Below are positions 1 to 64,000 of a stretch of DNA of 64,000 nucleotides, piece after piece. The stretch comes from Clostridia bacterium (GTDB lineage Bacteria; Bacillota; Clostridia; Lutisporales; Lutisporaceae). The position numbers and the translations under genes are program-made. The notes under the pieces were generated by a model, which had not been told where the DNA came from, did no database searches, and saw only the letters and a list, made by a program, of their open reading frames with translations. Every line of letters starts with the position of its first letter. Positions within the stretch are counted from its first letter, which is position 1. The stretch lies in assembly GCA_035628995.1 (NCBI GenBank), contig DASPIR010000023.1, positions 186,001-250,000 on the forward strand, written 5' to 3'.

Positions 1-612
1 GTAACTGTAAATGTTATAGAATATGACCCTGAAAAGAGGAAGGTTGTTGTTTCAAGAAAGCTCCTCTTAAAGAAAGAGCAAGAGATAAAGGAAAAGGCAG
101 TATGGGAGACTATTGAAGCAGGACAGAGATTAACCGGAGAGGTTAAGAGACTCACTGACTTTGGAGCGTTTGTAGATATCGGTGGAGTAGATGGCCTCAT
201 ACACATATCTGAATTGTCATGGTCCAGGGTTAAGCATCCTTCTGAGGTTGTTAAACCAGGAAACAAGGTAGAGGTGGTTGTATTGTCAGTTGACAAGGAT
301 AAGAGGAAAATTTCCCTTGGGCTTAAACAGACATTGCCTGAGCCTTGGACTGCTGCCGGAGACAAGTATAAAGTCGGTGACATTGTAGAAGTGAAAGTAT
401 TAAGGTTCTCGAACTTCGGAGCCTTTGTAGAGCTCGAACCGGGCATAGATGGTCTCGTTCACATTTCACAGATATCTGATAAGAGAATTTCTAAGCCAGC
501 AGATGTACTGAATATCGGCGAAACTGTTAAAGCAAAGATAATAGACCTAAAACCTGAAGAAAAGAAAATAAGCTTAAGCATCAAAGAGCTTATAGAAACA
601 ACAGAAGAGTAA
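1..612 (+). CDS. rpsA: 30S ribosomal protein S1, C-terminal part (5' end outside window)
   Basis: The reading frame is open from base 1 and ends with TAA at 610-612, so only the last 203 residues are present. Two consecutive S1 RNA-binding domains are visible. Each has the 'GEVKRLTDFGAFVDI..GLIHISEL' type of core (about residues 45-115) and 'GDIVEVKVLRFSNFGAFVEL..GLVHISQI' (about 125-195), preceded by the tail of an earlier S1 repeat. In many Clostridia this protein is fused behind IspH (HMBPP reductase); that part would lie upstream and cannot be checked here. The role is mRNA binding on the 30S subunit or in translation. A hairpin follows directly. Confidence 0.9.
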   Translation, partial: VTVNVIEYDPEKRKVVVSRKLLLKKEQEIKEKAVWETIEAGQRLTGEVKRLTDFGAFVDIGGVDGLIHISELSWSRVKHPSEVVKPGNKVEVVVLSVDKDKRKISLGLKQTLPEPWTAAGDKYKVGDIVEVKVLRFSNFGAFVELEPGIDGLVHISQISDKRISKPADVLNIGETVKAKIIDLKPEEKKISLSIKELIETTEE

Positions 613-617
613 AAGCA

Positions 618-647
618 GAATCCTTCTTTATATAAAGGAGGATTTTT
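618..647 (+). terminator. Hairpin terminator after rpsA
   Basis: Inverted repeat AATCCTTCTTTATA / TATAAAGGAGGATT (one G-T pair) followed by TTTTTCT, starting 6 nt after the rpsA stop codon. Confidence 0.75.
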
Positions 648-797
648 CTATGTTTAAATTTGATGTCAATAAGTTCAGTCCCCAAGGTGTCAGTGAAGTT
701 ATGTATTTTTTTAATTTCCATGTATAATTCTATTAATATTGTCAACAATAATATTGACCTCACAAAATACATTGAGACCCCCTTTACATTATATTTT

Positions 798-830
798 CGT
801 GATATGTAAAAATATCACGACTTTTTTTTC
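798..830 (+). terminator. Second hairpin terminator, 190 bp after rpsA
   Basis: Perfect 8-bp stem CGTGATAT/ATATCACG with loop GTAAAA, followed by ACTTTTTTTTC. It lies well after the first terminator, so either read-through or a short transcript from about 650-800 ends here. The rest of 613-921 shows no convincing gene. Confidence 0.6.
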
Positions 831-921
831 TTTTTGCATTATGATAGAATTAAATGTAAATAAGCAGAATTAATTGTCGTAAGAATGCATCACATTAAAA
901 TATTGCTTAAGGAGAAATGTA

Positions 922-1704
922 ATGCTTACAAACTATGAAGGATTCAAAGAAAAAATTCTAAAGCTTACAAAGATTGACCTTTCCAGCTATAAGGAACGTC
1001 AGATGAGAAGAAGGATAGATTCGCTTATCAGGAGGAACAATTATGACGATTATGATGAGTACTACAAAGCGCTGACGCAGAATACAAAGCTTTATAATGA
1101 GTTTATTAATTACCTAACTATAAATGTATCTGAATTTTACAGAAATCCTGCACAGTGGGAGATGCTGGAAAAAGAAATAATGCCCAGCATAATGAAGCTT
1201 AATAAAAAGCCCAAAATCTGGAGCGCTGCATGCTCCACGGGAGAAGAGCCTTATTCCCTCGCCATGATGATGAGCAGGTTCGTGGACTTGAGCAATTTGA
1301 AAATAATAGCCACAGACATTGATGATGGTGCTGTTACCAAGGCAAAGAATGGCATGTATGTGCCCAAAAGCCTTGTGAATCTTCCTAAGGATTTCGTAAG
1401 CAACTACTTCACGAAGGTTGGGGAGAATTATAAGATAAGCGACAAGGTTAAGAACTGTATTGAGTTTAAGCATCATAACCTGCTTCTGGATAGTTATCCG
1501 GATAACTGCGACCTTATAGTATGCAGAAATGTGATGATTTACTTTACAGAAGAAGCAAAAGCACTGATGTACAATAAGTTCAGGGACTCATTGAACAGCA
1601 ATGGAGTACTGTTTGTAGGCAGTACAGAGCAGATAATACTTCCCCAGAGATATAAGCTGGAACCTGTAAAGACATTCTTCTATAAAAGAAGTGTACAAGC
1701 ATAA
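922..1704 (+). CDS. cheR: CheR-type chemotaxis protein methyltransferase
   Basis: A 260-residue S-adenosylmethionine-dependent methyltransferase of the CheR family, which methylates glutamates on chemoreceptors. The N-terminal all-alpha CheR_N part (about 1-75, 'SSYKERQMRRRIDSLIRRNN') is followed by the catalytic domain. That domain has the SAM-binding motif 'CSTGEEPYSLAM' (about 104-115), the acidic 'IATDID' loop and 'DLIVCRNVMIYF'. Length is typical. The start ATG has AAGGAGA 7 nt upstream. It stands alone between rpsA and a repeat region, with no other chemotaxis gene nearby, so its receptor partners must be elsewhere. Confidence 0.95.
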   Translation: MLTNYEGFKEKILKLTKIDLSSYKERQMRRRIDSLIRRNNYDDYDEYYKALTQNTKLYNEFINYLTINVSEFYRNPAQWEMLEKEIMPSIMKLNKKPKIWSAACSTGEEPYSLAMMMSRFVDLSNLKIIATDIDDGAVTKAKNGMYVPKSLVNLPKDFVSNYFTKVGENYKISDKVKNCIEFKHHNLLLDSYPDNCDLIVCRNVMIYFTEEAKALMYNKFRDSLNSNGVLFVGSTEQIILPQRYKLEPVKTFFYKRSVQA

Positions 1705-1891
1705 AAGGGACGGAAACCACTGAAGACACGGATGTTGCACGGATTTACACGGAAAGTTTATAATTGTTTTAGATAATAACGAGGTTATCGATATACGCGG
1801 TTTTATCGATGGCCTTTTTATTTCTATATTAATAATCCCGCCGTGTATTCAGTGAATTTCAGTGTGTTCCGTGGTTTTCGTACCCTTTTCA
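1703..1891. repeat. Imperfect long inverted repeat with CACGGA iterations
   Basis: Left arm (1703-1752) and the reverse complement of the right arm (1842-1891) share AAAAGGG, ACGRAAACCAC, and ACACGG blocks in the same order. CACGGA recurs about every 11 nt in the left arm. The spacer holds ATCGAT twice. The arms could fold into a large cruciform or RNA hairpin between cheR and the tRNAs. No ORF explains it. Confidence 0.6.
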
Positions 1892-1933
1892 AAAATAAAA
1901 AAACGCAGTTCTCACTACGTTAAGTTCTCTAAA

Positions 1934-2009
<76 letters not shown>

Positions 2010-2013
2010 ATTA

Positions 2014-2090
2014 TGGTGGGCCTTCAGGGACTCGAACCCCGGACCAACCGGTTATGAGCCGGTTGCTCTAACCAACTGAGCTAAAGGCCC
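2014..2090 (-). tRNA. tRNA with anticodon CAT (Met, or Ile2 read by lysidine)
   Basis: Minus strand: acceptor GGGCCTT/AAGGCCC, D-arm with TTGGTT, anticodon loop CTCATAA, T-loop TTCGAGT, encoded CCA; 77 nt. The CAT anticodon alone does not separate elongator Met from Ile2 (lysidine-modified). It lacks the initiator 1-72 mismatch, so it is not initiator tRNA. Confidence 0.95.
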
Positions 2091-2245
2091 AAATGCGGCA
2101 ACGAATATTATTATATATTAAAACTTGCTTTTAGTCAACATAAAAAGATATAATTAATAAAAAAATTATTCGCAGCAGCAAGCTTTAATCAATAATAAAT
2201 TCAAAATCAAATTATATATTATGAAGCTTCAAAATATAATATACT

Positions 2246-2355
2246 ATACGTTTTGCGAAATACCCTTTGCTTTGTCCCATCGAATTTCGCAAAAAGTTTC
2301 CTTAGCATTATTGAATTCGCACTTTGCCCAATTTATATTCTTTAGTGCGTTCAAT
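2246..2355 (-). repeat. 110-bp structured dispersed repeat, copy A
   Basis: Read on the minus strand, it aligns nearly end to end with copy B (51230-51340) and more loosely with copy C (52047-52152). It holds two hairpins: ATTGA-ACGCAC/GTGCGAATTCAAT and TTTTGCGAAAT/ATTTCGCAAAA. Its 3' side faces the tRNA-Met/Phe pair about 155 bp away. Confidence 0.85.
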
Positions 2356-2398
2356 TTTTACGTTTTGTGAGTACCTATTGTTGATTGGAGTGGATATA

Positions 2399-3487
2399 AT
2401 GCAGACAAGGTTAGAAAGCAAATTCACCTCGAATATCACCCATGATGAAAGTTTAATGCTTGCTGAAGTGTTGAAGCATTATGACCTGAATATTGAACAA
2501 GTGGACAAAGTAAGAAGTGCATTCAAGGTTTTCTCTGACAAAGGGATATTTTGCCTGAAACGTGTTAGTCACGGCTATGTAAAAGCTAAAAAAAGTTTTT
2601 ATATAATGATGCACCTTAAGGAAAGAGGAAGCGAAAACATCGTAGATTATTATTACACTAAAGATGGAAAGGCTTTTATAAAGCGCAAGGATGCAGCCTT
2701 CTATCTTACTTACTGGATTGACGGCAGGGAAACAAGCTTTTCGTCTATAGATGAGATATTGAGATGTTCTGAATTATTGTCCAATTTTCATAATCAAGCA
2801 AAAGGCTTTGAAGCGCCAAGGCATGTAAAAATCAAGTCTCATACGAGCAAGTGGAAAAAGACCTTTACGAAATGCAGGAATGAATTGGGTAAATTCAAGG
2901 AATTTATCGACAAGCTTAAACTAAAAGCAGAGTTAGATTATACATATAGAAGCAGTATTGACTTTTTCCGGAAAGAAGCAGAGCTAGCCATAAGAATTCT
3001 AGACCACAGCAGATACAATGAGCTTTGCGATTACTACATAAATGAGCGATATGTATGCCATGACAGTTATTATTATCAAAACATATTGATTGACAATGAC
3101 GACAGATTATTTATCGTTGACTTGGAATCCAGCCAATATGATATCCCGGTGAGTGACCTGGGAAAGTTTATTCGAAGGATACTATCAAAGAAAAAGTTCA
3201 GATGGGATTTTGATTTATGCAGAAAAATAATTGAAAGCTATAGCAAAGTGCGTCCAATGACGAAGGCGGAATATGAAATACTTTTAGCACTGCTTATTTT
3301 TCCTCATAAGTTCTGGAAATTGGGTAAAAAAAGATATGTAAAGAGCAAGAAATGGAACGAGGATAAGTACAGGAAAAAGCTTCGCAGGCTGCTTCGAGAG
3401 AGAGAATACAAGAGGGAGTTTATATATTGCTATATCAATTTTTATAATTTGGAAATCGATTATGACCCGGAAATAATTGAATTGTGA
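2399..3487 (+). CDS. CotS-family spore coat protein (kinase-like fold)
   Basis: A 362-residue protein of the CotS/CotI/YsxE family: aminoglycoside-phosphotransferase-like proteins attached to the spore coat. An N-lobe (about 1-100, '[29 protein letters not shown]') precedes the catalytic-like segment '[23 protein letters not shown]' (about 220-243), which keeps the HD..N..D pattern of this fold. The C-terminus is rich in Lys/Arg. I prefer the ATG at 2399, with TTGGAGTGG upstream, over an in-frame ATG at 2324 that lies inside repeat copy A. A terminator follows. Function beyond coat association is not established for the family. Confidence 0.85.
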
Positions 3488-3499
3488 TAAATATAAAAC

Positions 3500-3530
3500 A
3501 AAAAGGCTTCATCGAAGCCTTTAATTTTTC
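3500..3530. terminator. Bidirectional hairpin between the CotS-like gene and tRNA-Pro
   Basis: AAAGGCTTC-atc-GAAGCCTTT followed by AATTTTT on the plus strand and preceded by an A-run. It can end both the plus-strand gene and the minus-strand tRNA. Confidence 0.8.
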
Positions 3531-3537
3531 GTTTAAG

Positions 3538-3614
3538 TGGTCGGGGCGACAGGATTTGAACCTGCGACCTCTTGGTCCCGAACCAAGCACGCTACCAAAC
3601 TGCGCTACGCCCCG
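3538..3614 (-). tRNA. tRNA-Pro (anticodon CGG)
   Basis: Minus strand: acceptor CGGGGCG/CGCCCCG, anticodon stem CTTGG/CCAAG around loop TTCGGGA (CGG), T-loop TTCAAAT, discriminator A and encoded CCA; 77 nt. Confidence 0.97.
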
Positions 3615-3765
3615 AGGATAACAATATAAATGATATAACGAAAAGCCTTTATTGTCAATAGGATTTGCTTACAAAAAAGTCCGCGAATAAAGGGGAAAAG
3701 ATAGTTTTTGTAGAATATATTATTTACTATTATGTATGCATTTATAATAATTTCGGAGGTGCTAT

Positions 3766-5379
3766 ATGAAGCTTACTTTTTGTGGTGCAGCAGGTACTGT
3801 CACTGGATCGTGCCATCTTCTGGAGATGGAGAATAATAAAATACTTTTAGATAACGGCATGTTCCAAGGTGGAAGTGAAGCTGATGAAATGAATTATGAA
3901 CAATTCAGATTCAACCCATCAGAAATTGATATTTTGATACTTTCTCATGCACATATTGACCACAGTGGAAGGGTACCACAGCTGGTGAAACGAGGTTTCA
4001 AGGGCAAAATAATAACTTCCTTCCCGACTTTTGAGCTCTGCAAAATAATGCTTCCGGATAGTGCATTCATACAGGAGTCCGAAGCAGAATGGCAAAATAG
4101 AAAGAGACAAAGAGCAGGTAAAGGAATAGTAGAACCTATATACACTGTGAAGGATGCAGAGGAATCATTGAAGCTGTTTCAGCCAGTAGAATATAAAAAA
4201 CTTACTGAGCTTGGTCCGAATATCACAGTACGGTTCATGGATGCAGGACATATTCTAGGGTCTTCTATAATTGAGATGTGGGTAAGAGAAAACGGCGAGG
4301 AGTTCAAGATAGTATTTTCTGGAGATCTTGGGAATAAAAATGCACCTATAATTAAAGACCCTACTATAATAGAGGATGCTGACTATGTAATAATGGAATC
4401 TACTTATGGGGACAGACTTCATAAGGATGCTCAAAACAAGAATTTGCTTTTACAGGATATTATTACGGAAACGCTGAAGAGGAAAGGCAATGTGGTTATT
4501 CCATCTTTTGCTATAGAAAGAACTCAGGAAATATTGTATGTTCTTAATATGCTCAAGGAAGCAAAGGATTCCAACATAAGGAATGTTCCAGTATATGTCG
4601 ACAGTCCTTTAGCAATTAATGCGACTAAAATATTCCAAACCTCCTTGCCATATATGGATGAGGAAGCTCAAAAACTCATCAAAGCTGGAGATAATCCCTT
4701 CGAATTCTCCAACTTGATCTTCACACAGACTGCTGATGAGTCTAAAGCGATAAACTTTAACAAGAGCAGCAGCATCATAATATCTGCCAGTGGCATGTGT
4801 GAAGCAGGGAGAATAAAGCATCACCTAAAGCATAATCTTTGGCGTGAAGACTCAAGTGTTGTGTTTGTCGGCTATCAGGCGAAGAACACCTTAGGCAGAA
4901 GAATTAGGGATGGAGAAAAGACTGTAAAGATTTTCGGCGAGGAAATTGGAGTCAAGTGTAAGATATATTCTATCGAAGGATTTTCAGGTCATGCAGATCA
5001 GAAGGGCCTTTTAGAATGGATTGGTGCATTTAAGAAAAAACCTGCAAAGGTATTTTTGGTACACGGAGAAGAAGAAGCATTAAAAGAGCTTTCAAGGAGA
5101 ATTGAGACTGACTTTGGGATATCGAATGAAATCGCACAGCTGGGACAAACAATAGAGTTGACTGCTACAACACATAGGCAAGTTGTCGTGGATAGATCTG
5201 CCAATCAAAAGGAAGGCTTGAAAAATTCAGTATCTGGTATAAGAAGAGAGTTCAATGATACATTGGATGATTTACTGCTATCGCTTTCTGATAAAGAAGA
5301 TATCAAGATGGACACTTTGCTTTATACAATAGAAAAACTTCAAGCTGCATTAGCTGATGTCAAAAAGGAAATTAGTTAG
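3766..5379 (+). CDS. Beta-CASP metallo-beta-lactamase-fold RNA hydrolase
   Basis: 537 residues. The N-terminal metallo-beta-lactamase fold has the zinc motif 'SHAHIDHSGR' (about residues 59-68), later 'DAGHILGSS' and 'FSGDLG'. The beta-CASP insert follows ('PSFAIERTQEILYVL', 'YVDSPLAINAT'), with the Zn-dependent RMMBL motif 'EGFSGHADQKGLLEW' near 405-420. This is the CPSF73/YsnF-like group of bacterial RNA exo/endonucleases, distinct from RNase J, which is encoded at 34589. A 70-residue C-terminal tail (about 465-537) is charged and lies beyond the usual end. The start has TTCGGAGGTG upstream. The exact RNA substrate is unknown. Confidence 0.9.
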   Translation: MKLTFCGAAGTVTGSCHLLEMENNKILLDNGMFQGGSEADEMNYEQFRFNPSEIDILILSHAHIDHSGRVPQLVKRGFKGKIITSFPTFELCKIMLPDSAFIQESEAEWQNRKRQRAGKGIVEPIYTVKDAEESLKLFQPVEYKKLTELGPNITVRFMDAGHILGSSIIEMWVRENGEEFKIVFSGDLGNKNAPIIKDPTIIEDADYVIMESTYGDRLHKDAQNKNLLLQDIITETLKRKGNVVIPSFAIERTQEILYVLNMLKEAKDSNIRNVPVYVDSPLAINATKIFQTSLPYMDEEAQKLIKAGDNPFEFSNLIFTQTADESKAINFNKSSSIIISASGMCEAGRIKHHLKHNLWREDSSVVFVGYQAKNTLGRRIRDGEKTVKIFGEEIGVKCKIYSIEGFSGHADQKGLLEWIGAFKKKPAKVFLVHGEEEALKELSRRIETDFGISNEIAQLGQTIELTATTHRQVVVDRSANQKEGLKNSVSGIRREFNDTLDDLLLSLSDKEDIKMDTLLYTIEKLQAALADVKKEIS

Positions 5380-5435
5380 CAGCCCTTTGCATATATTTTT
5401 ATTGCACTCACACAATATTCTCAGGAGGGAATAAT

Positions 5436-6026
5436 ATGCTGAGTACATTTAGAAATGAAGAACTTGTCAAAGTCCAAGGAAAGATTTACCCTGTTGTTGG
5501 TGGTAGATTGAGGCTTGCTCACGACGAAAACAAAAGTTTGTCTATAGAAACCAGCGTTGTGCAATATACAGAAGAAACAACTGTGATTCAGGCTGCAGTC
5601 AAGACTGAAAAAGGAACTTTTACCGGCTTGGGCAACGCTTCGGTTAAAAGAGACAAAGTTCTTTCCAATGCTATTCTTGAATTGGCTGAAACCAGAGCTA
5701 TTGCAAGGGCACTTCGCTTTGCAGGCTATGGGGTTGAGTTTACAGGCTTTGAGGAAGTAAGAGCAAGCAAGAATCAATCAGATGAGGAACAGCATGAGCA
5801 AGGTGAGGAACAGAAAAAAACAGAAGGTGCAACAAAAGCTCAAATCAATACTATTTTTGCGATAGCAAAGGATCTTAATATGTCCAATGACGATCTAAGA
5901 GATCTTATACAGGATAAGACCGGAAAAAGCTTCAGCAAGGACCTCTCAAAGAGAGATGCAAACCAGATTATCAATATACTCAAGGAAAAAGCAATAATAG
6001 AAAGCCAAGGCAGCAAGCTTATGTAG
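5436..6026 (+). CDS. Putative single-strand-annealing-like protein (Rad52/Erf-type, weak)
   Basis: 196 residues, cytosolic, start supported by CTCAGGAGGG. The N-terminal half (1-110) has beta-rich segments ending in 'GLGNASVKRDKVLSNAILELAETRAIARALRFAGYG'-like text (about 68-100). That resembles the conserved 'ETRAxARAL' core of phage and archaeal Rad52/Erf-like annealing proteins. An acidic linker (about 113-135) leads to a compact C-terminal helical domain ('ATKAQINTIFAIAKDL..LIQDKTGKS') like the small domains attached to phage recombination proteins. I recognise these patterns only by eye, so the function is an inference. It lies 56 bp after the beta-CASP gene and may be co-transcribed. Confidence 0.45.
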   Translation: MLSTFRNEELVKVQGKIYPVVGGRLRLAHDENKSLSIETSVVQYTEETTVIQAAVKTEKGTFTGLGNASVKRDKVLSNAILELAETRAIARALRFAGYGVEFTGFEEVRASKNQSDEEQHEQGEEQKKTEGATKAQINTIFAIAKDLNMSNDDLRDLIQDKTGKSFSKDLSKRDANQIINILKEKAIIESQGSKLM

Positions 6027-6045
6027 TAAATATGAATATATATGT

Positions 6046-6103
6046 ATAAATATGCACTATATGATAGAATATATGAAGATTTTATCAAATAGTGCATATT
6101 TAT
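6046..6103. repeat. 15-bp perfect inverted repeat with 28-nt spacer
   Basis: Arms ATAAATATGCACTAT and ATAGTGCATATTTAT lie in the 316-bp stretch 6027-6342 before livJ. There is no T-run after it, so an operator-like or cruciform site fits at least as well as a terminator. Nothing else is recognised in this AT-rich stretch. Confidence 0.6.
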
Positions 6104-6342
6104 GTTTACAAATAAATAATTATACAATATAATAACAGAAAGGAATTTTTCAATTTATGTAGAATCTTAATCATAATGTTTCGAAGGGTTACAAGTATTT
6201 CAACCATTAAATCATATACATATCTAACTAGTCATTTTTCTAAATATTTTATATATATTTATACAGTAGGAGCTTATGCAATTAATACAGAAGAAGGGAG
6301 GACGTTATTAATCAATAATTAAAAAATTCGAGGAGGATAATT

Positions 6343-7512
6343 ATGAAAAAGAAAGCAATAGCATTATTACTAATTTGTTTGTTTGTTGTTTCAATTGGGT
6401 TAACAGGGTGTGGAAACAGTGCTCCAGCTGCAGCTGCTGCAGGAGACACTATCAAAGTAGGCTGGATGGGATCACTGACAGGTGACCAGGCCGTATGGGG
6501 ACAGTGCGAGTTAAATACAGTGAAAATGCTTTTTGAAGAAATCAATGCAAAAGGCGGAGTTCTTGGCAAAAATCTGGAAGTAATCGGATATGACACCAAA
6601 GGTGACCCACTGGAAGCAGTTAATGTTGCAAAAAGACTTACCGGGCAGGACAAAGTTGTAGCAATATTAGGACCAAACGCAAGTGGTAATGCTATACCGA
6701 TAGCACCTGTACTTGAACAGGCAAAGGTTGCAGATATAGCCACAGTTGCAACTAACCCTAAGGTTACGGTTATTGATGGAAAAGTAAAACCTTATAACTA
6801 CAGAGTATGTTTCATAGACCCATATCAAGGTGCAGTAGCTGCAGGTTACGCTATTGATGTTCTTAAAGCTAAGAATGCTGCAATTCTATATGACGTTGGA
6901 GACGATTATTCCCAGGGTCTTACACAGTTCTTTGAAGAGTATTTCGTAAAGAATGGCGGAAAAGTTGTAGTAAAAGAAGGCTTCAAGTCCGGAGACATTG
7001 ACTTCAGACCGCAGCTTTCAAAAATAAAGGCTGCAAATCCTGATGTTATATTCATGCCATATTTCTTTAAGGAAGTAGCATTGAGCTCCAACCAGGCAAG
7101 AGAGCTTGGAATAACTGCAACTCTTATGGGCGGCGATGGATGGCCTTCAGAACAGCTTCTAAGTATGGCTAAGGATGCTGTAAACGGTTCTTACTTCGTA
7201 AACCACTTGGATTATGACGACCCTGATGTTCAGGACTTCAAGACCAGATACAAGACTAAGTACAGCAAGGATGTTGAGCTTAACGGTTACCTAGTGCATG
7301 ATGCAGTTCTCATGCTTGAAGATGCTATAAAGAGCGCAGGGGAAGCGAACTCAGAAAAGATAGCTAAGGCGCTTGAGACTTCAGATATAAAGGGTATCAC
7401 AGGTAAGATAAAGATAGGCAAGGATACACACAACCCTGAAGGCAAAGACGCAGCTATCATAAAGATAGTTGATGGCAAGTACGTATTCCAGCAGAAGTTT
7501 GCTGCACAATAA
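6343..7512 (+). CDS. livJ: Branched-chain amino-acid ABC transporter, substrate-binding lipoprotein
   Basis: 389 residues. A lipoprotein signal peptide (KKK, hydrophobic stretch, 'LTGC' with Cys23 as the lipidated residue) is followed by a short Ala linker and a periplasmic-binding-protein type I fold ('IKVGWMGSLTGDQAVWG', 'GDPLEAVNVAKRL'). These are typical of LivJ/LivK. In this Gram-positive setting it would be anchored outside the membrane and deliver Leu/Ile/Val or a related amino acid to the permeases. The start has GAGGAGG 7 nt upstream. It heads livJHMGF and is separated from livH by a strong hairpin. Substrate within the family is not decided by sequence alone. Confidence 0.93.
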   Translation: MKKKAIALLLICLFVVSIGLTGCGNSAPAAAAAGDTIKVGWMGSLTGDQAVWGQCELNTVKMLFEEINAKGGVLGKNLEVIGYDTKGDPLEAVNVAKRLTGQDKVVAILGPNASGNAIPIAPVLEQAKVADIATVATNPKVTVIDGKVKPYNYRVCFIDPYQGAVAAGYAIDVLKAKNAAILYDVGDDYSQGLTQFFEEYFVKNGGKVVVKEGFKSGDIDFRPQLSKIKAANPDVIFMPYFFKEVALSSNQARELGITATLMGGDGWPSEQLLSMAKDAVNGSYFVNHLDYDDPDVQDFKTRYKTKYSKDVELNGYLVHDAVLMLEDAIKSAGEANSEKIAKALETSDIKGITGKIKIGKDTHNPEGKDAAIIKIVDGKYVFQQKFAAQ

Positions 7513-7547
7513 ATACAACTGTAAGGAAGGCAACACAAACTAAGTGA

Positions 7548-7583
7548 ATATAGAGCAGAAGGTCAAACCCTTCTGCTCTATAT
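7548..7583 (+). terminator. Intercistronic hairpin livJ-livH (partial terminator or RNA stabiliser)
   Basis: A 15-bp perfect stem (core TAGAGCAGAAGG/CCTTCTGCTCTA, 6-nt loop) without a clear T-run. Its position between the binding protein and the permease genes fits the usual excess of binding protein over permease. Confidence 0.75.
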
Positions 7584-7604
7584 ATATCGAGGAGAGGAAG
7601 AAAA

Positions 7605-8489
7605 ATGACTCAGTTCTTGCAACAATTAATAAACGGTCTTTCCATAGGCAGTGTCTATGCATTGATGGCCGTGGGCTACTCTCTGGTTTACAGTATTATG
7701 AACTTCAGTAATTTTGCTCACGGCGGGGTAATAATGTTTGGTGCGTACTTTGGTTTCTTTTTTCTTACCCTTTATCATTTCCCTTTCCCTTTGGCTTTTA
7801 TTGCATCTGCCGTATGCACTGCAATCTTGGCACTGGTTATTGAGAGAGTAGCCTATAAACCTCTGAGAGAAAGACGGGCACCATTTTTATATTTCATCAT
7901 TTCTGCCATGGGTGCATCAATATTTCTGGAGAACTTGGTAATAGCCATTCCGGCCATTGGCCCGACCTTTAGGACCTACCCGGAGATATTCAGCAAGCAG
8001 CCCTTTAAAATAGGTGAGCTGGCAATTGGAAAGCTTGATACTATGATGTTCATGGTATCTGCAATATGTCTGATATTATTGATTTATATTATAGAGCATA
8101 CAAAAATAGGCAAGGCAATACAGGCTACTTCCTACAATGTCAAAGCAAGTGCCTTAATGGGTGTCAATACTGACCTAATAATAGTTACGGTATTCGTTAT
8201 GGGTGGATTCCTTGCGGGTATTGCAGGGGTGCTTTTTGGAATGAAATACACAGTATATCCGCAAATAGGTTTTATAACATTAAAATCCTTTATAGCTGCT
8301 GTTTTTGGCGGACTGGGAAGCCTGCAAGGAGCAGTAATAGGCTCTGTACTTCTTGGTATCATAGAAACCTTCACATCAGGGTATCTTTCATCCCAGTATA
8401 GGGATCTTATTGCATTTGCTCTTTTGATCACAGTTTTGGTAGTCAGGCCTATGGGACTCATGGGCAAGGTTACCGAGGATAAGGCATAA
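7605..8489 (+). CDS. livH: Branched-chain amino-acid ABC transporter permease LivH
   Basis: 294 residues, almost entirely hydrophobic with about eight membrane spans. It opens with 'LINGLSIGSVYALMAVGYSLVYSIMNFSNFAHG', the LivH signature. The conserved permease motif 'AVFGGLGSLQGAVIGSVLLGIIE' (about 230-252) is the coupling-helix region that contacts the ATPases. RBS GAGGAG precedes the ATG. It forms a heterodimeric channel with LivM, whose gene starts 12 bp downstream. Confidence 0.95.
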   Translation: MTQFLQQLINGLSIGSVYALMAVGYSLVYSIMNFSNFAHGGVIMFGAYFGFFFLTLYHFPFPLAFIASAVCTAILALVIERVAYKPLRERRAPFLYFIISAMGASIFLENLVIAIPAIGPTFRTYPEIFSKQPFKIGELAIGKLDTMMFMVSAICLILLIYIIEHTKIGKAIQATSYNVKASALMGVNTDLIIVTVFVMGGFLAGIAGVLFGMKYTVYPQIGFITLKSFIAAVFGGLGSLQGAVIGSVLLGIIETFTSGYLSSQYRDLIAFALLITVLVVRPMGLMGKVTEDKA

Positions 8490-8501
8490 GGGGGTAAGGA
8501 T

Positions 8502-9398
8502 ATGAATAACGAATATGTAATAGGCATACTTACATTGGCAGGAATAAACCTTATGACTGTACTCGGATTATCACTGCTCACAGGGTTTACGGGACTGTTC
8601 TCCTTTGGACATGCGGGGTTCATGGCAATTGGCGGCTATACTACAGCAATGATGACAGTCAATTTTCATTGGCCCTTCATACCTGCGCTTATGGTTGGGG
8701 GACTTGCTGCTGCATTAGCGAGTGCATTAATAGGCAGAGCAACCTTGAACCTCAAGGGTGACTACTTTTGTATAGCAACCTTGGGATTCGGCGAGGCAAT
8801 AAGACTTGTGCTGGACAATGTGCAGTATTTCGGCGGCGCAAGAGGCTGGCCTGGAATACCTTATTATACGAATATTTGGAATGTGCTTGGAATCAATATA
8901 GTAGCAATAATAGTACTCGCTAATCTAATACATTCGAGGCACGGCAGAAATATGATTGCTATTAGGGAAGAAGAACTCGCTTCACAGATAGTAGGCATCA
9001 ATGTGTTTAAATATAAAATGATCGCGCTTATGATTAGTGCAGGCTATGCTGGTATTGCAGGAGGATTGCTGGGGCATTACATGACCTTCCTTCAGCCTAA
9101 GATGTTCAGTCTTGCAAAATCCACAGAGCTGACTATTATAGTTATATTCGGAGGACTTGGAAGCATATCGGGAAGCGTGCTGGGCGCACTGGTGCTTACA
9201 TCACTGCCTGAAATACTCAGGGCTTTTTCCCAGTGGAGGCTTGTATTTTACGGTTTGGCAGTAATTTTCATTATGATTTCCAGACCTGAAGGATTGATGG
9301 GCGGTTATGAGCTAACTCCGTCCAGTATGAAAAAACTATACAACAGCCTTATATCCAGGCGCAAGGATAAGCTTTTGGACGCGGGAGGAGGTAAGTGA
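8502..9398 (+). CDS. livM: Branched-chain amino-acid ABC transporter permease LivM
   Basis: 298 residues, multi-spanning. 'LGLSLLTGFTGLFSFGHAGFMAIGGYT' near the N-terminus and 'IFGGLGSISGSVLGALVL' (about 224-241) are LivM-type signatures. Shorter than the E. coli protein (about 425), as usual in Firmicutes. It begins 12 bp after livH with GGGGG as RBS, and ends one base before the livG start codon, indicating tight translational coupling. The hydrophilic tail after 275 is rich in Lys/Arg and should be cytoplasmic. Confidence 0.95.
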   Translation: MNNEYVIGILTLAGINLMTVLGLSLLTGFTGLFSFGHAGFMAIGGYTTAMMTVNFHWPFIPALMVGGLAAALASALIGRATLNLKGDYFCIATLGFGEAIRLVLDNVQYFGGARGWPGIPYYTNIWNVLGINIVAIIVLANLIHSRHGRNMIAIREEELASQIVGINVFKYKMIALMISAGYAGIAGGLLGHYMTFLQPKMFSLAKSTELTIIVIFGGLGSISGSVLGALVLTSLPEILRAFSQWRLVFYGLAVIFIMISRPEGLMGGYELTPSSMKKLYNSLISRRKDKLLDAGGGK

Positions 9399-9399
9399 T

Positions 9400-10164
9400 A
9401 TGAGCATACTTGAACTTAAAGGACTGACCAAAACCTTTGGAGGCCTTACCGCTGTTGGAGATGTGAACTTTAGTGTAAATAAAGACAGCATCACAGGACT
9501 CATAGGACCTAATGGTGCCGGCAAGACTACAATTTTCAACCTGATAACCGGCGTATATAAGGTTACGAGCGGAAATGTAATATTTGAAGGTAAGGATATC
9601 ACACGCAAGGAGCCTTATTTGATAGCCGAATCAGGCATAACAAGAACCTTCCAGAACATCAGGCTTTTCAAAAAGCTGTCTGTTTATGATAACGTATTTA
9701 CAGCATGCCATTACAACGCCAATTATTCGATATTGGACTCTGTGCTAAGGCTGCCTAAATTCAGAAAACAGGAAAAGCAATTAAAGGAACAAGCTTCAGA
9801 GCTTATTGATATAATGGGTCTTGGAAGCAGAAAGGACCTCGTTGCCAACAATCTGCCCTACGGGCTTCAGAGAAGACTGGAAATAGCGAGGGCGCTGGCA
9901 CTGATGCCGAAGCTGCTTCTTTTGGATGAGCCTGCTGCAGGTATGAATCCTGATGAAACTGAACAGTTAATGAAGCTCATTATAGAAATAAGAGAGAAAT
10001 TCAACTTGACCATACTTATAATAGAGCATCATATGGATCTTATAATGGGTGTGTGTGAGGAAATAATGGTTCTTAATTTCGGCTGCAAGCTTGCAGAGGG
10101 TACCCCCAGTGATATACAGAACAACCACAAGGTTATTGAAGCATATTTGGGAGTGGAGGGGTAA
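9400..10164 (+). CDS. livG: Branched-chain amino-acid ABC transporter ATPase LivG
   Basis: 254-residue ABC ATPase. Walker A 'GPNGAGKTT' (about 36-44), a degenerate signature 'NLPYGLQRRLEIARAL' in the LivG style, Walker B 'LLLLDEPAAGMNPDE' and the H-loop 'IIEHHMDLIM'. It pairs with LivF (2 bp downstream) to energise LivHM. RBS GGAGGAGG lies in the end of livM. Confidence 0.96.
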   Translation: MSILELKGLTKTFGGLTAVGDVNFSVNKDSITGLIGPNGAGKTTIFNLITGVYKVTSGNVIFEGKDITRKEPYLIAESGITRTFQNIRLFKKLSVYDNVFTACHYNANYSILDSVLRLPKFRKQEKQLKEQASELIDIMGLGSRKDLVANNLPYGLQRRLEIARALALMPKLLLLDEPAAGMNPDETEQLMKLIIEIREKFNLTILIIEHHMDLIMGVCEEIMVLNFGCKLAEGTPSDIQNNHKVIEAYLGVEG

Positions 10165-10166
10165 CT

Positions 10167-10874
10167 ATGTTAAAAGTTAATAATTTGCAAGTTTACTATG
10201 GCGGCATACATGCATTAAAGGGAGTATCACTGGAAGTCAATAAAGGTGAGATAGTCACCATAATAGGTTCCAACGGTGCAGGAAAATCCACATTGCTCAA
10301 TTCCGTATCAGGGTTTTTGAAGTACAAAGAAGGTGAGATAAGCTACAAGGGCAGCAAGCTGGGGAACAATCCCAGCAATATAGTGAGGATGGGAATCTGT
10401 CATGTGCCTGAGGGCAGACTCATATTTGCAAATCTTACTGTCAAAGACAACCTTATGATGGGGGCATTCTTAAGGAGTGACAAGAATGGTATAAAAGAAG
10501 ACTTGGAAAAAGTATTTATTCTATTTCCGAGACTTGAGGAAAGAGAGAATCAGGCAGCTGGGACATTGAGCGGCGGTGAGCAGCAAATGCTTGCTATGGG
10601 CAGAGGACTTATGAGCAATCCTGAAATAATGCTGCTTGATGAGCCATCCCTTGGACTTGCACCTATACTTGTAAATACTGTCTTTGATATCATCGTGGAT
10701 ATAAGAAAGATGGGCAAAACCATTCTCCTGGTTGAGCAGAATGCATATAAGGCATTGTCCATAGCGGATAGAGCATATGTTCTGGAGCAGGGTAATATTA
10801 CAGTCTCGGGATGGGCGAATGAAATAGCAGGTAATCCCAAAATACAGGAAGCCTATTTGGGGACAAAGAAATAA
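10167..10874 (+). CDS. livF: Branched-chain amino-acid ABC transporter ATPase LivF
   Basis: 235-residue ABC ATPase. Walker A 'GSNGAGKST' (about 36-44), signature 'LSGGEQQMLAMGRGL', Walker B 'IMLLDEPSLGLAP', and the LivF-typical 'ICHVPEGRLIFANLTV' Q-loop segment. Last gene of livJHMGF; it starts 2 bp after livG and is followed by a strong terminator. Confidence 0.96.
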   Translation: MLKVNNLQVYYGGIHALKGVSLEVNKGEIVTIIGSNGAGKSTLLNSVSGFLKYKEGEISYKGSKLGNNPSNIVRMGICHVPEGRLIFANLTVKDNLMMGAFLRSDKNGIKEDLEKVFILFPRLEERENQAAGTLSGGEQQMLAMGRGLMSNPEIMLLDEPSLGLAPILVNTVFDIIVDIRKMGKTILLVEQNAYKALSIADRAYVLEQGNITVSGWANEIAGNPKIQEAYLGTKK

Positions 10875-10918
10875 ATTGTTGTTGAGAAGCTAAGCAGGCA
10901 GATTATACCTTAAAATAA

Positions 10919-10966
10919 TAAAAAGACAAGGTGGCAATAAAAGAAGTGTCGCCTTGTCTTTTATTG
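10919..10966 (+). terminator. Terminator of the liv operon
   Basis: 11-bp perfect stem AAAAGACAAGG/CCTTGTCTTTT with a 20-nt loop, then TATTG. The following 11000-11100 bp has only a low-complexity GGCAATAGG/TAATAGACAATGG patch. Confidence 0.8.
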
Positions 10967-11111
10967 TTATAAAATAGTTAATTATGGTATACTAAATATG
11001 AATATGGATGATGGGCAATAGGTAATAGACAATGGTCTGAATGCAGGGCTTTGGGGTTTTTAGAAGCTCATCACATGAGCAAAATAATAAAACTAGAGGT
11101 TGGATGATTAT

Positions 11112-12554
11112 ATGTCAGAAAGAAAAACAGCAGAGAAGATAGATAACAATGAGCTTTTAAGGCAAAAGCAGATTACACAAAGAATCAGAGAGAACAATGA
11201 GTTGGAACAACTGAAGACAGGTAAGCAGAAGTTTATGCATGTAATTACCTTTGGGTGCCAGCAGAACAACTCCGATTCGGAAAAAATAATGGGCATGCTT
11301 GCAGAAATGGGATATACCCATACGGAGAAGAAGGAACAAGCAGATGTAATTATAATAAATACCTGCTGTGTAAGGGAGAATGCCGAGCTAAAGCTATATG
11401 GCAATATCGGAGCCCTTAAAAAGCTTAAGGTAGACAACCCGGCACTCATTATAGGTGTGTGCGGCTGCATGATGCAGCAGGAACATGCTGTAGAGATGAT
11501 AAGGAAGAAATACCGTCATGTGGATCTTGTATTCGGGACACACAACACATATAAGCTTCCGGAGCTGCTGGAACGTTCCATGGATGAGAAGTATACACTC
11601 ATAGACATCCTGAACTCCGAAGGTACAATAATAGAAGATATACCTGTACTTAGAGAAGAAAAGTTTAAGGCTTGGGTTACCGTTATGTATGGGTGCAACA
11701 ACTTTTGCTCATACTGCATAGTACCTCATGTAAGGGGCAGGGAGAGAAGCAGAAAGCCAGAAGATATTGTCAAGGAAATTGAGAATCTTGCTAAGGATAG
11801 CTGCAAGGAAGTGACTCTTCTTGGGCAGAATGTCAATTCCTACGGCAAGGACCTTGATATTGAATTGGATTTTGCTGACCTAATCAGGCTTGTTAACGAT
11901 ATAGAAGGAATCGAAAGAATAAGGTTCATGACCTCCCATCCTAAGGATATTTCAGAAAAGCTTATTCACGCCATTAGAGACTGCAGCAAGGTATGCGAGC
12001 ATCTTCACCTTCCATTTCAGGCAGGGAGCAACGAAATTTTACGCAGGATGAATAGAAAGTACACAAAAGAGGAATACCTTAATAAGGTAATTAAGGTAAA
12101 ACAGGAAATACCTGGAGTTGCTTTGAGCACAGATATAATTGTGGGATTTCCGGGGGAGACGGACGAGGACTTTGAAGAGACCCTTGATGTTTTACGACAG
12201 GTTGAATTTGACCAGGTGTTCATGTTTATATATTCAAGTCGAAAGGGCACTCCCGCTGCTGAAATAGAGGACCCGGCCAGCTATGAGGATAAGCACAGGA
12301 ATTTTGAGAAGCTTGAAAAGCTTCAGAATGATATATCGAGAAAGATGAACGAAGCGTATCTTGGCAGAACTGTTGAAGTATTGGTGGATGGTACCAGTAA
12401 AAATGATCCATCTAAATATACAGGCAGGACAAGGACGGGAAAAGTAGTGAATTTCAGCGGTATAGACGGGATTGTTGGTAAACTTGTGAATGTTAGTATT
12501 AAAGAAATATATTCATGGTTCCTTAATGGGGAAATGGTTAATGAGGTGAAATAA
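11112..12554 (+). CDS. miaB: tRNA-2-methylthio-N6-dimethylallyladenosine synthase MiaB
   Basis: 480 residues in the MiaB order. The N-terminal UPF0004 domain carries the auxiliary cluster cysteines ('TFGCQQNNSDSE', 'NTCCVRENAE', 'GVCGCMMQ'). Next is the radical-SAM domain with 'YGCNNFCSYCIVPHVRGRERSR' spread over about 195-216, then a C-terminal TRAM domain ('GRTVEVLVDG'). It adds methylthio to i6A37 of tRNAs, using the product of MiaA, which is encoded in this same cluster. I take the ATG at 11112, about 12 nt after AGAGG, rather than the TTG at 11100 that overlaps the RBS. It is followed 2 bp later by mutS. Confidence 0.96.
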   Translation: MSERKTAEKIDNNELLRQKQITQRIRENNELEQLKTGKQKFMHVITFGCQQNNSDSEKIMGMLAEMGYTHTEKKEQADVIIINTCCVRENAELKLYGNIGALKKLKVDNPALIIGVCGCMMQQEHAVEMIRKKYRHVDLVFGTHNTYKLPELLERSMDEKYTLIDILNSEGTIIEDIPVLREEKFKAWVTVMYGCNNFCSYCIVPHVRGRERSRKPEDIVKEIENLAKDSCKEVTLLGQNVNSYGKDLDIELDFADLIRLVNDIEGIERIRFMTSHPKDISEKLIHAIRDCSKVCEHLHLPFQAGSNEILRRMNRKYTKEEYLNKVIKVKQEIPGVALSTDIIVGFPGETDEDFEETLDVLRQVEFDQVFMFIYSSRKGTPAAEIEDPASYEDKHRNFEKLEKLQNDISRKMNEAYLGRTVEVLVDGTSKNDPSKYTGRTRTGKVVNFSGIDGIVGKLVNVSIKEIYSWFLNGEMVNEVK

Positions 12555-12556
12555 TT

Positions 12557-15154
12557 ATGGCACAGTTGACGCCTATGATGCAGCAATACTTTGAAATTAA
12601 AAACCAGCATAAGGATAAAATATTATTCTTCAGGCTTGGGGACTTTTATGAGATGTTCTTCGAGGACGCACTAACCGCTTCCAAGGAGCTTGAAATTACT
12701 CTTACCGGAAGAGACTGCGGTCAGGAGGAAAAGGCTCCAATGTGCGGTATACCCTATCATGCCGCAGAGAACTATATAGCAAGACTTATTGAGAAGAACT
12801 ACAAGGTGGCTATATGCGAGCAGGTGGAAGACCCTGCCCTTGCAAAAGGGATTGTACGCAGGGAGGTAATAAAGATAATAACTCCCGGTACTGTCATAGA
12901 AAGCTCAATGCTGGATGAGCGAAACAACAACTATCTGCTAAGCTTGTATTCGGACAGCAAGCATCTTGCATTATCCTATGTAGATCTTTCGACAGGAGAG
13001 TTCTACTGCACCTATGCTGATAATGGGGATGCAGCTAATATAAGGAATGAAATAACGAGGATTAATCCATCTGAGATAATTTCAAACCTAGAGCTGTCGG
13101 ACATCAAAGCAGCATATTCTGCTTACAACTTATTGGACAAGAAGTATTACGATCATGAGGACTGCTCAAGGAGGCTCAAGAGACAGTTCGGAGTTTCCAG
13201 CCTTGAAGGGCTGGGTATAGACAGTGAATGTCTCTTAAGAAGCACCGGAGCAGTGCTTTTATACCTTGATGATATACAAAAGGTCCGCTTGGATAATATA
13301 AACTATATAAAGAGCTACAGCATAAGTAACTTCATGGTGCTGGACCAGAGCACCAGAAGAAACCTGGAGCTTTCTGAAACGATAAGAGGCAAATCCAAAA
13401 AGGGTGCGCTGCTTTCGGTAATTGACAGAACCTCCACAGCCATGGGAGGAAGAAAGTTAAAAGGCTGGCTTGAAAAGCCGCTTCTAAGCACTACTGAGAT
13501 AAATGGCAGGTTGGATGCAGTAGATGAGCTCTTTAATGATTTCCTCAAAAGGGAAGAGATAAAGGAATACTTGAAAAGCATGTATGATATTGAAAGGCTG
13601 GCATCCAGGATTGCGTTGGGAAGTGCCAATGCGAAGGACCTAATAGCCTTCAGGAATTCGGTGCGCAATCTGCCGCATATTAAGAGCATGCTTTCTGGTT
13701 GTACAAGCAGTCTATTAAAGAATACTTATGATAATCTTGATATATTGGAGGATTTGTACCAGATAGTGGACAAATCAATTACTGAAGAACCGCCATTTAC
13801 GCTTAAGGAAGGCAATCTCATTAAGGATGGTTATCTTCCGCAATTGGACGAAATACGCGTTGGTTCGGTAAACGGCAAGCAGTGGATTGCTGAGCTGGAA
13901 CAGAAGGAAAAGGAACAGTCGGGTATTAAATCCTTGAAAATAGGCTTTAATAGGGTATTCGGCTACTATATAGATATTACAAAATCCAACTTATCCTCTG
14001 TGCCGGAGTATTTTATAAGGAAACAGACGCTTTCAAACTCTGAAAGATACATAACACCAGAGCTTAAGAAACTTGAGGATATGGTGCTTGGTGCGGAAGA
14101 AAAGCTTATAGAGCTGGAATACCAGACATTTATTGAAATAAGAAGTGATATAGCAGGGCATATAAAGAGAATACAGCAGACAGCCTCATTCCTTTCCGAC
14201 CTTGACTGCATCTGCTCCTTGGCTGAAGTGTCGCAGAAATATAATTATGTTAGGCCAATAGTAAATAATGAAGATGTATTAATAATTGAAAAGGGCAGAC
14301 ACCCCGTGGTGGAAGCTCAGAATAGCGAACTTAAGTTCGTACCCAATGATACGCTTCTTGACAATGAAGAAAATAGGATGCTTATAATTACAGGACCCAA
14401 TATGGCAGGTAAATCCACTTACATGAGGCAGGTGGCTCTTATAACCCTGATGGCTCAGATAGGCTGCTTTGTACCCGCAGCTAAGGCCGAAATCGGAGTA
14501 GTAGACCGGATATTCACCAGGGTAGGTGCTTCAGATGACCTTGCATCAGGACAGAGTACCTTCATGGTAGAGATGAGTGAGCTGGCCAATATAATAAATA
14601 ATGCAACCAGCAAGAGCCTTGTAATACTTGACGAAATAGGAAGAGGAACCAGTACCTTCGATGGGTTGAGCATAGCCTGGTCGGTGGTGGAGTTTATAAC
14701 TGACAAGGGAAAACTTGGAGCAAAGACCCTTTTTGCCACTCATTATCATGAGCTCACAGAGCTGGAGGACAAAATTGACGGAGTGAAGAACTACTGCGTT
14801 ATGGTAGAGGAAAAAGGCAGGGATATAGTATTTCTAAGAAAAATAGCACGGGGCGGAGCCAGTGGCAGCTACGGCATACATGTGGCAAGACTTGCAGGTA
14901 TACCGGAGCCTATTCTGGAAAGATCTTCAGAGATATTGTCCATACTCGAAAAGTCAGAGAAGAACAATCAGACTGATATATATGTGAGACACAAGAGAAA
15001 GAAGCCTTATATAAATGATAATGAGCCTAACCTTTTCAATTTTGCAGGATTCTCAATAGCTGATGAGCTTAAACTGCTTGATGTGGCCAATATGACGCCC
15101 ATACAAGCTCTTAACAAGCTCATGGAGCTGCAGGATAAAGTTAAGGATCTATAA
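12557..15154 (+). CDS. mutS: DNA mismatch repair protein MutS
   Basis: 865 residues, full length for MutS1. The mismatch-recognition domain shows the Phe-x-Glu motif in 'FFRLGDFYEMFFEDA' (about 25-39), followed by connector, lever and clamp regions. The ATPase has Walker A 'GPNMAGKSTYMRQ' (about 615-627), the 'DDLASGQSTFMVEM' signature and Walker B 'LVILDEIGRGTSTFDG'. The C-terminal tail ends in the usual helical tetramerisation region. It starts 2 bp after miaB and precedes mutL by 21 bp, so the pair is co-expressed. Confidence 0.98.
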   Translation: MAQLTPMMQQYFEIKNQHKDKILFFRLGDFYEMFFEDALTASKELEITLTGRDCGQEEKAPMCGIPYHAAENYIARLIEKNYKVAICEQVEDPALAKGIVRREVIKIITPGTVIESSMLDERNNNYLLSLYSDSKHLALSYVDLSTGEFYCTYADNGDAANIRNEITRINPSEIISNLELSDIKAAYSAYNLLDKKYYDHEDCSRRLKRQFGVSSLEGLGIDSECLLRSTGAVLLYLDDIQKVRLDNINYIKSYSISNFMVLDQSTRRNLELSETIRGKSKKGALLSVIDRTSTAMGGRKLKGWLEKPLLSTTEINGRLDAVDELFNDFLKREEIKEYLKSMYDIERLASRIALGSANAKDLIAFRNSVRNLPHIKSMLSGCTSSLLKNTYDNLDILEDLYQIVDKSITEEPPFTLKEGNLIKDGYLPQLDEIRVGSVNGKQWIAELEQKEKEQSGIKSLKIGFNRVFGYYIDITKSNLSSVPEYFIRKQTLSNSERYITPELKKLEDMVLGAEEKLIELEYQTFIEIRSDIAGHIKRIQQTASFLSDLDCICSLAEVSQKYNYVRPIVNNEDVLIIEKGRHPVVEAQNSELKFVPNDTLLDNEENRMLIITGPNMAGKSTYMRQVALITLMAQIGCFVPAAKAEIGVVDRIFTRVGASDDLASGQSTFMVEMSELANIINNATSKSLVILDEIGRGTSTFDGLSIAWSVVEFITDKGKLGAKTLFATHYHELTELEDKIDGVKNYCVMVEEKGRDIVFLRKIARGGASGSYGIHVARLAGIPEPILERSSEILSILEKSEKNNQTDIYVRHKRKKPYINDNEPNLFNFAGFSIADELKLLDVANMTPIQALNKLMELQDKVKDL

Positions 15155-15175
15155 CGAAACCTAAGAGGTGTAAAG

Positions 15176-16996
15176 ATGGGTAAAATATATGTGCTTGATG
15201 AAGCTACCATTAATAAAATAGCAGCAGGAGAAGTAATAGAAAGACCTGCCTCCATAGTAAAGGAGCTGGCAGAGAACTCTATCGACGCAGGAGCTACTGC
15301 TATCAGCATTGAGATACAAGAGGGCGGTAAAGCCTATATAAATGTATCAGACAACGGATGCGGCATAATGAAGGAGGACATAGAACATGTGTTCTTCAGG
15401 CATGCAACCAGCAAAATAAAGTCCTCCAACGATCTTCTGGGAATACTCACCTTGGGCTTCCGGGGAGAGGCAATGGCAAGTATAGCTGCAGTATCTGAGG
15501 TAGAGCTTATGACAAAGGCAGAAGAGGATACCTCAGGCAGCCATGTAATCGTAAAGGGCGGCAAGCAGATAGATGGTACAGACATTGGCTATCCTACAGG
15601 TACCAGCGTTACAGTAAGGAATCTTTTCTTTAATACCCCTGCAAGGTTGAAGTTTCTGAAAAGTGACACTTCAGAGCAGGGTGCTATAGTTGATATTGTA
15701 GAAAAACTGGCACTTACCAATACTGGAATATCTATGAAGCTTACAGTAAACAATAAGGTTGTTCTGCACACTCCCGGGAACGGCGACCTGCTTTCGGTAA
15801 TTCTCTGCATATATGGCAAAAATATTGCAAAAGCAATGCTGCCCCTTGATTATTCAAATGATATCATAAGCATAGACGGATATATAGGTAAGCCTGAGAT
15901 AGCAAAGGGAAACTCAACCTATATGACCTTTTCCATAAATAAAAGGTATATAAAGAATAGAATGATGGCAGAAGCAATGAAGCAGGCTTATAAGACGCTG
16001 CTAATGAATAACCGTTATCCCTTTAGCGTTATAAACATTGATATAAAATCAGATATGATAGATGTTAATGTTCACCCAACAAAACAGGAGATAAAGTTTT
16101 CCGATGACAGGGCAATTTTCAATACTCTATATGTGGCAGTTAAGAACTGCCTAAACAGCAGCAAACTCATATTTGAAAGCTTTGAAGATAGTACTGAACC
16201 TCAGGCAGCGGCCAGTGCTCCATACCAGAACACCCGTTCTGAGGCATCGACGATATTCGAAAGAAGGACTGAATATGAGCCTGCTAAAATCAATTTTGAT
16301 CAGCTATCCTTCAAAAATGAAGAAGCTTCTACTCCCAGAGTTGACAGCTTCCAAAAGCAGTTCAACTATGTTAGGAAGCCAGAACAGGAAGTAATTGAGA
16401 AAACTCAACAAAAGCTCCATACCTTGGAGCTAAATGTAATTGGACAATTGTTCGGAACATATGTTCTAGGGCAGCAGGAGGATACCTTCTATCTGATTGA
16501 TCAGCACGCCGCTCATGAGAGGATAATGTTTGAAAATATCAGGGAGAAGTATAATACAAAGAGCATTTCCATGCAGGAGCTTATGATGCCTATAATAATA
16601 GAGCTGAGTCCCGCAGAGAAGCTTTTATATTCTGAGAACAGCCTGATATTCCAGAATCTCGGTTTTGAAATTGAATGGTTCGGAGAGAATACTCTTGCAA
16701 TAAGAGCTATACCAATAATAATGGGAGAGCCTTGTACCGGAGAGTTCTTCAGCAACATACTTGATTCTCTGAAGGAGGCAGGAGGCATTGCGACCTCTCC
16801 TTTGGAAAAGATTATTATAAGTATGGCCTGCAAGAATGCAATAAAAGCTGGTGACAGCATTACGACCGAAGAAACCAGAGAGCTGATTGACAGACTTATG
16901 AAAACAAACCAGCCATATACATGTCCTCATGGAAGGCCTACAATAATAACAATGAGCAAGTATGAGCTTGAAAAAAAGTTCAAGAGGATAATATAG
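15176..16996 (+). CDS. mutL: DNA mismatch repair protein MutL with endonuclease motif
   Basis: 606 residues. The GHKL ATPase N-domain has 'ELAENSIDAGA' (Mg-binding Glu/Asn), 'DNGCGI' and 'TLGFRGEAMASI'. The C-terminal domain carries the endonuclease motif DQHAxxExxxxE ('DQHAAHERIMFE', about residue 442), 'ACKNAIKAG' and 'CPHGRPT'. This protein should therefore nick the unmethylated strand by itself, unlike E. coli MutL. The linker (about 335-400) is low-complexity and variable. RBS AAGAGGTG. It is followed by miaA. Confidence 0.97.
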   Translation: MGKIYVLDEATINKIAAGEVIERPASIVKELAENSIDAGATAISIEIQEGGKAYINVSDNGCGIMKEDIEHVFFRHATSKIKSSNDLLGILTLGFRGEAMASIAAVSEVELMTKAEEDTSGSHVIVKGGKQIDGTDIGYPTGTSVTVRNLFFNTPARLKFLKSDTSEQGAIVDIVEKLALTNTGISMKLTVNNKVVLHTPGNGDLLSVILCIYGKNIAKAMLPLDYSNDIISIDGYIGKPEIAKGNSTYMTFSINKRYIKNRMMAEAMKQAYKTLLMNNRYPFSVINIDIKSDMIDVNVHPTKQEIKFSDDRAIFNTLYVAVKNCLNSSKLIFESFEDSTEPQAAASAPYQNTRSEASTIFERRTEYEPAKINFDQLSFKNEEASTPRVDSFQKQFNYVRKPEQEVIEKTQQKLHTLELNVIGQLFGTYVLGQQEDTFYLIDQHAAHERIMFENIREKYNTKSISMQELMMPIIIELSPAEKLLYSENSLIFQNLGFEIEWFGENTLAIRAIPIIMGEPCTGEFFSNILDSLKEAGGIATSPLEKIIISMACKNAIKAGDSITTEETRELIDRLMKTNQPYTCPHGRPTIITMSKYELEKKFKRII

Positions 16997-17018
16997 ATTT
17001 TGCAGAGGTGTGGAAAAT

Positions 17019-17981
17019 TTGACATTAGCTACTAAAGAACTGCCTAAAATATGCATACTTGCAGGACCTACTGCCGTAGGAAAGACTGACGTATCCCTGG
17101 CTTTGGCAAGGAACTTATGCGGAGAGATAATATCGGCAGACTCTGCTCAGGTTTACAGACATATGGATATAGGCACCGCAAAGCTTAAGGAAGACGAGAT
17201 GCAAGGTATAAAGCACTACATGATAGATGAAGTAAATCCCGATGAAGATTTCAATGTAGCGCATTTCAGGAACAGGGCTGAAGAATATATCAGGGACATC
17301 AATGAAAGAGGAAAGCTGCCAATTATCACGGGAGGGACTGGACTTTATATTAACTCCCTCTTGGACAATCTGGATTTTACGAAATCCATATCTGACGAGG
17401 AATTCAGGAACGAAATGCAGGAGATAGCTGACAGCAAGGGCTCTGATTATGTTCATTCCATGCTGGAAAGTGTTGATCCTGCAAGCTATAATAAGCTGCA
17501 CCCAAATGATCTCAGACGGGCTATCAGAGCGTTAGAGGTTTACAAGTTCACTGGCAAGCCAATATCGTATTTCCAGGAGGAATCCAAAAAACAGCCGCCA
17601 AGATATGACTTTGTTTATATAACACTTGCTATGGACAGGGAAAAGCTCTATAGCAGAATAGAACAACGAGTGGATAAAATGATGACAGAAGGGCTTGTGG
17701 AAGAAGTGGAAGGACTTCTGGGGATGGGCTACGGCAGGGACTTGACCTCTATGCAGGCACTTGGCTACAAGGAGATTGCTGATTACCTTCAAGGTACGAT
17801 ATCAAAGGAGGAGGCAGTGAGAGTCCTTAAAAGAGACACAAGGCACTATGCAAAAAGGCAGCTTACATGGTTCAGGAGAGATCCCCGCATATTTTGGGTT
17901 GATTCTGACAGCTTCCATAAAAGGGAAATTTTGCTGGAAAATATTATTAGGTATATTGCAGGAAAAATTTCTTTAGTATAG
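17019..17981 (+). CDS. miaA: tRNA dimethylallyltransferase MiaA
   Basis: About 320 residues. P-loop 'LAGPTAVGKTDVS', the conserved 'EIISADSAQVYRHMDIGTAK', 'GGTGLYI' and 'KRDTRHYAKRQLTWFRRD' are all diagnostic. It transfers dimethylallyl to A37 of tRNAs reading U-starting codons, giving the substrate of MiaB. Start choice: a GTG at 17010 sits only 1 nt from the AGAGG box, whereas the in-frame TTG at 17019 has a 10-nt spacing, so I take TTG. It lies 22 bp after mutL and before hfq, the arrangement known in Bacillus and clostridia. Confidence 0.96.
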   Translation: MTLATKELPKICILAGPTAVGKTDVSLALARNLCGEIISADSAQVYRHMDIGTAKLKEDEMQGIKHYMIDEVNPDEDFNVAHFRNRAEEYIRDINERGKLPIITGGTGLYINSLLDNLDFTKSISDEEFRNEMQEIADSKGSDYVHSMLESVDPASYNKLHPNDLRRAIRALEVYKFTGKPISYFQEESKKQPPRYDFVYITLAMDREKLYSRIEQRVDKMMTEGLVEEVEGLLGMGYGRDLTSMQALGYKEIADYLQGTISKEEAVRVLKRDTRHYAKRQLTWFRRDPRIFWVDSDSFHKREILLENIIRYIAGKISLV

Positions 17982-18062
17982 AATAAATATCAAGTGATTA
18001 TATAATAATATAAATATAATAAAATCTGGAAATTGGATTATTTTATTTTGGAGGGGAATTGA

Positions 18063-18320
18063 ATGAATAAAGTAAATATAAATCTGCAGGATGTATTTCT
18101 GAACCAGGTCCGCAAAGAACATATCACTATAACTATATACCTGGTTAATGGATTTCAGCTCAAGGGAAATGTAAGAGGCTTCGATAATTATACTATTGTA
18201 CTGGATAACGAAGGCAAGCAGCAGCTGGTATATAAGCATGCAGTCTCAACAATAATCCCGGTAAAACCTATTAACTTCGCATTTACTGACAACAGACCTC
18301 AAGAGAACACTATTAAATAA
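18063..18320 (+). CDS. hfq: RNA chaperone Hfq
   Basis: 85 residues with both Sm motifs: '[32 protein letters not shown]' region (Sm1) and '[12 protein letters not shown]' (Sm2, with the YKHA core that lines the proximal RNA-binding pore). '[10 protein letters not shown]' links them. RBS GGAGGGG. The C-terminal tail is very short, as in other Firmicutes. It sits directly after miaA and is closed by a strong terminator. Confidence 0.97.
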
Positions 18321-18334
18321 ATACATATTATAGA

Positions 18335-18372
18335 TGCAAGCCCTTGTAGATTTACAAGGGCTTGTTTATTTG
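18335..18372 (+). terminator. Terminator after hfq
   Basis: 12-bp perfect stem CAAGCCCTTGTA/TACAAGGGCTTG, short loop, followed by TTTATTT. Confidence 0.9.
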
Positions 18373-18374
18373 CC

Positions 18375-18403
18375 TTGAATTGCAAAATATGATAAAATAT
18401 ATT
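18375..18403 (+). promoter_or_regulatory. Sigma-A-type promoter for the PLP enzyme gene
   Basis: TTGAAT (18375-18380), 17-bp spacer, TATATT (18398-18403), 30 bp before the start codon. Confidence 0.5.
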
Positions 18404-18433
18404 GTTAATATAAAAGAAAAATGAGGTGCCGCA

Positions 18434-19726
18434 ATGCATTACAAAACAACAGATTACTTGATTAATAAGCTGAACATCAGCAAGAAGATAATTGACATAT
18501 GTGTATCTACTGAGGATGAGGTTTCCGGTCAGTTTGAAAAAATCGACGAAATCAGGGAATTCAACCAGTACAAAGTGCTAAGCGCTATGCAGAAGAACAG
18601 GTTAAGCGACATGCATTTCAATTATTCTACTGGTTACGGTTACGGTGATGCCGGAAGAGAAACCATTGACAAGGTATATGCAGATATTTTTGGCTGTGAG
18701 GATGCTCTTGTGAGGCCTCAAATCGCCTCAGGAACCCACGCATTAGCGCTATGCCTATTTGGTGTTCTGAGACCAGGTGATGAGCTGCTTTCTGTTACTG
18801 GGAAGCCCTATGATACCCTTGAAAATATAATTGGAATTAAAAATTGCCCTCCCGGCTGCCTTAGGGATTTGGGCGTGAGCTACAACCAGATAGATCTAAC
18901 CGAGGCTGGCAAAATTAACTATAGTGAAATAACAAAGAAGATAAATGATAAGACAAAGATGATACTGATACAGCGGTCACTGGGCTATTCATGGAGACCT
19001 TCGCTGACTCTGGAGGATATAGAATATACAATAAAATTCATCAAAATAATAAATCCCAATATAGTCTGTATGGTAGACAACTGCTATGGGGAGTTTCTGG
19101 ACTTCAAGGAGCCTACTGAGGTAGGTGCAGACATAATAGCAGGCTCACTGATTAAAAACCCAGGGGGAAGCATTGCTCCCACTGGAGGCTATGTATGTGG
19201 TAAGGCTCACTTGGTGGAGATGGCTGCCGGCAGGCTCATTGCACCTGGTATAGGTAAGGAATGCGGTGCAACCTTGGGGATAAACAGATTGTTCTTCCAG
19301 GGATTGTTCCTTGCTCCTCATATTGTGGCTGAGGCAGTGAAGGGAGCTGTATTCTGCTCGAAGCTTTTCAATAAGCTGGGTTTTGAAGTTAACCCCGAGT
19401 ATAATTCCCGCAGGAGCGATATAATCCAGGCAATTAAATTTGGCAACAGGGAAGCTCTTATCGCTTTCTGCCAGGGTATACAGAAGGGGTCGCCGGTTGA
19501 TTCCTTTGTTAGCCCTGAGCCATGGGATATGCCGGGCTACAATGACCAGGTAATAATGGCTGCCGGAGGCTTTGTACAGGGAGCTTCTATTGAGCTTAGT
19601 GCTGATGCACCATTAAGACCACCCTATATTGCATATCTGCAGGGAGGGGTAACCTTCGACCATGTAAAAATCGGATTGATTTACGCTCTGCAGAACTTGA
19701 CAAATAAGGGATGCATAAACCTATAG
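18434..19726 (+). CDS. Methionine gamma-lyase family protein (aluminium-resistance family)
   Basis: 430-residue PLP-dependent fold-type I enzyme of the YnbB/'aluminium resistance' family. Substrate and PLP regions are seen as 'RPQIASGTHALALCLFG' (phosphate cradle, about 96-112), 'CMVDNCYGEF' (the Asp contacting the PLP ring) and 'GSLIKNPGGSIAPTGGYV', which carries the Schiff-base Lys. Length and order fit the family. In Bacillus the orthologue also lies just after hfq and before the glutamine synthetase region, as here. The true reaction (a C-S lyase on a Cys/Met derivative is presumed) is not established. Confidence 0.88.
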   Translation: MHYKTTDYLINKLNISKKIIDICVSTEDEVSGQFEKIDEIREFNQYKVLSAMQKNRLSDMHFNYSTGYGYGDAGRETIDKVYADIFGCEDALVRPQIASGTHALALCLFGVLRPGDELLSVTGKPYDTLENIIGIKNCPPGCLRDLGVSYNQIDLTEAGKINYSEITKKINDKTKMILIQRSLGYSWRPSLTLEDIEYTIKFIKIINPNIVCMVDNCYGEFLDFKEPTEVGADIIAGSLIKNPGGSIAPTGGYVCGKAHLVEMAAGRLIAPGIGKECGATLGINRLFFQGLFLAPHIVAEAVKGAVFCSKLFNKLGFEVNPEYNSRRSDIIQAIKFGNREALIAFCQGIQKGSPVDSFVSPEPWDMPGYNDQVIMAAGGFVQGASIELSADAPLRPPYIAYLQGGVTFDHVKIGLIYALQNLTNKGCINL

Positions 19727-19791
19727 TAAGTGAATTAAGTGGTATTAATAACATCATTAGAAAGTATAATTAGTACAGCGTTCCCAATTTA

Positions 19792-19820
19792 TTTACATTA
19801 AACTGTCATAGTGGTATAAT
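19792..19820 (+). promoter_or_regulatory. Sigma-A-type promoter for glutamine synthetase
   Basis: TTTACA (19792-19797), 17-bp spacer, TATAAT (19815-19820), 46 bp before the start codon. Confidence 0.6.
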
Positions 19821-19866
19821 CTAAAAATATTATAATACAGTAAAAAAATATTAAGAGGTGAATGGA

Positions 19867-21798
19867 ATGACAAATCTTTCTGACCTTATTAAGAATGACT
19901 TGATATATGTTATCGATCCCAGGGATTATCAAAAAGAAGAGCTTGTAAGCCTCTTAAAAAATCATCCCGAAATACGCTTTGTCTCTTTAGCTGCTGCGGA
20001 CCTTACCGGCAACAGTACAGATGAAAGAATTCCCATAAAGGTATTTTTTGATGATATTGAGGAATTCCTTAACGGTGCAGTCCAGACAGACGGCTCCAGT
20101 GTTGTGCTCCCTGGCATAGCTAGCTTGAACAATGGCAAGCTTGATATTGTTGCGGACAGTAATTGTTTATGGTTTATTGATTATAACTATGAAAACATTG
20201 ACTATGAAACAAGCAATCCAGTAGGTACATTAAGAATACCATCCTTTCTGATGCATAATGGGAAGTATGTGGACTCCAGGTCTATTTTAGTTCGTGGAGT
20301 TGAACGCTTCAAGACTTCTGTGATGGAACTTTTGAAAAAATACCCCGGGATTTGCGGTGAGTACGGTATCAGCTGCAGCGATATACATGAGATTGTGCTC
20401 ACCTCAGCTACAGAGCTGGAGTTCTGGGTAAAGACACCTAATGACAAGGCGGATGTAGAAGCATTGTCAGCATCACAGGAGCTGCAGGAATCATATTGGA
20501 AGAGAACCAAGGGCGTAGTAAGGACTTCTCTGGAGCAATCACTGCTATTAATGGGAAAATATAATCTGAACCCCGAAATGGGACATAAGGAAGTTGGCGG
20601 CATTAAAGCCAAGCTTGACGAAACAGGCAACCTTACACATATTATGGAGCAGCTGGAGATAGACTGGAAATATGACAACGCTTTGCAGGCTGCAGATAAT
20701 GAAAAATGGGTCAGATACATTGTAAAGGAAGTATTCAGGAAAAACGGACTTGAGGTGACATTTCACGCAAAACCTATTGAAGGGGTTGCAGGCAATGGAG
20801 AACATACACATGTGGGAGTAGCTGCAAAGCTGAAGAATGGTAAAATGCTGAATATTTTCACTCCAGCCGATATGAAGAAAGACTTTTTAAGCTCACTGGG
20901 TTATGGAGCTCTAATGGGTCTATTGAAGAATTATGAAGTAATAAATCCTTTCATATCCTTTACAATAGATTCACTGAACAGGCTAAAGCCGGGCTTTGAA
21001 GCTCCAATATGCATAGTCAGCTCCCTAGGACATAATGTTGAAACACCCTCAAGAAACAGAACCATTCTTGCAGGTTTGGTCAGGGATATGGGCAATCCAC
21101 TTGCCACAAGATTTGAGGTCAGGTCGCCTAACCCACTTACAAATACTTATCTTGCACTGGCTGCATTTTACCAGGCAATGCTGGATGGAATACAAGCTGT
21201 TTGCGAATCAGGAAAGACAATAGCTGAGCTGGAAGCAGAAATATCAAAGGATCCGGAGGCAGAAGGCTTCTATCTTGAAAAAGGCAGAGCATACAGAAGC
21301 GAAGAGAATGTATTCGAGCATTATTCCCCTGAGGAAAGAAACCGCATATTCGGAGTGCATCCTGCAACAGTGTATGAAAACATCTCCAATCTTGAAAAAT
21401 ACCCTGAGAAGCTGGAGGTACTGATGAATGGCGACGTATTGGATGATAAGCTTGTAAAAAGCTTCAGTACAGCTGTAACCAATAGATGGGTAGCAGAAAT
21501 ACTTAACAGGCAGCTGCCTGAGAATATGGATACAGTAAGAAAGTGTAAAGCTGTTCACAATGTTCAGAATGCTCACGACCTTGATATAACTTATTGGGCT
21601 CAGGTTGACCAGCTGCGTCACTATCTTATGAAGGATACCTACAACTCCAAATCCTTGTTTACCAAGATTAGAGAAGCGGCAAAAGAAAAGGATTACGAGA
21701 TGTTATCACAGCTTCAGCAGGAAATGACCTTTAAAATGAGCGAACTAAAAGAGATATACAGCGATTATATGAAAAATTTGATTGATATTGAAGTATAA
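19867..21798 (+). CDS. Glutamine synthetase, long form with C-terminal extension
   Basis: 643 residues. The beta-grasp N-domain ('AAADLTGNSTDERIPIKVFF', 'VQTDGSSVVLPGI') and catalytic barrel are clear: 'TELEFW' (metal Glu pair), 'HKEVGGIKAK', 'GNGEHTHVGV', 'SRNRTILAG' and 'ATRFEVRSPNPLTNTYLA' match the glutamate, ammonia and ATP-binding loops. Classical GSI is about 445 residues and GSII shorter, so the last 170 residues or so (about 475-643, helical, charged) are an extension. That region could serve in oligomerisation or regulation. ATG 19867 lies about 8 nt after AAGAGGTG; I reject the GTG at 19858 because it is inside that box. A strong terminator follows. Confidence 0.88.
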   Translation: MTNLSDLIKNDLIYVIDPRDYQKEELVSLLKNHPEIRFVSLAAADLTGNSTDERIPIKVFFDDIEEFLNGAVQTDGSSVVLPGIASLNNGKLDIVADSNCLWFIDYNYENIDYETSNPVGTLRIPSFLMHNGKYVDSRSILVRGVERFKTSVMELLKKYPGICGEYGISCSDIHEIVLTSATELEFWVKTPNDKADVEALSASQELQESYWKRTKGVVRTSLEQSLLLMGKYNLNPEMGHKEVGGIKAKLDETGNLTHIMEQLEIDWKYDNALQAADNEKWVRYIVKEVFRKNGLEVTFHAKPIEGVAGNGEHTHVGVAAKLKNGKMLNIFTPADMKKDFLSSLGYGALMGLLKNYEVINPFISFTIDSLNRLKPGFEAPICIVSSLGHNVETPSRNRTILAGLVRDMGNPLATRFEVRSPNPLTNTYLALAAFYQAMLDGIQAVCESGKTIAELEAEISKDPEAEGFYLEKGRAYRSEENVFEHYSPEERNRIFGVHPATVYENISNLEKYPEKLEVLMNGDVLDDKLVKSFSTAVTNRWVAEILNRQLPENMDTVRKCKAVHNVQNAHDLDITYWAQVDQLRHYLMKDTYNSKSLFTKIREAAKEKDYEMLSQLQQEMTFKMSELKEIYSDYMKNLIDIEV

Positions 21799-21802
21799 TG
21801 GT

Positions 21803-21836
21803 CTAAAGCCACCCGATTTCGGGTGGCTTTCTTGTT
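21803..21836 (+). terminator. Terminator after glutamine synthetase
   Basis: AAAGCCACCCG-att-CGGGTGGCTTT, then CTTGTT; GC-rich stem with T-containing tail. Confidence 0.88.
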
Positions 21837-21926
21837 GCAAAAGTTTCCATAAGGAATATAATTATAATAATGTACTATATGCGTATAAAAGTATAGTTGT
21901 CCGACGATTAAGGAGTGATGTTATAA

Positions 21927-22568
21927 ATGGCGAGACAAAGCGAAAAGAAGCTAAAGAGACTTTTGGAAAAATCAGAAGAGTTATTCTGGAATTATGGCTA
22001 TAATGCTGTCTCTGTAGATCAGATAGCGGCTGAAGCTGGAATAAGCAAGATGACGATATACAAACATTTTCACTCAAAAGAGGACTTGTTTATTGAAATT
22101 ATGAAAAACAGTATAGATTATCACATGGATAAGATAAAGGAAATCATTAAAGAGAAATATCATACAATTGAAAAAATAGAGCAGATTTATAATTATTCCA
22201 TAGGTCTAGCAAAGGAATACCCCAATATATTATTGAGGGATATAATTGAAAAAAAGAGTATCCTAGAAAAGGTTACTGCAATGAAGTTAGAGAAAGCTTT
22301 GCCCATATGGCAGTATATTTTAGAGGATGGTATGAGTAAAAAAGAAATCCGAGAGTTGGATTTGGTTTTTGTATCGGAGCTCCTCATGAACTTGCCAAGT
22401 GCGATTAAAAATCTGGATTTTTTGAGAGATAAAAGTAAAATGATGAAGTTCTATGAAAACTTTATGGATTTTATAAAATACGGTTTATTGGGCGGAATGG
22501 AGAATCAGCAGTGCGTGGCTAGAGAGGAGGGGGTAGATGATGCAGAAAAGCATACTGATGAAAGTTGA
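21927..22568 (+). CDS. TetR/AcrR-family transcriptional regulator
   Basis: 213 residues. The N-terminal helix-turn-helix ('YNAVSVDQIAAEAGISKMTIYKHFHSKEDLF', spanning about 25-55) is classical TetR; the rest is a variable ligand-binding helical domain. RBS AAGGAGTG. Its 3' end overlaps the start of the ABC ATPase by 29 bp. It therefore heads a four-gene operon (regulator, ATPase, permease, adaptor) and probably represses it in response to a small, likely toxic, compound. No operator is certain in the 90 bp upstream. Confidence 0.9.
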   Translation: MARQSEKKLKRLLEKSEELFWNYGYNAVSVDQIAAEAGISKMTIYKHFHSKEDLFIEIMKNSIDYHMDKIKEIIKEKYHTIEKIEQIYNYSIGLAKEYPNILLRDIIEKKSILEKVTAMKLEKALPIWQYILEDGMSKKEIRELDLVFVSELLMNLPSAIKNLDFLRDKSKMMKFYENFMDFIKYGLLGGMENQQCVAREEGVDDAEKHTDES

Positions 22569-23250
22569 AAACATCAGCAAGAATTATAAGATGGGTGAGA
22601 TAAGTGTTGATGCCCTTCAGGAAGCAAGCTTTAATGTATATGACGGAGAATTCATTGTTATACTTGGACCCAGCGGATCCGGGAAAAGTACTCTCCTAAA
22701 CATTCTCGGAGGTATGGATTTGCCTTCTGAGGGAAGGGTGCTTGTCAAAGACGAAGAAATAAACAAATACAATGACAGAAAGCTGACCGCATACAGGAGA
22801 GATAAGGTAGGCTTTGTTTTTCAGTTCTATAACCTGATGGCCAATCTTACTGCAAAAGAAAACGTGGAGCTTGCCACTGAGATGTGCAAAGAGGCGTTGG
22901 ATATCGATAAGGTTATGGAAGAAGTAGGACTTGAGGATAGAAAAGATCACTTTCCTTCACAAATGAGCGGCGGCGAACAGCAGCGTGTCGCAATTGCCAG
23001 AGCGGTAGCAAAGAATCCGCTTCTGCTGCTTTGTGATGAACCGACAGGAGCCCTTGACTATAAGACTGGCTTGCTGATTTTATCATTACTGCATAAAATC
23101 AACCGTCAGTTTAAGAAGACCGTTATAATAATAACGCATAATATGGCAATTGGAGATATGGCCGACCGTGTGATAAAAATGCGAAGCGGACGGATAGTAG
23201 AAATAAAAGAAAATGAGAATCCTATTCCTCCTGAAAGGATTGAATGGTGA
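22540..23250 (+). CDS. ABC transporter ATPase (LolD/MacB type)
   Basis: About 236 residues. Walker A '[11 protein letters not shown]' (about 42-52), '[22 protein letters not shown]' Q-loop, signature '[14 protein letters not shown]', Walker B '[12 protein letters not shown]' and H-loop 'IIITHN'. This subclass drives FtsX-type permeases (mechanotransmission or lipoprotein/peptide export) rather than a channel. Two adjacent ATGs exist (22537, 22540); GGAGGGGG fits the second better. It overlaps the permease start (TGATG). Confidence 0.93.
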
Positions 23251-25601
23251 TGAAAAAGCTGGATGTCAGACTGCTGCGAATGGTAAAGCATTCAAAGGGA
23301 CAGTTTATTTCAGTCACTGTGATTGTAGCTGTTGCCTTATTAATATATATAATGTTCAATATGACAACCATAAATATCGGAAATGCTGTGGAGCATTATT
23401 ACGGTACTACCAATATAAGCGATTTGGAGGTTGAGCTTATAAGAATCCCCCAGACTGCTCTTTCCGATTTAAAATCAATACAGGGAATTAGTGATGTGCA
23501 AGGGCGTGTCAGCGTTGATGTGCCGCTTCAGGTAGCTGATAAGGATGAAAAGGTAAGAATCAGAATAATGTCAGTTCCTGAAGGCGGTGGAAAGATAAAC
23601 AAGCTGTATGCTCCAAAGGGTGAGCTGCCGGAATTGGGTGATGACAATGTGATATTACTGGAACAATTTGCGAAGGCAAGGGGAACGAAAACAGAAGATA
23701 TTATAACACCATATATCAACGGGCGAAAGCATAATCTAAAGGTTTCAGGCATTGCTTCCAGCTCGGAATTCATATATCTCATGGAGAACGAGCAGGCCCT
23801 TCTGACTGATCCTAAAAAGTTCGGGGTTGCTTACGTCAGTGAAACCTTTGCTCAATCGGTATTTGGATATAGAGGATACTATAACGAAGTGCTGATAACC
23901 TTGCAGGACCAGGATAATATCGATGATATAGCCGACCAAGTGGAAAAAAAGCTGGATAAGTATGGAGTAAAGAGAATAACCAAGCTGGAAGATCAGCCAA
24001 GCAACAATATTCTTATGCAAAAAATAGACGGAATTAAACAGATGTCTGCTTTGCTGCCGGTATTATTTCTGGTGGTTGCAGCAATCATAATATCTATTAT
24101 GCTTTCAAGGATTGTCAATAATGACAGAATGGCAATAGGAGTATTGAAAGCTTTGGGATACAGCAATAATAGAATTCTTTCCCACTACACCAAATATGCC
24201 TTGGCGATTGGCCTGGTGGGTTCGGTTACAGGAATTGCAGGTGGATTGTTTTTATCAAATCCTTTAAGTCAGGTATTCGTATCATTTTTCAATATGCCTC
24301 TTGCTGGATTGCAAATTCAGTACAGCTATATTATAAGCGGTATCTTTCTTACCAGTATATTTTGCATAGTCTCAGGACTATTTGGTGCCAGAGGGATACT
24401 CAAAATAATGCCCGCTGACTCTATGCGGCCGGAAGCACCGAAAGCAGGCAAGCGAATCCTGATTGAAAGGGTAACCTTCTTCTGGAGGAGGCTTCCCTTC
24501 AGCTGGAAAATGGTCATCAGAAATATCATGAGAAATAAGAGAAGGTTTGCATTCCTGGTATTGGGTTTGGCATTGGCCTATGCAATAAATACCGTTCCAT
24601 TGTACATGTCAAATGCCATGGTAACTATGTTTAAGGTTCAATACGAAGAGTATCAGAAAATGGATTATACAGTAGAGTTTTCAAAGCCGTTAAATGAAAG
24701 AGCGATAAAGGATATAAGCCATATAATTGAGGCAAGGTTAATTGAACCGAAGCTGGAGTATCCCTTTGAGCTTACGAATGGTTGGAGAAAGAAAGCAGTC
24801 GGGATCATTGGCGCGCCGCAGCAAACAGCTTTTTATAAGTTCGTGGATAGAGATAACAATGTTGTAAGCTTGCCGGATAATGGGATTTTTATTACTGAGG
24901 CACTGGCAAAAACACTCAATGTAAAAAAAGGCGAAACAATAGTAATACGAAGCTTTCTGCCTGGTAAAGACGATGTAGTGCTCGTCGTTGCCAACATAGT
25001 CAAACAGTATCTCGGGTCAAATGCCTATATGAATATCGATGTAATGGAAGAGCTGCTTTTGGAAAAGGATATGGTAACGGGGGTCAACCTTGCAACCGAT
25101 GACAATCTGAAAGAGAAGCTAAAGGATGTTAAAAATATCTCTGCAGTCCGCTCCAGTGGTGATATTCAGGAATCCTTCGAGGAGTACCTTGATACCATGA
25201 TTGCTGCAATAAGCGCTTACATGCTGTTCGGCGGAATCCTGGGATTTGCACTGGTATATAATGCAACCATCATAGGGATATCTGAGCGTACTAATGAATT
25301 TGCAGCTCTGCGTATTATGGGTTTCGACAAAAAGGATATCTACGGGATGATTGGCAAGGAAAACGCTATAATGGCTGGAGTTGCAATATTGGTCGGAATT
25401 CCTTTGGGCTCGGGGATGATTACTGGCATGGCCGAATCCTTTAGTTCAGAAATGATAACGCTTCCTGTCATATTAACGCCAACAATTTTTGCGCAGGCAG
25501 CCGCGGCCTCGGTCATATTTACGATAATCGCACAGCTGGCTACGCTGAGGAAGATATATAATCTAAACTTTATAGAAGCATTAAAGAGCCGCATATCTTA
25601 A
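23250..25601 (+). CDS. FtsX-like ABC transporter permease
   Basis: 783 residues with two FtsX/MacB_PCD halves. One N-terminal span (about 15-40) precedes an extracytoplasmic domain (about 45-250), then a three-helix FtsX block ('LPVLFLVVAAIIISIMLSRIV..IGVLKALGYSN', about 260-390). A second copy follows, beginning near 430 ('NIMRNKRRFAFLVLGLALAYAINT') and ending in 'FALVYNATIIGISERTNEFAALRIMGF'. The start ATG overlaps the ATPase stop codon as TGATG. It works with the ATPase upstream and adaptor downstream. The four-gene set resembles bacteriocin or peptide-export pumps; the substrate is unknown. Confidence 0.92.
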   Translation: MKKLDVRLLRMVKHSKGQFISVTVIVAVALLIYIMFNMTTINIGNAVEHYYGTTNISDLEVELIRIPQTALSDLKSIQGISDVQGRVSVDVPLQVADKDEKVRIRIMSVPEGGGKINKLYAPKGELPELGDDNVILLEQFAKARGTKTEDIITPYINGRKHNLKVSGIASSSEFIYLMENEQALLTDPKKFGVAYVSETFAQSVFGYRGYYNEVLITLQDQDNIDDIADQVEKKLDKYGVKRITKLEDQPSNNILMQKIDGIKQMSALLPVLFLVVAAIIISIMLSRIVNNDRMAIGVLKALGYSNNRILSHYTKYALAIGLVGSVTGIAGGLFLSNPLSQVFVSFFNMPLAGLQIQYSYIISGIFLTSIFCIVSGLFGARGILKIMPADSMRPEAPKAGKRILIERVTFFWRRLPFSWKMVIRNIMRNKRRFAFLVLGLALAYAINTVPLYMSNAMVTMFKVQYEEYQKMDYTVEFSKPLNERAIKDISHIIEARLIEPKLEYPFELTNGWRKKAVGIIGAPQQTAFYKFVDRDNNVVSLPDNGIFITEALAKTLNVKKGETIVIRSFLPGKDDVVLVVANIVKQYLGSNAYMNIDVMEELLLEKDMVTGVNLATDDNLKEKLKDVKNISAVRSSGDIQESFEEYLDTMIAAISAYMLFGGILGFALVYNATIIGISERTNEFAALRIMGFDKKDIYGMIGKENAIMAGVAILVGIPLGSGMITGMAESFSSEMITLPVILTPTIFAQAAAASVIFTIIAQLATLRKIYNLNFIEALKSRIS

Positions 25602-25613
25602 GGGGGATTGAAA

Positions 25614-26840
25614 ATGAAGAAAAAAATTATCTGGATAGTTGTAATCCTAGTATTGGCAAGTATAGTTGTTTATAAAATCAAATCAGGGGGTCAGGCAGTG
25701 TCAGTTGAATTGGCGAAGGTCTCCAAGGGCGACATTGTTGAATATGTTGAAGAAACAGGGGATCTTATGCTTGAGACTGAAACTGAAGTATATTCTACAG
25801 CAGCAGGAAGAGTAACCAAAGTGGCGAAAAATGTGGGTGAAGCAGTAAAAGCAGGAGAAACACTTGTGGAGATAGATAATGATTTGCTGCTTCAGATAAA
25901 AGCACTGAATGCTCAGAAGCTGTCAATTTCAGCTAAGTATGACGAAATCAAAAGCTCGGCGGAGGACGAGGAGATAAGAAGACTAAGTGCACAGGTACGT
26001 GCTGCAGAAGCTACATACGAGGAATCAAAAAGTGCAGCTGAAAACAATAAGGTATTATTTGAGGCAGGAGCTATAAGTCTGGACACCCTGAAGAGTTTTA
26101 TTACAAAGCTGGCAGCAGCAGAAGCAAACTTGGAGACAGCTAAAAGCAACCTTGCAGCAGCTCAAAAAGGTGCATCGGAGAATGTTAGAAAGCAATATGA
26201 AGCCCAGCTTTCTGAAATACAAGCGAAAATAGAGCAGCTGGAGAAAAAATCTGAGGATATGGTTGTCAGATCACCTATAGACGGTTTGGTTATGGCTTGC
26301 GAAGTAGAGGAAGGCAATATAGTTCAGATGGGTTCGAAATTATACGAAATTGGCGGTTCAGAAGGATTGTTCCTGGAAAGTGAAATTTTGATTGAAGACA
26401 TAGCAAGGGTTAAGCTGGGTTCACCTGTAATAATAGAAAATGAAGATTTAGGAATAGAGGAAATGAAGGGGACTATTAGAAAAATATATCCAAAAGCCTT
26501 TAATAAGATGTCAGAGCTTGGCATTGAGCAAAAAAGAGTCAAGGTAGAGATTGCTTTGAATGGCGCAGTTGAAGAGCTGAGACCGGGTTATGACATGACT
26601 GTAAAAATCATTACTCAAAGTAAGAAAGACACACTGCTGATAGCGGAGAAGGCAATCTTTAATTACCAAGGAAAAGATCATGTGTTTATTAATGAAAAAG
26701 GCTTGGCAAAACTCAGAGCCATTGAAAAGGGACTTGAGAGCAACGAGCAGGTTGAGGTGCTCAAAGGCTTGAACGAGGGAGAGGAAGTCCTTCTGTCGCC
26801 TGATGAGAGCTTGGAAGAAGGAGCTAGAATAAAACAATAA
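25614..26840 (+). CDS. HlyD/MacA-type membrane-fusion adaptor
   Basis: 408 residues. One N-terminal membrane anchor ('IIWIVVILVLASIVVYKI', about 4-21) without a lipobox is followed by a lipoyl-like half motif ('STAAGRVTKVAKNVGEAVKAGETLVEID'). A long coiled-coil hairpin (about 95-215) comes next, then the second lipoyl half ('VRSPIDGLVM') and beta-barrel domains. Start ATG 25614 is 7 nt after AGGGGG; the TTG at 25608 would touch the box. Last gene of the TetR-led operon, closed by a terminator. Confidence 0.9.
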   Translation: MKKKIIWIVVILVLASIVVYKIKSGGQAVSVELAKVSKGDIVEYVEETGDLMLETETEVYSTAAGRVTKVAKNVGEAVKAGETLVEIDNDLLLQIKALNAQKLSISAKYDEIKSSAEDEEIRRLSAQVRAAEATYEESKSAAENNKVLFEAGAISLDTLKSFITKLAAAEANLETAKSNLAAAQKGASENVRKQYEAQLSEIQAKIEQLEKKSEDMVVRSPIDGLVMACEVEEGNIVQMGSKLYEIGGSEGLFLESEILIEDIARVKLGSPVIIENEDLGIEEMKGTIRKIYPKAFNKMSELGIEQKRVKVEIALNGAVEELRPGYDMTVKIITQSKKDTLLIAEKAIFNYQGKDHVFINEKGLAKLRAIEKGLESNEQVEVLKGLNEGEEVLLSPDESLEEGARIKQ

Positions 26841-26864
26841 AGAGGCTTAAAAAGCCTCTTTTGG
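26839..26864 (+). terminator. Terminator between adaptor gene and lexA (convergent)
   Basis: AAAGAGGCTT-aa-AAGCCTCTTTT; AT-flanked on both sides, so it may serve both converging genes. Confidence 0.85.
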
Positions 26865-26883
26865 TTTGTATAGGTTTAGAACA

Positions 26884-27504
26884 CTATCTTATACTCCTGA
26901 ATACTCCTATAACCTTGCCCAGTATTGAAAGATCCTTGACTATTATAGGCATAAGATATGGATTCTCCGGCTGAAGTCTGAAATAATCCTTTTCTTTATA
27001 GAAGGTCTTTACAGTAGCTTCATCGTTAAGCAGTGCAACAACTATATCACCATTACTTGCTACTGACTGCTGCCTGACTATAACATAGTCACCATCGAAT
27101 ATACCGGCATTTATCATGCTGTCACCCTTTACTACAAGCATAAAAGCGTCACTATTCCCAATGAAATCAACAGGAACGGGGAAGGAGTCCTCAATATTCT
27201 CTTGTGCAAGTATTGGAAGACCAGCAGTCACCTTGCCTACAATCGGCAAATCAACCATTTCTTTTTTGGATGTAATTAAGCCGCTGCCATCAAGAACTTC
27301 TATAGCACGAGGCTTAGTTGGATCTCTTCGTATGTAACCTTTTCTCTCAAGCCTTTCCAAATGTCCATGCACAGTAGAAGTGGATTTCAACTCTACTGCA
27401 TCGCAGATTTCTCTAACAGAAGGGGGATATCCCTTTTTATTTATTTCTTTTTTAATAAAACGCAAGACTTCCAACTGCTTTTTGCTTAAATCATCAATAT
27501 TCAT
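26884..27504 (-). CDS. lexA: SOS repressor LexA
   Basis: 206 residues. The winged-helix DNA-binding domain (about 1-65: '[32 protein letters not shown]') is followed by the S24 autoprotease. The cleavage bond is Ala94-Gly95 in 'VTAGLP', the nucleophile Ser129 in 'GDSM' and the general base Lys166 in 'EATVKTF'. RecA-stimulated self-cleavage relieves repression. A LexA box overlaps the -35 of its own promoter, giving autoregulation. It diverges from a LysM/YneA-like gene, a layout also known in Bacillus (lexA-yneA). Confidence 0.98.
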
Positions 27505-27573
27505 ATTAACACTCCATTTTCTATTATATGGATTGCCTAAGCAATATTTACAAAGCCACTACAGCTCATGGTA

Positions 27574-27613
27574 ATTATAACATATTGATTATATAATTTC
27601 AAACATATGTTCG
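27574..27613 (-). promoter_or_regulatory. lexA promoter with LexA box
   Basis: On the minus strand TTGAAA (27597-27602), 17-bp spacer, TATAAT (27574-27579). The box AACATATGTT followed by CG (14-mer 27600-27613) overlaps the -35. Confidence 0.85.
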
Positions 27614-27710
27614 TAATTTTGCATGTTTTTACCCGTTTAAGACAAGAAATATAGCTTAAGGGATTGAAATTACTACATTATTCACGTAATGGAAAAATTT
27701 AAAATAAATC

Positions 27711-27761
27711 TTGACACAGTACATATGTTCGTATAATATAGAGGTATGGAACACATGTTCG
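27711..27761 (+). promoter_or_regulatory. Promoter with two LexA boxes, for the YneA-like gene
   Basis: TTGACA (27711-27716) and TATAATAT (27732-27739; either 15-bp or 17-bp spacing). One LexA box (ACATATGTTCG, 27718-27731) lies between the hexamers. A second (GGAACACATGTTCG, 27748-27761) lies just downstream, which should give tight SOS control. Confidence 0.88.
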
Positions 27762-27777
27762 TATTGGAGGTAATAAT

Positions 27778-28068
27778 ATGAAGAGATATAGAATTAAGAG
27801 CAAAACAAGGTTTTTGGTTTCGGTAAGTCTGATTATGATTATTGCAGTATCGTCGCTATTTACATTGGTTGTAAGCGCAAAAGGCAATAATGAGGTTACA
27901 TTAGTACCTGAATATGTTGAAGCCGGAGATACATTATGGAACCTGTCTGAAAATTATGCAGGAAAAATGGATATAAGGAATTATATTTCAAGAGTGATGG
28001 ATATAAATGACTTGCACAGCGCAAACATAATGCCTGGAGAGCTTCTGTATTTTCCAAGCTATAAATAA
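27778..28068 (+). CDS. YneA-like SOS cell-division suppressor with LysM domain
   Basis: 96 residues. A single N-terminal membrane segment (about 13-34) precedes a LysM peptidoglycan-binding domain ('VEAGDTLWNLSENYAG..DIRNYISRVMDINDL..ANIMPGELLYFP', about 48-94). Size, topology, position divergent from lexA, and two LexA boxes in its promoter match YneA of Bacillus, which blocks septation during DNA damage. Sequence identity to YneA is not tested here, so I leave the symbol open. RBS TTGGAGGT. Confidence 0.85.
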   Translation: MKRYRIKSKTRFLVSVSLIMIIAVSSLFTLVVSAKGNNEVTLVPEYVEAGDTLWNLSENYAGKMDIRNYISRVMDINDLHSANIMPGELLYFPSYK

Positions 28069-28069
28069 A

Positions 28070-28101
28070 AGGTGCATATAATAATATAATTATACGCACC
28101 C
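28070..28101. terminator. Convergent hairpin terminator
   Basis: GGTGCATATAAT / ATTATACGCACC, one mismatch, between two converging genes. Confidence 0.6.
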
Positions 28102-28119
28102 TCCGGCAGCTGGTTGACT

Positions 28120-29310
28120 TTATTTTATAACAAGATCTTCAATATCCTTCTTTGATATCGCCATTCTAATATTATTAGTAATAATCGGCATCTTCTCCAT
28201 TATAGTAACAAGCGGTTGATAAGCATTGCCTATAACAACAGTTTTTTCATCCTCTACAAGTTCACTCACACCATCGATAATAAGCTCATATCTTATTAAC
28301 TTTATCTCAAAACCATTGTGGCTTGTCACTAAGGAACAAGATGCCCTTGCAAGCTCTTTGCCATATTCTATGCCGCTGAATATCAAAAGATTGTCCTCTA
28401 TGCACTCAAAGTGAAATTCCGGTATTCTTCCTTTCTCGATTTCAACATAATCATATAATACATCTTGTAGACTAAGTTCATCAATAACTATTCCGTAACT
28501 TTGCGTACCTGATGCTATACTTTCAGCACACTGCATTATTTTAGCTATATTGCGGTACAGCCATTTTTCCTTATCAATTCTTTTATTAAACACCATTGTC
28601 CTCGGAACAACAACATACTTTTGATCTTTATGAAATGCTAATATTGAGAAGCCATCATATCGGCTGTCTGGTTTAACACCGAACTTTTCATAATCTTGCG
28701 GTTCATATTCATCACTCATCAACATATCAATGTAAATAGATGAGTCAAAATTTGCTAAGGTGACTTTATCAGAACTTAAATACTTAATAAAAAGTTTATT
28801 CTTGATTTCATCAGTTATCTCAATATCCTTAATTTCCTCTTTAGATTTGTCGCCTCTTCCTGATATAAAAGAGTTTGTATCTATTCTATTATTTCTTTCA
28901 ATCATATCCATGGAGCTGTCAAAAAGGAGGGAGGGGTATTGATTCACAAATCGGTCTATAGTTTTTGTCTTTGTCTTTATTATATTGTCATACAGGAAGT
29001 ATTCCTTCTTATCTATAAGCTTCTTAAAGATTACATCCCATTGGATGATTATCTTATCTTCCTTATTTAATAGAGGTATTCCATTTACTGTATCTAATAT
29101 TCTATATAGTATTTCTCTGACCTTGCCCTTTTCAAGGTACTCATTAGTTCTTGCCAATACCTGATAGGCAATAACCATTATGTATAAAAGGGTAGTAACA
29201 AGCCAAGGGGTACTATAATCAAAATCGAATATCTTCATGAAAATGAGCTCAATAATGAGAATTACGAAATATGCTGCGAATATAAATAGATTTGTAGCTA
29301 CACTAAACAA
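28120..29310 (-). CDS. Membrane protein of unknown function
   Basis: 396 residues, not recognised. Two N-terminal membrane helices (about 5-27 and 36-53, joined by 'FDFDYSTPW') precede a long soluble region of mixed alpha/beta character without cysteine clusters or evident catalytic motifs. Residues 55-110 look helical and charged ('EYLEKGKVREILYRILDTVN'); 215-390 has regular beta-rich patterning. With both helices at the N-terminus the bulk is probably cytoplasmic. It lies alone on the minus strand between the SOS genes and a divergent Cys-rich gene. The C-terminal end meets the LysM gene at a shared hairpin. Confidence 0.75.
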   Translation of the reverse strand: MFSVATNLFIFAAYFVILIIELIFMKIFDFDYSTPWLVTTLLYIMVIAYQVLARTNEYLEKGKVREILYRILDTVNGIPLLNKEDKIIIQWDVIFKKLIDKKEYFLYDNIIKTKTKTIDRFVNQYPSLLFDSSMDMIERNNRIDTNSFISGRGDKSKEEIKDIEITDEIKNKLFIKYLSSDKVTLANFDSSIYIDMLMSDEYEPQDYEKFGVKPDSRYDGFSILAFHKDQKYVVVPRTMVFNKRIDKEKWLYRNIAKIMQCAESIASGTQSYGIVIDELSLQDVLYDYVEIEKGRIPEFHFECIEDNLLIFSGIEYGKELARASCSLVTSHNGFEIKLIRYELIIDGVSELVEDEKTVVIGNAYQPLVTIMEKMPIITNNIRMAISKKDIEDLVIK

Positions 29311-29501
29311 TATAACACCACCTTCTAAGATAATTATTGCGTTTACATTATATTATATCGGTATATATGACTTTTTTCTTAACAATATTTACTTTCTGCT
29401 GTTTAGGCATTGTAAATATAGGAATAATTTTATTATAATATAATGAGTGATATATTTACAACCCAAGTAGAATTGATATAAATTATAATCGGAGGTATAA
29501 A

Positions 29502-29801
29502 ATGGTTTTTAAGAAGGAATGTGTACTTAATGACAGGGAATGTGATGATTGCGGGGAATGTGATATATGTGATCTTAACCCGAATAAAATATGCGATAAT
29601 TGCTGCGTTTGCATAGATAAAGATGCGGATTTCAATAGTATTGAAATAGATGAGATAATAGAAGATGATAGTATGGTAAGGGAATTGGATGATTTGGAGG
29701 ACTGGAAGTATAAAGAGGATTACATAGTAGATTATAGTGATGAAGATTCATCAAAAGAAACCAGACCGGCAAATAGAAATATAAAAACCAGCGATAATTA
29801 A
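29502..29801 (+). CDS. Small Cys-rich acidic protein, probable metal binder
   Basis: 99 residues, function unknown. Residues 6-38 hold eight Cys in short-spaced pairs ('CDDCGECDICDLNPNKICDNCCVC' region), typical of zinc or Fe-S ligation. The remainder (about 40-95) is strongly acidic and probably unstructured. RBS TCGGAGG. It is divergent from the membrane protein gene and convergent with the tyrosine recombinase; its stop codon lies in the left arm of the shared hairpin. No signal peptide. Confidence 0.75.
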   Translation: MVFKKECVLNDRECDDCGECDICDLNPNKICDNCCVCIDKDADFNSIEIDEIIEDDSMVRELDDLEDWKYKEDYIVDYSDEDSSKETRPANRNIKTSDN

Positions 29802-29826
29802 CATAATATTAATTATGTTAATTATC
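29793..29826. terminator. 15-bp AT-rich convergent hairpin
   Basis: Perfect arms GATAATTAACATAAT and ATTATGTTAATTATC with a 4-nt loop, overlapping the stop codon of the Cys-rich gene. Confidence 0.65.
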
Positions 29827-29833
29827 CTGAATT

Positions 29834-30784
29834 TTACTCTTCCTCATTGGAGAGAGGATTGGATTTTACTGCATTTCTTAGTGTTTCATCATCAAGGTGG
29901 GTATATATCTGGGTAGTTGATATGTTTTCATGACCAAGAATCTGCTGAAGCGATCTAATGTCAACTTTTCCATATTTGTACATTAGAGTTGCTGCAGTGT
30001 GTCTCAGTTTATGAGGGGAGTATTTCTCAATATCAAGATTGGAAATACCTATATATTTTTTTACAAGATATTGTACCGATCTTTTACTAATCCTGCGTTT
30101 TCTTTCACTTAGGAATAATGCATTCTTATCTTTTACCTCATCGGCAGGGCGAACCTTGAGATATCTGTTTATCGCCAAAATACATGCATTGTTGAGATAT
30201 ACAGTCCGTTCTTTATTGCCCTTGCCGATTACAGTGAGAATATCCCCGCTTATTTTGTTAATATCTATGCCTATAAGCTCGGATAGACGAAGTCCGCAGT
30301 TTAAGAATAGAGTTATAATTGCATAATCCCTTTCTTTGTTCTCACCGTCAATGGAAGACAAAAGCAGCTTGCTTTCATCCAGGGTAAGGTAGGCAGGATG
30401 CCTGGAATTTATTTTGGGTGATTCTAGATCAACACAAGGGTTCTCCTTAATCATTTTCGTCATGTGCAAATACTTAAAGAAGGATCTTAAACAAGCTACC
30501 TTTCTTGCCCTCGCATAATTCTTATTGTCTCTCTGGTTGGCCGCGAAGGAGAGGAAGGAGTAAAAGTCTGCAAGGCTTATATTATTAATTATGTACAAAT
30601 CAATATCATCAATCGGGATCTCATCGATATTCATATCAACAGCGACATAACCACGTTTGATTTTTATGAATTTAAAGAAAAGTGCAAGGTCATAACCATA
30701 AGCAGTAATTGTATTTTTGGACTTGCCACGAATGGTTTCCATGTACTCAAGGAATTCAACAGCAACAGATGGCAGTTTAATCAT
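29834..30784 (-). CDS. Tyrosine recombinase (XerC/XerA-like)
   Basis: 316 residues. A SAM-like N-terminal core-binding domain (about 1-115, 'FLEYMETIRGKSKNTITAYGYDL') is followed by the catalytic domain. The tetrad is visible: Arg in 'NCGLRLSEL', Lys in 'GKGNKERTV', 'HKLRHTAAT' (His, Arg), 'LGHENISTTQIYTH' (His and Tyr nucleophile). I start at the ATG at 30784, 9 nt after GGAGGT, not at the upstream ATG that contains this box. XerC-like length and lack of a heterologous N-domain suggest chromosome dimer resolution or a small-element integrase; no other phage gene is adjacent. Confidence 0.9.
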   Translation of the reverse strand: MIKLPSVAVEFLEYMETIRGKSKNTITAYGYDLALFFKFIKIKRGYVAVDMNIDEIPIDDIDLYIINNISLADFYSFLSFAANQRDNKNYARARKVACLRSFFKYLHMTKMIKENPCVDLESPKINSRHPAYLTLDESKLLLSSIDGENKERDYAIITLFLNCGLRLSELIGIDINKISGDILTVIGKGNKERTVYLNNACILAINRYLKVRPADEVKDKNALFLSERKRRISKRSVQYLVKKYIGISNLDIEKYSPHKLRHTAATLMYKYGKVDIRSLQQILGHENISTTQIYTHLDDETLRNAVKSNPLSNEEE

Positions 30785-30821
30785 ATTACAGACCTCCATT
30801 TGAGTTAAAATTTATCAATAT

Positions 30822-30845
30822 TGCGCGAAATAAACATTTCGCGCA
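30822..30845. repeat. Perfect 10-bp palindromic hairpin upstream of the recombinase gene
   Basis: TGCGCGAAAT-aaac-ATTTCGCGCA, 37 bp before the start codon. It could be an operator, a recombinase target, or a leader hairpin. The GCGAAAT/ATTTCGC core also occurs in the 110-bp repeat family. Confidence 0.7.
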
Positions 30846-31121
30846 GTTACATATTCGATACAGAAGAGGTAAAATCCTTCTAACATGGCAAAATTTCTAT
30901 GTTTGTTACTAAAATTATTATTTTCACGCACTCTTCTCACAAAATTCTTTCTCTTAATCATTTATCGTCTATAATTGGATACTTGTTTATTGACTCTCTC
31001 AAATTTACCTCTCTTGAATTAATCTTTTGATTTATCGCATACAAATCAGTATTTTTTATCCCTACTTCCTATATCCTCTTCATATGCACAAATCCCCATA
31101 GTAACTTTATATTACCTCAAC
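30846..31121. other. Intergenic stretch without recognisable gene
   Basis: AT-rich, pyrimidine-rich on the plus strand. I see no ORF with an RBS, no tRNA and no repeat arm. It is the low-GC side of the junction to the mosaic region that follows. Confidence 0.6.
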
Positions 31122-31147
31122 AAAAAAAATCGCTCTAAAGCGATTTA
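31122..31147 (-). terminator. Terminator for the minus-strand mosaic region
   Basis: On the minus strand AAATCGCT/AGCGATTT followed by TTTTTTG. Confidence 0.8.
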
Positions 31148-31270
31148 AACGCGTCATTTATTTTGACGGTTTTGTCAACCTAGCGATACAAACACTTTGC
31201 GGGTTTCTCATAACAACAAATTAAAGATTTGCATCTGTGCTCGGAGATACAATAAAAAATGTTGAAATTT

Positions 31271-31900
31271 TTACACCCGCTTTTTATACGCCCTCATCGC
31301 GAAGATATATGCTACAAGCATAATTCCGACGCACCATGCAAGAGCAACCCATATATCATTACCAACCGGTTGACTAGACAATAACGCACGGGCGGCTTCC
31401 ACTATTGAGGTCACTGGCTGGTTTTCGGCAAAGGCGCGAACAACCGATGGCATCGATTCGGTTGGCACAAACGCCGAGCTGATAAACGGAAGGAAGATAA
31501 GTGGGTAGGAAAAGGCACCTGCACCGTCCACCGATTTTGCGGACAGTCCGGCAATCGCCGCGATCCATGTCAAGGCCAGCGTAAACAGCGCGAGTATACC
31601 GGCCACGGCAAGCCATGACAATACTCCTGCCGACGAGCGGAAGCCCATTATGAGCGCTACGAGAATGATTACGACAACCGAAATTGCATTGGATACCAGT
31701 GAGGTCAGCACATGCCCCCACAGCGCGGCCGAACGCGCAATCGGCATGGAGTGGAACCGTTCGAAGATGCCGCTTTGCATATCCATAAACAGACGGTAAG
31801 CCGTATAGGCGATGCCGCTTGCAATTGCAATCAGCAGGATGCCGGGCAACAGGTAATTCACATAGTTATCCGTGCCGGTTTGAATCGCGCCGCCGAACAC
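31271..31900 (-). pseudogene. 5'-truncated ABC-2 type transporter permease (DrrB-like)
   Basis: 209 residues of a daunorubicin-type/ABC-2 permease, with 'NYVNYLLPGILLIAIASGIAYTAYRLF', 'GIFERFHSMPIARS' and 'FLPFISSAFVPTESMP' and five or six membrane spans. Such permeases run about 250 residues; the first 40 or so are missing, and no RBS precedes the apparent GTG at 31900. The sequence is clearly GC-richer than its neighbours (runs such as GCGCCGCCGAAC). Homology stops abruptly at 31900, 2 bp from the stop codon of the next gene. I read it as a foreign fragment joined at a recombination point. No partner ATPase is present. Confidence 0.8.
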
Positions 31901-31902
31901 AT

Positions 31903-32148
31903 TTAAAGTGTAATTTTAAGCTTAAAACCATCACTGCTTGATACATCAATAAGAACAAGTTTTCTGAATGACCTTTTCGCATCTATCAGCTCTTTTCTCA
32001 AGACTTTTAAATGTTCTTCTTTTAAGGGAACATTAGAATACTTTTTAATACAACTTGCTATTATTCGGATGGTAACACCATTTAACGCCCCTTTAATGGG
32101 TAAGGGAATGATAAAGCGATGTCCATTTGCCTCAATTCTAATCTTCAT
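31903..32148 (-). CDS. Small protein paired with XRE regulator
   Basis: 81 residues, start ATG 32148 after GGAGG (the XRE gene ends 15 bp earlier). Beta strands 'KIRIEANGHRFIIPLPI' and 'KLVLIDVSSSDGFKLKITL' flank a helical middle ('LKEEHLKVLRKELIDAKRSF'). Its ending '(V/I)D(V/I)xSxDGxxxxIxL' echoes the C-terminus of the XRE protein just upstream ('KIVEVKSANGDNVEIVIE'), so both probably share a YvlB/SHOCT-associated beta domain. Function unknown; pairing suggests it is the target or partner of that regulator. Confidence 0.65.
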   Translation of the reverse strand: MKIRIEANGHRFIIPLPIKGALNGVTIRIIASCIKKYSNVPLKEEHLKVLRKELIDAKRSFRKLVLIDVSSSDGFKLKITL

Positions 32149-32162
32149 AATAGTCCTCCGAA

Positions 32163-32657
32163 TCACTCAATTACAATTTCAACGTTATCGCCATTAGCAC
32201 TCTTAACCTCCACTATCTTACCTATCACTCCGCTTTCCGCCATTAGTAATATCGCTTGAAAATCAATGTTTTTCAAAGCATCATTGCATGAAATCTGTGG
32301 TAATTGCATTCCGATTTCCAAAGCAACTTTTACCAATCCAAGTGGTAAATTCACTTTTACAATATCGCCCTGTTCACTGTGAACAAATACCTTTAAAAGC
32401 ATCTTGTTAAAATCTTTGCGTTCTCCTTCTGAAACGACTTGAACAACTTGAGATTTTTCACCCCTTAGAAGTTCATCTACTGTGACATTAAAATAATCTG
32501 CGAGTTGAGGAAGTAAAGTAATATCTGGGCATGACAAGTCATTCTCCCACTTACTTACTGCTTGAGACGAGATGCCGCTGTACTCTGCAAGTTGGTCCTG
32601 AGTAATACCCTTTTTCTTTCTGAATTCTCCAATCCTTGAACCTAATGTATTAGCCAT
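32163..32657 (-). CDS. XRE-family regulator with YvlB-like C-terminal domain
   Basis: 164 residues. An N-terminal HTH_3 domain ('RIGEFRKKKGITQDQLAEYSGISSQAVSKWEN', about 6-37, through 'DELLRGE') is followed by a linker and a C-terminal domain. That domain has 'VNLPLGLVKVALEIG' and 'GKIVEVKSANGDNVEIVIE', the pattern I associate with YvlB-type envelope-stress proteins. The combination suggests a DNA-binding sensor. It is first of a two-gene unit with the small protein downstream. No operator is obvious upstream. Confidence 0.8.
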   Translation of the reverse strand: MANTLGSRIGEFRKKKGITQDQLAEYSGISSQAVSKWENDLSCPDITLLPQLADYFNVTVDELLRGEKSQVVQVVSEGERKDFNKMLLKVFVHSEQGDIVKVNLPLGLVKVALEIGMQLPQISCNDALKNIDFQAILLMAESGVIGKIVEVKSANGDNVEIVIE

Positions 32658-32827
32658 TTTTGATACCTGCCTTTCATTATGAAGTTGAAATAAATGTTAA
32701 CTATACTTAACTCTGTACATATTATTGCATCAAATAGGTACAGATTGAATAGAGTAATCGTTGAATTATATCATCTATGAGTTGATTTATAATCTACTTT
32801 TAGTTGTTATTGCTACATAATCAAAAA

Positions 32828-32947
32828 TTAATTGCAATAATGAATAATAAATGACCCTGTCCTTTTCCATACAGAGCCATAATGCAGGTCTCCTAAAACG
32901 TGGTAAGGATTTTGACAATCGTTGTCTTGAATTGAATTGTTTGGCAT
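32828..32947 (-). CDS. 39-residue ORF, probably remnant of a third gene after padR
   Basis: ATG at 32947 has AAGGAGGAG at ideal spacing and begins 13 bp after the stop of the pentapeptide-repeat gene. The 5' end therefore looks like a genuine operon gene. The product (beginning MPNNSIQDND, containing 'YHVLGDLHYGSVW') ends after 39 residues, followed by 170 bp of AT-rich sequence without a gene. No family recognised; truncation is likely. Confidence 0.4.
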   Translation of the reverse strand: MPNNSIQDNDCQNPYHVLGDLHYGSVWKRTGSFIIHYCN

Positions 32948-32960
32948 ATTCTTCTCCTCC

Positions 32961-33709
32961 TTATATAATAGTAACCTTTGATAAATCGGCCCCAATGCCC
33001 TTGAGGGCGTTGTAGCTCAGCTTATCCATCATCGCGCCGTCAAACCTAATGCTCTTGATGGCATTGTAGTATTTCTTGGTCAGGGAAAACGGCGGTGTAA
33101 AGGACACATTTTTAAGTGTCGCGCCCTTAAACGTAACTTCATTTAGCGCCGCCTTGCCAAACTTGACGCCAATAAAGGTCTGCCCGTCAAGGCATAGCCC
33201 CCGCAAATCGGAATACTCAAAGTCCACGCCGTTGAAAATGCAATTCTCAAAAACTGTTTTTCTCAGGTCGGTCATGGTCAGCATTACGTCGGTCAGTTTT
33301 ACATCGGTGAATTTTGCCCGGGTCAGCTCTGACTTGCTGAATTCGGTGCGTACAAGAATGGTTTTGTTGAAGCTCGCACCCGTAAGGTCAATGACGGACT
33401 TAAATTTTCCTTTATGCGCGGTAACACCCGCGAAATCGCTCTTTGGCAGGTTGTCGCGCTAAAGTTTGTCAGCACCTGTCGTTCTAACGAGCGGGAAAGG
33501 TTGGCGACCTCCTGCACCGTTTGCTCAATATCTCCGATGCCGTCGATGGTCATCTCAAAAGCTGTTTCGTCATCATAACCCTGATTCTTATAATCGCTCA
33601 ACTTCTCCTGTAAATCATTCAATAATTCTTCTTTCAATTCATTTATCGAATGTGTACCTTCGTAGGGTGAAAATACTCCATCTAAATATCTCACTAATTT
33701 CTCATTCAT
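32961..33709 (-). pseudogene. Pentapeptide-repeat protein with permease-prefix-like N-terminus, frameshifted
   Basis: The ATG at 33709 (RBS AAGGAAGGTG) opens 'MNEKLVRYLDGVFSPYEGTH' and a helical prefix domain typical of genes next to PadR regulators. The frame breaks near 33450-33454: the first frame continues into nonsense, while a frame shifted by one continues 'NLPKSDFAGVTAHKGKFKS' and runs through clear pentapeptide-like repeats ('LTGASFNKTILVRTEFSK', 'LTDVMLTMTDLRKTVFENC') to TAA at 32961. Together about 249 residues. One missing A in the ACAACC context on the coding strand explains it, so it is a recent frameshift or a sequencing error. Confidence 0.75.
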
Positions 33710-33728
33710 TTTTATTAACACCTTCCTT

Positions 33729-34058
33729 TTATAATAATTGATCAAGAATACGCTTAGCGTTATCCCAATTCATTTTGTTTTCGGAATATATACTTTTTCC
33801 TCTTTCAGTAATCCTATAGTACTTCCTTCTTCCGCCCTGGCTTTCATCACCCCAATATGAGGTAACACCACCCTCGCTCTCTAACCTCTTTAGGCTCGAA
33901 AACATAGTAGATTCCTTAAGTTCATACTCACCACTGGAGTTTGAATATATCAATTTTGTTATTTGATACCCATATTTATCACCGTCCAGCAATAACCTTA
34001 AAATAATCGTATCTGTATGTCCTCTGAGTAAATCTGAGGAGATTTTATTGTCGACCAT
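33729..34058 (-). CDS. PadR-family transcriptional regulator
   Basis: 109 residues. The winged helix-turn-helix is seen in 'LRGHTDTIILRLLLDGDKYGYQI' (about 10-32), 'ESTMFSSLKRLESEGGVTSYWGDESQGGRRKYYRIT' (recognition helix and wing), and a short C-terminal dimerisation helix. Its promoter is a near-consensus sigma-A site with a 17-bp spacer. It is first in an operon with the pentapeptide-repeat gene 20 bp downstream, the common PadR/prefix-domain pairing. Confidence 0.92.
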   Translation of the reverse strand: MVDNKISSDLLRGHTDTIILRLLLDGDKYGYQITKLIYSNSSGEYELKESTMFSSLKRLESEGGVTSYWGDESQGGRRKYYRITERGKSIYSENKMNWDNAKRILDQLL

Positions 34059-34078
34059 TGTATCACCTCCATAGAAAT

Positions 34079-34107
34079 AATATACATCACACTACCACGA
34101 CTGTCAA
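34079..34107 (-). promoter_or_regulatory. padR-type gene promoter
   Basis: Minus strand TTGACA (34102-34107), 17-bp spacer, TATATT (34079-34084), about 20 bp before the start. Confidence 0.7.
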
Positions 34108-34179
34108 GGTATATCTATCATCGTTGTATCGTTATTGAATCTTTGCTAAAGCGTTGGAGTACATAGATTGCTTTTATTA

Positions 34180-34207
34180 TTGACAGTTCTTGGCAGTCTG
34201 ATATAAT
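34180..34207 (+). promoter_or_regulatory. Strong consensus promoter upstream of a hairpin
   Basis: TTGACA (34180-34185), 16-bp spacer, TATAAT (34202-34207), both perfect hexamers. Confidence 0.7.
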
Positions 34208-34232
34208 TAAATTAACAATATATGAAGAAGAA

Positions 34233-34275
34233 AAAATAAGGCTTCTACCTGTTGCTTGGGTAGAAGCCTTATTTT
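34233..34275 (+). terminator. 17-bp perfect hairpin just after a promoter
   Basis: AAAATAAGGCTTCTACC/GGTAGAAGCCTTATTTT. It begins about 20 nt after the predicted transcription start, so it may be a leader attenuator or the body of a very short RNA. Confidence 0.7.
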
Positions 34276-34309
34276 GAAGCTTACTTAATTTTGAAATGGG
34301 GGAATTCCT

Positions 34310-34570
34310 ATGGCAAGCAGCGTTCATATTTGGCCACGTTTAATAAATTCCTTAGAGGAAATTCCGCAAAACTTCCTGAAATCTTATCAATTGGCATTAG
34401 GTGAATCAAATACATTTCCATATACCATATATCTACCAGACGACAAGCATAGTGACCGCTCAAGCAAGGAACTCATGATAAGTCTTTCTGATGATATACT
34501 TTTTATATTTGAAAAGCCGAAAACGCAAGTTCAAATAAAAACAAAGGCTCCTATATCATTTATAATATAG
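34310..34570 (+). CDS. Hypothetical 86-residue protein, possibly 3'-truncated
   Basis: GGGGG 7 nt before the ATG and consensus promoter 100 bp upstream support expression. The product ('VHIWPRLINSLEEIP', 'FPYTIYLPDDKHSDRSSKELMISLSDDILFIFEK') is not recognised. The last residues and stop codon lie within a terminator hairpin (34543-34578), an unusual end. It may be the N-terminal part of a longer family member cut by the terminator sequence. Confidence 0.5.
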   Translation: MASSVHIWPRLINSLEEIPQNFLKSYQLALGESNTFPYTIYLPDDKHSDRSSKELMISLSDDILFIFEKPKTQVQIKTKAPISFII

Positions 34571-34578
34571 GAGCCTTT
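34543..34578. terminator. Bidirectional terminator (hypothetical gene / rnj)
   Basis: 14-bp perfect stem AAAGGCTCCTATAT/ATATAGGAGCCTTT between converging genes. Confidence 0.85.
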
Positions 34579-34588
34579 AGTCACTATG

Positions 34589-36247
34589 TTAAACTTCTAT
34601 AATAATGGGTAAAATCATTGGACTTCTTTTTAATTGACTATACAGATGTTCCTTTATCGTATCCTTAACAAGGCTTTTCATTACGCTCCAGTCTTTTTTG
34701 CCGCTTTGTAAAAGAACATCATATGTCATCTTTCGCATTTGTTCAATTATTTCTTCTGATTCTCTGACATATACAAAACCTCTTGAGATAATATCAGGTT
34801 CAGCTATTATCGTACCCGTTTCTTTGTCGATACTTACTATGACAATAACCATACCATCCTGTGACAAAAGCTTCCTATCCCGCAATACTATATTTCCTAC
34901 ATCTCCGATGCCTAAACCATCAATGAATACTTTTCCAGAGGGTACGCTGCCGACAATCCTAGCATCTTCGCCATCCAATTCCAATACATTGCCTATATCC
35001 ATAATAAAAGTATTTTCATTCGGCATACCTAGTGTAGAGATTACAAGAGCATGTTGCTTCAAATGCTTGAATTCACCGTGAACCGGCATGAAATATTTTG
35101 GCCTCACCAGGCTGTACATTAGCTTTAATTCTTCCTGGCAAGCATGCCCAGAGACATGTATATCGTCAATTGACTTATATATGACTTTGGCACCTTTTCT
35201 GACCAGTTGATTGATAACTTTCGAAACCGATTTTTCATTGCCCGGTATAGGAGTTGCCGATACCACTACCAAATCACCGGGAGCAATTTCTACCTGCCTA
35301 TGTGTTGATAACGCCATTCTTGTCAATGCAGACATCGGCTCACCTTGGCTTCCTGTTGTAATGATCATTACGCTCTCGGGTCTATATCGATTTAGATCGG
35401 CAATTTCAATCAGTGTACCTTCAGGCATAGTTAAGTATCCCAGCTTTAGTGCAACATTCACTACGTTTACCATACTTCTACCGCTAAGTGCTACTTTCCG
35501 CCCCAATCTTACAGCTGCATTGATTAACTGTTGTACTCGGTGTGTATTTGATGCAAATGTAGCTACTATAATCCTGCTGTTCACATTTGTAAATATCTTT
35601 TCGAAAGCTTCTCCCACTGTCTTTTCAGACATGGTATATCCCTCACGCTCAGCATTTGTGCTGTCACTCATTAAAAGCAGAACTCCCTGCTTCCCCAATT
35701 CGGCAAAACGCGCTAAATCGATAAGGCTACCTTGTATAGGAGTGTAGTCAATCTTAAAATCCGATGTATGAACTACTATACCAACTGGTGTATGTATTGC
35801 CAAAGCTAAAGCGTCCGCAATACTATGACAGGAGTTTATAAACTCAATTTTGAATACCCCAAGCTTAACGACTTGCCCCGGCTCAACCGTTTGCAGCGTG
35901 GTTTCTGAAAGCATTCGATGCTCTTCCAGCTTGATTTCCAATATGCCTAATGCCAGCTTTGGCCCGACAACCGGAACATTCACCTCTTTCAATACATAAG
36001 GTAGTGCACCGATATGGTCCTCGTGACCATGAGTTATTACAATTCCACGAATCTTTTCTTTGTTCTTTTTCAAATAAGTTATATCTGGCATAACCAAATC
36101 GATACCCAGCATTTCGTCTTCCGGAAATGCTATTCCACAATCTACAATAACAATATCATTATCGTATTCAAATGCAGTGATGTTTTTTCCGACTTCTCCC
36201 AATCCACCGAGCGGGATTATTTTTAGTTTCTTTCTTTTAGTTGACAT
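34589..36247 (-). CDS. rnj: Ribonuclease J
   Basis: 552 residues, full length for RNase J. Opening 'KIIPLGGLGEVGKNITAFEYD', zinc motif 'THGHEDHIGALPYV' (about 72-85), 'SCHSIADALALAI', 'DSTNAEREGYT', beta-CASP motif 'VSGHACQEELKLMYSLVRPKYFMPVHGEF' (about 360-388) and the C-terminal dimerisation domain ('MVIVIVSIDKETG..ISRGFVYVRES'). A 5'-exo/endonuclease central to mRNA turnover and rRNA maturation in Firmicutes. Unlike the beta-CASP protein at 3766, this one has the RNase J C-domain. It is monocistronic; 36248-36496 upstream holds no gene that I can support. Confidence 0.96.
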   Translation of the reverse strand: MSTKRKKLKIIPLGGLGEVGKNITAFEYDNDIVIVDCGIAFPEDEMLGIDLVMPDITYLKKNKEKIRGIVITHGHEDHIGALPYVLKEVNVPVVGPKLALGILEIKLEEHRMLSETTLQTVEPGQVVKLGVFKIEFINSCHSIADALALAIHTPVGIVVHTSDFKIDYTPIQGSLIDLARFAELGKQGVLLLMSDSTNAEREGYTMSEKTVGEAFEKIFTNVNSRIIVATFASNTHRVQQLINAAVRLGRKVALSGRSMVNVVNVALKLGYLTMPEGTLIEIADLNRYRPESVMIITTGSQGEPMSALTRMALSTHRQVEIAPGDLVVVSATPIPGNEKSVSKVINQLVRKGAKVIYKSIDDIHVSGHACQEELKLMYSLVRPKYFMPVHGEFKHLKQHALVISTLGMPNENTFIMDIGNVLELDGEDARIVGSVPSGKVFIDGLGIGDVGNIVLRDRKLLSQDGMVIVIVSIDKETGTIIAEPDIISRGFVYVRESEEIIEQMRKMTYDVLLQSGKKDWSVMKSLVKDTIKEHLYSQLKRSPMILPIIIEV

Positions 36248-36496
36248 TCAATACCTCATCTCTTTACTTAATTAATCTTTTTATCTTCTACAGCATAGGC
36301 ATTGCACCATGCCAGTTGTGAACACACATATCTTCGAACTTATATTATCAATACTACAATTCTATATTATTATTTCCATCCTAGTCAAGTTTAATATAAT
36401 TTTATATGAAATAAGTACGATAGTCTTCTATTTAGGAAAACTAACGTACTTTTCGAATTTCTACATCCACAGCCTTCGTCATTGCATTGTATAAAC

Positions 36497-37315
36497 TTAT
36501 TTTTCAGCTTTAATATATGCTCCCGCATATGCACCATCTAGTAATTCCAAGACATCTCCAACCTCAATTTCAAGCAAATAATTTTTCTGCTGCAAAATTT
36601 CTAATATAACTTCCTTTGTATATACATGAACAGGTTTTATCTCAATGTGTTTAAAGCCAACCTTTTCAAGTATAGTTTTGTACTCATCGGTACTTAAAGC
36701 ACCCGCTATACAGCCTACCCAGAGTTCAGCCATATTTTTGATATCCTTCGGAACATCCTTTAGGACTATAATATCAGAAATTGCTAGTCTTCCGCCTTTC
36801 TTTATAACTCTATAAGCCTCAGACAAAGCTTTCTCCTTGTCATCAGACAGGTTTATTACACAATTGGAGATTACTGCATCTACTGTATATTCATCCAGTG
36901 GAATATCTTCAATATAGCCCTTGATGAACTCAACATTTTCCACTCCCATTCTCTTTTTATTCTTATTGGCTAATTCCAGCATTTCATCAGTCATATCCAG
37001 GCCATATATCTTACCCGTGCTGCCTACATATCTGGTTGCCAATAGAACATCTATCCCCCCGCCGCTTCCAAGGTCCAGTACAGTCTCTCCCTCTTTTAAC
37101 TGTGCAAGAAGCAGCGGATTTGCGCAACCTAAAGATGCATTTACAGCTTCTATCGGTAAATTCTCAAGATTTTCACCTTTATAAATGATTGAATCGTCAC
37201 TAATGCTGTTGCAGCAGGATGAACCTCCACAACAGCTGCTCTTTGATTCCCTATTAACCTTTTTTGCAATTCCTCCATAGTATGACTTCACTTTTTGCTT
37301 CACATCAGAATTCAT
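36497..37315 (-). CDS. arsM: Arsenite S-adenosylmethionine methyltransferase ArsM
   Basis: 272 residues. The SAM fold has 'VLDLGSGGGIDVLLA' (about 79-93). Arsenic-binding cysteines fit ArsM: 'CCGGSSCC' at 28-35, Cys64 in 'LGCANP', Cys152 in 'SNCVINLS', Cys202 in 'VGCIAGA'. It methylates As(III) to volatile or less retained species. ATG 37315 has AAAGGAG 9 nt upstream; an upstream in-frame start overlaps marR and has no RBS. It lies 14 bp after the Cys-rich MarR gene, its probable regulator, at the distal end of the arsenic island. Confidence 0.95.
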   Translation of the reverse strand: MNSDVKQKVKSYYGGIAKKVNRESKSSCCGGSSCCNSISDDSIIYKGENLENLPIEAVNASLGCANPLLLAQLKEGETVLDLGSGGGIDVLLATRYVGSTGKIYGLDMTDEMLELANKNKKRMGVENVEFIKGYIEDIPLDEYTVDAVISNCVINLSDDKEKALSEAYRVIKKGGRLAISDIIVLKDVPKDIKNMAELWVGCIAGALSTDEYKTILEKVGFKHIEIKPVHVYTKEVILEILQQKNYLLEIEVGDVLELLDGAYAGAYIKAEK

Positions 37316-37329
37316 TGTCTTACTCCTTT

Positions 37330-37773
37330 CTAACAACACTTATTATTTTTCATTGCATCAAGCAATAACGTAAGACTCTCAACTACCTGAGTATGCTTCT
37401 CTTCCGGAATATCCTTCAACAATGACATATAGTACATATCCATATTCTTTTCAATAGCTTTGTAAATACGCAGCCCCTTTTCAGTCAGCTTCAATTTCAC
37501 ATAACGTCTGTCTTCTGTATCGATTTCTCTCAGGACAAGCTGCTGCTCAACTAAATTATTAATGGTTCTGCTCATAGTGCTATTATCTAAATTCAATAAT
37601 TCAGCCAGTTCATTAAGTGAAATCTCTTGTGCTCTAGCAATCTCAGTTATTGCATAGCATTGTCCTATCGTAGTCCCACAGCAGGAAGCTTCAGCTTTAT
37701 CAAGGAAACTCATATTTCTGATCAGCTGTCTTGCAAGCTCTCGTAGTTCACTAATATAATCTTTTTTATCCAA
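37330..37773 (-). CDS. MarR-family regulator with cysteine clusters, probable metalloid sensor
   Basis: 147 residues starting at a TTG (RBS AGAGGTGG, 6 nt). The winged helix is plain: 'SLNELAELLNLDNSTMSRTINNLVEQQLVLREIDTEDRRYVKLKLTEKG' spans about 54-102. Unlike most MarR proteins it has Cys31-Cys32 and Cys39 in the first helices ('ASCCGTTIGQC') and ends in Cys146-Cys147. These could bind As(III) or Sb(III). It precedes arsM in one unit. A palindrome overlapping its -35 (37811-37823) is a fitting autoregulatory operator. Direct metalloid sensing is inferred. Confidence 0.85.
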   Translation of the reverse strand: MDKKDYISELRELARQLIRNMSFLDKAEASCCGTTIGQCYAITEIARAQEISLNELAELLNLDNSTMSRTINNLVEQQLVLREIDTEDRRYVKLKLTEKGLRIYKAIEKNMDMYYMSLLKDIPEEKHTQVVESLTLLLDAMKNNKCC

Positions 37774-37787
37774 TGTTAACCACCTCT

Positions 37788-37823
37788 TTTATAATTGTAA
37801 CATACAATACTTGCAATATGCAA
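37788..37823 (-). promoter_or_regulatory. marR-arsM promoter and palindromic operator
   Basis: Minus strand TTGCAA (37811-37816), 17-bp spacer, TATAAA (37788-37793). The palindrome TTGCAATATGCAA (37811-37823) covers the -35. Confidence 0.65.
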
Positions 37824-37835
37824 CTAATAGTTTTT

Positions 37836-37872
37836 AATAATAGACTAATATTTATATTACTAGTCTATTATT
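37836..37872. repeat. 12-bp inverted repeat after the selenoprotein gene
   Basis: AATAATAGACTA and TAGTCTATTATT with 13-nt spacer, 5 bp past the stop of the CC/Se gene. Possibly a weak terminator separating it from marR-arsM. Confidence 0.5.
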
Positions 37873-37876
37873 TATT

Positions 37877-38161
37877 CTATTCTAAAACCTCAAGTCTGAA
37901 TTTGCCATAACCTTCCACATAAAAATCAAGAAAATTTTCTTTTAATTCACTTTCCAAAACGTCTTTTGCAATATAAAAAGTAATATCGTTTATGGAAAAT
38001 GCTTCAAAGCACTCGGTGCTTTCAGGTATGCCCATCAATCCAGATGGTGCTTCATAAGCCACTCATCAGCCATGTATAGTGATTCTTATGGTTACATTCA
38101 TAGCGGCTCCCCTTTGCTTCACATAGTCATAAAGCCAAGGAGATACTGAGGCTTTTCGCAT
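37877..38161 (-). CDS. CC/Se-motif selenoprotein with two adjacent UGA codons (predicted Sec32-Sec33)
   Basis: Read through UGA, the frame runs 94 residues from ATG 38161 (AGGGGG, 8 nt upstream) to TAA at 37877. The order is a start region 'SVSPWLYDYVKQRG', a strand 'NVTIRITIHG', two consecutive TGA codons (38066-38068 and 38063-38065), 'VAYEAPSGLMGIPES', 'INDITFYIAKDVL' and 'YGKFRLEVLE'. This is the layout of the small clostridial CC/Se family, where a Cys-Cys or Cys/Sec pair follows a Gly. A conventional caller would start at the GTG at 38062 and report 61 residues. A hairpin 15 nt after the UGAs is SECIS-like. It lies 23 bp after the phosphoesterase in the arsenic island. Function unknown; metalloid or thiol chemistry is a guess. 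Confidence 0.72.
38032..38047 (-). promoter_or_regulatory. Candidate bacterial SECIS hairpin
   Basis: On the minus strand CCATC-TGGATT-GATGG, beginning 15 nt after the second UGA, with GG in the apical loop. This is the position and loop feature expected for SelB recognition. The stem is short (5 bp). Confidence 0.5.
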
Positions 38162-38184
38162 ACTTATGCCCCCTTATATAAGGA

Positions 38185-38898
38185 TTAAGCCTTTCCGGTT
38201 CTTATAATGTTTGCAAACTCATGCGGCAGTCCCATTTCTTCTATCGCTTTTGCAGTATTTTCGTATTCGTAATCCACTTCATATATTTCAACCTTTGCGT
38301 TCTCTCCAAATAAATCAAGTACCACATAGTTGGCCTTTGGAGTCCCTGTCTTTGGCTTGCCTGCACTGCCAGCATTCACAAGCATCTTATCACCGTACAT
38401 TTTGTAATATGGCTTATGTGTATGTCCGCAGACCAGTATATCGGCTTCAAAAGCACTCATTACCTCTTCGGCTTCAGTTGAATTCTCTTTGAGATATTCA
38501 TTTATCTTTCTTGGACTGCCATGAACGAACTTTATTGTCTTGACTTCAAAACTCATATCCACTTCCATTGGTAAGTTTCTCAAAAACTCTTTGTTATCTT
38601 CTCTCGTTTCGTCTATAGTCCAATTTAATGATAACCCTGCGTTTTCTGCATCCTTTTGATCAGGATAATCACAGCCGCAGACCATAAGCTCTTCTCCAAC
38701 TGCTTCATCGTAGTTTCCCTTAATTGTCAATATTCTGTTTTCACGGATAGTGTCTATAACCTCATTTGGATATGTTGCATAGCCCACCAGGTCACCCAAA
38801 CATAAAATTAAATCCACATTTTTATTGTCTATATCCAAGAGCACTTCGTTAAGGGCAAATATATTGCTGTGTATGTCCGCGATTACTGCTATTCTCAT
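38185..38898 (-). CDS. Calcineurin-like metallophosphoesterase
   Basis: 237 residues. Metal-binding motifs in order: 'ADIHSNIFAL' (D-x-H), 'LGDLVGY' (GD), 'IKGNYDE' (GN), 'FVHGSPR' and 'VCGHTHKP' (GHTH). This is the YfcE/MJ0936-like small phosphodiesterase group. It sits between acr3 (17 bp upstream) and the predicted selenoprotein, all co-directional, so it belongs to the arsenic operon. Why a phosphoesterase accompanies arsenite export is unknown; hydrolysis of arsenylated or phosphorylated by-products is one possibility. Confidence 0.92.
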   Translation of the reverse strand: MRIAVIADIHSNIFALNEVLLDIDNKNVDLILCLGDLVGYATYPNEVIDTIRENRILTIKGNYDEAVGEELMVCGCDYPDQKDAENAGLSLNWTIDETREDNKEFLRNLPMEVDMSFEVKTIKFVHGSPRKINEYLKENSTEAEEVMSAFEADILVCGHTHKPYYKMYGDKMLVNAGSAGKPKTGTPKANYVVLDLFGENAKVEIYEVDYEYENTAKAIEEMGLPHEFANIIRTGKA

Positions 38899-38915
38899 AG
38901 GTTTCTCCTTTGTTA

Positions 38916-39983
38916 TTAATTCTCAGTAAACCAATGTTTAGTATTATTTGCTATCCTTACCAGTGCTAACATAACTGGAACTTCAACAAGAACACCCACA
39001 ACGGTAGCTAATGCTGCACCTGATTCAAGCCCGAAAAGCGAAATGGCGACTGCCACCGCAAGTTCAAAAAAATTGCTGGCACCTATCATTCCAGCTGGAG
39101 CTGCTATATCATGCTTAAGCTTCCACGCCCTTGCCCACCCGTAGGACAGGAAGAATATAAAGAATGTCTGTATTGTCAGCGGTACAGCTATGAGAGCTAT
39201 GTGAAGCGGATTGTTCAAGATAATTTTCCCTTGAAAAGAAAAAACTATAACCAATGTGAGCAGTAGGCCTATTACTGTGATATTATCAAACTTCTTTAAA
39301 AACACATTGTTGAAATAATCCAAGCCCTTGCCCTTTATTACATATTTCCTGGTAAAGTATCCCCCTGCAAGTGGAATAACAACGAACAGAATCGTTGCTA
39401 TAATCAATGTATCATAAGGTACTACTACCTTGCTCACTCCCAGAAGGAATGCAACTATAGGCGTAAATGCAACTAGTATTATTAAGTCGTTGACTGCTAC
39501 TTGCACCAAGGTGTAAGCCGGGTCTCCATTTGTAAGATGACTCCATACAAACACCATAGCGGTACAAGGAGCTGCGCCCAATAATACTGCTCCAGCCAGA
39601 TATTCCTTGGCTAAATCAGCAGGGATCAGATTCTTGAATACCACATAGAAGAAAAAAGAGGCAATTGCATACATTGTGAATGGTTTAATAAGCCAATTGG
39701 TAACACAAGTAACTATTAAGCCTTTGGGCTTTTTAGTTGCATTTACTATGCTTGAAAAGTCTATCTTAAGCATCATAGGATAAATCATCAGCCATATGAG
39801 TATTGCTACAGGTATTGATACATTGGCATATTCAAATTTACTAAGCGTTTGCGGTACTTTGGGAAGCATCTGGCCTAGAATAACCCCGGCTGCTATACAT
39901 ATTGCCACCCATACCGTAAGGTACTTTGCAAAGAAACCTAGTGCGTTATTATCACTATTTTTGTTATCTTTAGTATTGCGCAT
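38916..39983 (-). CDS. acr3: Arsenite efflux permease ACR3
   Basis: 355 residues, about ten membrane spans, ACR3 family rather than ArsB. It has 'LIWLMIYPMMLKIDFSSI', the essential Cys in 'LGAAPCTAMVFVWSHLTNGDPAYTL', and 'GMIGASNFFELAVAVAISLFG' near the C-terminus. It exports As(OH)3, probably energised by the ArsA ATPase encoded in the same run. RBS AGGGGAG. It lies after the rhodanese-like gene, 68 bp apart, and before the phosphoesterase. Confidence 0.96.
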   Translation of the reverse strand: MRNTKDNKNSDNNALGFFAKYLTVWVAICIAAGVILGQMLPKVPQTLSKFEYANVSIPVAILIWLMIYPMMLKIDFSSIVNATKKPKGLIVTCVTNWLIKPFTMYAIASFFFYVVFKNLIPADLAKEYLAGAVLLGAAPCTAMVFVWSHLTNGDPAYTLVQVAVNDLIILVAFTPIVAFLLGVSKVVVPYDTLIIATILFVVIPLAGGYFTRKYVIKGKGLDYFNNVFLKKFDNITVIGLLLTLVIVFSFQGKIILNNPLHIALIAVPLTIQTFFIFFLSYGWARAWKLKHDIAAPAGMIGASNFFELAVAVAISLFGLESGAALATVVGVLVEVPVMLALVRIANNTKHWFTEN

Positions 39984-40051
39984 TAATTACTCCCCTTATT
40001 ATTATTAAAATATAGTATAGCTTCATTTTTTATTAAATTAATTTTTTTATT

Positions 40052-40462
40052 CTATTTTGGTGAGACTGATGAGCCCTCCATTCGTATTTTTTGAGGCTGA
40101 AGTCTGCAGGCACAACCCCCTATCATCTCATAATCTAAGTCCTTGGCAAGTGGCAATCCAGCATGGTCCCATGCCACGACCCCTCCAGCAAGACATGCAA
40201 CCTCTGAATAACCATGTTCCACAAGGGATAGGGCAAATTCTTTGCTTTGATTACCAACACTATCTGCAACTATTAATAAATTATTCCTAGGTAAATTATC
40301 TATTATCTCGTTATTAGAGTCGCCAGAGAGATAAATTACTCTGGGAACATCAAATACGCGTAAATCAGTTTCATACGCAGGACGAATATCTACAATAATG
40401 GCACCGGCATTTATGTATTCAAATACTTCTCGTGGAGTAAATGAAACTATTTGAGGATTCAT
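40052..40462 (-). CDS. Rhodanese-like protein lacking the catalytic cysteine
   Basis: 136 residues. Rhodanese fold: 'SFTPREVFEYINAGAIIVDIRPAYE' and 'YSEVACLAGGVVAWDHAGLPLA'. The active-site loop reads 'IVADSVGNQSKEFA' where active enzymes have a Cys (pattern CxxGxRS), so sulfur transfer through the usual persulfide is unlikely. It keeps a Cys in 'VACLAGG' and a C-terminal 'GGCACRLQ' that could bind a metal or As(III). ATG 40462 is 7 nt from AGAGGT. It lies between arsA and acr3, separated from arsA by a strong hairpin. A binding or chaperone role is my inference. Confidence 0.8.
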   Translation of the reverse strand: MNPQIVSFTPREVFEYINAGAIIVDIRPAYETDLRVFDVPRVIYLSGDSNNEIIDNLPRNNLLIVADSVGNQSKEFALSLVEHGYSEVACLAGGVVAWDHAGLPLAKDLDYEMIGGCACRLQPQKIRMEGSSVSPK

Positions 40463-40508
40463 AATCATGACCTCTACCTTCATTAATTAAATTATTGTTA
40501 TATTGGAA

Positions 40509-40547
40509 ATTCCACTACAAAGCGTCTCTAGTTCTTTGTAGTGGAAT
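40509..40547. repeat. 14-bp perfect hairpin between arsA and the rhodanese-like gene
   Basis: ATTCCACTACAAAG/CTTTGTAGTGGAAT. No clear T-run on the minus strand; it may attenuate or stabilise the operon transcript. Confidence 0.65.
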
Positions 40548-40553
40548 CAGACT

Positions 40554-42314
40554 TTATCTTATCAATTCGATGAGCTTCTCGCCCTTTACCTCTTCGGGCA
40601 TCCACTCTATCACTGCAAAATTACCCTTTGATATTTCATTCACTTTGTTAATCCACTGCACTTCATTACTTGCCTTTACTTTTAGAATAGCATTGGTTGT
40701 ATTAGCTGCGTAGAAGCTTGAATTAATGACCCACCACTTACTGTGGATGCCTGCTCTATTCAGGTCACTTTGCAATCTCAAAGCTTCATAGACCGGAGTA
40801 GTTTCTGCAAGTGTTACAATAATTACTTCTGCTTCCTCTTCGTTCTTTAATTTAGGTAAAAGCTTCTTAACTGACTCTGGAATATCTCCCTGAGAACGCT
40901 GAATTTCTTTATGATACCTTTGAGTAGAATCCAAGAGCAGCAATGTATGTCCAGTCGGCGCAGTATCAATAACTACAACTTCATTATCTGAGCTATCCAC
41001 TATTTCCGCAAAAGCTCTAAATACTGCAATTTCTTGGGTGCAAGGAGATCTTAAATCTTCTTCAACATAAGCCAGATCATCACCGCTCATTGTTTCTCTT
41101 GCTTTGCTTAATACTTCTTCCTTATACCTCTCAAGCTCTTCTTTTTCATCAATACTGCTCAAAGTTACACCATAACTTTCATCTAGTACAAACTTTAAAT
41201 GCGCTGCCGGGTCAGTCGTTGTCAAATGCACTTTTTTTCCCTTCTCAGCTAAACCTAGAGCAATGGCAGCAGCTATCGTAGTTTTGCCAACACCACCCTT
41301 ACCCATTGTGAATATTACTTTCTTACCGCTATTATATAAATCGTCAATTACAGTTTTTAGTTTAGGTATATTCTCTGTATTTAGTGTTTCATTGTTATAT
41401 TTTACGTTGTTATCCTTTAAAAAGGCTCTTATATTTTCCAAGCCTGTTATATTATATGGTCTTAGAGGTATTTTATAGGTTTCAATTAATTTGAGTGCTT
41501 CAGGCATATCATTCAATGCATTCTGCTGTTTTTCGTAAATAGCATCTGAAAGAAAGTCATCATGTATCTCAAGCACACCGTTAATAATTAAAACTTGATT
41601 ATTTACTCCTATATCCTGAAGCTCTTTAGATGCTCTTTCGGCTTCTTTCAGCGGTGATGGCTCAGGACGTGAAACAAGTATAAGGGTTGTTTTCTCTTCG
41701 TCAGCTAAATTGTCGACTGCGTTTTTATACACTTCCCTTTTGCTTTCAAGTCCTGAAAGCTGCCCAAGGCATGACGCGCCGTGTGTGTTTTCACTTATAA
41801 AATTGCTCCAGGCTGAAGGAAGCTGCAGCATTCTCAAGGTATGCCCTGTTGGTGCAGTATCAAATATAATATGGTTATACTCCGTTGCTGCTTTCTCATC
41901 CGTTATGAAGTTTGAGAATTCATTAAATGCAGCTATCTCAACTGTGCATGAACCAGAGAGCTGTTCCTCCATGTTTTTCAATACTGCATCCGGCAGTTTG
42001 CCGCGATAGGGTGCTATTACACCTTCCCTATACTCAGCAGCAGCCTCCACCGGATCAAAGTTTGCAACTGTTAAATTAGGAACTCCTTTTATGGGAACTC
42101 CCTTGTTATCCAGGGAGGTGTTAAAAACATCCTGAAGGTTGGACGCGGGATCGGTGCTGATCAGCATTATCTTCTTGCCTTTGTCAGCTAAGGCTACTGC
42201 CGTAGCACATGCTGCAGAGGTCTTGCCGACTCCTCCCTTCCCTGTAAAAAACAAATACTTTGTTAAGTTAAACTCTGATATATTATAATCTTTGATCAAT
42301 CCTTGATCCCTCAT
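40554..42314 (-). CDS. arsA: Arsenite-stimulated pump ATPase ArsA
   Basis: 586 residues with two homologous halves. Each half has a deviant Walker A ('FTGKGGVGKTSAACATA' near 20 and 'TMGKGGVGKTTIAAAIA' near 335) and the transduction motif 'DTAPTGHTLR/L'. Metal-site cysteines appear as 'GSCTVEIAAF' and 'SPCTQEIAVF', plus 'ASCLGQL'. This is full-length bacterial ArsA, which energises arsenite export through the membrane permease. It begins 9 bp after arsD with a poor RBS, so it is probably translationally coupled. Confidence 0.97.
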   Translation of the reverse strand: MRDQGLIKDYNISEFNLTKYLFFTGKGGVGKTSAACATAVALADKGKKIMLISTDPASNLQDVFNTSLDNKGVPIKGVPNLTVANFDPVEAAAEYREGVIAPYRGKLPDAVLKNMEEQLSGSCTVEIAAFNEFSNFITDEKAATEYNHIIFDTAPTGHTLRMLQLPSAWSNFISENTHGASCLGQLSGLESKREVYKNAVDNLADEEKTTLILVSRPEPSPLKEAERASKELQDIGVNNQVLIINGVLEIHDDFLSDAIYEKQQNALNDMPEALKLIETYKIPLRPYNITGLENIRAFLKDNNVKYNNETLNTENIPKLKTVIDDLYNSGKKVIFTMGKGGVGKTTIAAAIALGLAEKGKKVHLTTTDPAAHLKFVLDESYGVTLSSIDEKEELERYKEEVLSKARETMSGDDLAYVEEDLRSPCTQEIAVFRAFAEIVDSSDNEVVVIDTAPTGHTLLLLDSTQRYHKEIQRSQGDIPESVKKLLPKLKNEEEAEVIIVTLAETTPVYEALRLQSDLNRAGIHSKWWVINSSFYAANTTNAILKVKASNEVQWINKVNEISKGNFAVIEWMPEEVKGEKLIELIR

Positions 42315-42323
42315 TTCTTATTT

Positions 42324-42689
42324 TCAGCCACAACTGCTGCCACATCCCTTAGCTGTTCTTGCAACAGTACCCTTTAAGTATTTTTCAGTAACTCCTAAAA
42401 ACTTGCAAATCTCTTCATTAGTTGGATAAGCTTTGGTTTTAACCACAGTACCATCAACCATTGAGACTGGAAGTACTTCTATTCCATTATTAATTAGCAT
42501 TCTATTTATTTCTTTGCTATCAATAAAAATTTGTGGATTACTAGATAGGTTATACCTTTCAACTAGTATACCGTTGTTCTTAAGGTTGTTTATCACTGTT
42601 GAAATTCTCAACAACTCAGGGTCCACGGATGGTCCGCATACACCAGTAGAACAGCACATTGCTGGTTCGAATATTACCATTCTTTTCAT
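42324..42689 (-). CDS. arsD: Arsenic metallochaperone ArsD
   Basis: 121 residues beginning at ATG 42689 (RBS AAAGGAGGTG). Cys12, Cys13 and Cys18 ('AMCCSTGVC') are exactly at the metalloid-binding positions of ArsD. The thioredoxin-like fold follows. The C-terminus has 'GCGSSCG', a further Cys pair as in the E. coli plasmid protein. It passes As(III) to ArsA, which is encoded directly downstream. Upstream in-frame starts would overlap arsR and lack an RBS. Confidence 0.96.
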   Translation of the reverse strand: MKRMVIFEPAMCCSTGVCGPSVDPELLRISTVINNLKNNGILVERYNLSSNPQIFIDSKEINRMLINNGIEVLPVSMVDGTVVKTKAYPTNEEICKFLGVTEKYLKGTVARTAKGCGSSCG

Positions 42690-42702
42690 ATTTACACCTC
42701 CT

Positions 42703-43026
42703 TTACTTACACTCACATTTAGATTTATCTTTACAAATACATTCATCCGTATCTGTTATAAGATTCATAAGAAATAGAATAAGTTTATTGCAGTTGGAAC
42801 TATCTAGAGAATAATAACTCCAGAGGCCTTCTTTTCTGCATTCCACAATACCACAGTCCATTAACACCTTCATATGATGCGAAAGTGTTGGCTGCGTAAA
42901 ATCGAAATGCTCTAATATATTACAGGCACATCTTTCCCCACAGGATAAGATGTCTATTATTTTAAGCCTGTTGGGATCTGAAAAGGCTTTAATAATTTTT
43001 GCATTATCATCATAGTTCTGAATCAT
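42703..43026 (-). CDS. arsR: ArsR/SmtB arsenic-responsive repressor
   Basis: 107 residues from ATG 43026 (GAGGTG). The winged helix has 'FSDPNRLKIIDILSCGERCACNILEHFDFTQPTLSHHMKVLMDCGIVECRKEG'. The As(III) site is Cys33-x-Cys35 in the helix before the recognition helix (an 'ERCACNI' variant of ELCVCDL), with Cys29 as a likely third ligand. An extra Cys-rich tail ('CICKDKSKCECK') ends the protein. First gene of the main arsenic operon. A palindrome near the transcription start is the probable operator. Confidence 0.96.
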   Translation of the reverse strand: MIQNYDDNAKIIKAFSDPNRLKIIDILSCGERCACNILEHFDFTQPTLSHHMKVLMDCGIVECRKEGLWSYYSLDSSNCNKLILFLMNLITDTDECICKDKSKCECK

Positions 43027-43041
43027 TAAATCACCTCGTAC

Positions 43042-43090
43042 ATAGATATGCATCTATATATAATATACAACAAGATTAAAACAACGTCAA
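43042..43090 (-). promoter_or_regulatory. ars operon promoter and ArsR-type palindrome
   Basis: Minus strand TTGACG (43085-43090), 17-bp spacer, TATATT (43062-43067). The palindrome ATAGATATGCATCTAT (43042-43057) covers the expected start site. Confidence 0.65.
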
Positions 43091-43264
43091 TATACATGTT
43101 GATAGTTAACATGGAATTAACGATTACATATATTAAGCTCTATATAGTATATGCTTTTACTGCTCAAATGCGTCACTTAAATATCAATACCCGGGATATA
43201 TGTGAATCCACAGCTAGTCCACCCCTTGCCGGGTTTTTCAGCGGTAATGTTTTCAATATCCTGC

Positions 43265-43732
43265 TTACTTTCCACCATACTGTACAGTATAGCTTCCAAT
43301 ATATCTGTGGACTTCGTTTAAAATACGATCGAAGCAGTTTTGAAGTCTGTCGCTCAGTGAAAAACCATAAATAATCTCATGTGGCTCAATCCCAACAATA
43401 ATGCCATCTGGAAGGCGTTTAGCACATCGCAGCATGTTTAACAAATGTACTCCATGCGCAGAATAGAGACTGTCTTCGCTTTCCTCATTTAACTCGTTTA
43501 ATGGCAATATTGTAATCTCACCTGGCTGCTTCCCTGATAAAAATGCATCAATAATAATAACAAAATCAAAATCAAGAACATCTTCAATACAATAATCCAC
43601 ATCAGTCTCTCCGAGTATATATGTTATATTAGGGTTTGTACCAAGCTGTCTCAAGTCCTCAACAATATAAATGCCGATTGCATCATCCATCATAATCCGG
43701 CTGCCTATTCCTATAACGAGTATCTTTTTCAT
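43265..43732 (-). CDS. Hydrogenase maturation-type endopeptidase (HyaD/HycI family)
   Basis: 155 residues. Family pattern: 'VIGIGSRIMMDDAIGIYIVEDL' with the first metal-binding Asp, 'FVIIIDAFLSGKQPG' with the second, and 'SAHGVHLLNML' with the His. These are the Ni-sensing triad that cleaves the C-terminal tail of [NiFe]-hydrogenase large subunits. No hydrogenase gene lies in this window, so it is orphaned here; its substrate must be encoded elsewhere. Upstream 43733-43827 and downstream 43091-43264 hold no gene. Confidence 0.85.
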   Translation of the reverse strand: MKKILVIGIGSRIMMDDAIGIYIVEDLRQLGTNPNITYILGETDVDYCIEDVLDFDFVIIIDAFLSGKQPGEITILPLNELNEESEDSLYSAHGVHLLNMLRCAKRLPDGIIVGIEPHEIIYGFSLSDRLQNCFDRILNEVHRYIGSYTVQYGGK

Positions 43733-43827
43733 GGTATCACCTCTATTGTTTTATTTGTAATATATTGCAATAATGTAGACGTAATACACATTATGCTGTA
43801 TAGAAAATATATATGCCAATATCTGAA

Positions 43828-43870
43828 AAGGCTCCTGATTTGACAGTTAAACTGTCAAATCAGGAGCCTT
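43828..43870. terminator. 20-bp perfect hairpin between antiporter and protease genes
   Basis: AAGGCTCCTGATTTGACAGT paired with its exact complement around a 3-nt loop; ends the antiporter transcript on the minus strand. Confidence 0.8.
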
Positions 43871-43885
43871 AGGTTTATAGATATT

Positions 43886-45310
43886 TTACTCTTTACCAGA
43901 TCTAATCCCATCGAACTTATTTCCTATTAGAACTAAAGTATCTCCGGCATTGATAACAGTTGAGCCTTTTGGTGTAATGACTTCACCTTTTCTTTTTATC
44001 ATAACTACTAATATCTCTTCAGGAATATTAGCCTCCATTATTGATTTGCCTGCCCAGGGATTACTTTTTCTGATAGGGCACTCAATTAGCTTTGTATGTG
44101 TTTCATCCTGATAATCACTAAAGGTTTTATAAACAGTTTCTTCTTTCTCTACTACATCCAGAAGCTTTGCTACCTTCGGAAGCATTGTTCCCTGTACAAG
44201 AACTGAAAGCAGTGCAATGAAGAAAACTGTGTTGAATATTTGGTTTGCAACTGAAATTTGATTTGTAAGTGCATAGGTTGCAAATACTATAGAAGCTGCA
44301 CCCCTAAGGCCGACCCAGGATACCAACAGCTGCTGCTTTAGCGGGGTTTTGAACCAGCTCAATATGCTAAATATTGCAACCGGACGTGCAACAAATATTA
44401 AGAATAATGCAATTATAATTGCACTTAAAGAAACCGCAGGAAGCTGTGAGGGAAAAACCAACAGTCCCAAGGTAAAAAACAAAATAATTTGCATAAGCCA
44501 AGACATTCCATCAAAGAAATGAACCAAGCTCTTTTTATGAAGGATTTTACTATTACCCATCACAATTCCAATTATGTAAACCGCTAGGAAACCGTTGCCA
44601 CCAAGCCATTCGTTCAAAGAGTATCCCAATAATATTATGCCGGTGACAAAGATAGGGTATAAGCCGTCTATTTCCAAACGGATATGTCTCATTACTAATA
44701 CTGCAAGCAATGCAAGTGAGAAGCCTATAAGAAATCCGAATAAAATTTGATTTGTGAGCAATTGTATAATTGACTGCTGACCATTATTTGATATTAAAGA
44801 TAGGATTACTATCGTAAGCATATAAGAAATTGGATCATTGCTGCCGCTTTCCATTTCCAGCATGGAAGCCATTCCGCCTTTGAGATTCAGTTTTTTTGAA
44901 CGTAAAATCGAAAATACTGATGCGGCATCAGTGGAGGATACAATAGCTCCAAGGAGCATACCCTCAAGAAGTGAGATTTTCAGAAGCCACCAAGAAAATA
45001 TTCCGACAAGGAATGCTGTTATCACAACTCCTACGGTTGATAGAAAGACTGATTGCAATACTACAGGCTTGGCAGTTTTCCAATTGAAACCGAACCCACC
45101 ATAAAACATAATAAAAGCAAGGCCTAGTGAGCACACATGCTGAGCCATCGTGTAATCATAAAAGTATATTCCTCCCGGACCATCAGAACCCAATAACATG
45201 CCTAGGCAAAGAAAAATAATCAATGTAGGTATTCCAAACTTATACAAAAGCTTACTGGAAAGTACACATATTACTAATATTGCCCCACTTAACAATAGAA
45301 TCTCATTCAT
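43886..45310 (-). CDS. Cation/proton antiporter (CvrA/NhaP2 type) with TrkA-C domain
   Basis: 474 residues. About twelve membrane helices of the CPA1 family, with 'SSTDAASVFSILRSKKLNLKGGMASMLEMESGSNDPISYML' containing the TD and ND ion-binding pairs, and 'WVGLRGAASIVFATYAL'. A C-terminal cytoplasmic TrkA_C-like domain (about 395-470, 'IPEEILVVMIKRKGEVITPKGSTVINAGDTLVLIG') suggests nucleotide or ligand gating as in K+/H+ antiporters. Monocistronic. Confidence 0.92.
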   Translation of the reverse strand: MNEILLLSGAILVICVLSSKLLYKFGIPTLIIFLCLGMLLGSDGPGGIYFYDYTMAQHVCSLGLAFIMFYGGFGFNWKTAKPVVLQSVFLSTVGVVITAFLVGIFSWWLLKISLLEGMLLGAIVSSTDAASVFSILRSKKLNLKGGMASMLEMESGSNDPISYMLTIVILSLISNNGQQSIIQLLTNQILFGFLIGFSLALLAVLVMRHIRLEIDGLYPIFVTGIILLGYSLNEWLGGNGFLAVYIIGIVMGNSKILHKKSLVHFFDGMSWLMQIILFFTLGLLVFPSQLPAVSLSAIIIALFLIFVARPVAIFSILSWFKTPLKQQLLVSWVGLRGAASIVFATYALTNQISVANQIFNTVFFIALLSVLVQGTMLPKVAKLLDVVEKEETVYKTFSDYQDETHTKLIECPIRKSNPWAGKSIMEANIPEEILVVMIKRKGEVITPKGSTVINAGDTLVLIGNKFDGIRSGKE

Positions 45311-45452
45311 TAAACATCCCCCTTCATCTAAACAAAATATATCTTATACTATAATAATAAAGTAAATAATTATAATAGTCTACCTTTCAATCGTATTTGT
45401 CTGTCCAACTTTTTACTGGCAGCTGCTAAAGACAGCCATTCTTATTGCAAAA

Positions 45453-45477
45453 AGAAGAGAGCTTTAAGCTCTCTTTC
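45453..45477 (-). terminator. Terminator of the efflux operon
   Basis: Minus strand AAGAGAGCTT-a-AAGCTCTCTT followed by CTTTTTG, directly after the TolC-like stop codon. Confidence 0.88.
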
Positions 45478-46628
45478 TAATCCAGACTGTACTGCGTCAT
45501 ATTCATATACTGTGTGTTCAGGTTTATAATTGTTGCATTAAGCTGGTTAACAAGCTTGTTAAGACTTGCAGCACTGCTTTCCAAAACCGCTTTTGTAATA
45601 AGTCCCATCTGGTACTTTATTCTATTTTGTTCAATTGTCAGCTTTGTATCCTCTATTTCTTTTTTCTGAGTTTCATAGCTTTCATAGAGATTGTTAATAC
45701 TGGTATATTGACTGTTTAAGGTAACGTCCAAATCCTTTTCCTTTTCGCTGAAGCTGTACTTTGCATCAGCAAAATCCCTTTTTGCCTTACTTAACATTTC
45801 ATCAAACTGCTCAACGATTGTTGATGTTCTATTGGGCAGTCTCTTATAGTAGTAATCATACTGTTCTTCTGTCAGCTGCAGCTTATATTCCGCTAAATCG
45901 TATTGTTCCTTCGCCGAGTAGTAGCTTGAATTGTTTTTCATATAATCTACTTTTATTTTGTTCAAGTCAAGACTTTTGATGTCAGGAACGTTGAGGGTCA
46001 TATCCAGCTTATCGTTGAATACATCAAGGTTTTTTCCAATATTCTTGCTAAGCTTGGACATGCTATTCTGCAATTCGGAGAAGGTTTTGTTGTACGCTGT
46101 TTGTGAGGATGTAACTGCAGATTCCACCTGGGATAAGGAATTCTTTGTAATAATACTTAGTCCATATTTTATCTTGGCTATTTCCAAGTCTTTTCTCTTA
46201 AGCTCCATTTCTGCTTCTGCATCCATTAGTGAATACTTAGCCTCAATCACACCATAGAAGGCTTCTGTCACATTGTAATCAGAGGCTCTTTTCAAATCGT
46301 TTCGTTCAAAAACAGCTCTACGGCTACTTGACGCAGCGCTCTCTATTGATACTTTGCGGGATACTGCCGCTGAAGCTCTATCAGCGAGGCTATTGTAGTT
46401 GGTATTGTCAGTCTTGGTGTTATTATCATATACCTCTTCATAACTCTCAGAAGCCTGCTGGATGTAGCTTTGCTGCAGGTTGAACTGCACATCGTTTTTC
46501 AGTGCCAGCGCTTTTGCCTCCTCAAGGGTCAATATTCCATCATCCTCAGCATCAGCAAAAGCAGCAATACTATTAAACAATAATACCACACACAATATGA
46601 CAGATATTATCAAACATAGTTTTTTCAT
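45477..46628 (-). CDS. TolC-family-like secreted coiled-coil protein
   Basis: 383 residues. A Sec signal peptide (about 1-26, ending 'SIAAFA') precedes a long alpha-helical protein with two similar halves: 'LTLEEAKALALKNDVQFNLQQSYIQQASESYEEV', then 'YGLSIITKNSLSQVESAV' and 'YQMGLITKAVLESSAA'. The 'YxxGLIT' motif is the repeat hallmark of outer-membrane efflux proteins. It is last of an adaptor-ATPase-permease-TolC operon. In a monoderm it may act as a wall-embedded duct or periplasm-like tether; in a diderm it would be an outer-membrane channel. Confidence 0.82.
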   Translation of the reverse strand: MKKLCLIISVILCVVLLFNSIAAFADAEDDGILTLEEAKALALKNDVQFNLQQSYIQQASESYEEVYDNNTKTDNTNYNSLADRASAAVSRKVSIESAASSSRRAVFERNDLKRASDYNVTEAFYGVIEAKYSLMDAEAEMELKRKDLEIAKIKYGLSIITKNSLSQVESAVTSSQTAYNKTFSELQNSMSKLSKNIGKNLDVFNDKLDMTLNVPDIKSLDLNKIKVDYMKNNSSYYSAKEQYDLAEYKLQLTEEQYDYYYKRLPNRTSTIVEQFDEMLSKAKRDFADAKYSFSEKEKDLDVTLNSQYTSINNLYESYETQKKEIEDTKLTIEQNRIKYQMGLITKAVLESSAASLNKLVNQLNATIINLNTQYMNMTQYSLD

Positions 46629-46639
46629 TTCTCTCCTCC

Positions 46640-47818
46640 TTATTCCGATCTTAAAGCTTCTATTGGATTCAAGCTCGCTGCCTTATATGCTGGGAACAGC
46701 CCGAAGACCACACCTACAACCAGTGAGATTCCAAAGGATATCATTATCCATGGTATTGAATATACTTCCGGTACAAGGTTGAACCCTCCAATAATAAAAC
46801 GTATTATTGATACGCCAATCAGCACACCCAAGATTCCTCCGATACCAGTCACAATGATTGCTTCAATGAGGAACTGAACAAGTATGTTCTTCTTCTTGGC
46901 CCCAATTGCCTTTCTGATGCCTATCTCCCTTGTTCTCTCTGTAACAGATACAAGCATGATATTCATTATTCCAATGCCGCCTACCACTAATGAAATAGCT
47001 GCTATACCTGCAAGTACAGCCGTCATGGTTCCGGTCATACTGTCAAGATTGGAAAGCATTTCTGCCTGATTGAAAACCCTGAAAGCATCTGCATTCTTGT
47101 ACGTTTTTGTAAGAAATTCATTCAATTTCGTCATTGCACTTTCAACTGTATCAGGACTTACTGCCTGAACGGCGAAATTTCTGATAGTACCTGAGCGGAA
47201 GAGTCTCTGTGCAACGCTAACCGGGATTATAACTGTGTCATCTGCCCCTTCATCCTGTCCATTATCTTTTTCTTCAAGAACTCCAACTACCGTAAACATT
47301 TGCCCATTGATTTTTATCTTTTGGTTTATAGGGTTTCCACCTTCAAAGATATCATTGACCACTGCTGTTCCGATTATCGCTACTTTTTGCAAATTATCAA
47401 GATCATTTTGGACTAAAAATCGCCCTTGCTGTGCTTTAATGCTCTTAATTATTTGATAGTCCGGACTTGTTCCCAGAACAGTTGTTTCTCTGTTATTAGT
47501 CTTGAACTTTACTGTAGCTGTGGAGTTGGACTGCGGGGCAACAGCAGCAATATCGGTACTGTTTTCTTCTGCGAATTCTTTTATTTGCTTATATGTAACG
47601 TTCCTGTTACTGTTTCTTCCCATTATATTAACCTGAATAAGATTTGTGCCCATGCTCTCTATGGTATCTGTTATGCTTTTTGTACTGCCCTGTGCAAAGC
47701 TTACTGCCGCTATAACTGAGGACACTCCTATTATTACTCCCAGCATGGTGAGGAAGGAACGCACCTTGTTGCTTCGGATGCTCTTTATAGCCATTTTATA
47801 TGCTTGCATAAAACCCAT
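46640..47818 (-). CDS. MacB-type ABC transporter permease
   Basis: 392 residues, MacB_PCD plus FtsX. The first membrane span ('KVRSFLTMLGVIIGVSSVIAAVSFAQG', about 17-43) is followed by an extracytoplasmic domain (45-260). Three terminal spans carry 'GGIGIMNIMLVSVTERTREIGIRKAIGAKKKNILVQFL' and end in 'FPAYKAASLNPIEALR', a very well-conserved MacB end. The ATPase is a separate gene ending one base before this start. It works with the adaptor and TolC-like protein of the operon. Confidence 0.94.
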   Translation of the reverse strand: MGFMQAYKMAIKSIRSNKVRSFLTMLGVIIGVSSVIAAVSFAQGSTKSITDTIESMGTNLIQVNIMGRNSNRNVTYKQIKEFAEENSTDIAAVAPQSNSTATVKFKTNNRETTVLGTSPDYQIIKSIKAQQGRFLVQNDLDNLQKVAIIGTAVVNDIFEGGNPINQKIKINGQMFTVVGVLEEKDNGQDEGADDTVIIPVSVAQRLFRSGTIRNFAVQAVSPDTVESAMTKLNEFLTKTYKNADAFRVFNQAEMLSNLDSMTGTMTAVLAGIAAISLVVGGIGIMNIMLVSVTERTREIGIRKAIGAKKKNILVQFLIEAIIVTGIGGILGVLIGVSIIRFIIGGFNLVPEVYSIPWIMISFGISLVVGVVFGLFPAYKAASLNPIEALRSE

Positions 47819-48496
47819 CTATCCCACCATCCTGTCCTCAATGATTTCTCCATCCTGTATTCTTATGACTCTTTCAGCCTGCATTGCAATTTCATTATCA
47901 TGTGTGATTAGTACTATGGTGTTGCCCTTTTGATGCAGATCCTTGAGCATTCGCATTATCTCCTTGCCGGATTTTGAATCCAGGTTTCCGGTAGGTTCAT
48001 CTGCCAATATCATTGGAGGATTGCCTACCAAAGCTCTGGCAATAGCAACACGCTGCTGCTGCCCGCCGGATAGCTCCGTCGGCTTATGCTGCGCTCTGTC
48101 CTCCAGATCAACCATCCTTAATGCTTCTACTGATTTGTCATATCGCTCCTTGGTATGCAAGCCCTGATAAATCAAGGGTAACTCAACATTTTCCACGGCT
48201 GTGAGTTTTTGCAGCAGATTGAACCCTTGGAATATGAAGCCTATCTTATGGTTTCTTATATCTGCAAGCTGTTCATCATTAAGTTTGCTTATCTCTACAC
48301 CGTCAAGATAGTATTCTCCTTTAGTAGGAACATCAAGACAGCCTATCATATTCATAAGTGTTGACTTTCCTGAGCCTGAAGGTCCAATTATTGATACAAA
48401 TTCATGTTGCTTTATGGTAAGGCTCACATCATTTAATGCCTTTACTTCTACATTACCAATTCGATAGATTTTACTCATATTGTTTATTTCTATCAT
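47819..48496 (-). CDS. ABC transporter ATPase (MacB type)
   Basis: 225 residues from ATG 48496 (GAGAGGAG). Walker A '[12 protein letters not shown]', Q-loop '[23 protein letters not shown]', signature '[15 protein letters not shown]', Walker B '[16 protein letters not shown]' and H-loop 'VLITHD'. A longer in-frame ORF extends upstream but overlaps the adaptor gene and has no RBS. Energises the MacB-like permease downstream. Confidence 0.95.
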
Positions 48497-48509
48497 GATG
48501 TACTCCTCT

Positions 48510-50240
48510 CTAATTACTCCTTCTGAAATTACTACCACCACCACCTGATGGAGGAGCACCCATAATAACCATTTCTTTTCCTCGTAATGCATTATTGCCG
48601 GAACCTGCGGCGGCGGTTACGACTACTGCATCTCCCTCGTTAATGCCGCTTAATATTTCTATATATTGCTCAGTGCTTATTCCTGTCTTAACTTCTTTCA
48701 TCTCTATTTTCTGCTCAACGCTTTGCTGTTTCTTTGTTTCTGTAGTTGCTTCAGCCTTTGAAGCGGTTGCTGTTTTACTTGGTAGACCTGCTCCGCTTAC
48801 GACTCTTACAAAGCTTTTGCCATTCCTTTTTTGTACCGCATCAACAGGTACATACAGCACATCTTTCTTTTCATTGACAACAATTTCAGCATTTGCGTTC
48901 ATGCTGCCCTTCAGTGCAGAGTTTTCTTCAATTTGTATAGTTACCGGATATGTAGAAACCCCGTTTTCTGAAGTTCCTTCTACTGCAATTTTTGTAACTG
49001 TCCCATTAAGTGGTTTATCATTTGTTTCAGTAAGAGCGTCAATAGTGACCTTTGCATTCTGTCCTGCCTGAATTTTTGCTATATCCAATTCATCTACATC
49101 AATGCTGAACTGCATTGTATCATAATTTGCTACACTTCCCAAGATATCACCCTGTTTAATACTGTTTCCTTGCTCAATATCATTTAAAGTAAAAGTGCCA
49201 TCGAAAGGTGCATAAATCTTATAGTCTAAAAGCTTTTCTTCTGCAGTCTGAAGCTGCGAATTCAAGTCCTCAAGCTTCAGGTCATTTGTCTGGATAGTGA
49301 GCTCCAAATCATCGTTATTAAGCTTGGCTAAGGTATCGCCCTTCTTAACATTTTGACCATTCTCTACGTTTAATGTGGATACAGTCCCTCCCGAAGCAGC
49401 TTTGATCGTCATACTCTTTATGAATCCAAGGGTGCTGCTTCCTTTACTCTGTATGGCAGTGCCGTATATATTGATTTCTACATTACCTACCATACCTTCG
49501 ATTAAAGAACTGGAATTGTCAATTATTACACCAACATTATACACTTCGGCTCCATCACTTGTTTTGTAGCTGGGTGAGCTAATGCTAGATATTTTCCCTT
49601 TTACTTTTTGCAGCTCTTCCTTGGTTGTATCGAAGGCGTTTACCATAACTTCCTGATCAACTGATAACTTATTTCTATATGTATTATTGAAAGAAACTAA
49701 AAGCTTCAGCTTCGACTTGTCGGTGATGGTCAATAGAGTACTATTGTTCGAAAGACTATCCCCCTCCTTGACTTGAAGGTCTAGAACCTCTCCATCTATT
49801 GGCGCGGTGACTGTGCTGGATGTCAAATCCTTCAGATTGTTATCCTTTGTAAGCTGCGCTTGCGCGATGCTGTTCCTGAGCTGTCTTATCTGCAGCTGTG
49901 TATCTTTGTCATCTATTTCAAAGATTAGATCACCGGCTTTGACCTTGTCTCCATCTTTAAAATATATCTTTGTGAGTGTTCCGCTTACATTCGAAGTCAA
50001 ATCATACTTGTTTGTTGAGCTTATTGGTCCTGAGCCAGATACGCTGACACTCAAGTCTCCTTTTCGGGCAATGGCTGTTGTCTGTTGTTTATTCGCTGTT
50101 TTTGCATTTTTGGAATTATAGTAATTAATGCCTATTGTTGCTGCTGCTGTGGCAATAAGAAGTAGGATAATTACAGAAATCAACTTTTTCTTGGTTATTT
50201 TACTCGCGAACTTACTGCCTAGACCTGTGTTCAAATTCAT
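48510..50240 (-). CDS. Efflux adaptor (HlyD/MacA family), double lipoyl form
   Basis: 576 residues. N-terminal anchor (about 20-40, 'LISVIILLLIATAAATIGI') and two lipoyl/barrel modules in tandem ('SGTLTKIYFKDGDKVKAGDLIFEID' near 90-115 and 'GGTVSTLNVENGQNVKKGDTLAKL' near 290-315). It is longer than usual MacA (about 370). The linker near 510-535 is low-complexity Ala/Thr/Lys. The C-terminus ends in a Gly run and 'SNFRRSN'. First gene of the adaptor-ATPase-permease-TolC operon. The predicted response-regulator box lies 81 bp upstream. Confidence 0.9.
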   Translation of the reverse strand: MNLNTGLGSKFASKITKKKLISVIILLLIATAAATIGINYYNSKNAKTANKQQTTAIARKGDLSVSVSGSGPISSTNKYDLTSNVSGTLTKIYFKDGDKVKAGDLIFEIDDKDTQLQIRQLRNSIAQAQLTKDNNLKDLTSSTVTAPIDGEVLDLQVKEGDSLSNNSTLLTITDKSKLKLLVSFNNTYRNKLSVDQEVMVNAFDTTKEELQKVKGKISSISSPSYKTSDGAEVYNVGVIIDNSSSLIEGMVGNVEINIYGTAIQSKGSSTLGFIKSMTIKAASGGTVSTLNVENGQNVKKGDTLAKLNNDDLELTIQTNDLKLEDLNSQLQTAEEKLLDYKIYAPFDGTFTLNDIEQGNSIKQGDILGSVANYDTMQFSIDVDELDIAKIQAGQNAKVTIDALTETNDKPLNGTVTKIAVEGTSENGVSTYPVTIQIEENSALKGSMNANAEIVVNEKKDVLYVPVDAVQKRNGKSFVRVVSGAGLPSKTATASKAEATTETKKQQSVEQKIEMKEVKTGISTEQYIEILSGINEGDAVVVTAAAGSGNNALRGKEMVIMGAPPSGGGGSNFRRSN

Positions 50241-50315
50241 TAATGCTACCTCCTTGATCTTTCCTGATACGATTATACCTTTTCGCTTTCTTTTATAATT
50301 CTACCTCTTTTCATC

Positions 50316-50346
50316 ATTATAAATCTCCGCAAAACTGTGGCAAAAT
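50316..50346 (-). promoter_or_regulatory. Predicted response-regulator box and -10 of the efflux operon
   Basis: On the minus strand, tandem TTTTGCCACAG TTTTGCGGAG (11-bp period) immediately precedes TATAAT (50316-50321). A 26-bp identical block recurs at 51151-51176. It takes the place of the -35, as expected for OmpR-family activators. Confidence 0.75.
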
Positions 50347-50358
50347 AAAAGAAATTTA

Positions 50359-50387
50359 AGAAGGAGCCCAAATTAAAGGCTCCTTCT
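50359..50387 (-). terminator. Terminator after the first repeat-motif secreted protein
   Basis: AGAAGGAGCC/GGCTCCTTCT with T-rich sequence on the minus-strand side. Confidence 0.82.
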
Positions 50388-50443
50388 ACATTATTTGAAA
50401 GGAAGCGTTATTATGTTAAGCTCCCTAAGTTTTATAATGTCTT

Positions 50444-51085
50444 TTATTGTTTAATCAACGAATTCATTGCAGACTTAATTGCTTTATTGATTGCATCTAT
50501 CTGAGTTTGGGTCAAAGTGCCTGAGGTTAACAATTCGCTTAGCGGATTCCTGCCAAATTTAATGTTATCAAATTTTCTGTCCCCGGGAGTAAAGCATTTC
50601 AATACAGCGTCAGATTGAGTCTGTGTGATTGTTCCGGCAGATACCAACTCTTTTAGAACGTCTTCTGCTGTCTTTTTAGTTTCTCTGATTGACTTCATTG
50701 CACTATTGACAGCATCAGCCTGTGCTTGGGTTATAGTACCTGCAGTCACAAGTGCATCCATAGGATTTCTAAGGAATACTTGACGCACTTCCTTTCCCTG
50801 CATTTTCCTTCCCTCACCAGGCGTATATGCTTTTGCCACGGCATCTGCCTGAGCTTGTGTAATAGTTCCTGCTGATACAAGACTATCTATTGCAGACTTA
50901 ATTGCAGTAGACATTTTTGAAATGTCAATTTTACGAAATTGTTCGTATTTAGCTATCTTAACTCCATTAGCTGCTTGCCCGATGTTCGGAAGCTCCGCTG
51001 CAAAAGCAGATGTTGCTCCTGCAACAGTAAGTACCCCCGCGAGTATAGCTCCTGTTAATTTCTTCTTACTAATCTTTTCAAACAT
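50444..51085 (-). CDS. Secreted protein with four 'SAGTITQAQAD' repeats
   Basis: 213 residues, family not named. A signal peptide (about 1-29, cleavage after 'ATSAFA') precedes four copies of a helix-turn-helix unit at about 68, 111, 146 and 189: 'LVSAGTITQAQADAV', 'LVTAGTITQAQADAV', 'LVSAGTITQTQSDAV', 'LLTSGTLTQTQIDAI'. Basic linkers join them. The same motif type, more diverged, makes up the protein at 53662. Its promoter holds an exact copy of the 26-bp box found before the efflux operon. It may be a wall-associated stress sensor or chaperone; that is inference. Confidence 0.8.
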   Translation of the reverse strand: MFEKISKKKLTGAILAGVLTVAGATSAFAAELPNIGQAANGVKIAKYEQFRKIDISKMSTAIKSAIDSLVSAGTITQAQADAVAKAYTPGEGRKMQGKEVRQVFLRNPMDALVTAGTITQAQADAVNSAMKSIRETKKTAEDVLKELVSAGTITQTQSDAVLKCFTPGDRKFDNIKFGRNPLSELLTSGTLTQTQIDAINKAIKSAMNSLIKQ

Positions 51086-51144
51086 AATTTACTCTCCTTT
51101 TGGTATGTATTTGTTAACTACATTCTTATTTTATCTTTGAAAGA

Positions 51145-51176
51145 ATGATAAAATCTCCGCAAAACTGTGGCAAAAT
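51145..51176 (-). promoter_or_regulatory. Predicted response-regulator box and -10 of the secreted-repeat gene
   Basis: Same 26-bp block as at 50321-50346, again directly abutting a -10-like TATCAT (51145-51150), 66 bp before the start codon. Confidence 0.75.
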
Positions 51177-51229
51177 TAAAGCAAGAATTTTTTTGAAATG
51201 TATTTCGACAGCTTTCGTGATAGAATTAT

Positions 51230-51340
51230 ATTGAACGCACGAAAGAACCTGTATTGGGCAAAGTGCGAATTCAATAATAACTAAGGAAACTTTTTGCGAA
51301 ATTTGAATGAATAATACAATGGATATTTCGCAAAACGTAT
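51230..51340 (+). repeat. 110-bp structured dispersed repeat, copy B
   Basis: Near-identical to copy A in both hairpins, including AAAGTGCGAATTCAATAAT and CTAAGGAAACTTTTTGCGAA. It ends 22 bp before the response-regulator start. Confidence 0.88.
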
Positions 51341-51361
51341 TGTTAAGAGGTGAATATATGC

Positions 51362-52051
51362 ATGGATAAAAAGCTGATATATATAGCAGATGATGAAGTA
51401 AATATATGCAATATTATAAAGTCCTTTCTTATAAATGAAGGTTATGATGTTGAGACATACAGCAATGGACAATCAATACTTGAAGCTTTTAATGCAAAGC
51501 CCGCTGACATGCTTGTTATAGATATAATGATGCCTGGAATGGATGGATACTCACTGTGTGCGCAGGTACGCCAAAAGAGCAGCGTGCCGATTATCATAGT
51601 GTCCGCTAAGGATACTGAAACTGATAAAATTGCAGGGCTTACATTGGGAAGCGACGACTATCTTACCAAGCCTTTCAGTCCAATGGAGCTGATTGCCAGG
51701 ATTAAAAGCATCTTCCGCAGAGTTGAACTGGATAAAGCACACGAAGGAAACAGCGAGGTTGTGAAAACCGCGGATATTACTATTAATTGCAATATAAAAA
51801 GAGCAGAGTTTAATGGAAGGGATATTGGACTTACAGGTATGGAGTTTTCCCTGTTGTATTACCTGTCAATAAATAAAAACAGGGCTATCAGCCGGACTGA
51901 ACTTCTGGATAAAGTGTGGGGCTTTGAAAATGAAGTAGAAACCCGGGCGACTGATGATATGATAAAAAGAATAAGAAAGAAGCTTTCCGATGCAGGTTCT
52001 GTACTTAAAATTGAGACTGTATGGGGCTTCGGCTTCAGATTATTAGATTGA
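51362..52051 (+). CDS. OmpR-family response regulator
   Basis: 229 residues. Receiver domain: acidic 'ADDE' (10-12), phospho-acceptor Asp54 in 'VIDIMMPGMDGYS', 'SAKD', and Lys in 'YLTKPFSP'. The winged-helix effector has 'LTGMEFSLLYYLSINKNRAISRTELLDKVWG' and 'IETVWGFGFRL'. Start ATG 51362 lies about 10 nt after AAGAGGTG; the GTG at 51350 is inside that box. The gene is bracketed by repeat copies B and C and pairs with the kinase gene downstream. It likely controls the two minus-strand units upstream. Confidence 0.93.
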   Translation: MDKKLIYIADDEVNICNIIKSFLINEGYDVETYSNGQSILEAFNAKPADMLVIDIMMPGMDGYSLCAQVRQKSSVPIIIVSAKDTETDKIAGLTLGSDDYLTKPFSPMELIARIKSIFRRVELDKAHEGNSEVVKTADITINCNIKRAEFNGRDIGLTGMEFSLLYYLSINKNRAISRTELLDKVWGFENEVETRATDDMIKRIRKKLSDAGSVLKIETVWGFGFRLLD

Positions 52052-52152
52052 ACGCGTAAAGAATGTGTAGTGGGCAAAGCGCGAATTCAATAAAAGCAAT
52101 GAAACATTTATGCGAATTTGATTGAAGAATAAAATGATATCCGCAAAATGTC
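52047..52152 (+). repeat. 110-bp structured dispersed repeat, copy C (diverged)
   Basis: Starts 5 bp before the end of the response-regulator gene, overlapping its stop codon, and fills the gap to the kinase. ATTGAACGCG pairs with GCGCGAATTCAAT, where one pair is G-C instead of the A-T of copies A and B. Confidence 0.75.
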
Positions 52153-52167
52153 TAGGAGAATGATATT

Positions 52168-53616
52168 ATGAAAAGTAATACAATCAGATGGAGAATTTTC
52201 AAATATAATCTTATAATTATCATAACGCTTATAGCTTTGGTTGCCGTGATCTTCAATGTTACCATTCGTTTTTACATTGAGAAGGATCTCGTAGGACAAC
52301 TGAGCAGAATATCCTCTCGCACTGAGGATACAGCCTTGGAAAAAGGTCCGGATATCTTTATTTTTAACAAAAAACTGCCCCCCTCTCTTTCCATGGAAAA
52401 GGAAAGGGCTAATGATGTATTCAGATTTTATTTCATGCTGGATAGATCGCTAAGAGAGCCTCTGTCAGTATTAAACGCTGATTATATTTTGCTGGATATA
52501 AATGGAAACATAATCAAATCTCCTATTGAATGGTATTCTACTGCCGGTGTCGGACTGCTAACGAAGATTTCACAAGAATTAGGCAAATCCAGAGAATTCA
52601 CAAAGGAAAAGTACTTGAACTTTCACCTTTCTGGCACAGAGTATATTGCAATTATAAAGCCTGTATCCCAGAAGAACAACTTTGGCTTGGGCTGGATAGT
52701 TATTTTTTCCAGTCTTGAAAAGGTGAATCAGCTTCAAATGGGTATTAATATGATTCTTCTGGTAATCCTTCTCTTGTCAGCGTTAATCATTGTTTTGTTT
52801 TCCACCGTCGTGGCAAGGAAAATTTCTGCTCCTTTCAGCACTCTGAATCAGCACATACGTTCTATATCAGAAAGAAACTTCGGAACAAAGATAGATACAC
52901 CGGTATATGATGAACTGAGCGAATTTGTAAACAATATCAATGTGATGTCTGAGAAGCTTGAAACCTATGACAAGGCTCAGAAAACCTTTTTGCAGAACGC
53001 CTCTCATGAGTTCAGGACTCCTCTTATGTCCATACAAAGCTATGCAGAAGGCATTAAATACAGTGTTACCGATTCCACTTCTGCTGCTGATATTATAATC
53101 GATGAATCCAAACGTTTGACCCATCTCGTAGAAAACCTGCTATACTTGTCTCGTTTGGATGCAATTGAGGAAAGCTATAACTTCAGTGTTCTGAACTTTA
53201 ATGAACTGATTCACTGCAGCGTTGATAGAATGAAGGTCATTGCTGAAAATAGAAACATTTCTATTGAAGTAGATGCGTTGGCATCGGCAGTTAATATATT
53301 TGCTGATGAGGAAAAGCTTTCGCGAGCAATTACCAATATACTAAGCAACTGCTTACGTTATGCGGGAAGTATTGTCCAAATAAAGTCTGAACTCATTGAT
53401 GAAAGCACTGTAAGGGTTACTATATCTGATGATGGCCCCGGCTTCGAACCCAGCGTACTTCCTAATATTTTTGAAAGGTTCTTCAAAGGTTCAAAAGGTA
53501 ATTTTGGACTTGGGTTAGCGATAACCAAGACCGTTATAGAAAAACATAAGGGAAGAATAACTGCAGAAAACTCTGAATCGGGTGCTTTGTTTATAGTTGA
53601 GCTTCCTATTGCATAG
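52168..53616 (+). CDS. Sensor histidine kinase
   Basis: 482 residues. Two membrane helices (about 12-34 and 190-212) enclose an extracytoplasmic sensor of some 155 residues. HAMP follows ('ARKISAPFSTLNQHIRSISERNFG'). The phospho-acceptor His is near residue 280 in 'NASHEFRTPLMSIQSYAEG'. The ATP-binding boxes are 'NILSNCLRYA', 'DDGPGFE', 'FERFFKG' and 'GLGLAI'. Encoded 116 bp after its response regulator, separated by repeat copy C. The neighbours (efflux pump, two secreted repeat proteins) suggest it senses envelope or antimicrobial stress. Confidence 0.94.
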   Translation: MKSNTIRWRIFKYNLIIIITLIALVAVIFNVTIRFYIEKDLVGQLSRISSRTEDTALEKGPDIFIFNKKLPPSLSMEKERANDVFRFYFMLDRSLREPLSVLNADYILLDINGNIIKSPIEWYSTAGVGLLTKISQELGKSREFTKEKYLNFHLSGTEYIAIIKPVSQKNNFGLGWIVIFSSLEKVNQLQMGINMILLVILLLSALIIVLFSTVVARKISAPFSTLNQHIRSISERNFGTKIDTPVYDELSEFVNNINVMSEKLETYDKAQKTFLQNASHEFRTPLMSIQSYAEGIKYSVTDSTSAADIIIDESKRLTHLVENLLYLSRLDAIEESYNFSVLNFNELIHCSVDRMKVIAENRNISIEVDALASAVNIFADEEKLSRAITNILSNCLRYAGSIVQIKSELIDESTVRVTISDDGPGFEPSVLPNIFERFFKGSKGNFGLGLAITKTVIEKHKGRITAENSESGALFIVELPIA

Positions 53617-53625
53617 TTTTATCAA

Positions 53626-53656
53626 GAAAGCCCTTGTAAATAGCAAGGGCTTCTAA
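53626..53656. terminator. Bidirectional terminator
   Basis: AAGCCCTTG-taaatag-CAAGGGCTT between the kinase gene and a convergent gene; T-rich on both sides. Confidence 0.85.
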
Positions 53657-53661
53657 ATTTA

Positions 53662-54375
53662 TTACTGTACTGAACGATTCTGTTTTAATTCCTTTGATCT
53701 GGATCTATTTAATTCAGGTACTGCCTTTCTGATCTCTTCTGCTTGTTTTTCAGTTATTACCTTGTCTTCTACCATCTTGGTTATGATATCTTTCCGTTCT
53801 TTTTTACTTTCTCTGAAGTACTCTTTCCTTTCTTCAGGAGTCATGGATTTTAGCTTTTCAATTCGTGCCTTTCGTTCCTCCCTTGTTTTAACCATATAAC
53901 CTCTTATATTGTCAATGTCTTTAGGCGTGAGCACTCCCTTATCCACCAAGCTTTGCATCCCGTCTTCAAGCCTTGCTTCCTTCATTTCATGGAGCTTGAG
54001 CCTGATGATTTGTGCTTCAGCATCTGTTATTATTCCTTCCTGTTTTAATTCACTCAGCAGACTTCCTTTTTTGCCATACATCTTCATTTTATGCCTTTGC
54101 TCTTTAGAAAGCTTGTCAAGTTCCTCTGATTTTTTCTGTTTGAATTCAATTATTCTGTCTGCTTTATCCTTGGATAGTTTACCTTCCTGGACTAGCTTAA
54201 TGACAGCATCCTCCAAATATTGCTTATGGTTGTCAGCGCTTGCTTTCAATGTTGTGTCTGAGTTGGGATACGCAACTATATTGTTTTCTGCAAAAGTTGA
54301 AATTCCGGCAAAAAAAGTCATGCAAATTACCAAAACCGCGCATAGTGCATTTTTCGCTGTCTTTGTTTTTTTCAT
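53662..54375 (-). CDS. Secreted charged helical protein with diverged repeat units (DUF2680/Spy-like)
   Basis: 237 residues. Signal peptide about 1-29 ('GISTFA'). Repeats at about 60, 110, 143 and 205: 'LVQEGKLSKDKADRI', 'LKQEGIITDAEAQII', 'LVDKGVLTPKDIDNI', 'MVEDKVITEKQAEEI'. These match the pattern of the protein at 50444 but with Lys/Glu-rich linkers. 'MTPEERKEYFRESKK' resembles the LTxxQ-type turns of Spy/CpxP chaperones. It flanks the two-component system opposite to the 50444 gene. A GCCACA motif upstream (54437-54465) is a weak candidate for the same regulator. Confidence 0.78.
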   Translation of the reverse strand: MKKTKTAKNALCAVLVICMTFFAGISTFAENNIVAYPNSDTTLKASADNHKQYLEDAVIKLVQEGKLSKDKADRIIEFKQKKSEELDKLSKEQRHKMKMYGKKGSLLSELKQEGIITDAEAQIIRLKLHEMKEARLEDGMQSLVDKGVLTPKDIDNIRGYMVKTREERKARIEKLKSMTPEERKEYFRESKKERKDIITKMVEDKVITEKQAEEIRKAVPELNRSRSKELKQNRSVQ

Positions 54376-54614
54376 CCGATAAACTCCTTTCTGTTAAATT
54401 ATCATTTCCATGACACTATTATTGTTTGCATTTGTTATGTCTTTTTTGTGATGGATTTTGTGGCAGATTAATGATAACCTTGCATTTTAATGCTATAAAT
54501 ATAACTCCATATTAGGCAATAATTACTTGGTTTAAAAATTTGAAGCTAAACCAAAATAATAATGAGTTGTGATAAGCAGCTCTACTTACATAATACTTTA
54601 GGAGGTGAACACAG

Positions 54615-54857
54615 ATGGCAAGAAATAATCAAAAGGTAGTACCTCAAGCAACAGCAGCACTTGATAGGTTTAAGTATGAAATAGCTACTGAAGTAGGTGT
54701 TAATTTAAAAGAAGGCTACAACGGTGATATTACAGCTAGAGATGCTGGAAGAATCGGCGGACAAATGGTAAAGAGATTAATTGAAACAGCTGAAAGAAGT
54801 ATGGCAGGAACAGCTGGAACAACCATTACAACAGGAACAACCAGAACAAGATTCTAA
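54615..54857 (+). CDS. Alpha/beta-type small acid-soluble spore protein
   Basis: 80 residues, a DNA-saturating spore protein. 'ALDRFKYEIATEVGVNL' contains the germination-protease (GPR) site (cleavage after the Glu of 'YEIA'). 'GYNGDITARDAGRIGGQMVKRLIE' is the second conserved DNA-binding block. The C-terminal tail is Thr/Gly-rich. RBS AGGAGGTG. Expected to be expressed in the forespore under sigma-G; a CATAATA at 54589 is -10-like but too near the RBS to be convincing. A strong terminator follows. Confidence 0.97.
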   Translation: MARNNQKVVPQATAALDRFKYEIATEVGVNLKEGYNGDITARDAGRIGGQMVKRLIETAERSMAGTAGTTITTGTTRTRF

Positions 54858-54888
54858 TAAAAGGAGAGTTAATTCTCTCCTTTTCCAT
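54858..54888 (+). terminator. Terminator after the SASP gene
   Basis: AAAAGGAGAG-ttaatt-CTCTCCTTTT, 10-bp perfect stem with T-run. Confidence 0.92.
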
Positions 54889-54979
54889 TTTTTCAATAGT
54901 AACTAAAAAGACAAAGCCTCATATTATGTAATTAAGGGTTTGTTTATATCCCTCATATATAATGAAGGGAGGCTAAATA

Positions 54980-55297
54980 ATGAGTCGTAGACACAGATCT
55001 TCAAGTTATAACGCCATACCTCAGGCTATTATACCACCTGCACCTGCACCTGAACCTGTACCAACGCCAGCGGTTTCACCAGTACGGAGCCTGCTCTCGT
55101 TAATAACGCCAACTAAATCTGCATCACCTATACCGTTTTCATTACCTGCACTGCCAGTTGGAGATATAGTCGGAGGAGTCAGCAATACTGTAAGAGGATT
55201 GGTTCTGAATGATAACTGGTGGCTTTTGCTGCTGATCATCTTTCTATTCTTCCCCAAAATAAGCGGCAAGATGTTTGGTGGTTTATTCAAGGATTAA
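54980..55297 (+). CDS. Small Pro-rich protein with C-terminal membrane anchor
   Basis: 105 residues, not recognised. A short basic/Ser head (1-10) precedes a Pro/Ala tract ('PPAPAPEPVPTPAVSP', about 19-34) and a second Ser/Pro-rich stretch. The last part has a strong hydrophobic helix ('WWLLLLIIFLFFPKI', about 80-94) and 'GGLFKD'. RBS AAGGGAGG. It lies between the SASP gene and the convergent germinant-receptor operon, so a spore role is possible but only suggested by position. Confidence 0.7.
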   Translation: MSRRHRSSSYNAIPQAIIPPAPAPEPVPTPAVSPVRSLLSLITPTKSASPIPFSLPALPVGDIVGGVSNTVRGLVLNDNWWLLLLIIFLFFPKISGKMFGGLFKD

Positions 55298-55322
55298 GCC
55301 CTGGTTTTCACACCTGGGCTTC
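55293..55322. terminator. Convergent terminator
   Basis: AAGCCCTGG/CCTGGGCTT (one mismatch) overlapping the end of the Pro-rich gene and facing the GerB gene. Confidence 0.65.
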
Positions 55323-56423
55323 ATTCTTTGCCTGCCCGGCCTTCTTCTGCAGCTTTGCTTTTACCTCTACTGCTATAAGTATTAACAGCGGTAATATTAC
55401 CTGAAAGGGAAAAGCATAATAAGGCCAAATATCTTGCGCCCATTCAGACATCTCCATAATACTGTCATATATCAAGTAAGCAAGGTTAACCATTAAGAGC
55501 CCCACAGGGGTAACAAGTATCCTGTAATCCTTGAATCCGAACAGCTTCGCTATTCCTTTTGTTGCTGCCAGCAAGCAGATGCTTATCTTGATAAATCCTG
55601 AAAGGATAAAGACTAGTGCAACTGTGATTTCAAGTCTTTGAAGAAAATTCCCGATATTGACCCTGCTTATAGCTGTGTAAGATGGAAAATATACACTTCC
55701 AATAGTTTCAGGACCCAGTACCATGATGTTTCTAATTGCAATAAAAAGTACTATGAAGCCTCCTATCACTAATGAGATCAGGTACACTTTGTAGTTTGAA
55801 TTGGGCGTCTTCAATGAGTCAAAAACCATCATGAGCACGACCAACTCCCCAAAGGGGAAGGAAAAAGCCGAAAAGGCTCCCTGCAGTACAGGTTTGAATC
55901 CATTATACATAATAGGAAGCAAGTTTTCAGACTTCATATCAGGTATGGTTAAGAAAGCAAGAAGAAACAGAAGTGAAAATACACCTACTATGAAAAGACT
56001 GCTGCATTTGGCAAGAGTCTCAATCCCGCTCTTTACCACCAAAGCACATATTAAAGCAAACATTATTATGGGTACTATTTTAGGAGTTTCCGGCAGACCG
56101 ACTGTATTCATGAATTCGCCGAAATTCCTAAGCACTAATGCACCCAGGTGAAATGAAAACCAAATGAATGTCAAACTGAAGATTCTTCCAAGGTATTTGC
56201 CAAATACTTCTTCTAAAATGTCATATAAATCCTTCCCAGGATATCGGCTAAGTATACGCGCATAAATCATCAGGATGGGGACGGAAATAAGTAGAGCCAA
56301 CATAATCGCAATCCACATATCGTTCTTGGCTTGCCCTCCTGTTCCTATTACCAGTGTGCTTCCAAAAATAAAAAGTACTGTCAGATTGATCCCCTGCTTG
56401 TCTGATATTAATTCTTTATTCAT
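55308..56423 (-). CDS. gerKB: Spore germinant receptor subunit B (GerKB type)
   Basis: 371 residues from ATG 56423 (TGGAGGG); an upstream in-frame start would overlap the D gene and lacks an RBS. Ten membrane helices of the amino-acid-permease-like GerB family: 'LTVLFIFGSTLVIGTGG', 'FGEFMNTVGLPETPKIVPIIMFALICALVVKSGIE', 'FSFPFGELVVLMMVF'. It is the membrane subunit implicated in germinant recognition. Last gene of the operon A-C-D-B. Confidence 0.92.
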   Translation of the reverse strand: MNKELISDKQGINLTVLFIFGSTLVIGTGGQAKNDMWIAIMLALLISVPILMIYARILSRYPGKDLYDILEEVFGKYLGRIFSLTFIWFSFHLGALVLRNFGEFMNTVGLPETPKIVPIIMFALICALVVKSGIETLAKCSSLFIVGVFSLLFLLAFLTIPDMKSENLLPIMYNGFKPVLQGAFSAFSFPFGELVVLMMVFDSLKTPNSNYKVYLISLVIGGFIVLFIAIRNIMVLGPETIGSVYFPSYTAISRVNIGNFLQRLEITVALVFILSGFIKISICLLAATKGIAKLFGFKDYRILVTPVGLLMVNLAYLIYDSIMEMSEWAQDIWPYYAFPFQVILPLLILIAVEVKAKLQKKAGQAKNEAQV

Positions 56424-56436
56424 ATGTACCCTCCAT

Positions 56437-56646
56437 TTAACTGCCAATTATTGATAGTATAAAATTCTTTATTGGATCTGCAGGACTAGGCAAATTATTG
56501 ACATAAGCGCTTGCGGTGCCTATTGCGCACGATATCACCATCAATATGATATAAAGCGGTAGTATGCCTTTTTCTTTCAGTCTGGTAAACGATTTTGTAT
56601 CAATGTAAGATACAAAAAAATATAATATTATCATAATGAGCCACAT
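56437..56646 (-). CDS. Small two-helix membrane protein in the ger operon (D-subunit-like)
   Basis: 69 residues. Two hydrophobic helices (about 2-14 and 28-48) joined by a basic loop 'DTKSFTRLKEKGIL', and a short C-terminal amphipathic end. It lies between the C and B genes with gaps of 3 and 13 bp. Size, topology and position match the small D proteins found in some Bacillus germinant-receptor operons, which modulate germination. Function here is inferred. Confidence 0.72.
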   Translation of the reverse strand: MWLIMIILYFFVSYIDTKSFTRLKEKGILPLYIILMVISCAIGTASAYVNNLPSPADPIKNFILSIIGS

Positions 56647-56649
56647 AGA

Positions 56650-57822
56650 TTACTCTCCTACCTTTATAGGTTTACTTGTAGTAGCACTTCCCCTTATCCT
56701 GACATCCACTTCAACGCTGACTTCGATATCCATGAAGATTTCATTCCATTCCTTTTCAATGCTTCTCCAGACACTTGGCATAGAACGTTTAACATTTTCT
56801 CCAAAGCCAAGGAAATCAGTCTTATATTCTTTTTGTGCTTTCTCAATGACACCTTCAATATCCTTTTTTATTTGTGACTCCGCATCCTTTTCCAGCAACT
56901 TCCTGCCCTTTTCACCTATAAAATTTTCATGTCCCATAATTTCTCCTATATTCACGTCTGTTAATACATTAACTTTGATGATTGGTACACCGTCTTTCAC
57001 TTCGGGTTTTATTTTCGTCTTATTTCTGAATATTTCCAAGGAAACAGTTGTCTGAGTATCAGCGACATCCTTCACCGGGTATACCCCCCCTTTTATTTCA
57101 TTTTGTACCCAGAGCATGCTTCTTGTATCAGTTTCACCCAAATACCCCAGAAGTTTATCTTTCTTGATAATTGCTGATCCAGTGATATAAACCTCAGTTT
57201 TGCCCCTATAATCAATAAGCTTTACCGTGGGAATTGTCGTAGAAGTTTCCTCACTTCCAATATTATCAAGAAACTCGTACAATTCTATGGCAGGATATCG
57301 TGATATTGATTCCTGTGCCCTCATTGTATTATCGATCTGGAAGGAGAGTATACTTTCAAGTTCAGGCTTCGAATTGAATATTTCACTTGCTGATTTCTCT
57401 CTTGACAGGAGCACCCACATGTCTTCCCTGACCTCTGCATCTCTGTTTATAAAGTCTAAAACCTCACTTATACCTTGTTTTGCTATTTCCTCGCCTACTA
57501 TTACCACCTTGGCATGGCTCCAATATAATCTTTTGCCATCAAGGGCAATCATTGACCTAGCAGCGTCAAAAAAAGTCATCCCCACTGCCTGTATATATAC
57601 CGGCTTTAGTGTGGACTGTTTTTGCTCCTGCTGCACACTCACTATTTCAGCAGTGACAAGCACCTTGTCCTTTCCATCCTTATCAACAGCAACTCCTGAA
57701 ACTATTGCCAGCTGTTCAACCTCCCTATAGTTCCAGCAGCCTGTCAAGAAGCAAGTGCATATGATCATAAAAGCAATGAGCGATACTGTCCTATTTTTTC
57801 TCACACTTATCAATCCATTCAA
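56650..57822 (-). CDS. gerKC: Spore germinant receptor lipoprotein subunit C (GerKC type)
   Basis: 390 residues. Lipoprotein signal with 'LTGC' (Cys29), then 'WNYREVEQLAIVSGVAVDKD', the diagnostic start of Ger(x)C. Further family blocks: 'LYWSHAKVVIVGEEIAKQGISEVLDFINRDAEVR', 'GSAIIKKDKLLGYL'. It is anchored outside the inner spore membrane and associates with subunits A and B. Starts 2 bp after the A gene, tightly coupled. Confidence 0.95.
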   Translation of the reverse strand: MNGLISVRKNRTVSLIAFMIICTCFLTGCWNYREVEQLAIVSGVAVDKDGKDKVLVTAEIVSVQQEQKQSTLKPVYIQAVGMTFFDAARSMIALDGKRLYWSHAKVVIVGEEIAKQGISEVLDFINRDAEVREDMWVLLSREKSASEIFNSKPELESILSFQIDNTMRAQESISRYPAIELYEFLDNIGSEETSTTIPTVKLIDYRGKTEVYITGSAIIKKDKLLGYLGETDTRSMLWVQNEIKGGVYPVKDVADTQTTVSLEIFRNKTKIKPEVKDGVPIIKVNVLTDVNIGEIMGHENFIGEKGRKLLEKDAESQIKKDIEGVIEKAQKEYKTDFLGFGENVKRSMPSVWRSIEKEWNEIFMDIEVSVEVDVRIRGSATTSKPIKVGE

Positions 57823-57824
57823 AA

Positions 57825-59285
57825 TTAGCTTTTCTTTCTTACAATATTCTTTGAAGCGAGTATTCTTGGGCGTTTATTCATAGCCCACCAGGGAGCCCTG
57901 AATATCACATCCTTTTGGTCATCAGCAGCCAATGAAGCACTAAAAAGCATATAAGGAACGCCGAAGGATCTCATAGATGTGAGGTGAATAAATAGTAATA
58001 TGCCGCAGAAAGTATACCCGTAGAGTCCTAAGAAGGCTGAAGCAAGAAGAATAACCAGCCTGACTACTATGACAGCCTGCTCCATTTTAGGAACTAAATA
58101 GCTTGTAATGCCTGACAAAGCACCAACTATTATTATGGGTGCGCTTATAAGCCTTGCCTCAACAGCGGCCTGCCCTATTATTAGAGCACCGACGATGCTT
58201 ATAGTTTGACCAATAACCTCAGGTATTCTTATAGAAGCTTCTCTCAGTACCTCAAACACAAAAAGTATAAGTATAATCTCTGCAATAGTAGGCAGCGGAA
58301 TACCCTGTCTAGCAGCTGAAATGCTTAGTATCAGAGGGGTTGGAAGCATTTCTTGGTGAAACGTTATAAGCGCAATGTATATTGCAGGTACACTGGTTGA
58401 GAGGATGAAGCCTATCAAGCTCAACATCCTGTTGAATGTAGCATAGTAAAAGTGATTATAGTAATTTTCATTAGCGCTGAAATATTCTACGAAAAGAAAA
58501 GGCAGTGTTAAAGCAAAGGGGCTTTCATCACACAGAATTGCTATTCTGCCCTCAAGCAGCTTTCCTGCTACTACATCCGGCCTTTCTGTATGACCTAAAG
58601 TCCTGAAGGGTGAATAACCTTCATCGCTTATCAATTCCTGAATATATCCGGAATCCAATATCCCATCTATATCTATGGCATCAAGCCTTTTTTCAGCTTC
58701 CTTGACAATTCCACCATCTGCTATATTATCCATATAGCATAGGCATACTTTCGTTTTGGTTTCCCTTCCTATCTCTCTAAAGTGAATTTTCAAGTTTTCA
58801 CTCTTTATTCTCGCTCTTATTAGGCCAATGTTGCTGAGTAAGGATTCGTTAAAACCATCTCTGGGCCCTCTAACCACCTTTTCTGATACAGGCTCACTTA
58901 CTCTCCTCCTGCTGATGCTCTGTGTATTTATAGCAAGTGCATCTTCATACCCATCAATGAATATTGCTGTATATCCGTTTATCAAATAGCTTATAAGCTT
59001 TGTAAAATCGGCAGTTTTTTCTACCTGAGCAGAAGTTATTTTGTTCTTCAATATTGCCGGCAGATAAATGTCTGTATCTGTCGCTTCCTTTTTCATTTCC
59101 AATAGTGGGCTTATGATTTCAGTATTTATCCTGGCAACATCCACCATACCATCAATATAAACAGCAAGACATTCCACATTTTTAGCTCCACCAATAGAAA
59201 ATTCTCTAAGAAGCAGTGACTCGTCTTCCTTGAAGGTGTTTTTCAGCATTTTCATATTTTCTTGTATATCATTTGAAACATTCAT
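57825..59285 (-). CDS. gerKA: Spore germinant receptor subunit A (GerKA type)
   Basis: 486 residues. A long N-terminal soluble domain (about 1-245) has 'GGAKNVECLAVYIDGMVD', 'RVSEPVSEKVVRGPRDGFNESLLSNIGLIRARI' and 'GRIAILCDESPFALTLPFLFVEYF'. Then come five or six membrane helices with 'RMLSLIGFILSTSVPAIYIALITFHQEMLPTPL'. All are hallmark GerA blocks. It forms the ring-like ion channel opened by germinants. First gene of the operon; start has GAGGTG. Confidence 0.96.
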   Translation of the reverse strand: MNVSNDIQENMKMLKNTFKEDESLLLREFSIGGAKNVECLAVYIDGMVDVARINTEIISPLLEMKKEATDTDIYLPAILKNKITSAQVEKTADFTKLISYLINGYTAIFIDGYEDALAINTQSISRRRVSEPVSEKVVRGPRDGFNESLLSNIGLIRARIKSENLKIHFREIGRETKTKVCLCYMDNIADGGIVKEAEKRLDAIDIDGILDSGYIQELISDEGYSPFRTLGHTERPDVVAGKLLEGRIAILCDESPFALTLPFLFVEYFSANENYYNHFYYATFNRMLSLIGFILSTSVPAIYIALITFHQEMLPTPLILSISAARQGIPLPTIAEIILILFVFEVLREASIRIPEVIGQTISIVGALIIGQAAVEARLISAPIIIVGALSGITSYLVPKMEQAVIVVRLVILLASAFLGLYGYTFCGILLFIHLTSMRSFGVPYMLFSASLAADDQKDVIFRAPWWAMNKRPRILASKNIVRKKS

Positions 59286-59409
59286 GTTGCACCTCTACTG
59301 CAAACAATTATTAACAAAAAAGGTATATGCATATATATTATGCATATACCAAATGAAAATTATTACAGAGCACTTCCTCTAAAATGCTAATAAAGGTTAT
59401 AATAAGCTC

Positions 59410-59438
59410 TTGACTTAGCTTGGTTTTTTATATATAAT
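59410..59438 (+). promoter_or_regulatory. tRNA-Trp promoter
   Basis: TTGACT (59410-59415), 17-bp spacer, TATAAT (59433-59438), 14 bp before the tRNA. Confidence 0.8.
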
Positions 59439-59451
59439 TAGTCTGTGTCGC

Positions 59452-59527
59452 AGGGGTATAGCTCAATTGGTAGAGTAGCGGTCTCCAAAACCGTTGGTTC
59501 CGGGTTCGAGTCCCTGTACCCCTGCCA
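59452..59527 (+). tRNA. tRNA-Trp (anticodon CCA)
   Basis: Acceptor AGGGGTA/TACCCCT, D-arm, anticodon loop CTCCAAA (CCA), T-loop TTCGAGT, discriminator G and encoded CCA; 76 nt. Confidence 0.98.
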
Positions 59528-59542
59528 AAATAAAGTTAAGTA

Positions 59543-59578
59543 ATCGCAATTAATTTGCGGTTTTTTTATTTTTTGCAT
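59543..59578 (+). terminator. Terminator after tRNA-Trp
   Basis: CGCAA-ttaat-TTGCG followed by G and TTTTTTTATTTTTT. Confidence 0.85.
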
Positions 59579-59583
59579 ATTTA

Positions 59584-60375
59584 TTAGTAGAAGCTCCTCT
59601 GTGTTACTCCCCAATTCCTCAATGTTGAATCATTACCTATCCACACGGGTGTTCCCGGTGATACCATATTATATAAACTCAATACATCTGTATTTATCAT
59701 CCTGATGCAGCCTTTTGAAACCGCTTGCCCAATGGAATACGGACTATTATTCCCATGAATGCCATACAAATTGCCTTTTCCAGGCGAAAGACCTATCCAT
59801 CTCTTACCAAGCGGGTTTTTAGGAGAACCTCCGGCAACCGGTTTTGCATGGCCTCCACCTGTCCAGTAGGGATTCTTTCTCTTGAGATATACATAAAACT
59901 TCCCTTGCGGTGTCCTGTAAGAATCCCTTCCTATTGCAATCGGGTATTTTTTTATTACAGTTCTCCCATTATACAGGGTAAGAGTTCTCTTTGTTCGGTT
60001 AATCGCTATCCAACGACCACTGGATGGAGCTCTTGCTATAATATCTGGTGATTTGAAGTTGCTATTGACCATCAGTCTCTTTATCATGGCACTTTTGAAA
60101 TTTTTGCCTTGAACGCCATCTGCAGTCAGGTTGCAATCACTTTGAAACCTTAGTATTGCATTTCTCATGTTTATGTTATTATCCTTATAGTCATACTTAT
60201 AATAGCCCATTGATTTCAAAGCTTCTATATACTTATAGCTGCTCATTGCAGAGATGACTTCTTCCTCTGGACATGCCACGATTTCTTGTATTAGTTCAGT
60301 ATTAGGTTCTCCATATATATTAAGCATAAATAGTGAAAACAACATTATAACCGCGGTCAGTAACATTTTTCGCAT
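59584..60375 (-). CDS. Secreted L,D-transpeptidase with peptidoglycan-binding domain
   Basis: 263 residues. Signal peptide about 1-22. PG_binding_1-type helical domain (about 45-105, 'YIEALKSMGYYKY..ILRFQSDCNLTADGVQG'). The YkuD catalytic domain follows ('IAINRTKRTLTLYNG', 'PIAIGRDSYRTPQGKFYV') with the active-site block 'GIHGNNSPYSIGQAVSKGCIRM' (His near 218, Cys near 235). It makes 3-3 cross-links or modifies spore/vegetative wall. Monocistronic, convergent to tRNA-Trp. Confidence 0.93.
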   Translation of the reverse strand: MRKMLLTAVIMLFSLFMLNIYGEPNTELIQEIVACPEEEVISAMSSYKYIEALKSMGYYKYDYKDNNINMRNAILRFQSDCNLTADGVQGKNFKSAMIKRLMVNSNFKSPDIIARAPSSGRWIAINRTKRTLTLYNGRTVIKKYPIAIGRDSYRTPQGKFYVYLKRKNPYWTGGGHAKPVAGGSPKNPLGKRWIGLSPGKGNLYGIHGNNSPYSIGQAVSKGCIRMINTDVLSLYNMVSPGTPVWIGNDSTLRNWGVTQRSFY

Positions 60376-60471
60376 TAAATCCCTCCTAAATAGCTTTAAT
60401 AATAATATTATTTGTAGATTAAATTTTGTTATGTTCCAAATCTAATATTTACAGAAATTACATTGTGAACA

Positions 60472-60506
60472 AAAAAAGTCTGTTGAAAAATCAACAGACT
60501 TTTAAA
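60472..60506. terminator. Terminator of asnS
   Basis: AAAAGTCTGTTGA-aaaa-TCAACAGACTTTT, 13-bp perfect stem, T-rich on the minus-strand exit. Confidence 0.9.
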
Positions 60507-60516
60507 AATCATTAAA

Positions 60517-61908
60517 TTAGAATTCAGCAGACTTAACAGTTCTGGGGAATGGCACTACATCCCTTATATTGCTTATACCTGTAATATACATTATCATTCT
60601 TTCGAAGCCAAGTCCATATCCGGCATGCTTTACACCGCCGTACCTTCTTGTGTCAAGATACCACCAGTAGTCTTCCTTATCAAGTCCCATTTTGTCCATT
60701 TTCTTTTCCAGTACATCAAGTCTTTCTTCTCTCTGGCTGCCTCCTATGATTTCACCAACTCCTGGCACCAGAAGGTCCATTGCTGCTACTGTCTTGTTAT
60801 CTTCATTAATCCTCATATAGAAGGCTTTTATCTCTTTCGGGTAATCAGTTACGAATACGGGCTTCTTAAACACCTGCTCAGTGAGATATCTTTCATGTTC
60901 TGTCTGAAGGTCTGTGCCCCATTTTACAGGGTATTCGAAATCCACGCCAGACTTCATCAGTATATCAACAGCTTCTGTATATGTGACAGTGCCAAAATCG
61001 GCGCTTACAACATTATTCAGCCTTTCAAGCAGTGTATTGTCTATGAAACTGTTGAAAAACTCCATTTCCTCAGGAGCATTCTCCAGAATATAATTAATAA
61101 TATACTTTACCATATCTTCAGCCAGCTTCATATTGTCAGAAAGCTCTGCAAAGGCTATTTCCGGCTCTATCATCCAGAACTCTGCAGCATGTCTTGCAGT
61201 ATTTGAATTCTCCGCTCTAAAGGTAGGCCCGAAGGTGTAGACATTTCTGAAGGCCATGCAGAAGGTTTCAACGTTAAGCTGTCCGCTTACAGTGAGGTTT
61301 GCAGCTTTACCGAAGAAATCCTTGGAATAATCAATCTCTCCATCTTCTGTTCTGGGAGGGTTATTGATATCCAAAGTAGTTACCTTGAACATTTCTCCAG
61401 CGCCTTCCGCATCACTGCCTGTGATTAATGGAGCGTGGACATACACAAAGCCTTGATCCTGAAAGAACCTGTGTATTGCGTATGCTACCAGTGATCTCAC
61501 CCTGAATACTGCAGAGAAAGTATTTGTCCTTGGCCTAAGGTGTGCTATTGATCTTAAGAATTCATTGGAATGTCTCTTTTTCTGAAGCGGATAATCCGGA
61601 GTTGAGAGTCCTTCAATGACTATCTTGGTTGCTTTTAATTCAAAAGGCTGCTTAGCTCCCGGAGACTCTACAAGCAACCCTTCAACACTTATGGCAGAAC
61701 CTACAGAAAGTTTTGCTATATCATTGAAGTTTTCCAAGCCTTCTTCGAATACCACCTGAAGATTCTTGAAAAAACTTCCGTCATTCAATTCTATAAAGCC
61801 AAAATTCTTGGAGGTTCTCTCAGTCTTCACCCACCCTGATACCATGATATTCTTGTTCAGGTACTCTCCAGTGCTTCTGTATAACTGTTTAATCATTGTG
61901 CTGCTCAT
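60517..61908 (-). CDS. asnS: Asparaginyl-tRNA synthetase
   Basis: 463 residues, class II synthetase. The N-terminal OB-fold anticodon-binding domain ('[23 protein letters not shown]', about 24-46) precedes the catalytic core: motif 2 '[28 protein letters not shown]' and motif 3 '[25 protein letters not shown]' at the C-terminus. The '[11 protein letters not shown]' text separates it from AspRS. RBS TAGGAGG. A hairpin lies in the leader, but no T-box motif is visible. It lies downstream of purB. Confidence 0.97.
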
Positions 61909-61938
61909 ATGCTTTCCTCCTAGCTAAGCTAACTATGT

Positions 61939-61969
61939 AGAGAACGAACCGCTTAAAGGTTCGTTCTCT
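61939..61969 (-). other. 12-bp hairpin in the purB-asnS gap
   Basis: AGAGAACGAACC/GGTTCGTTCTCT, 31 nt before the asnS start. No T-run on either side, and no AGGGTGG T-box motif upstream. Possible attenuator or processing site. Confidence 0.55.
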
Positions 61970-62028
61970 TAGCTTATTAATATATTATATACATAGTTGT
62001 ATATTTTTACAATATACTCATATTACTT

Positions 62029-63462
62029 TTATACCTTAAGGTCAACTTTCACATTCAATTTATCACTATTCTCACGGAGAAGCGGATATACATGCTCTTC
62101 AAGAAACTCATCAACCTGCTCTGGCGCTCTGCCGGTGAAGTTTCTGGCATCTAAAAGCTCATACATTTTGTCTTTATTCAATTTGAAGCTTTCATCCTTC
62201 TCTATAAGGCTTATCAGATTGTTATCCAAGCCTTCTTCCTTTACCCTTCTGCCTGCTTCAATAGAGTACAGTCTAATCTTTTCATGAAGCTCCTGCCTGT
62301 CTCCACCTGCTTTAACTGCTTCCATCAATATGTTCTCCGTGGCCATGAAAGGAAGCTCATCGTTAATATGGCGATTTATCATCTTTTCATACACTACAAG
62401 GCCATTGGATACATTTATCATTATATTAAGTATGCTGTCTATTGCAAGGAAAGCCTGCGGTATTGCGAGCCTCTTATTGGCAGAATCATCAAGGGTCCGT
62501 TCAAACCATTGGGTTGCAGCAGTTATAGCCGGATTAAGAGAATTCACTATTACAAACCGTGATAGAGCTGCAATTCTTTCGCAGCGCATTGGATTCCTCT
62601 TATATGCCATTGCAGAGGAGCCTATCTGGTTCTTTTCAAAAGGTTCTTCTATTTCCTTAAGACTCTGAAGCAATCTAATGTCGTTGCTGAACTTATGAGC
62701 GGATTCTGCAATTTGTGTCAGAACATCAAGTACCTGGCTGTCTAGCTTCCTGGAGTATGTCTGGCCTGTAACAGCAAAGCTCTTGTCGAAGCCCATCTTT
62801 TCTGTAACTCTCCTGTCCAGCTCCTTAATCTTCTCATGATCCCCATTAAAAAGCGACATGAAGCTGGCCTGTGTACCAGTAGTACCTTTTACGCCCCTGA
62901 GCTTCAGCCTTTTTAGCCGAGAATCAAGCTCTTCCATATCCATAAGGAAGTCCTGAAGCCACAAGCAGCCTCTCTTTCCAACAGTGGTAAGCTGTGCCGG
63001 CTGAAAATGCGTAAAGCCCAAAGTAGGCATCATCTTGTATCTTTCTGCAAAATCAGAAAGATTCTTTATAACATTGAGAAGCTTAGTCCTTATAAGCTTC
63101 AAGCCTTCCGACATTTGTATTACATCTGTGTTGTCACCTACAAATGCGCTGGTGGCGCCCAGGTGTATTATGGGTTTTGCCTTTGGGCATTGGAGACCGT
63201 AAGCATGAACATGAGACATGACATCATGGCGCGTCTCTTTTTCCCGCTTTTCAGCATCTTCATAATTTATGTCATATATATGCTCGTTTAATTCGTTTAT
63301 CTGTTCCTGTGTGATTTTAAGCCCCAGCTCCATCTCGCTTTCTGCAAGTGCCACCCAAAGCTTTCTCCATGTAGAGAATTTGAAGTCTTCAGAAAAGATA
63401 AAGGACATTTCCTTGCTTGCATATCTGCTTATTAAAGGGTTCTGATATTCCTTCCTATCCAC
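62029..63462 (-). CDS. purB: Adenylosuccinate lyase
   Basis: 477 residues, start GTG with AGGAAGGT 8 nt upstream. Fumarase/aspartase superfamily: 'RHDVMSHVHAYGLQCP' (catalytic His region), 'HLGATSAFVGDNTD', 'GVKGTTGTQASF' and the signature loop 'GSSAMAYKRNPMRCE' with the catalytic Ser (about 288-302). It acts twice in purine synthesis (SAICAR to AICAR, adenylosuccinate to AMP). It follows the aminotransferase gene by 14 bp and probably forms one transcript with it, and perhaps with asnS. Confidence 0.97.
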   Translation of the reverse strand: MDRKEYQNPLISRYASKEMSFIFSEDFKFSTWRKLWVALAESEMELGLKITQEQINELNEHIYDINYEDAEKREKETRHDVMSHVHAYGLQCPKAKPIIHLGATSAFVGDNTDVIQMSEGLKLIRTKLLNVIKNLSDFAERYKMMPTLGFTHFQPAQLTTVGKRGCLWLQDFLMDMEELDSRLKRLKLRGVKGTTGTQASFMSLFNGDHEKIKELDRRVTEKMGFDKSFAVTGQTYSRKLDSQVLDVLTQIAESAHKFSNDIRLLQSLKEIEEPFEKNQIGSSAMAYKRNPMRCERIAALSRFVIVNSLNPAITAATQWFERTLDDSANKRLAIPQAFLAIDSILNIMINVSNGLVVYEKMINRHINDELPFMATENILMEAVKAGGDRQELHEKIRLYSIEAGRRVKEEGLDNNLISLIEKDESFKLNKDKMYELLDARNFTGRAPEQVDEFLEEHVYPLLRENSDKLNVKVDLKV

Positions 63463-63476
63463 GGCAATGTACCTTC

Positions 63477-64000
63477 CTATTTAAGATTTTCTTTTATAAA
63501 GCTTTCAAAGGCGTCGAGTCCGGTTCTTATTATTTCCATTGAAGTTGCGTACGAGAGCCTGATATAAGTATCATTTCCAAAGGCAGCTCCTGGTATTACT
63601 GCAACATGGCCTTTTTCAAGCATTATCTGTGCAAAATCCAGGGAGGAATTAAGCTTGACTCCACATAATTTCTTTCCCATATAGTTGCTTATATCGGTAT
63701 ACACATAGAAGGCCCCTTCAGGTTTAGCACAGCTAAGACCTTCCATTGTATTTATTCTCTCAAACATATAGGTTCTTCTTTTTTCGAATTCCTGCACCAT
63801 TTTTGCTACATCATCCTGTGGTCCGTTCAAAGCTGCTGTTGAAGCATATTGAGTAACGGAATTCGGGTGTGATACAGCGTGACTCTGGACACTGGACATT
63901 GCTTTTATAACCTTTTCATTCCCTGCTGCATAACCTAATCTCCAACCTGTCATAGCATAAGCCTTGGACATCCCGTTAATCACGATTGTCAGTTCTTTAA
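63477..64000 (-). CDS. Aspartate-type aminotransferase, C-terminal part (5' end outside window)
   Basis: The frame is open to base 64000, giving the last 174 residues or so of a class I PLP aminotransferase. The Schiff-base Lys lies in 'INGMSKAYAMTGWRLGYAAG', next to the window end. 'PEGAFYVYTDISNYMG' and 'YIRLSYATS' (the carboxylate-binding Arg) follow. It is most like the AspB/AspC subgroup Ib found near asnS in Firmicutes, where it supplies Asp for Asn-tRNA formation. An internal GTG at 63983 is not the start. Confidence 0.93.
   Translation of the reverse strand, partial: KELTIVINGMSKAYAMTGWRLGYAAGNEKVIKAMSSVQSHAVSHPNSVTQYASTAALNGPQDDVAKMVQEFEKRRTYMFERINTMEGLSCAKPEGAFYVYTDISNYMGKKLCGVKLNSSLDFAQIMLEKGHVAVIPGAAFGNDTYIRLSYATSMEIIRTGLDAFESFIKENLK

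Follow-up and report, generated by a model that had tools for sequence, protein, structure and literature searches.

We consider it likely that the MarR-type protein encoded at positions 37330–37773 (minus strand) of the 64,000-nucleotide stretch analysed here, hereafter the window, is an autoregulating repressor of marR-arsM which is relieved by arsenic through its cysteines. It belongs to a family of Cys-Cys MarR proteins with a sharp boundary. A MarR dimer would bind two TTGYANNNTRCAA palindromes lying 16 bp apart over its own marR-arsM promoter; As(III) or methylarsenite would be taken up by the cysteines, upon which the repressor would leave the DNA and ArsM would be made. The arsenic site would most likely be a Cys31-Cys32-Cys39 cluster, aided by a C-terminal cysteine pair, and in the wider family such regulators stand before arsM, organoarsenical genes (ArsP-type permease, arsN1) and hgcAB in many clostridial-type genomes. 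The gene, its cysteines, the palindromes, their conservation in the family and the linked genes are observed; repression, the binding of a dimer, arsenic as the ligand and the identity of the binding cysteines are what we infer, and the reading of the protein as a sensor appears well supported by comparison with its relatives. To our knowledge, the known bacterial arsenic repressors are of the ArsR/SmtB kind. Should the account be correct, a MarR-fold arsenic sensor would represent a second solution beside ArsR/SmtB, with a defined DNA site.

The protein comprises 147 residues, starts from a TTG codon preceded by AGGTGG, and is placed within MarR by Pfam (43.8 bits with PF01047, cut-off 24.6; 40.0 bits with PF12802, cut-off 27). 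Its best NCBIfam match is the BilQ equivalog, with which it shares the MarR fold, but at 58.2 bits it lies below the cut-off of 125. The ArsR/SmtB model HTH_metalloreg gives 21.3 bits against a cut-off of 55, and the protein is therefore not a member of that group; outside ArsR/SmtB by domain score, it may yet function like an ArsR/SmtB member. The likeness to those repressors lies in a regulator that heads an arsenic operon, in the proposed As(III) cysteine cluster and in palindromes over the promoter, whereas the difference lies in the MarR fold and in the location of the cysteines, which in ArsR form an ERCAC-type CxC and in the window protein are situated in the α1-α2 region and the C-terminal tail. 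They are Cys31, Cys32, Cys39, Cys146 and Cys147, exactly where the sequence-only reading had placed them in the MarR protein upstream of arsM. The AlphaFold2 model (mean pLDDT 85.5, pTM 0.77) has a MarR fold with Cys31-Cys32 in the α1-α2 loop, Cys39 in the first turn of α2, and Cys146-Cys147 in the C-terminal tail past the final helix; confidence is lowest in the Cys31-Cys32 loop and the tail (block means 58, 72 and 71). Foldseek listed 50 matches with TM scores (query) of 0.52–0.69 and high rmsd (2.8–9.8), and the 50 listed appear to be MarR-type proteins; the solved MarR-type chains that were found reach at most 51.7 bits against the family profile. The N- and C-terminal helices of known MarR dimers are packed against each other, and for this reason the C-terminal pair could approach the vicinal cysteines of the partner subunit.

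The marR stop is separated by 14 nt from the ATG at 37315 of arsM (36497–37315, minus strand), an arsenite S-adenosylmethionine methyltransferase gene by NCBIfam NF008823 (307 bits, cut-off 263). The longest arsM frame listed begins at a GTG at 37339, and the ATG at 37315, with AAAGGAG in front of it, is the likelier start. Upstream of marR and on the same strand, a gene for a classical ArsR/SmtB protein with CxC (arsR, 42703–43053; ERCAC; HTH_metalloreg 92.4 bits, cut-off 55) heads the export genes arsD, arsA, a rhodanese-like gene, acr3 and a metallophosphoesterase (phosphodiesterase) gene, found at 38185–42746 by NCBIfam and Pfam. The suggestion that the island carries two regulators has held, with a CxC ArsR before the export genes and a MarR with its own promoter, and comparison supports well the view of the latter as a predicted second arsenic-type regulator beside classical ArsR; separate thresholds for export and methylation, proposed along with it, would be conjectural. 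The assignment of the MarR protein to methylation fares less well: it does have its own promoter before arsM, but its relatives also front PF03773 permeases, arsN1 and hgcAB, and "methylation only" is therefore too narrow as a rule for the family.

Two exact copies of the generalised motif TTGYANNNTRCAA are present in the 64 kb window, and both are found at the marR promoter. The first, a putative distal operator TTGCAATATGCAA (37811–37823) whose counterparts in relatives lie at about -50 from the start, is the palindrome described previously, while the second, a putative proximal operator TTGTAACATACAA (37795–37807) 16 bp from the distal one, was absent from the earlier description. With one mismatch allowed the window has 16 matches against a chance mean of 14.6, and the pair is taken as more than chance because it is conserved across the Cys-Cys MarR family. 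The promoter-like elements of marR are TTGCAT and TACAAT separated by 18 nt; TTGCAT (minus strand, 37823–37818) lies inside the distal palindrome, and the end of the proximal palindrome overlaps the -10-like TACAAT (minus strand, 37799–37794). The palindrome which the sequence-only reading had set over the -35 is real and correctly positioned, but TTGCAT makes a poor -35 (3 of 6 letters match the consensus), and a consensus promoter scan of the window did not report TTGCAT-18 nt-TACAAT. Given that the sites lie over both promoter elements, autorepression relieved by arsenic would be the most economical account of the arrangement.

Elsewhere in the genome from which the window derives, no second pair of exact TTGYANNNTRCAA sites close together was found. 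In all, the exact motif occurs 38 times in that genome, compared with 8 occurrences of the reversed pattern used as a control. A wider regulon was considered and rejected: apart from the pair at marR there are 36 sites, 34 of which were inspected; 27 of these lie inside open frames of at least 80 codons and 7 outside, and the stretches fetched around the 34 contained no reference arsenic or hgc gene. The genome encodes a single Cys-Cys MarR family member, its four further MarR matches being distant (E of 2e-6 or weaker).

Relatives of the protein were drawn from four sources, namely one-genome-per-species contigs (19 loci, 17 of them in the family), 398 genomes from the same phylum as the window (53 of which gave a match at E 1e-25), 22 genomes of the window's family (6 matches, including its own genome) and plasmids (16 records, 6 fetched), such that beyond the phylum the search covered close relatives among the species contigs and plasmids. 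Plasmid-borne relatives were found in Priestia, Niallia, Paenibacillus and Deinococcus. Two loci below the family threshold (L018, L019) and one with a broken gene (L017) were excluded, and duplicates were identified by their final 120 residues and discarded, a treatment under which near copies remain; this left 79 loci besides the window. The alignment likewise has 79 rows, as one incomplete sequence (L016) was left out and the window protein added. The N-terminal Cys-Cys is kept in 78 of these rows, Cys39 in 61, the C-terminal pair in 66 and some C-terminal cysteine in 74, while the remaining columns of the window protein have cysteine in at most 6% of the rows. Had the cysteines not been conserved in arsM-linked homologues the arsenic-sensor proposal was to fall; among the 43 arsM-linked proteins, window included, the N-terminal pair is present in every one, Cys39 in 39 and the C-terminal pair in 38. 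In five permease-linked members (L102, L105, L108, L117, L125) the N-terminal pair lies nearer the protein start (CCVDE, CCIDE or CCLDE) and the C-terminal pair is kept. The one family sequence that does not have the N-terminal pair (L013, about 55% identical) keeps Cys39 and is also devoid of the C-terminal pair; no palindrome within one mismatch and no arsenic or hgcA reference gene was found near it, and in our reading of its surroundings it seems to precede a histidine kinase and a response regulator.

One might suppose that a cysteine-rich profile merely finds cysteines, and this ascertainment bias was rejected, as the sharp edge of the family persists with a profile in which every Cys was changed to Ala. 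Against that profile the window protein, with its N-terminal pair, scores 204.6 bits. When it was run on the same 398 genomes and 20 hits not previously in the set were taken in rank order, all 6 above 95 bits had the Cys-Cys pair, 5 had the exact palindrome and 3 had arsM nearby; none of the 14 below 90 bits had the pair, one had the exact palindrome, and none was near a reference gene. An exception, well under the edge and of another MarR type, is a hit of 45 bits in L203, which does have a CC pair. This second, more distant type, with ECCGDLS, shares a stretch with family members in L203 and L017.

The palindrome is widespread in the family as well. An unbiased count of palindromes with 5-nt arms and 0–8 nt between them, made over the 160 nt upstream of 81 start regions, was topped by TTGTA-N3-TACAA (21 regions) and TTGCA-N3-TGCAA (18), as compared with at most 4 for any palindrome in 20 shuffles. 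Exact TTGYANNNTRCAA sites occur in 55 of 80 promoters (window included) versus a mean of 0.17 and a maximum of 2 in 200 shuffles, and sites with at most one mismatch occur in 66 of 80 versus a shuffle mean of 4.0; 25 promoters have no exact palindrome, and 14 have none even at one mismatch. By linked gene, the exact palindrome is present before arsM in 33 of 43 cases, before permeases in 8 of 9, before hgcA in 4 of 8, before arsN1 in 3 of 6 and before arsA in 0 of 1, with 7 of 13 for loci without a recognised linked gene. In 36 of the 80 promoters a pair of sites, neither with more than one mismatch, is spaced at exactly 16 bp; at any other spacing from 10 to 20 there are none, at 21 there are 5 pairs and at 26 there is 1. 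This 16-bp pair characterises 29 of 43 arsM-linked promoters, as opposed to 1 of 8 linked to hgcA and 0 of 9 linked to permeases. TTGYAN-18 nt-TACAAT was found in 38 of 80 family promoters where 0.02 were expected, and is plausibly their -35/-10 pair.

Linkage was scored by the nearest reference gene that could be recognised on the same strand up to 700 bp downstream. Among the 79 loci this gene is arsM-like in 42, a permease in 9, hgcA in 8, arsN1 in 6 and arsA-like in 1, with none recognised in 13, so that an arsenic-type gene follows in 58 of 79 and an arsenic or hgcA gene in 66. Within the 42 arsM-like genes, L014 has a distant methyltransferase, L070 and L078 have fragments, and five (L104, L106, L109, L110, L111) are ArsM-like while falling below the curated arsM cut-off or having no entry among its matches. 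The 5 linked permeases scanned (of 9) were all PF03773 ArsP_1, and a sixth (L108) hits the SaoE model with a score under its cut-off; the NCBIfam equivalog cut-offs were passed by the HgcA (3), HgcB (2) and ArsN1 (1) proteins tested, and hgcA is incomplete in 2 of its 8 loci (L012 at a contig end, L087 covering part of the model). Viewed in reverse, of the 78 arsM genes that pass the cut-off, 30 are preceded on their own strand, at no more than 1 kb, by a family member.

These linkages bear upon the nature of the ligand. A narrower version of the main account would have methylarsenite bound and not As(III), with arsM controlled by its own product; we hold this to be rather unlikely, although its odds overlap those of the main account. 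ArsP-type permeases and arsN1 handle organoarsenicals, both are linked to the family, two-thiol sites suit methylarsenite, and Cys39 is indeed rarer before permeases (3 of 9) and arsN1 (3 of 6) than before arsM. Yet the contrast is tied to ancestry, with 2 independent pairs on supported branches, and the window protein does have Cys39, as expected for three-thiol binding of As(III). Cys39 as a marker that separates As(III) from methylarsenite was for this reason set aside, the counts being suggestive and the independent pairs 2 in number.

The association with hgcA was followed through a larger set of genes. In the 398 genomes, 30 hgcA genes lie above cut-off (including that of the window's own genome) and 6 of them come immediately after a Cys-Cys MarR gene. 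Within one class, hgcA is present in 26 of 97 genomes, both searches having been run over this one set; upstream of it are a Cys-Cys MarR in 15, a CxC ArsR in 5 and neither in 6. For all 51 distinct hgcA loci, roughly 1.5 kb of upstream sequence was inspected, or less where the contig ended sooner; 17 had a Cys-Cys MarR, 15 an ArsR-like gene (13 of these with CxC; the one in L126 is non-adjacent) and 19 neither, and these loci are not independent since many of the genomes are related. The 17 hgcA-linked MarR proteins all keep the N-terminal pair and 15 keep Cys39, while the C-terminal pair is absent or a single cysteine in 5 of the 11 newly found; because CC and Cys39 are kept better than the C-terminal pair, this points to CC-Cys39 as the core site. 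Their palindrome is exact in 12, has one mismatch in 3 and two mismatches in 2, the last being chance level. A quick tree requires 4 changes of the hgcA label, with its starred branches calling for at least 3; repeated recruitment by hgcA was nevertheless rejected as a claim, given that AU tests do not reject a single clade, with p 0.093 at 8 rows and p 0.705, 0.428 and 0.49 in three smaller sets. In one locus (L083, genome G108) MarR, hgcA and hgcB are followed within about 5 kb on the same strand by arsA, arsR and acr3 matches, and in two others (L127 in G003, L128 in G155) hgcA comes directly after what we read as acr3 and arsC-type genes, with no regulator between. The window's genome has hgcA with an adjoining hgcB match (G000:C25:4951-5937; loci L151 and L240) and is by virtue of these a predicted mercury methylator. 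Upstream of its hgcAB the search found no Cys-Cys MarR and no ArsR, and the genome accordingly combines an arsM gene under predicted Cys-Cys MarR control with an hgcAB that has no such regulator.

We regard as tentative, at somewhat under an even chance, the broader proposal that one cysteine-MarR family controls both arsM and hgcAB through the same palindrome. If so, trivalent arsenic, or else a thiophilic metal(loid) signal shared by the two systems, would induce hgcAB, and the natural role of HgcAB would be tied to arsenic or metalloid defence and be accessible via one repressor. The function and control of hgcAB are described as open in the portion of PMC10349881 available to us. The same portion, citing earlier work, reports that hgcAB is under the control of an arsenic-responsive, ArsR-like regulator in Pseudodesulfovibrio mercurii ND132; this regulator would resemble ours in being of arsenic type and differs in its ArsR fold, the MarR fold being upstream of hgcA in 17 of the 51 loci here. 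A second type of arsenic-like regulator at hgcAB strengthens the arsenic link. Arsenic genes near hgcAB are noted in the excerpted text of PMC7438021, as is a "putative transcriptional regulator" upstream of hgcAB in 112 genomes, which that text does not term MarR. In the literature searched, as far as the available sections extend, a single sentence places a MarR upstream of hgcA, in Dethiobacter alkaliphilus and Geobacter daltonii (PMC10349881), and it speaks of neither cysteines nor an arsM link. An arsenic-sensing Cys-Cys MarR was not encountered in the accessible parts of the literature on arsM, organoarsenicals and hgcAB, and the available sections of PMC8060452, PMC8649762, PMC6947025, PMC11653729, PMC10349881, PMC7438021 and PMC7862947 contain no description of a Cys-Cys MarR family. 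The mechanism of arsP activation in Paraclostridium bifermentans EML is given as unknown in the sections of PMC11653729 available to us, and a Cys-Cys MarR is a candidate explanation for it.

The link to hgcA also speaks for another thiophilic metal (Hg(II), Sb(III), Zn(II), Cd/Pb) as the ligand, the arsenic genes being co-regulated passengers, which we find improbable. The 17 of 51 hgcA loci with the same kind of regulator favour it, but in the main set 58 of 79 loci are of arsenic type as opposed to 8 with hgcA, a partial argument as mer and other metal-resistance genes are outside the reference set. AdcR is a zinc-sensing MarR protein; its structure (3tgn) aligns over the same region of the window protein, and like AdcR/ZitR the latter would be a metal sensor of MarR fold with ligands in the same part of the protein. 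The AdcR/ZitR model NF038251, however, gives 25.3 bits against a cut-off of 175, and AdcR and ZitR bind zinc mostly through His and Glu ligands.

Likewise improbable, in our estimation, is a redox switch in which the vicinal cysteines are oxidised to a disulfide or mixed disulfide in the manner of OhrR or MexR and arsenic acts indirectly via oxidative stress: thiol-redox MarR regulators are known (oxidised MexR, 3mex, is among the fold matches), cysteine pairs can form disulfides, and the plasmid relatives are in genera taken as largely aerobic, but 66 of 79 loci carry a recognised arsenic gene or hgcA downstream (peroxidase genes being outside the reference set) and the OhrR-type model NF052638 (OhrRVib) gives 24.9 bits against a cut-off of 200. 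OhrR and MexR do resemble the window protein as cysteine-controlled MarR repressors of detoxification genes; they are not known to have a vicinal pair together with a C-terminal pair, and their target genes are others.

Several features of individual loci deserve mention in their own right. In Ruminiclostridium hungatei (L015) the member keeps CC and Cys39, has no palindrome within one mismatch, and by our reading seems to precede moeA- and mobB-like genes, while two members (L068, L206) have no recognised neighbour gene. In L014 and L079 the regulator appears, again by our reading, to be followed by a phosphoenolpyruvate-mutase-like protein, with a small methyltransferase between the two genes in L014. 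Two Priestia plasmids (L062, L063) carry a Cys-Cys MarR and an ArsP_1 permease divergent from a radical SAM cluster, annotated with genes for an RCCLKC-tail radical SAM protein, an ATP-grasp protein and a carboxymuconolactone decarboxylase, which could be an organoarsenical biosynthesis cluster.

Within the window, the metallophosphoesterase gene (38185–38898, minus strand) adjoins acr3, and the ars operon of P. bifermentans EML, arsM-acr3-MPPE-arsR1, includes a partner named MPPE in the available part of PMC11653729. Just upstream of the marR promoter lies a 15-bp A+T-rich hairpin (37836–37872), possibly the end of the upstream operon, which was not picked up by a terminator scan requiring G-C pairs. 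A 61-codon open reading frame (37877–38062, minus strand) that has no family match also lies between the phosphodiesterase gene and marR, and a similar sequence precedes marR in L121 and L122, from two genomes belonging to the same family.

Follow-up and report, generated by a model that had tools for sequence, protein, structure and literature searches.

The window, a 64-kb stretch of a Clostridia bacterium contig (DASPIR010000023.1), contains an arsenic island encoded on the minus strand. The island includes genes for an arsR-family regulator (42703–43053; PF01022), arsD (42324–42746; PF06953), the arsenical pump-driving ATPase arsA (40554–42314; TIGR04291, above cut-off), a rhodanese-like protein (40052–40483; PF00581) and the arsenite efflux transporter acr3 (38916–39983; TIGR00832, above cut-off). 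These are followed by a gene for a YfcE-type calcineurin-like phosphoesterase (38185–38898), which lies directly upstream of a small gene with two consecutive in-frame UGA codons. Directly downstream of the small gene is that for a MarR-family regulator with a Cys-Cys motif (37330–37773), conserved in two relatives, and then the arsenite methyltransferase gene arsM (36497–37339; NF008823, above cut-off). An earlier note on this DNA had placed the small gene after acr3 and a phosphoesterase in an arsenic island; this is confirmed, and arsA, arsD, arsR and arsM are also near. The MarR-type regulator carries SCCGTT close to its N-terminus and a C-terminal CC. It adjoins the double-Sec gene at two other loci (L042 and L043) and may be a metalloid sensor.

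The double-Sec gene spans positions 37877 to 38161 of the minus strand (94 codons; the TAA stop is included in the coordinates). Its ATG, at 38161, is preceded at a distance of 7 nt by a Shine-Dalgarno sequence, AGGGGG (38169–38174, minus strand), that was read directly and has similar counterparts in relatives. The frame runs for 31 codons, meets TGA TGA (38063–38068, minus strand) and then stays open for 61 codons to TAA. The adjacent UGA codons correspond to Sec32-Sec33 of the predicted product. With the standard code, the only open reading frame listed is a 61-residue stub with a GTG start (37877–38062). The start, ribosome binding sequence, UGA pair, open frame and stub had all been described in the earlier note, and direct reading of the sequence bears the description out. 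A match to PF12890 (dihydro-orotase-like; 0.0018, below cut-off) was dismissed as chance, and an Rfam search of the 64-kb window returned tRNAs only.

We found 25 further copies of the gene, in several Bacillota families and in Synergistota, at identities down to approximately 30%. This gives 26 genes in total once a second copy in genome G150 is counted, and the adjacent in-frame UGA pair occupies the same columns in all of them. The carriers are distantly related anaerobes, and retention of both UGAs, with the frame on either side, in 25 other genes far exceeds what chance would give. Among the carriers are Fervidicola ferrireducens, Thermosediminibacter litoriperuensis, Thermovorax subterraneus, Alkaliphilus peptidifermentans, an Anaerosolibacter and three Synergistota. 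Within 196 related genomes, eight more genes with identities of 32 to 68% were recovered, each with two in-frame TGAs. When a wider sample of the phylum was searched with the CC/Se motif (seleno)protein model NF041239, most of the genes recovered had a single TGA or none; there was also a set with two, and translation showed these to be adjacent in every member. No double-Sec copies were detected in viral contigs (using a codon pattern) or in plasmids (using tblastn).

Conservation extends to either side of the pair. In an alignment of 20 proteins, the UGA pair and two prolines 3′ of it are invariant, and W9, Y13, G18 and G31, all 5′ of the pair, are at least 90% conserved. Furthermore, in each of 11 gene-to-gene comparisons, dN was lower than dS both before and after the UGAs. 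Hence, both parts of the frame are under purifying selection. Thus, an in-frame UGA flanked on either side by homologous sequence is kept in other species, as looked for in a selenoprotein gene. The earlier note had read the text before and after the UGAs as one domain, and had named two observations that would count against this: conservation that begins only after the pair, and a TGA created by sequencing error. The first is contradicted by the upstream residues and upstream dN values given above, and the second is ruled out by 25 independent TGA-TGA copies. The homologue alignment that it proposed at columns 32–33 has adjacent UGAs there in every double-Sec copy.

We also scanned a genome collection covering 84,980 species for a codon pattern in which each of the two columns could be TGA, TGC or TGT. 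There were 17 matches, of which 16 were true members; the other, in Psychrobacillus (L081), was a spurious chance match. Even with Cys codons permitted, all 16 members have TGA-TGA. This 84,980-species scan returned no Cys form within the double-Sec clade; its pattern demands other conserved residues and may miss a divergent form.

A predicted bacterial SECIS hairpin is located at positions 38030–38050 (minus strand), with the core CCAUC-UGGAUU-GAUGG at 38032–38047. The stem starts 15 nt past the second UGA and there is GG in the loop, as had been claimed. The apical loop is 20 nt after the second UGA and 23 nt after the first. On its own, the window hairpin is unexceptional (z = −0.62), and the evidence for a SECIS is comparative. 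Its core (−5.6 kcal/mol) is weaker than the −7.5 kcal/mol of the published model, and the folded 51-nt stretch reaches −11.1 kcal/mol. RNAalifold recovered the same stem unguided. Across 25 sequences, 91% of cells in the SECIS columns pair and three pairs change on both sides. The covariation score was reached by none of 500 shuffles, and the covariation was lost when the partner was displaced by one to three columns. The published bSECIS model has a loop of 3–9 nt, with G in the first two positions, 16–37 nt after the UGA (PMC13188914). All 25 sequences fall within these limits for both UGAs, a count that covers stem, loop and spacing and leaves aside the energy limit of the model (−7.5 kcal/mol); the SECIS check proposed in the earlier note thus turned out positive at each codon. 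When synonymous codons were randomised 300 times, with uniform codon use, the equivalent count averaged 6.4 and never exceeded 13. The hairpin is shifted by approximately 4 nt in the three Synergistota copies. In single-Sec relatives, the loop of the best hairpin is mostly 20 or 23 nt after the single UGA, compared with 20–24 nt in double-Sec genes. Hence, it seems that a single ancestral SECIS serves both codons.

The genome from which the window derives encodes the machinery for selenocysteine insertion. The selD, selA and selB genes are together on contig C21, which also carries tRNA-Sec (selC); selD was recognised from its sequence and not through a family search. All four genes sought are therefore present, and the objection that the genome might lack sel genes fails. 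The selD gene (G000:C21, about 84000–85110) has an in-frame UGA, in SGUAAKIGP, and appears itself to encode a selenoprotein. Every one of the 24 carrier genomes tested has selA. Among 193 relatives, selA is present in 44, and all nine carriers, the window's genome included, fall within those 44. By a hand calculation that ignores kinship, the probability of this coincidence is ~1e-6; for the four carriers that are not of the window's family, every sampled member of which has selA, it is ~2e-4. UGA is also an ordinary stop in this DNA, ending arsD and 8 of 64 long open reading frames. On this sequence evidence, we regard it as almost certain that both UGAs are read as selenocysteine.

AlphaFold predicts one compact domain that spans the pair (mean pLDDT 93), with strands at residues 20–30 and 34–43 flanking it. 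The top structural matches are all to IscA, SufA and their relatives, with moderate scores (Z of 5 to 6), and every aligned structure entry with Z above 5 is of the IscA/SufA/HesB type, which points to an IscA-like fold for the modelled protein. Profile searching against solved structures returned FabG/SDR proteins alone, which were taken as chance matches. As a lead from alignment by eye with IscA, the sequence position of the UGA pair presumably matches that of Cys35 and the adjacent residue. Compared with the IscA/SufA/HesB carriers, two Sec residues replace one Cys at the probable first ligand position, and the C-terminal Cys-Gly-Cys is missing. Thus, the three ligands of IscA (Cys35 and the C-terminal Cys-Gly-Cys) are not reproduced. 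In the alignment of 20, there is no conserved Cys outside the Sec-Sec columns. Hence, the Sec-Sec pair is the sole conserved chalcogen site.

The earlier note had assigned the protein the layout of the small CC/Se family. The relationship is real: with UGA translated as a residue, the full frame matches NF041239 with E = 2e-7 and 31 bits, and the stub alone scores 16.5 bits. Membership did not stand, as the window protein is below the curated cut-off of 40 bits and belongs to a separate clade; one double-Sec relative (G239) reaches 42.7 bits. A maximum-likelihood tree was built from 25 double-Sec proteins and 21 relatives with a single Sec or with Cys. A branch with 99/98 support separates the former from the latter (the tree is unrooted), and the window protein is not placed within the NF041239 clade. 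Proteins of the NF041239 family, first predicted in Moorella thermoacetica, resemble the double-Sec proteins in size, fold region and the place of the SECIS in the gene. They likewise have Gly-Gly before the pair, either Sec or Cys in its first column and a GxP motif ~13 residues later. Conversely, the family is listed with one Sec (CxxU; PMC13188914, Table 1), whereas Sec-Sec is invariant here. At the pair position, relatives have GG-Sec-Ala, GG-Sec-Cys, Cys-Sec or Cys-Cys, so Sec or Cys occupies the aligned columns in the Cys-Cys, Sec-Cys and Cys-Sec forms of the related family. Hence, the pair coincides with a recognised functional position. The window's own genome has a Cys-Cys CC/Se paralogue (L011; G000:C17:2837-3118), and the same gene in close relatives is Sec-Cys (GGGUC). 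A further relative (L104; G662:C1:740043-740270) has the order Cys-Sec (KRCUL); Sec may therefore occupy the second position alone.

Other selenoproteins are more distant. The HesB-like selenoprotein (TIGR01911) and IscA/HesB_Se (NF038090) models match weakly over the same region and share the general IscA/HesB type, as judged by family names. However, the scores are far below cut-off, and the published entry for the HesB-like family gives one Sec and a UxGP motif. Sec-containing ArsM proteins and ArsM fusions (NF041536, NF041537) are likewise selenoproteins tied to arsenic genes, and the fusions too carry more than one Sec. These are of the methyltransferase type, however, and their Sec residues are in separate listed motifs rather than adjacent. 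A 2026 inventory has 119 prokaryotic selenoprotein families, with NF041239 entered as having one Sec, and the Sec-Sec motif is absent from it (PMC13188914); a mention in the papers of Haft and co-workers is possible. Literature searches on tandem Sec and arsenic-linked Sec gave nothing relevant. The single-Sec or Cys relatives (NF041239) were already known. Nearly all selenoproteins have Cys homologues (PMC13188914), and one recent detection method, by its own statement, may not identify those that do not. The double-Sec family may have escaped notice because detection leans on such homologues.

Genes of the ars type adjoin the double-Sec gene at approximately 10 loci (the window, L042–L047, L049, L086 and L094). 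Nine other copies (L052–L058, L060 and the second G150 copy) are beside genes for ferredoxin and an aldehyde:ferredoxin oxidoreductase, without ars genes. This branch often also has genes for a ThiS/MoaD-like protein and an FeFe-hydrogenase-like protein. Neither ars nor oxidoreductase genes are directly beside L048, L050, L051, L059 and the Synergistota copies. Genome G150 has one copy in each setting. Its second copy (L114, G150:C35:150000-163000, about 6530–6800) has the same layout as L052; its neighbours encode a sodium-solute symporter-like protein, a ferredoxin and an aldehyde:ferredoxin oxidoreductase-like protein. Given the nine oxidoreductase-linked copies and the few with neither neighbour, arsenic is not the common denominator. 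The link to arsenic is real for one branch and is not the whole story. Accordingly, of the metalloid or redox role suggested in the earlier note, the metalloid part is backed by context in the ars branch only; the other branch sits with aldehyde:ferredoxin oxidoreductases. It is very probable that the two adjacent UGAs are always both Sec by way of a single SECIS, and that they form an obligate vicinal diselenol, of which no Cys form is known, that serves in the handling of arsenic and alongside aldehyde:ferredoxin oxidoreductases.

We infer the biochemical function. Our leading proposal, which we hold tentatively, is that an IscA/HesB-fold Sec-Sec protein binds metalloids or soft metals and hands them over. 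The protein would be a small selenoprotein in which both consecutive UGAs are read as Sec, a step with strong support at the sequence level. One SECIS hairpin ~20 nt downstream, with SelA, SelB, SelC and SelD, would direct both insertions, and the resulting pair would stand where the related CC/Se family has Cys-Cys or Sec-Cys. Tight binding of As(III) is a property of vicinal dithiols, and would be expected of a vicinal diselenol as well. The pair would thus bind a soft metalloid or metal, which in ars islands would be trivalent arsenic. Bound arsenic would be handed to proteins of export (Acr3, ArsA and ArsD) or methylation (ArsM), and the pair may cycle through a diselenide on oxidation. 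In the oxidoreductase branch, the same site would serve the aldehyde:ferredoxin oxidoreductase or its cofactor.

Metalloid binding has two close rivals, redox catalysis and the carriage of a cofactor. It is possible that the protein, again with both UGAs read as Sec, is a thiol/diselenide oxidoreductase, the pair cycling between diselenol and diselenide and passing electrons to or from partner proteins. Its substrates would involve arsenate or disulfide reduction in ars islands, and ferredoxin-linked partners in the oxidoreductase operons. Redox is thought to be the role of most selenoproteins (PMC13188914). The partners here differ by branch, yet most are redox or metalloid related: thioredoxin-like, rhodanese and DUF2703 proteins near some ars-linked copies, and ferredoxin and FeFe-hydrogenase-like proteins near others. 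However, there is neither a thioredoxin fold nor a conserved resolving Cys elsewhere in the protein. Adjacent residues would also form a strained ring when oxidised, which counts against such a catalyst. Rather less probable is an IscA-like carrier of Fe-S, tungsten or chalcogen, also with two Sec residues, that matures partner enzymes. The IscA/SufA/HesB fold, the weak NF038090 and TIGR01911 matches and the position of one branch beside an aldehyde:ferredoxin oxidoreductase and a ThiS/MoaD-like protein all favour this. Conversely, the C-terminal Cys-Gly-Cys ligands of IscA are lacking in all aligned members, and the ars-linked branch has no obvious specific Fe-S client.

Two readings deny the selenocysteine pair, and both are rejected. 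The first UGA might be Sec and the second a stop, or neither might be read, giving a short peptide or the 61-residue stub. The absence of tandem Sec from the published inventory (PMC13188914) is in line with this, but two-sided purifying selection, the single predicted fold, two TGAs that never vary and the presence of selA in every carrier make it very improbable. Reassignment of UGA to another amino acid, or a pseudogene, can be dismissed: no supporting evidence was found, UGA is an ordinary stop here, and the copies have no other frame defects and have dN below dS.

If both insertions occur, SelB and one hairpin would recode two codons in a row, which goes beyond the description of bacterial Sec insertion in PMC13188914. 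The double-Sec genes would then be a ready system in which to ask whether Sec insertion is processive, and would put a natural vicinal diselenol on offer for metalloid chemistry. They would also mark a blind spot in annotation; searches that use Cys homologues or a single UGA can miss them.

Some further neighbours of the double-Sec genes were noted. DUF2703 proteins are encoded nearby at L043 (8230–8823), L044 and L059 (within 4 kb). That at L043 has a sub-threshold match to the DF-family (seleno)protein model NF049942, and the DUF2703 proteins are possibly another selenium-linked arsenic protein. Class V aminotransferase-like proteins, of the cysteine desulfurase or selenocysteine lyase type, were seen by eye within 8 kb at L047, L053, L056 and L082. 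At L053, L054, L055 and L057, a ThiS/MoaD-like protein is encoded ~250 bp before the double-Sec gene, with GGC in place of GG at the end of the L057 copy.
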